Origin: Bacteroidales bacterium
GTDB taxonomy: Bacteria; Bacteroidota; Bacteroidia; Bacteroidales; UBA932
Direction of reading: 5' to 3'
Assembly: GCA_013335275.1 (NCBI GenBank)
Contig: JAAXVX010000016.1
Coordinates: forward strand, 1-11,530
DNA: 11,530 nucleotides
How positions within the stretch are numbered: position 1 is the stretch's first letter; each line of letters opens with the position of its first letter. This document shows, piece after piece, positions 1-11,530 of the stretch. A program made the translations under genes and the position numbers. The notes under the pieces were generated by a model, which worked only from the letters and a program-made list of their open reading frames with translations, ran no database searches and was not told where the DNA came from.

Positions 1-1
1 C

Positions 2-205
2 AACAAGGTGCCGGTTCTTTTACTTGACGATGTCTTTGATAAACTTGATATGCAAAGAGTTGAATATTTGCTTAAACTTGTTGCGTCAAATTTCTTTGGA
101 CAGATATTTATTACCGACAGCAACAAAGTGAGAATACATTCTATTCTTGAAACAATAAACGGAGAGACCAGCTCTTTCGAAATTGAAGCGGGGGAAATTT
201 TATGA
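2..205 (+). CDS. recF: RecF, DNA replication and repair ATPase (C-terminal fragment, 5' end outside window)
   Basis: Only the last 67 codons are present; the frame is open to the left edge, so the start lies outside. The fragment begins with a hydrophobic strand followed by LLLDDVFDKLD, the Walker B and D-loop segment of RecF-type ABC/SMC ATPases, and continues through a strand ending ITDSN. RecF binds DNA at single-strand/double-strand junctions and helps load RecA through RecOR in gap repair. The P-loop and the signature motif would be upstream and cannot be checked. The stop codon overlaps the start of the next gene (ATGA), which implies co-transcription and translational coupling. A RecF followed directly by a DUF721 gene is a usual arrangement in Bacteroidota, which supports the call. 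Other SMC-type ATPases share the Walker B pattern, but the short C-terminal tail and the neighbour favour RecF. Confidence 0.88.
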   Translation, partial: NKVPVLLLDDVFDKLDMQRVEYLLKLVASNFFGQIFITDSNKVRIHSILETINGETSSFEIEAGEIL

Positions 206-492
206 AAAGACAGGATGCGGTCCGTATCGGAGATCTGATTCCCGATTATATAAGGATAATGGGAATTGATACAGCACTTACAAAGGCAAAAGTGCTGGAA
301 GCTTTTGATTTGATTCTTGCGCCGGGAATTCAGAAATACGTACTTTTAAGAGATTACAAAGAAGGCAAATTATTTTGCACCATGAGTTCGTCTGTTGCCA
401 GAGACAGGCTTTCACAGCTTAAAACAGGCCTTATAAGGGAGATAAACGGAAAGCTCGGAAAGCCACTTGTTAAAGAGATAATACTTAGGTAG
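202..492 (+). CDS. DUF721 (DciA-like) protein
   Basis: This 96-residue protein fits the short DUF721 family: an N-terminal helical part, a central region around GIQKYVLLRDYKEGKLFC, then the characteristic SSVARDRLSQLKTGLIREIN helix and a short C-terminal strand ending VKEIILR. DUF721 includes DciA, which in many bacteria without DnaC helps load or operate the replicative helicase DnaB. Short Bacteroidota versions like this one consist of little more than the core domain, so a DciA role is an inference from family and context. It overlaps recF by four bases (ATGA), and pdxB follows after 12 bases. A purine-rich GGGGG lies about 7 bases before the ATG, one of the few Shine-Dalgarno-like stretches here. 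The neighbouring recF fits a function around replication forks. Confidence 0.85.
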   Translation: MKRQDAVRIGDLIPDYIRIMGIDTALTKAKVLEAFDLILAPGIQKYVLLRDYKEGKLFCTMSSSVARDRLSQLKTGLIREINGKLGKPLVKEIILR

Positions 493-504
493 GTCATAAT
501 TTTT

Positions 505-1677
505 ATGAGTAACATTATAAAAGTAATTGCAGACAGCGACATCCCTTTTCTACGGGGAGTTTTAGAACCCTACGTTCAAATAACATATTTAAAGGGAAAG
601 GAGATAAATGCAGAAGCAGTTCGCGATGCAGATGCATTGATTATCCGCACAAGAACACGCTGTGATGCTTCTCTGCTAGAAAACAGCCGGGTAAGGTTCA
701 TCGCATCTGCAACAATCGGAAGCGACCATGTAGATATTGATTATTGCATTGAAAAGGGTATATATTTTACTAATGCAGCCGGGTGCAACTCCTGGGGAGT
801 GGTACAATATGTTATTTCTGCAATATTTTTTGTGAGTTCGCAATTGAATGCCGATCCGCGTGGAAAAACTCTGGGAATCGTTGGTGCGGGAAATGTAGGT
901 GAGAGGCTTGCACAAACTGCCATTAAGCTTGGTTTTAATGTATTAAGGTGCGACCCTCCCAAAAGAGAGACTCTGCAAAAAGATGCGGACTATTTTAAGA
1001 CTGAGAGTGCCTCGCTCAGAGGCGAAATTGGAGAGTTTTATGTTGACAGGTCTCATCTTGCAAAAGAGGACTATATTTCTCTTGATGAGCTAATCGGGAG
1101 GTCGGATATTGTATCGCTTCATACTCCTCTTAATGAGTCCACAAGATGTATGGCTTCATCGGATTTTTTCAGGAAAATGAAAAAAGGTGCGATATTCATC
1201 AACTCTTCAAGGGGAGAAGTATGTGACGAGACCGAGCTTGTTAAATCCGGAAAAAGGCTTGCAGCAATTATAACAGATGTGTGGAGCAATGAACCTGAAA
1301 TAAATAAGGATCTGCTTAGTATTTCCACTATTGCGACACCACATATTGCTGGTTACTCACTCGAAGGGAAAATAAATGCCACAAGGATGGTTGTTAATCA
1401 GTTAGGCGCTTTTTTTGAAATAGATGAAATTGCAAAATTTGAAATTGAAATTCCATTGGTGCCGTCCTATAATTTTATGCCCGACGAAAATCTTTCGGAT
1501 TACGAAAATATATGTTCACTTCTCAATATAATATATGCGATAAAAAATGATGATAAATTATTGAGAATGAATCCGGAATCCTTTGAACAGCTAAGAGGAA
1601 ATTATAACTACAGAAGGGAATTTACTCCGGAATTTTTTGACCTTATTAAACTCATCAAAAATAAGAGCCATGTTTAG
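505..1677 (+). CDS. pdxB: 4-phosphoerythronate dehydrogenase PdxB
   Basis: PdxB oxidises 4-phospho-D-erythronate with a nicotinamide cofactor, the second step of the DXP-dependent pathway to pyridoxal 5'-phosphate, in the cytoplasm. The 390-residue protein is a D-2-hydroxyacid dehydrogenase. It has the N-terminal substrate domain with ASATIGSDHVD (about 67-77) and AAGCNSWGVVQYV (91-103), the Rossmann motif GAGNVG (127-132), catalytic Arg236 in NSSRGE, Glu263 in VWSNEP and His280 in TPHIAGYSLEGK. AAGCN and the GYSLEGK that follows the catalytic His are typical of PdxB rather than SerA or other family members. An insertion of roughly 25 residues sits after the cofactor-binding CDPP (about 153-190), making this region longer than in the E. 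coli enzyme as I remember it. It lies 12 bases after the DUF721 gene and overlaps the DUF4301 gene by 8 bases, so it is likely part of one operon. Confidence 0.93.
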   Translation: MSNIIKVIADSDIPFLRGVLEPYVQITYLKGKEINAEAVRDADALIIRTRTRCDASLLENSRVRFIASATIGSDHVDIDYCIEKGIYFTNAAGCNSWGVVQYVISAIFFVSSQLNADPRGKTLGIVGAGNVGERLAQTAIKLGFNVLRCDPPKRETLQKDADYFKTESASLRGEIGEFYVDRSHLAKEDYISLDELIGRSDIVSLHTPLNESTRCMASSDFFRKMKKGAIFINSSRGEVCDETELVKSGKRLAAIITDVWSNEPEINKDLLSISTIATPHIAGYSLEGKINATRMVVNQLGAFFEIDEIAKFEIEIPLVPSYNFMPDENLSDYENICSLLNIIYAIKNDDKLLRMNPESFEQLRGNYNYRREFTPEFFDLIKLIKNKSHV

Positions 1678-3151
1678 TGAAAATGATTTAACCCAATTTC
1701 AGGAAAAAGGAATAACAGCTTTCGCAGCAGAGCAGCAACTATACTTTTTCAGGAACGGATTTCCTTATCCCGACATTGTATCACCTGCAACAGCAGAAAG
1801 AGGTATATCCATATTTGATGAAAATCAAATTCAGGAATTGATTAATGAATTTGACTCATTCGAAGGTGAAATTTCAAAATTTGTACCGGCATCAGGAGCA
1901 GCAACAAGAATGTTTCGGAGCCTGTATGACATGTTAATATCTCTTGAAAATGGAGAGTCTTTTTCAAACGGACATGAGGCAGATCTGTTCTTCGGTAAGC
2001 TTGATAATTTTGCGTTTTATGACGAACTCAGTAAATGCAAAAACTTTAACAAAGAGAATAAAACGGATGTTTTGAGATTACTGCTTTTCGAAGACGGTCT
2101 CAATTACGGCTCGCTTCCAAAAGGGTTGATTAAGTTTCACAAGTATGAAAGCGAATCCAGAACTCCGTTTGAGGAGCATCTGCTGGAGGCCTGCGAGTAT
2201 GCCAAAAGCCGGGACGGAGTCGTTAGAATGACCGTCACCGTTTCTCCTGAACATCTTGCGTACTTTTCAAAATTAAATGAGAGCACAAGAGATAAATTTC
2301 TAAATAGTAAAGGTCTTTATACAGATGTCTGTTTTACACTCCAAAAACCATCTACCGACACTATTGCCGTTGATGAAAACAACGAGCCATTCAGAAAACC
2401 GGACGGGTCAATATTGTTCCGGCCGGGAGGACATGGAGCTCTTATTGAGAATCTCGATGAAATTACATCTTCAATAGTGTTTATTAAGAATATAGACAAT
2501 GTTGCAAAGGAGAGCCTTCTTCCGGAAACAGTCAAGTGGAAAAAGGTATTGGGAGGAGAATTAATTAAAGTTCAAAGAAAAATCTTTAACTACCTCAGAG
2601 CGTTGGATGGAGAGTATAATTACGAGCTTATTCTTGAAGTTTCCGATTTTATGGATAAGGTTTTGTGTATCAAGCTGCCATCCGTTCCCGATGAGATTCT
2701 TAAGGATTTTATAAGGGAAAAATTAAACAGGCCGGTTCGTGTATGCGGAATGGTAAAGAACACAGGAGAGCCCGGAGGCGGCCCATTTATCGTAAGAGAC
2801 GCAGATGGCTCAACCTCTCTCCAGATACTGGAAAGTGCGCAATTAAATGCAAAGGACTCATCCTATAAAGAATCAGTGGGAAAATCTACACACTTTAATC
2901 CGGTCGACCTTGCCTGTTCTTTTATAAATTACAACGGTGAAAAATTTGATTTGCACAAATATATCGATCCGGAAACAGGGTTTATCTCTGATAAAAGCAT
3001 TGAGGGACGTCCTCTTAAGGCACAGGAGTTGCCGGGATTATGGAATGGTGCCATGAGCCAGTGGAACAGCGTTTTTGTAGAGGTTCCTGCTGTAACTTTC
3101 AACCCTGTTAAAACAGTATTTGATTTGCTCCGTGATGAGCATCAGGTTTGA
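1670..3151 (+). CDS. DUF4301 protein, possible UDP-sugar-pyrophosphorylase-like nucleotidyltransferase
   Basis: The 493-residue protein carries the DUF4301 hallmark KFVPASGAATRMF (70-82). No function is established for this family as far as I know. The order of motifs resembles the UDPGP/AGX family of GT-A nucleotidyltransferases: a glycine-rich GAATR motif (76-80), LPKGLIKFH (149-157), RTPFEEHLLEA (164-174), VRMTVTVSPEHLAYF (185-199), RPGGHGALIENL (251-262), FIKNIDN (271-277) and FNPVKTVF (477-484). In UDP-sugar pyrophosphorylases the counterparts are G-x-GTR, the PKG lysine, the T-SxxTH strand, the nucleotide-binding P-GHG/PDGNGG loop, the metal-binding VDN and a C-terminal PxKN. This parallel is inference. 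I chose the ATG at 1670 over the in-frame TTG at 1637 because the family begins with a MF-E-DL-Q-type sequence. The gene overlaps pdxB by 8 bases. Its stop lies only five bases from the convergent membrane-protein gene, with no visible terminator. Confidence 0.85.
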   Translation: MFSENDLTQFQEKGITAFAAEQQLYFFRNGFPYPDIVSPATAERGISIFDENQIQELINEFDSFEGEISKFVPASGAATRMFRSLYDMLISLENGESFSNGHEADLFFGKLDNFAFYDELSKCKNFNKENKTDVLRLLLFEDGLNYGSLPKGLIKFHKYESESRTPFEEHLLEACEYAKSRDGVVRMTVTVSPEHLAYFSKLNESTRDKFLNSKGLYTDVCFTLQKPSTDTIAVDENNEPFRKPDGSILFRPGGHGALIENLDEITSSIVFIKNIDNVAKESLLPETVKWKKVLGGELIKVQRKIFNYLRALDGEYNYELILEVSDFMDKVLCIKLPSVPDEILKDFIREKLNRPVRVCGMVKNTGEPGGGPFIVRDADGSTSLQILESAQLNAKDSSYKESVGKSTHFNPVDLACSFINYNGEKFDLHKYIDPETGFISDKSIEGRPLKAQELPGLWNGAMSQWNSVFVEVPAVTFNPVKTVFDLLRDEHQV

Positions 3152-3156
3152 TTTTA

Positions 3157-3552
3157 CTATTCTTTTTCCTTGCGGGAGAGCTTTTCGGAAATCAATCTTT
3201 CTGCAAAAATAAGCAGCACTACATTTAGTCCAATAATCAACCAAGTAAGAGAGAAGCTATTAGAAAACATAGATTTTATCTTGCCAGTGAAATTTATACT
3301 GTCTGCGAACAGAAATTTCAGACTGCTAATTTCTAGTCCAAAATATTTATAATTTAAATAATAGAGAACTGCAGACATAATAACAGCAATAATTACGGCA
3401 AATGAGATTTGATGAAAAAGCTCATTGCTTTCTTTCTTTTTAATGAACCTTTCCTCTATTTTTTTCTGAATTTTTACTTCAAAATTGAATGGAACCGATT
3501 CGTCGGCCAATCCGGCAAAAAGTTCTTTTAAGTTTTTGTCATGCTCATCCAT
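3157..3552 (-). CDS. Small two-helix membrane protein, putative anti-sigma factor
   Basis: I do not recognise a named family. The 131-residue protein has a charged cytoplasmic-looking N-terminus (1-48, with LKELFAGL and repeated KI-x-KIEERF heptad-like helices), a hydrophobic segment at about 49-66, a polar middle of about 35 residues, a second hydrophobic segment at about 102-117 and a strongly charged tail. Position is the main clue: its start codon lies inside the 3' end of the ECF sigma gene (8-base overlap), the standard place for a membrane anti-sigma factor. The short amphipathic N-terminal region is the part expected to hold the sigma factor. No zinc-binding HxxxCxxC (ZAS) motif is present, so it is not a classical ZAS anti-sigma factor. 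A perfect GGAGG precedes the start, suggesting that its output relative to sigma is set translationally. Confidence 0.72.
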   Translation of the reverse strand: MDEHDKNLKELFAGLADESVPFNFEVKIQKKIEERFIKKKESNELFHQISFAVIIAVIMSAVLYYLNYKYFGLEISSLKFLFADSINFTGKIKSMFSNSFSLTWLIIGLNVVLLIFAERLISEKLSRKEKE

Positions 3553-4114
3553 AGCACACCTCCATTTTATCTCCCATTAACAAATTTAATCTTTTTTTTA
3601 TCCTGTGCAGCTTCACTTTTACATTTGACTCGCTCATTCCCGTTATCTCTGCAATATCTTTTATACTCTTTTCGTGATTATAAAAGGAGATTATCAGAAA
3701 TCTGTCCGATACATCCAACTCTCCGAGCATCTGATTTAAAATTTTATATTGCCTCTCTCTGTCCAGATAATTTTCCTGCTCCTTTAGCGAATTGTTATCA
3801 GGGATATTGCCGGTTTTTTCGATAGGTATATGTTCTCTTTTCTTAAGCCGGGTCTTTGAAACTGACATATTGTATGCAATACGGAACAACCAGGTTGAAA
3901 AAGAACAATCTCCCCGGAATGACTTTATTGAAAAGTATGCTTTTACGAAAACATCCTGAGCAACCTCCTCGGCATCCTCCCTGTTGGAAACTACGCCGCG
4001 AACAACCGACAATATCTTTGGCGAATGTGTTTCTATAAGAGTATTGAACAGGTTAAGCTCACCTGCTTTTATTCTTTCAATTAATATGAGCTCCTCTTCT
4101 CTTTTCATTTGCAT
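3545..4114 (-). CDS. ECF-type RNA polymerase sigma factor (sigma-70 family)
   Basis: The 189-residue protein has the two-domain layout of extracytoplasmic-function sigma factors. Sigma region 2 spans about 8-92, with DAEEVAQDVFVKAY (47-60) and FSTWLFRIAYNMSVSKTR (72-89). A linker of about 30 residues follows. Sigma region 4 (about 122-178) has the helix-turn-helix IKDIAEITGMSESNVKVKLHRIKKRL for -35 recognition. There is no extra C-terminal domain. It would direct RNA polymerase to a small regulon, probably in response to an envelope signal relayed by the membrane protein encoded next. I prefer the ATG at 4114 (or 4108) to the in-frame TTG at 4126, because that TTG lies upstream of the likely -10 element CGTC (4120-4123). 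If the promoter is right, the transcript starts almost at the ATG, giving a leaderless or nearly leaderless message. The last 8 bases overlap the next gene. Confidence 0.93.
   Translation of the reverse strand: MQMKREEELILIERIKAGELNLFNTLIETHSPKILSVVRGVVSNREDAEEVAQDVFVKAYFSIKSFRGDCSFSTWLFRIAYNMSVSKTRLKKREHIPIEKTGNIPDNNSLKEQENYLDRERQYKILNQMLGELDVSDRFLIISFYNHEKSIKDIAEITGMSESNVKVKLHRIKKRLNLLMGDKMEVCYG
3559..3563 (-). promoter_or_regulatory. Strong Shine-Dalgarno for the putative anti-sigma gene
   Basis: On the - strand GGAGG lies six bases before the ATG at 3552, inside the last codons of the sigma gene. Most starts in this window have no such site, as expected for Bacteroidota, so this perfect match stands out. 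It supports the chosen start and suggests re-initiation or coupled translation of the anti-sigma gene after the sigma gene. Confidence 0.6.
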
Positions 4115-4119
4115 TTTTA

Positions 4120-4145
4120 GACGCAAAGGTGCCTGTGAAGTTACA
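4120..4145 (-). promoter_or_regulatory. ECF-type promoter of the sigma gene: TGTAAC-N16-CGTC
   Basis: Read on the - strand, TGTAAC (4145-4140) is followed after 16 bases by CGTC (4123-4120) and then an A-rich run, directly before the sigma ATG at 4114. This is the form of promoters used by SigW/SigX/SigM-like ECF sigma factors (TGtAAC or TGaAAC, 16-17 bases, CGTA/CGTC). An identical element pair with identical spacing faces the other way at 4168-4193, so autoregulation of the sigma operon is likely. The start of transcription would fall around 4111-4114. Confidence 0.7.
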
Positions 4146-4167
4146 ACCTATTTTTAATTTTTTCTAC

Positions 4168-4193
4168 TGTAACCTTTTTCCTGCTCTCTCGTC
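4168..4193 (+). promoter_or_regulatory. ECF-type promoter of the DUF6249-like gene: TGTAAC-N16-CGTC
   Basis: TGTAAC (4168-4173), 16 bases, then CGTC (4190-4193) and AAAA lie 33 bases before the ATG at 4226. The elements and spacing match those of the divergent sigma promoter exactly, and the two -35 elements are 22 bases apart. I see no TAnnTTTG housekeeping element before this gene, so it may depend wholly on the neighbouring ECF sigma factor. Confidence 0.7.
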
Positions 4194-4225
4194 AAAAGTG
4201 CAAAACAATTTAAAATATCAGTATT

Positions 4226-4633
4226 ATGATGGATTTTATCTCGGTACCAGTAACATTTGGAATAGGAGCTTATGCTTTTTACAAATTAATTGAGCTTTTT
4301 GTCAGGAAGAAAGAACGACTTCTGATATTGGAGAAAATTTCTCTGCTCGAAAATGTAAACACAGAAAATTTAAACCTGTCAAAGCTTTTCGGAGAAGAAA
4401 AAATGTTCAAGAATCAATTTCTGACTTTAAGAATAGGATCTCTTTTAATGGGTCTTGGACTTGGTCTTCTCCTGGGATATATCATAGTGCAGTCCACAAT
4501 GGTTATATCTGGGGAATTATCTTACGAGATGAGAGAGACAATGAGTGTAATATACGGAGCCTCAACGTTGCTTTTTGGAGGACTGGGACTCGTTGCAGGT
4601 TTCATTGTTGAAATCAGGATGAAAAAGCAGTAA
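4226..4633 (+). CDS. Three-helix membrane protein, DUF6249-like
   Basis: The 135-residue protein has a hydrophobic N-terminal segment (about 5-26), a charged cytoplasmic-type stretch rich in Lys and Glu (27-66, with RKKERLLILEKI), and two further membrane segments (about 68-94 and 106-130), both rich in Gly and Leu. This layout, the size and the position beside an ECF sigma gene resemble the DUF6249 family of Bacteroidota. The family name is from memory and not certain, and no function is known to me. It is read divergently from the sigma gene through a matching ECF-type promoter, so it is likely a member of that sigma regulon, perhaps a sensor or an envelope stress effector. The start could be either ATG of the ATGATG at 4226. 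A strong hairpin terminator follows. Confidence 0.78.
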   Translation: MMDFISVPVTFGIGAYAFYKLIELFVRKKERLLILEKISLLENVNTENLNLSKLFGEEKMFKNQFLTLRIGSLLMGLGLGLLLGYIIVQSTMVISGELSYEMRETMSVIYGASTLLFGGLGLVAGFIVEIRMKKQ

Positions 4634-4653
4634 TCTTAAATAGTTATTTTAAA

Positions 4654-4687
4654 AAAAGAGGTTGCCTGAAAACAGGCAGCCTCTTTT
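4654..4687. terminator. Strong, probably bidirectional rho-independent terminator
   Basis: A 15-base-pair stem (4654-4668 with 4673-4687, one T-G wobble) closes an AAAA loop. The arms begin and end with A and T runs, so a U-tract follows the hairpin in either direction. It sits between the convergent DUF6249-like gene and the deoxyhypusine-synthase-like gene and would end both transcripts. Confidence 0.92.
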
Positions 4688-4707
4688 GTATTTAGATTAG
4701 ATAGTAT

Positions 4708-5781
4708 CTACTTATTATCAACTAAAAGGATTCCGCTTCCTTTTGTCCCGTTTTTAAAAAGCATTGTGTGATTCTTTCTTTCGCGTTTCTTCCAGTCACC
4801 CTTATGATATGCATAACTAACAATCATAGGAACAACGGTAGTTGCTTCTGCATATACCATCTGTTCGTGAGCGGTATTGACTTTTCCCCATGAATTTGCC
4901 TCTTTGAGTGTAGAAGAAGAGCATGCGCCGTCGCGTACATCGGCAACTGTTATCTGAACGGCATACTGGTGCATCGGTACATCAAATCCCAGACACTCTG
5001 CGCAAACAACAGTGTCCTGAGCAAAGTTCTTAGGTACTCCGCCACCTACCATAAACAGCCCGCTTGTTTTGGCAGAAAGTTTAACTTCTGTAAGTTCACG
5101 GAAATCGGCTACTGAGTCAATTGAAAGATATGGTTTCCCGGCTTTCAGTTTTTCTACCTGATGTATTACAAGGCCAAAACCGGCACTGCTGTCGCTGAAT
5201 GCAGGGCAGAAGATAGGAATATTGAGCTCGTAGGCGGTTTGAATCAAAGAGTTCTTTTTCTTTGAATTTTTGCTTAGCCATTTTCCTATTTCGTAAATGA
5301 ATTCTCTTGAAGAGTAAGGTCTTGGTTCGAGAGAGTCAGCAATAAGCTTTATTGTTGAGTCACAAGACTGAAGCTCTTCTTCATCAATAAATGTATCGTA
5401 AATCCTGTCTATATAATTGTCTCTCAGGTGTGTATCGTCAATAAATTGTGTTCCCCTGTAGTGTTTGTATCCTAATGCTTCAAAAAAGTCCATGTCAATA
5501 ATTGACGCACCTGTGGAAACAATAGCATCAATCATATTGAAACGGAGCATATCCACATAAACCTGCATACAACCGCCTGCAGATGTGCTGCCGGCAAGTA
5601 TGAGCCAGTTGGTTGATTCTTTGTCGTTAATCATAAGCTGGAGAATATCTGCTGCCGAAGCTGTATCTCTTGATGAAAACGACATGTCACGCATTGAATC
5701 TATAAGAAGCGTTGAGTCAATTTTTGTGACATCAATGTGCTTTATTGTCTCCCTAAGGAGATCCTTCTTTGTTGGTTTCAT
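4708..5781 (-). CDS. Deoxyhypusine-synthase-family protein (likely polyamine enzyme)
   Basis: The 357-residue protein belongs to the deoxyhypusine synthase family, which uses NAD to transfer an aminobutyl group from spermidine to an acceptor lysine or amine. Visible motifs are the N-terminal LAGSTSAGG (62-70), STGASIIDMDFF (89-100), the NAD-site strand FCPAFSDSSAGFGLV (191-205), GGGVPKN (246-252) and EANSWGKV (294-301), in which Lys300 corresponds to the covalent-intermediate lysine of the eukaryotic enzyme. Bacteria have no eIF5A, and several bacterial homologues have been linked to homospermidine or related polyamine synthesis. The acceptor here cannot be read from sequence. No arginine decarboxylase or agmatinase gene lies beside it in this window. 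It is divergent from lysA, has a good TATCTTTG promoter, and ends at a strong terminator, so it is probably a single-gene unit. Confidence 0.9.
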   Translation of the reverse strand: MKPTKKDLLRETIKHIDVTKIDSTLLIDSMRDMSFSSRDTASAADILQLMINDKESTNWLILAGSTSAGGCMQVYVDMLRFNMIDAIVSTGASIIDMDFFEALGYKHYRGTQFIDDTHLRDNYIDRIYDTFIDEEELQSCDSTIKLIADSLEPRPYSSREFIYEIGKWLSKNSKKKNSLIQTAYELNIPIFCPAFSDSSAGFGLVIHQVEKLKAGKPYLSIDSVADFRELTEVKLSAKTSGLFMVGGGVPKNFAQDTVVCAECLGFDVPMHQYAVQITVADVRDGACSSSTLKEANSWGKVNTAHEQMVYAEATTVVPMIVSYAYHKGDWKKRERKNHTMLFKNGTKGSGILLVDNK

Positions 5782-5803
5782 TCTCTTTTCAGTATAATTT
5801 GTG

Positions 5804-5832
5804 CAAAGATAGATATTTTAAATTAAGTACAA
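5804..5832 (-). promoter_or_regulatory. Bacteroidota housekeeping promoter of the deoxyhypusine-synthase-like gene
   Basis: On the - strand TTG (5832-5830) is followed after 18 bases by TATCTTTG (5811-5804), a match to the Bacteroidota TTG-N19-TAnnTTTG pattern. It lies 22 bases before the ATG at 5781, which supports that start. Confidence 0.75.
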
Positions 5833-5841
5833 GTTTTTTAC

Positions 5842-5849
5842 TAATTTTG
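5842..5849 (+). promoter_or_regulatory. Probable -7 element of the lysA promoter
   Basis: TAATTTTG matches the Bacteroidota TAnnTTTG -7 consensus and stands 29 bases before the lysA ATG. I find no clear TTG at the expected -33 distance, so this is weaker than the divergent promoter at 5804-5832, which it lies back to back with. Confidence 0.5.
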
Positions 5850-5878
5850 CCGATTCAAACCCCCATTAACAATTAACA

Positions 5879-7033
5879 ATGGTCCAAATTAAAGAAACCG
5901 AGAGATTTAAGACGCTTGAAACACCGTTTTATTACTATGACATGGAACTTCTCAGAGAAACTCTGAAAAGGTATACCGATGAATTAAAAAAATATAACTA
6001 TCATGCACACTATGCATTAAAGGCAAATGCAAATGTGAGAGTTCTTTCACTCATAAAGGATTTCGGTCTTGGTGCCGATTGTGTAAGCGGCAATGAAGTT
6101 TCTCTCGCTCTTAAAACAGGTTTTTCTCCTGATAAAGTTGTATATGCAGGGGTAGGCAAATCCGACAAAGAGATAAAAACTGCTCTCGAAGGCGGAATTT
6201 TCTGTTTTAACTGTGAATCTGTGCCGGAAATTGAAGTTATTAATTCCATTGCAGAATCAATGGGCAAAAAGGTAGGAATAGCCCTTAGGATTAATCCGGA
6301 CATTGATGCTCATACACATAAATACATCAGCACGGGACGGTCTCAGGACAAATTTGGGATAAGTCCATGGATGTTTGACGATGTACTCGCTACAATAAAA
6401 AAATCTTCAAATATCAATCTCATAGGTCTCCACTTTCATGTGGGCTCACAGATAACCGACCTGAATGTTTTTTCAATGCTGTGCAAAAGAATAAACGAAC
6501 TTCAGAAGTGGTTTATTGAAAGGGGAATATTTATTGAAAACATCAATCTTGGGGGTGGCTTGGGAATAGATTATGTTAACCCGGATGAAAACCCGATTTC
6601 CGACTTCAAAAATTACTTCTCAATAATAAACAGCAACCTTATAGTTTATCCGGGACAAAAAATTCATTTTGAGCCGGGCAGAACAATAGTTGCTCAGTGC
6701 GGCTCGCTTATTTCAAGAGTGCTGTATGTGAAAATGGGTAAAGGGAAGAAGTTTGCCATTCTTGATGCCGGAATGAACGACCTGATAAGGCCGGCCCTGT
6801 ATCAGGCAAGCCACAGAATAGACAACCTTACCTCGAAGGGAAGAATGATGCGCTATGATGTAGTAGGTCCGGTGTGTGAGTCAAGCGACCGCTTCGGGAA
6901 GAATCTCCTTCTTCCGCAAACCAAAAGAGGCGATCTGGTTGCAATTCGTTCTGCCGGCGCATACGGACAGGTAATGGCCATGAGATATAACCAAAAAGAT
7001 ATTGCTCCTGAATATTTTTCCGAAAATATTTAA
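5879..7033 (+). CDS. lysA: Diaminopimelate decarboxylase LysA
   Basis: LysA decarboxylates meso-diaminopimelate to L-lysine, the last step of lysine synthesis, using PLP. The 384-residue protein is a fold-III PLP enzyme with an alanine-racemase-type barrel followed by a beta domain. Visible are the PLP lysine Lys48 in HYALKAN, LHFHVGSQ (184-191), GGGLGIDY (225-232) for phosphate binding, EPGR (265-268), CESSD (333-337), whose Cys serves the neighbouring subunit's active site, and AYGQVMAMRYN (361-371). HFHVGSQ plus CESSD distinguishes it from carboxynorspermidine decarboxylase, which matters because the divergent neighbour is a polyamine-type enzyme. Its length fits the compact LysA of Bacteroidota. 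It has no Shine-Dalgarno site. A TetR-type gene follows after 33 bases and may be co-transcribed. Confidence 0.95.
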   Translation: MVQIKETERFKTLETPFYYYDMELLRETLKRYTDELKKYNYHAHYALKANANVRVLSLIKDFGLGADCVSGNEVSLALKTGFSPDKVVYAGVGKSDKEIKTALEGGIFCFNCESVPEIEVINSIAESMGKKVGIALRINPDIDAHTHKYISTGRSQDKFGISPWMFDDVLATIKKSSNINLIGLHFHVGSQITDLNVFSMLCKRINELQKWFIERGIFIENINLGGGLGIDYVNPDENPISDFKNYFSIINSNLIVYPGQKIHFEPGRTIVAQCGSLISRVLYVKMGKGKKFAILDAGMNDLIRPALYQASHRIDNLTSKGRMMRYDVVGPVCESSDRFGKNLLLPQTKRGDLVAIRSAGAYGQVMAMRYNQKDIAPEYFSENI

Positions 7034-7066
7034 CAGTTAATTTTATTTACTAAAGAAAAACAAATT

Positions 7067-7675
7067 ATGAGCAGAGTAAGTTCTAAAGATCGGTACGTTT
7101 CCCAGGTGTACGTACTATTCAGGCAAAAGGGACTTAAGATGACAATGGAAGAGATTGCAGACGACCTTAAACTTACAAAGAAGACTCTTTACAACAATTT
7201 CAACAGTAAGGAAGAGCTGATGCGTACAGTTATGCAGTATGTACTCGGAGACATTGAATTCCGTATAAATCTTGCGCTTAACCAGGGACGTAATGCTATT
7301 GAGGCATTACATCATACAAGCGACATGATGAATAAATCTCTAACTGAAATAGGCCCGCTGCTGCTCAGCGACTCATCTAAATATCTTCCGGATCTGAAAC
7401 TTCTGGACCATACAAACAGGATGTCGTTCTATTCAAAGATAATTTACGAAAATCTGGAAAGAGGAATTACTGAGTCGCTTTACAGGGACGATCTCAACAA
7501 AGAGCTGGTTACTTTGTTTTTTACATCTGCCATGGCCAAAATATACTCATGGAACGGCTCCTATACTTTTCTCAGAGATCCATACATATTTCACTCTGAG
7601 CTGGTGAGATATCATCTTGAGGCAATTGTAAACGAGGATGGAAGAAAAATCCTTAATGGTTTTATATCGAAATAG
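7067..7675 (+). CDS. TetR/AcrR-family transcriptional regulator
   Basis: The 202-residue protein has the N-terminal DNA-binding domain of TetR regulators: helix 1 at about 7-22, then the helix-turn-helix MTMEEIADDLKLTKKTLYNNFNSKEEL (26-51), where the LYNNFNSKEEL end is highly typical. The rest is a helical ligand-binding and dimerisation domain without recognisable specificity; the ligand and targets are unknown. TetR proteins often control neighbouring genes, but the neighbours here (lysA, ffh, folD) are housekeeping, so its targets may be elsewhere. It lies 33 bases after lysA and 25 before ffh, with no promoter or terminator that I can identify on either side. I see no clear palindrome in those short gaps that would serve as its own operator. 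Confidence 0.9.
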   Translation: MSRVSSKDRYVSQVYVLFRQKGLKMTMEEIADDLKLTKKTLYNNFNSKEELMRTVMQYVLGDIEFRINLALNQGRNAIEALHHTSDMMNKSLTEIGPLLLSDSSKYLPDLKLLDHTNRMSFYSKIIYENLERGITESLYRDDLNKELVTLFFTSAMAKIYSWNGSYTFLRDPYIFHSELVRYHLEAIVNEDGRKILNGFISK

Positions 7676-7700
7676 TTAGTCACAAAAATATTCCTATTAA

Positions 7701-9032
7701 ATGATGTTTGAAAATTTAATTGACAGATTGGAGAGCTCCTTTAAACTGCTTAAAGGTGAGGGGAGGATTACTGAGGTAAACGTAGCCGAAACGCTTAAAG
7801 AAATCAGAAAGGCCCTTCTGGATGCCGATGTAAGTTATAAAATTGCCAAAAATTTTTGTGATGATGTGAAGCAAAAGGCAATGGGGCAGGATGTGCTTAA
7901 GGCTGTCCGGCCGGGCCAGATGCTTACAAAAATTGTTCATGACGAGCTTACCCTGCTCATGGGCAGCGAGGCTCAGGACATTTCCGTTAAAGGCAATCCC
8001 GGAATTGTACTGGTTGCCGGTTTACAGGGCTCAGGTAAAACAACATTTTCCGGAAAACTTGCTCTCAACTGTAAAACGAAAAGAGGGTTAAAAACCATGC
8101 TTGTTGCCTGTGACGTGTACAGGCCTGCTGCTATAGAACAGTTGAAAATCCTTGGCGACCAGGTTGGGGTATTTGTATATTCGGAAGAGGGAGCAAAAGA
8201 TCCTGTTCAGATAGCAAAAAATGCAATTTCCAAAGCAAAGCAGGAGGGGTATTCATTAGTAATAATAGATACAGCCGGTCGTCTTGCGATTGATGAGCAG
8301 ATGATGACGGAAATTGCTGCAATCAAAAAAACGGTACAGCCCACAGAAACCTTGTTTGTTGTTGACGCAATGACCGGTCAGGATGCCGTTGAAACAGCAA
8401 AAGCTTTCAATGACAGGCTCAATTTTGACGGAGTCGTACTTACTAAGCTTGACGGTGATACCAGAGGCGGTGCGGCCCTTTCGATTATGGCAGTCGTTAA
8501 TAAGCCAATCAAATTTGCCTCATCGGGCGAAAAGATGGAGGCACTTGATGTTTTCCATCCAAAAAGGATTGCAGACAGAATATTGGGCATGGGAGACGTT
8601 GTCTCTCTGGTAGAAAAGGCTCAGGAACAATTTGACGAAGTCGAGGCACGCAGGCTTCAGAAGAAACTTGCAAAAGATCAGTTTTCCCTTCAGGATTTTT
8701 ACAGCCAGATTCAGCAGATTAAAAAGATGGGAAATATCAAGGAGCTTGCCTCAATGATTCCTGGAATGGGAAAAGCGCTCAAAGATATTGACATGGACAA
8801 CTCTTCTTTTAAAAGCATTGAGGCGATAATTCAGTCAATGACTGTTGAAGAAAAAGATAATCCTGCAGTTTTAAACGGAAGCAGGAGAAAAAGGATTGCA
8901 GCCGGAAGCGGAACTTCTATTGCCGAAGTTAACAGGCTTATAAAGCAATTCGAAGATACCCGCAAAGTGATGAAAAATTTCGCCGGCGGCGGAAAAAATG
9001 CAATGAAGGCAATCGGAGGTTTACGCAGATAA
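7701..9032 (+). CDS. ffh: Signal recognition particle protein Ffh (SRP54)
   Basis: Ffh binds 4.5S/SRP RNA and the signal sequences of nascent inner-membrane proteins, and with its receptor FtsY delivers ribosomes to the SecYEG translocon. The 443-residue protein shows the helical N domain (1-90), the GTPase G domain with P-loop GLQGSGKTT (107-115), DVYRPAA (138-144), DTAGR (190-194), [10 protein letters not shown] (248-257) and the closing [12 protein letters not shown] (276-287), then the M domain (about 325-430). In the M domain, methionine-rich helices and [25 protein letters not shown] (394-418) form the RNA-binding helix-turn-helix. Either ATG of ATGATG at 7701 could start translation; the second gives the family-typical MFENL start. 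folD follows after 19 bases, a common pairing in Bacteroidales. No SRP RNA gene is visible in the window. Confidence 0.97.
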
Positions 9033-9051
9033 TATAATTCAAATCAGGTAT

Positions 9052-9918
9052 ATGATAATTCTGGACGGAAAGGCGACAGCAGATGAGATTAAAATTGAAA
9101 TAGCCGCAAAAGTGGATGAAATTCTCCTGAAAGGGGGAAAAAGGCCACACCTTGCAGCAATTCTTGTAGGAGATGACGGTGCGTCTCAAACATATGTCGG
9201 ACATAAAGAAAAGGCCTGCGCGCAAGTAGGATTCACCTCTACAATACTCCGGTTTTCAAACTCGATTACTGAGGATTTTCTAATAAATGAAATTGCCGCA
9301 ATTAACGCCAATCCCGATATAGACGGACTGATTGTTCAGCTTCCTCTTCCTAAGCACATTAATGAGCAGAGAGTAATTGAAACAATTGATCCCAAAAAAG
9401 ATGTTGATGGTTTTCACCCCGAAAATGTTGGACGAATGGTACTTGGCCTGCCGTCTTTTGTATCGGCAACACCATGGGGCATTATGGAACTTCTGAAAAG
9501 GTACAATATTGAAACATCGGGTAAAAACTGCGTTGTAATAGGAAGAAGCAATATTGTCGGCAGGCCTATGGCTAATCTGCTGTCTCAGAAATCCAAACCG
9601 GGAGATTGCACTGTTACAATTTGCCACAGCCGCACCAAAGACATAAAAGAACATACTTTAAATGCAGATATTATAATTGCAGCATTGGGCATACCCGAAT
9701 TTCTCACCGGTGATATGGTAAAAGACGGCGCTGTTATTATTGATGTTGGTATAACAAGAGTAAAAGCCGATAATAAGAGCGGTTTCCGTTTAGTGGGAGA
9801 TGTCCTGTTCAGGGAAGTATCTCCAAAATGCTCATATATTACGCCCGTTCCAGGCGGTGTGGGCCCTATGACTATTATTTCGCTGTTGAATAATACTTTA
9901 AAAGCGGCAGGACATTAA
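9052..9918 (+). CDS. folD: Bifunctional methylenetetrahydrofolate dehydrogenase/cyclohydrolase FolD
   Basis: FolD interconverts 5,10-methylene-, 5,10-methenyl- and 10-formyl-tetrahydrofolate, supplying one-carbon units for purines and formyl-methionine. The 288-residue protein has the catalytic pair Tyr48 and Lys52 in [17 protein letters not shown] (96-100), KKDVDGFHP (115-123) around the folate site, the NADP-binding GRSNIVGRP (164-172), ICHSRT (190-195), and the C-terminal [10 protein letters not shown] (265-274). All residues usually named as catalytic are intact and the length is normal. It follows ffh by 19 bases on the same strand with an AGG close to its ATG, and is probably the last gene of that transcript because a hairpin terminator begins 31 bases after its stop. 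Confidence 0.97.
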
Positions 9919-9949
9919 TTTTCAGTTCTGTAAATATTTATAAAAATGA

Positions 9950-9975
9950 GAAAGCCGGTTGTTAAACCGGCTTTC
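9950..9975. terminator. Hairpin terminator after folD
   Basis: A perfect 11-base-pair GC-containing stem (9950-9960 with 9965-9975) closes a GTTA loop. The T-run after it is short on the + strand (CTTTGG). On the - strand the stem is followed by a T-rich stretch, so it may terminate transcripts from both folD and the outer-membrane gene on the other side. Confidence 0.8.
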
Positions 9976-9980
9976 CTTTG

Positions 9981-10036
9981 GTAGGGACGTACTGTTTTAT
10001 GAATGTTCACCTAAATTTCATATGATACTCCCGTAC
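9981..10036. repeat. Imperfect inverted repeat between folD and the outer-membrane gene
   Basis: GTAGGGACGTA (9981-9991) pairs with TACTCCCGTAC (10026-10036) if one base is bulged on each arm (C9988, G10033). Inside it TATGAA (9998-10003) pairs with TTCATA (10017-10022). The structure immediately follows the folD terminator. It could be a second terminator, a small structured RNA, a degraded repeat, or chance; no function can be read from it. Confidence 0.35.
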
Positions 10037-10085
10037 CGGGACTTTTCTATTTAATTGTTTAATACTTTCTAAATAAGTGCGGAAA

Positions 10086-11530
10086 TTAGTTCCCGTTTCC
10101 AACACGGCTTGCCTCTTCGGCGTTGCCAACCTTTCTCATTTTCATTCCTTTGCTTTGGCCAAAACGATACTGAAAACTTAATGTTATAGTACGGTTCCTG
10201 CTAAGAGATGTAAAATAATATGCATTCAGCTGGTCTGTGTTTAATGACACATTGTTTTTAAGGCTGTTAAATATATCATGGACATTAAGCGAAAGAGTTC
10301 CCATATTTTTGAACAACCCTTTTTTAACTCCCACAGATATTTCATATGTAGGGTCAACAGTAAAGTATCCGTAAGGAATTTTACTTTGGAAAACGCCTGT
10401 CAATTCAACTTTGTAGTCTTTAGGCAAAAGGAATGCCGTATTGATGTTTCCGTTTGAAAATATTGAACTGCTGTTATAACCCTCAGTTTTATTTTCAACG
10501 TTTGCCAGAAAGACATTTGCATTTATTATCATCCATTTTGTGATGGGAAATTCTGTTAAAGACACAGATCCTCCCATAAACGATTGTTTTCCAAAGTTAT
10601 CCCAAATGAGTTTTTTCTCTCCGGTTTGCGAATTGAAATACGCATTCTGAATGATGGCGTTATTCAGGAATTGTCCGTGAAGTGCAAACGACAAGTGTTG
10701 TTTTACACCCAAAGAGAGGCTGATCTGATGATTATACTGCGGATTCACGTTTGGATTGCCTTCAACTGAACTATTTGCATCTATATACATTCTGAAAGGA
10801 TTTAACTGGAAGAAACTTGGTCTTTGAATCCTCATTGTGTATGAGAGCCCGAATCTTAGATTCTTATTGGGTGTGTAGCCAACAAAAGCAGTTGGAAAAA
10901 CATCCAGATAAGATTTAGTGGTAACAGTGTCCGCGCTTATCCATTCACCGGTTGAGTTTGTCATCTCTGCTCTGATACCGCCTTTGACGCTCCAAACTGT
11001 TCCGAACTGTTTTGCAAGAGAAACATATGCTGCAGAAATATTTTCCGTGTAATTGAATTTACTGCTTAACTGGTTGTTGACAATCCAGTTGCCGTTAACC
11101 TGGTCATTCCGCACGAGGTCATTGTTTGTCCTGCTTTGGGCCCACTTGGCACCTGCCTCCATCTTAATGGATTTAAAGATAACCTGTTCGTAGTCTGCTC
11201 TAAGGGACATTATGTTAATCAGTTGGTTTGAACTGCTTTTGAATATAGAAGGAACTCTTGTCTCCGCACCCTGGCTATCAGAAAAATAGTTGTCCTGGGC
11301 ACTGTTCTTTCCAATGTCGTAATAGCCGTAATCTGCATTAAGAGTTACCTCCTGATTTTCTTTAAACGTATGGGTATAGTTTAGATTTCCCGATACTGTG
11401 TAAAAATTATCCTTATTGCTGATACCTGTTCTTGTATTTTCTATAAGCACTCCATTGTTGAAAAGCTCATTTCCCGTTACATCGTTATCTGTGTTTCCTG
11501 ACTGATTTCTGATGAAACCGTTTACGATAA
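10086..11530 (-). CDS. Outer-membrane beta-barrel protein (OMP_b-brl_3 type), N-terminus outside window
   Basis: The frame is open from 11530 down to the stop at 10086: about 481 codons, with 26 in-frame codons upstream of the GTG at 11450, so that GTG is not the start. What is present is the C-terminal barrel of a TonB-dependent-receptor-like family typical of Bacteroidota. It has alternating aromatic and polar beta strands, the family-typical segment RIQRPSFFQLNPFRMYID followed by EGNPNVNPQ, and a final strand TITLSFQYRF ending in an aromatic residue, as outer-membrane proteins do. A hydrophilic tail of about 24 residues follows the last strand. Full-length members usually begin with a signal peptide and a carboxypeptidase-regulatory-like domain and are about 800 residues long. 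The function is likely transport or surface binding; the substrate is unknown. It converges with folD across a hairpin. Confidence 0.88.
   Translation of the reverse strand, partial: IVNGFIRNQSGNTDNDVTGNELFNNGVLIENTRTGISNKDNFYTVSGNLNYTHTFKENQEVTLNADYGYYDIGKNSAQDNYFSDSQGAETRVPSIFKSSSNQLINIMSLRADYEQVIFKSIKMEAGAKWAQSRTNNDLVRNDQVNGNWIVNNQLSSKFNYTENISAAYVSLAKQFGTVWSVKGGIRAEMTNSTGEWISADTVTTKSYLDVFPTAFVGYTPNKNLRFGLSYTMRIQRPSFFQLNPFRMYIDANSSVEGNPNVNPQYNHQISLSLGVKQHLSFALHGQFLNNAIIQNAYFNSQTGEKKLIWDNFGKQSFMGGSVSLTEFPITKWMIINANVFLANVENKTEGYNSSSIFSNGNINTAFLLPKDYKVELTGVFQSKIPYGYFTVDPTYEISVGVKKGLFKNMGTLSLNVHDIFNSLKNNVSLNTDQLNAYYFTSLSRNRTITLSFQYRFGQSKGMKMRKVGNAEEASRVGNGN

Follow-up and report, generated by a model that had tools for sequence, protein, structure and literature searches.

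A divergent promoter pair probably read by a Bacteroidales ECF sigma factor, with a DUF6249-like membrane protein gene as its predicted target

Introduction

In Bacillus subtilis, SigW, SigX and SigM are encoded in autoregulated ECF sigma/anti-sigma operons, the promoters of which are of the TGWAAC-N16/17-CGWM kind. A comparable set of features is present in the window, i.e., the whole stretch of 11,530 nt analyzed here, belonging to the genome of a Bacteroidales bacterium (GCA_013335275.1, contig JAAXVX010000016.1): an ECF sigma factor gene that is followed by a gene for a membrane protein and preceded by its own conserved promoter. Unlike the three Bacillus systems, the system of the window has a tiny apparent regulon in its genus and a predicted divergent target gene, encoding a DUF6249-like protein, and no more than about 11 nt separate its -10 element from the start codon of the sigma gene. 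There is also a likeness to the PspC phage-shock responses, associated with membrane stress, in that the same element precedes PspC genes in a part of the Bacteroidales; the locus of the window differs from these in having no PspC gene.

An earlier note, made from the sequence of the window, had described two back-to-back promoters with the same signature and had read them as the recognition sequence of the neighboring sigma factor, linking the DUF6249-like protein to its regulon. Here, this reading was examined by comparison with relatives within the genus, the order, the class and the phylum.

Genes and promoter elements of the window

The features of the locus are listed in Table 1. The transcription start regions are predicted by the rule given in the earlier note, namely, 5-9 bases 3' of CGTC.

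Table 1. Genes, promoter elements and predicted transcription start regions of the locus
Feature	Position	Strand	Remarks
Gene for 131-aa protein with two hydrophobic segments	3157..3552	-	overlaps the end of the sigma gene; proposed anti-sigma factor (putative)
ECF sigma factor gene	3545..4108	-	187 aa plus stop; alternative in-frame ATG at 4114-4112; Pfam and NCBIfam domains
Predicted transcription start region, sigma operon	4111..4115	-	by arithmetic, 5-9 bases after CGTC
-10 CGTC, sigma operon promoter	4120..4123	-	11 nt before ATG at 4108; invariant in 18/18 aligned genus regions
-35 TGTAAC, sigma operon promoter	4140..4145	-	pattern; invariant in 18/18 aligned genus regions
-35 TGTAAC, divergent promoter	4168..4173	+	pattern; invariant in 18/18 aligned genus regions
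-10 CGTC, divergent promoter	4190..4193	+	pattern; invariant in 18/18 aligned genus regions
Predicted transcription start region, divergent gene	4198..4202	+	by arithmetic, 5-9 bases after CGTC
Gene for DUF6249-like small membrane protein, 135 aa	4226..4633	+	PF19762, 26.9 of 33 bits

The start of the sigma gene is placed at the ATG at 4108-4106 (187 aa), to which the relatives align. The protein contains the Pfam domains Sigma70_r2 (51.7 bits, cut-off 24) and Sigma70_r4_2 (42.4 bits, cut-off 25.7) and is assigned to the ECF sigma factors by the NCBIfam model sigma70-ECF (100.2 bits, cut-off 42.9). The likeness to SigW/SigX mentioned in the earlier note is a loose one: among proteins of solved structure, the closest in sequence is B. 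subtilis SigW (5.1e-17), but the scores against the NCBIfam equivalog models of SigW (NF007223, 87 of 209 bits) and SigX (NF007222, 71.8 of 194 bits) are far below their cut-offs.

For the 131-aa protein encoded behind the sigma factor, no match was found in Pfam and NCBIfam; its structure model has a low pTM (0.35) and no PDB match at E up to 0.001. In 76 of the 80 loci compared, the best out of 552 confirmed relatives, a small reading frame is present directly downstream of the sigma gene, and a simple scan detected two hydrophobic segments in 71 of these 76 frames. Judging by position and hydrophobicity, the product is proposed as a putative anti-sigma factor.

The protein encoded by the divergent gene scores below the Pfam gathering score for DUF6249 (PF19762), and is therefore named DUF6249-like. 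PF19762 is nevertheless matched by all 39 aligned members, that of the window among them, with E values of 0.01 or less; relatives reach 4e-20. The structure model of the protein has a pTM of 0.48, and no PDB match was found for it at E up to 0.001. Further along the window, at 4708-5781 on the minus strand, lies a deoxyhypusine-synthase-like gene, the product of which passes the NCBIfam cut-off for 1,9-bis(guanidino)-5-aza-nonane synthase (571.3 vs. 500 bits).

A pattern search of the whole window for TGTAAC-N15..17-CGTC detected two copies, at 4120-4145 (-) and 4168-4193 (+), and no third one, while a shuffle control gave a mean of 0.04 expected matches and two matches in 0 of 200 shuffles. 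The description in the earlier note is thus accurate: the signature is identical, with N16 in both copies, on the minus strand before the ECF sigma gene and on the plus strand before the DUF6249-like gene, and TGTAAC-N16-CGTC occurs nowhere else in the window; the CGTC is followed by W-AAA in both copies (TAAA on the minus and AAAA on the plus strand), and the -35 elements stand back to back with 22 bases between them.

Conservation within the genus

The genus set comprised 25 genomes, including the one containing the window, and the sigma gene, called at E up to 1e-25, was found in 21 of them. Both elements are present in all 21, in 18 genomes by the extended motif TGTAACY-N15-CGTCWAA and in three (G005, G009 and G017) by reading of the locus. 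The four genomes without the sigma gene (G002, G003, G004 and G019) contain neither the extended motif nor a match to the DUF6249-like protein. Every site of the extended motif in the genus is located at this locus, and the reversed pattern gave four matches in the 25 genomes. For 18 of the 21 loci, the intergenic regions, picked by the protein N-termini without use of the motif, were aligned over 151 columns, of which 32 are invariant: all 20 motif columns vs. 12 of the 131 others. Most of these 12 belong to the DUF6249-like start codon or adjoin the elements. A genome scan and an alignment of orthologous loci had been suggested in the earlier note as checks; in the genus the extended motif and the sigma gene are present or absent together, and at orthologous loci, both here and across the phylum, the elements are kept at fixed spacing.

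The bare pattern with N15-17 is not enriched in the assembly containing the window (1.92 Mb at 82.57% completeness), which has four matches vs. 22 for the reversed pattern, so that chance can be excluded only by comparison with relatives. Over the genus, the sites of the bare pattern sum up to 83 in sigma-positive genomes (21 genomes, 3.95 per genome) and to eight in sigma-negative ones (four genomes, 2.0 per genome). The excess equals the promoter pair, the pattern being at background level elsewhere; accordingly, a large regulon in the genus was rejected, and the regulon there looks like these two promoters. A 628-aa reading frame of the opposite strand covers the own-genome site on C377 (N15), which was regarded as a chance match.

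A third own-genome match is located 11 nt before a gene of a different ECF sigma factor (L003:1501-2029, contig C290). The same arrangement was found in eight more genomes of the genus among 20 chosen regions, and all nine sites read TGTAACA...TTCGTC. The element of this second ECF type is TGTAACA-N15-CGTC; in seven of the nine loci (L003, L139-L145 and L152), 11 nt separate it from the first start codon. The core of the motif is therefore common to at least two ECF types and may not be specific to the sigma factor of the window, which is the chief caveat regarding exclusivity. In L003, the second ECF gene is followed by a gene whose product has a hydrophobic stretch and by another small gene.

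Conservation and co-variation across the phylum

A total of 552 relatives were confirmed, and in the best 80 of them the region from 330 bases before the aligned sigma start to 60 bases after it was searched, with 390-base tiles as a control. The loose element TGTAAC-N15..19-GTC was found upstream of the sigma gene in 72 of the 80 loci and its strict form in 52, while eight loci lack the loose element. The reversed pattern was found in none of the 80 in the same span, and the 2970 control tiles contained 15 loose and seven strict matches. A second sample comprised 23 loci, taken from 22 further order-level genomes; the upstream element is present in 19 of the 22 orientable loci.

Of 81 loci, the window included, 60 contain both elements. 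The spacers of the two promoters are equal in 58 of these 60 (N16 in 22 and N17 in 36) and differ in two, and the class of the first -10 base (CGTC in both promoters or in neither) agrees in 55 and disagrees in five, both counts being uncorrected for relatedness. The matching changes of spacer and -10 element point to a single sigma factor that would read both promoters. The base following TGTAAC at this type of locus is C or T in 72 of 73 upstream and in all 49 divergent elements.

The length of the linker was considered as the cause of the difference between N16 and N17 and was rejected, since the linker lengths of both groups are centered at 50 residues and differ only by a slight shift. 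At residue S85 of region 2.4 of the query (S84 if the ATG at 4108 is taken as the start), N17 loci mostly contain S or D where the -10 is CGTC and T where it is another sequence; as relatedness is uncontrolled in this comparison, this residue is a lead only, a candidate for setting the -10 sequence.

In five genomes of cultured N17 species of the genera Kordia, Maribacter and Marinifilum, TGTAAC-N17-CGTC with C as the base following TGTAAC occurs two, three, three, two and four times. This locus accounts for two sites in each genome; the remaining four comprise two located within reading frames and two preceding other genes. A class-wide search for TGTAACC-N15-CGTCAAA matched 13 of 296 genomes, and in the 12 genomes other than the own one, the site precedes a DUF6249-like gene in five and does not in seven.

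The divergent gene and promoter distances

A divergent frame is present in 67 of the 81 loci, the window included, and in 57 of them an element is found on that side; not all 67 frames are DUF6249-like. For the DUF6249-like divergent genes, including that of the window, an element is located within 140 nt before the script-picked start in 49 of 52. Among the best 80 of 552 relatives, 19 loose matches are located at distances above 480 bases from the start of the sigma gene, nine of them before DUF6249-like genes. The element is kept by six relocated DUF6249-like genes (L018, L021, L023, L026, L040 and L043) and by three located upstream of the sigma gene on the same strand (L053, L055 and L067). 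As shown by this comparison, the candidate promoter element stays with the DUF6249-like gene despite changes in gene order.

The distance from GTC to the sigma start codon has a median of 11 nt and is 8-14 nt in 56 of 71 loci. The longest distances, 111-240 nt, belong to six Marinifilum loci (L028, L030, L033, L034, L038 and L047), in which the upstream element is kept. On the divergent side, the median is 42 nt (49 genes), and the sigma side is the shorter one in 41 of 48 paired loci. In the window, the -10 is 5 nt from the ATG at 4114 and 11 nt from the ATG at 4108. If transcription starts 5-9 bases after CGTC, the leader of the sigma mRNA would be about 2-6 nt and that of the divergent mRNA about 23-27 nt; given the short distance from the -10 to the start codon, the sigma mRNA is predicted to be nearly leaderless. 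In Bacteroidota, Shine-Dalgarno pairing plays a minor part, and near-leaderless mRNAs would agree with this.

Interpretation of the promoter pair

Very probably, both elements are recognized as promoters by the product of the ECF sigma gene at 3545-4108, which would control its own sigma/anti-sigma operon and a divergent membrane protein gene as a target. Conservation, presence/absence and co-variation all support the proposal of the earlier note that the pair represents the recognition sequence of this sigma factor and links the DUF6249-like protein to its regulon.

The pair could also be read as an operator of a dimeric transcription factor instead of two -35 elements, since GTTACA...TGTAAC is an inverted repeat, the halves of which are only three bases apart in some relatives. 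This gap, however, is not fixed: it takes 40 different values in 60 loci, the shortest being 3 and the longest 335 bases. The distance to CGTC/GTC, in contrast, is constant on each side (N16 or N17), and lone copies of the element precede relocated DUF6249-like genes and PspC genes; an operator was therefore rejected as very improbable. With a gap as small as three bases, both promoters could hardly be occupied at once in some species. Somewhat less improbable, but still very unlikely, is that the elements are general ECF promoters, read by one or several other ECF factors, the neighboring sigma factor not being the main reader. The second ECF type of the genus, with a similar element before its own gene, would agree with this, as would genome G003, which contains the second ECF gene and its element though the sigma gene of the window type is missing. 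Against it, the extended motif is missing from all four genus genomes without the window-type sigma gene, and the second-type elements examined all start with TGTAACA, while C or T follows TGTAAC at this locus. Chance is a negligible explanation: outside this locus, the bare pattern does occur about two times in a genome of the genus, but conservation, co-variation and presence/absence contradict it.

For the preferred reading, two promoters of the neighboring sigma factor, the following mechanism may be suggested. The membrane protein encoded at 3157-3552 would hold the sigma factor inactive at the membrane until a disturbance of the envelope or membrane frees it. The polymerase with the freed sigma factor would then transcribe its own operon, producing both sigma factor and brake in a positive feedback, and would also transcribe the gene of the DUF6249-like membrane protein. 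A closed circuit of two promoters, in which the sigma factor in this genus serves only its own near-leaderless operon and the DUF6249-like protein, the latter being a part of the switch (a sensor or second brake) and not an ordinary target, is conceivable, though rather doubtful.

The results provide an ECF group of Bacteroidota with a defined candidate recognition sequence, for which presence/absence and co-variation serve as internal controls, and assign a probable regulator to an uncharacterized family of membrane proteins, the DUF6249-like proteins. A connection with PspC is suggested for some Bacteroidales, and the sigma mRNAs are predicted to be near-leaderless. The same pair is present in the culturable relatives Maribacter and Kordia.

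Elements at other loci

Among the 30 PspC loci returned for the Bacteroidales, an element is located 17-34 nt before the PspC gene in eight. These loci (L176, L178, L179, L183, L186, L187, L199 and L201) come from genomes of different families and may represent a membrane-stress regulon. A relative of the sigma factor (E up to 1e-22) was found in seven of the eight genomes with the element before PspC, G379 being the one without, vs. seven of the 22 others (Fisher p 0.012). The regulon seems to extend to PspC in some other Bacteroidales. No element was found at the PspC locus of the own genome (L193). The phylum-wide draw of PspC loci gave the element at 0 of 30, and a link to PspC outside the Bacteroidales was rejected.

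In two genomes of the genus (L154 and L155), TGTAACA and CGTC were found 19 nt before the same long gene, the product of which, judged by eye, is similar to TonB-dependent receptors or to carboxypeptidase-regulatory-like proteins.
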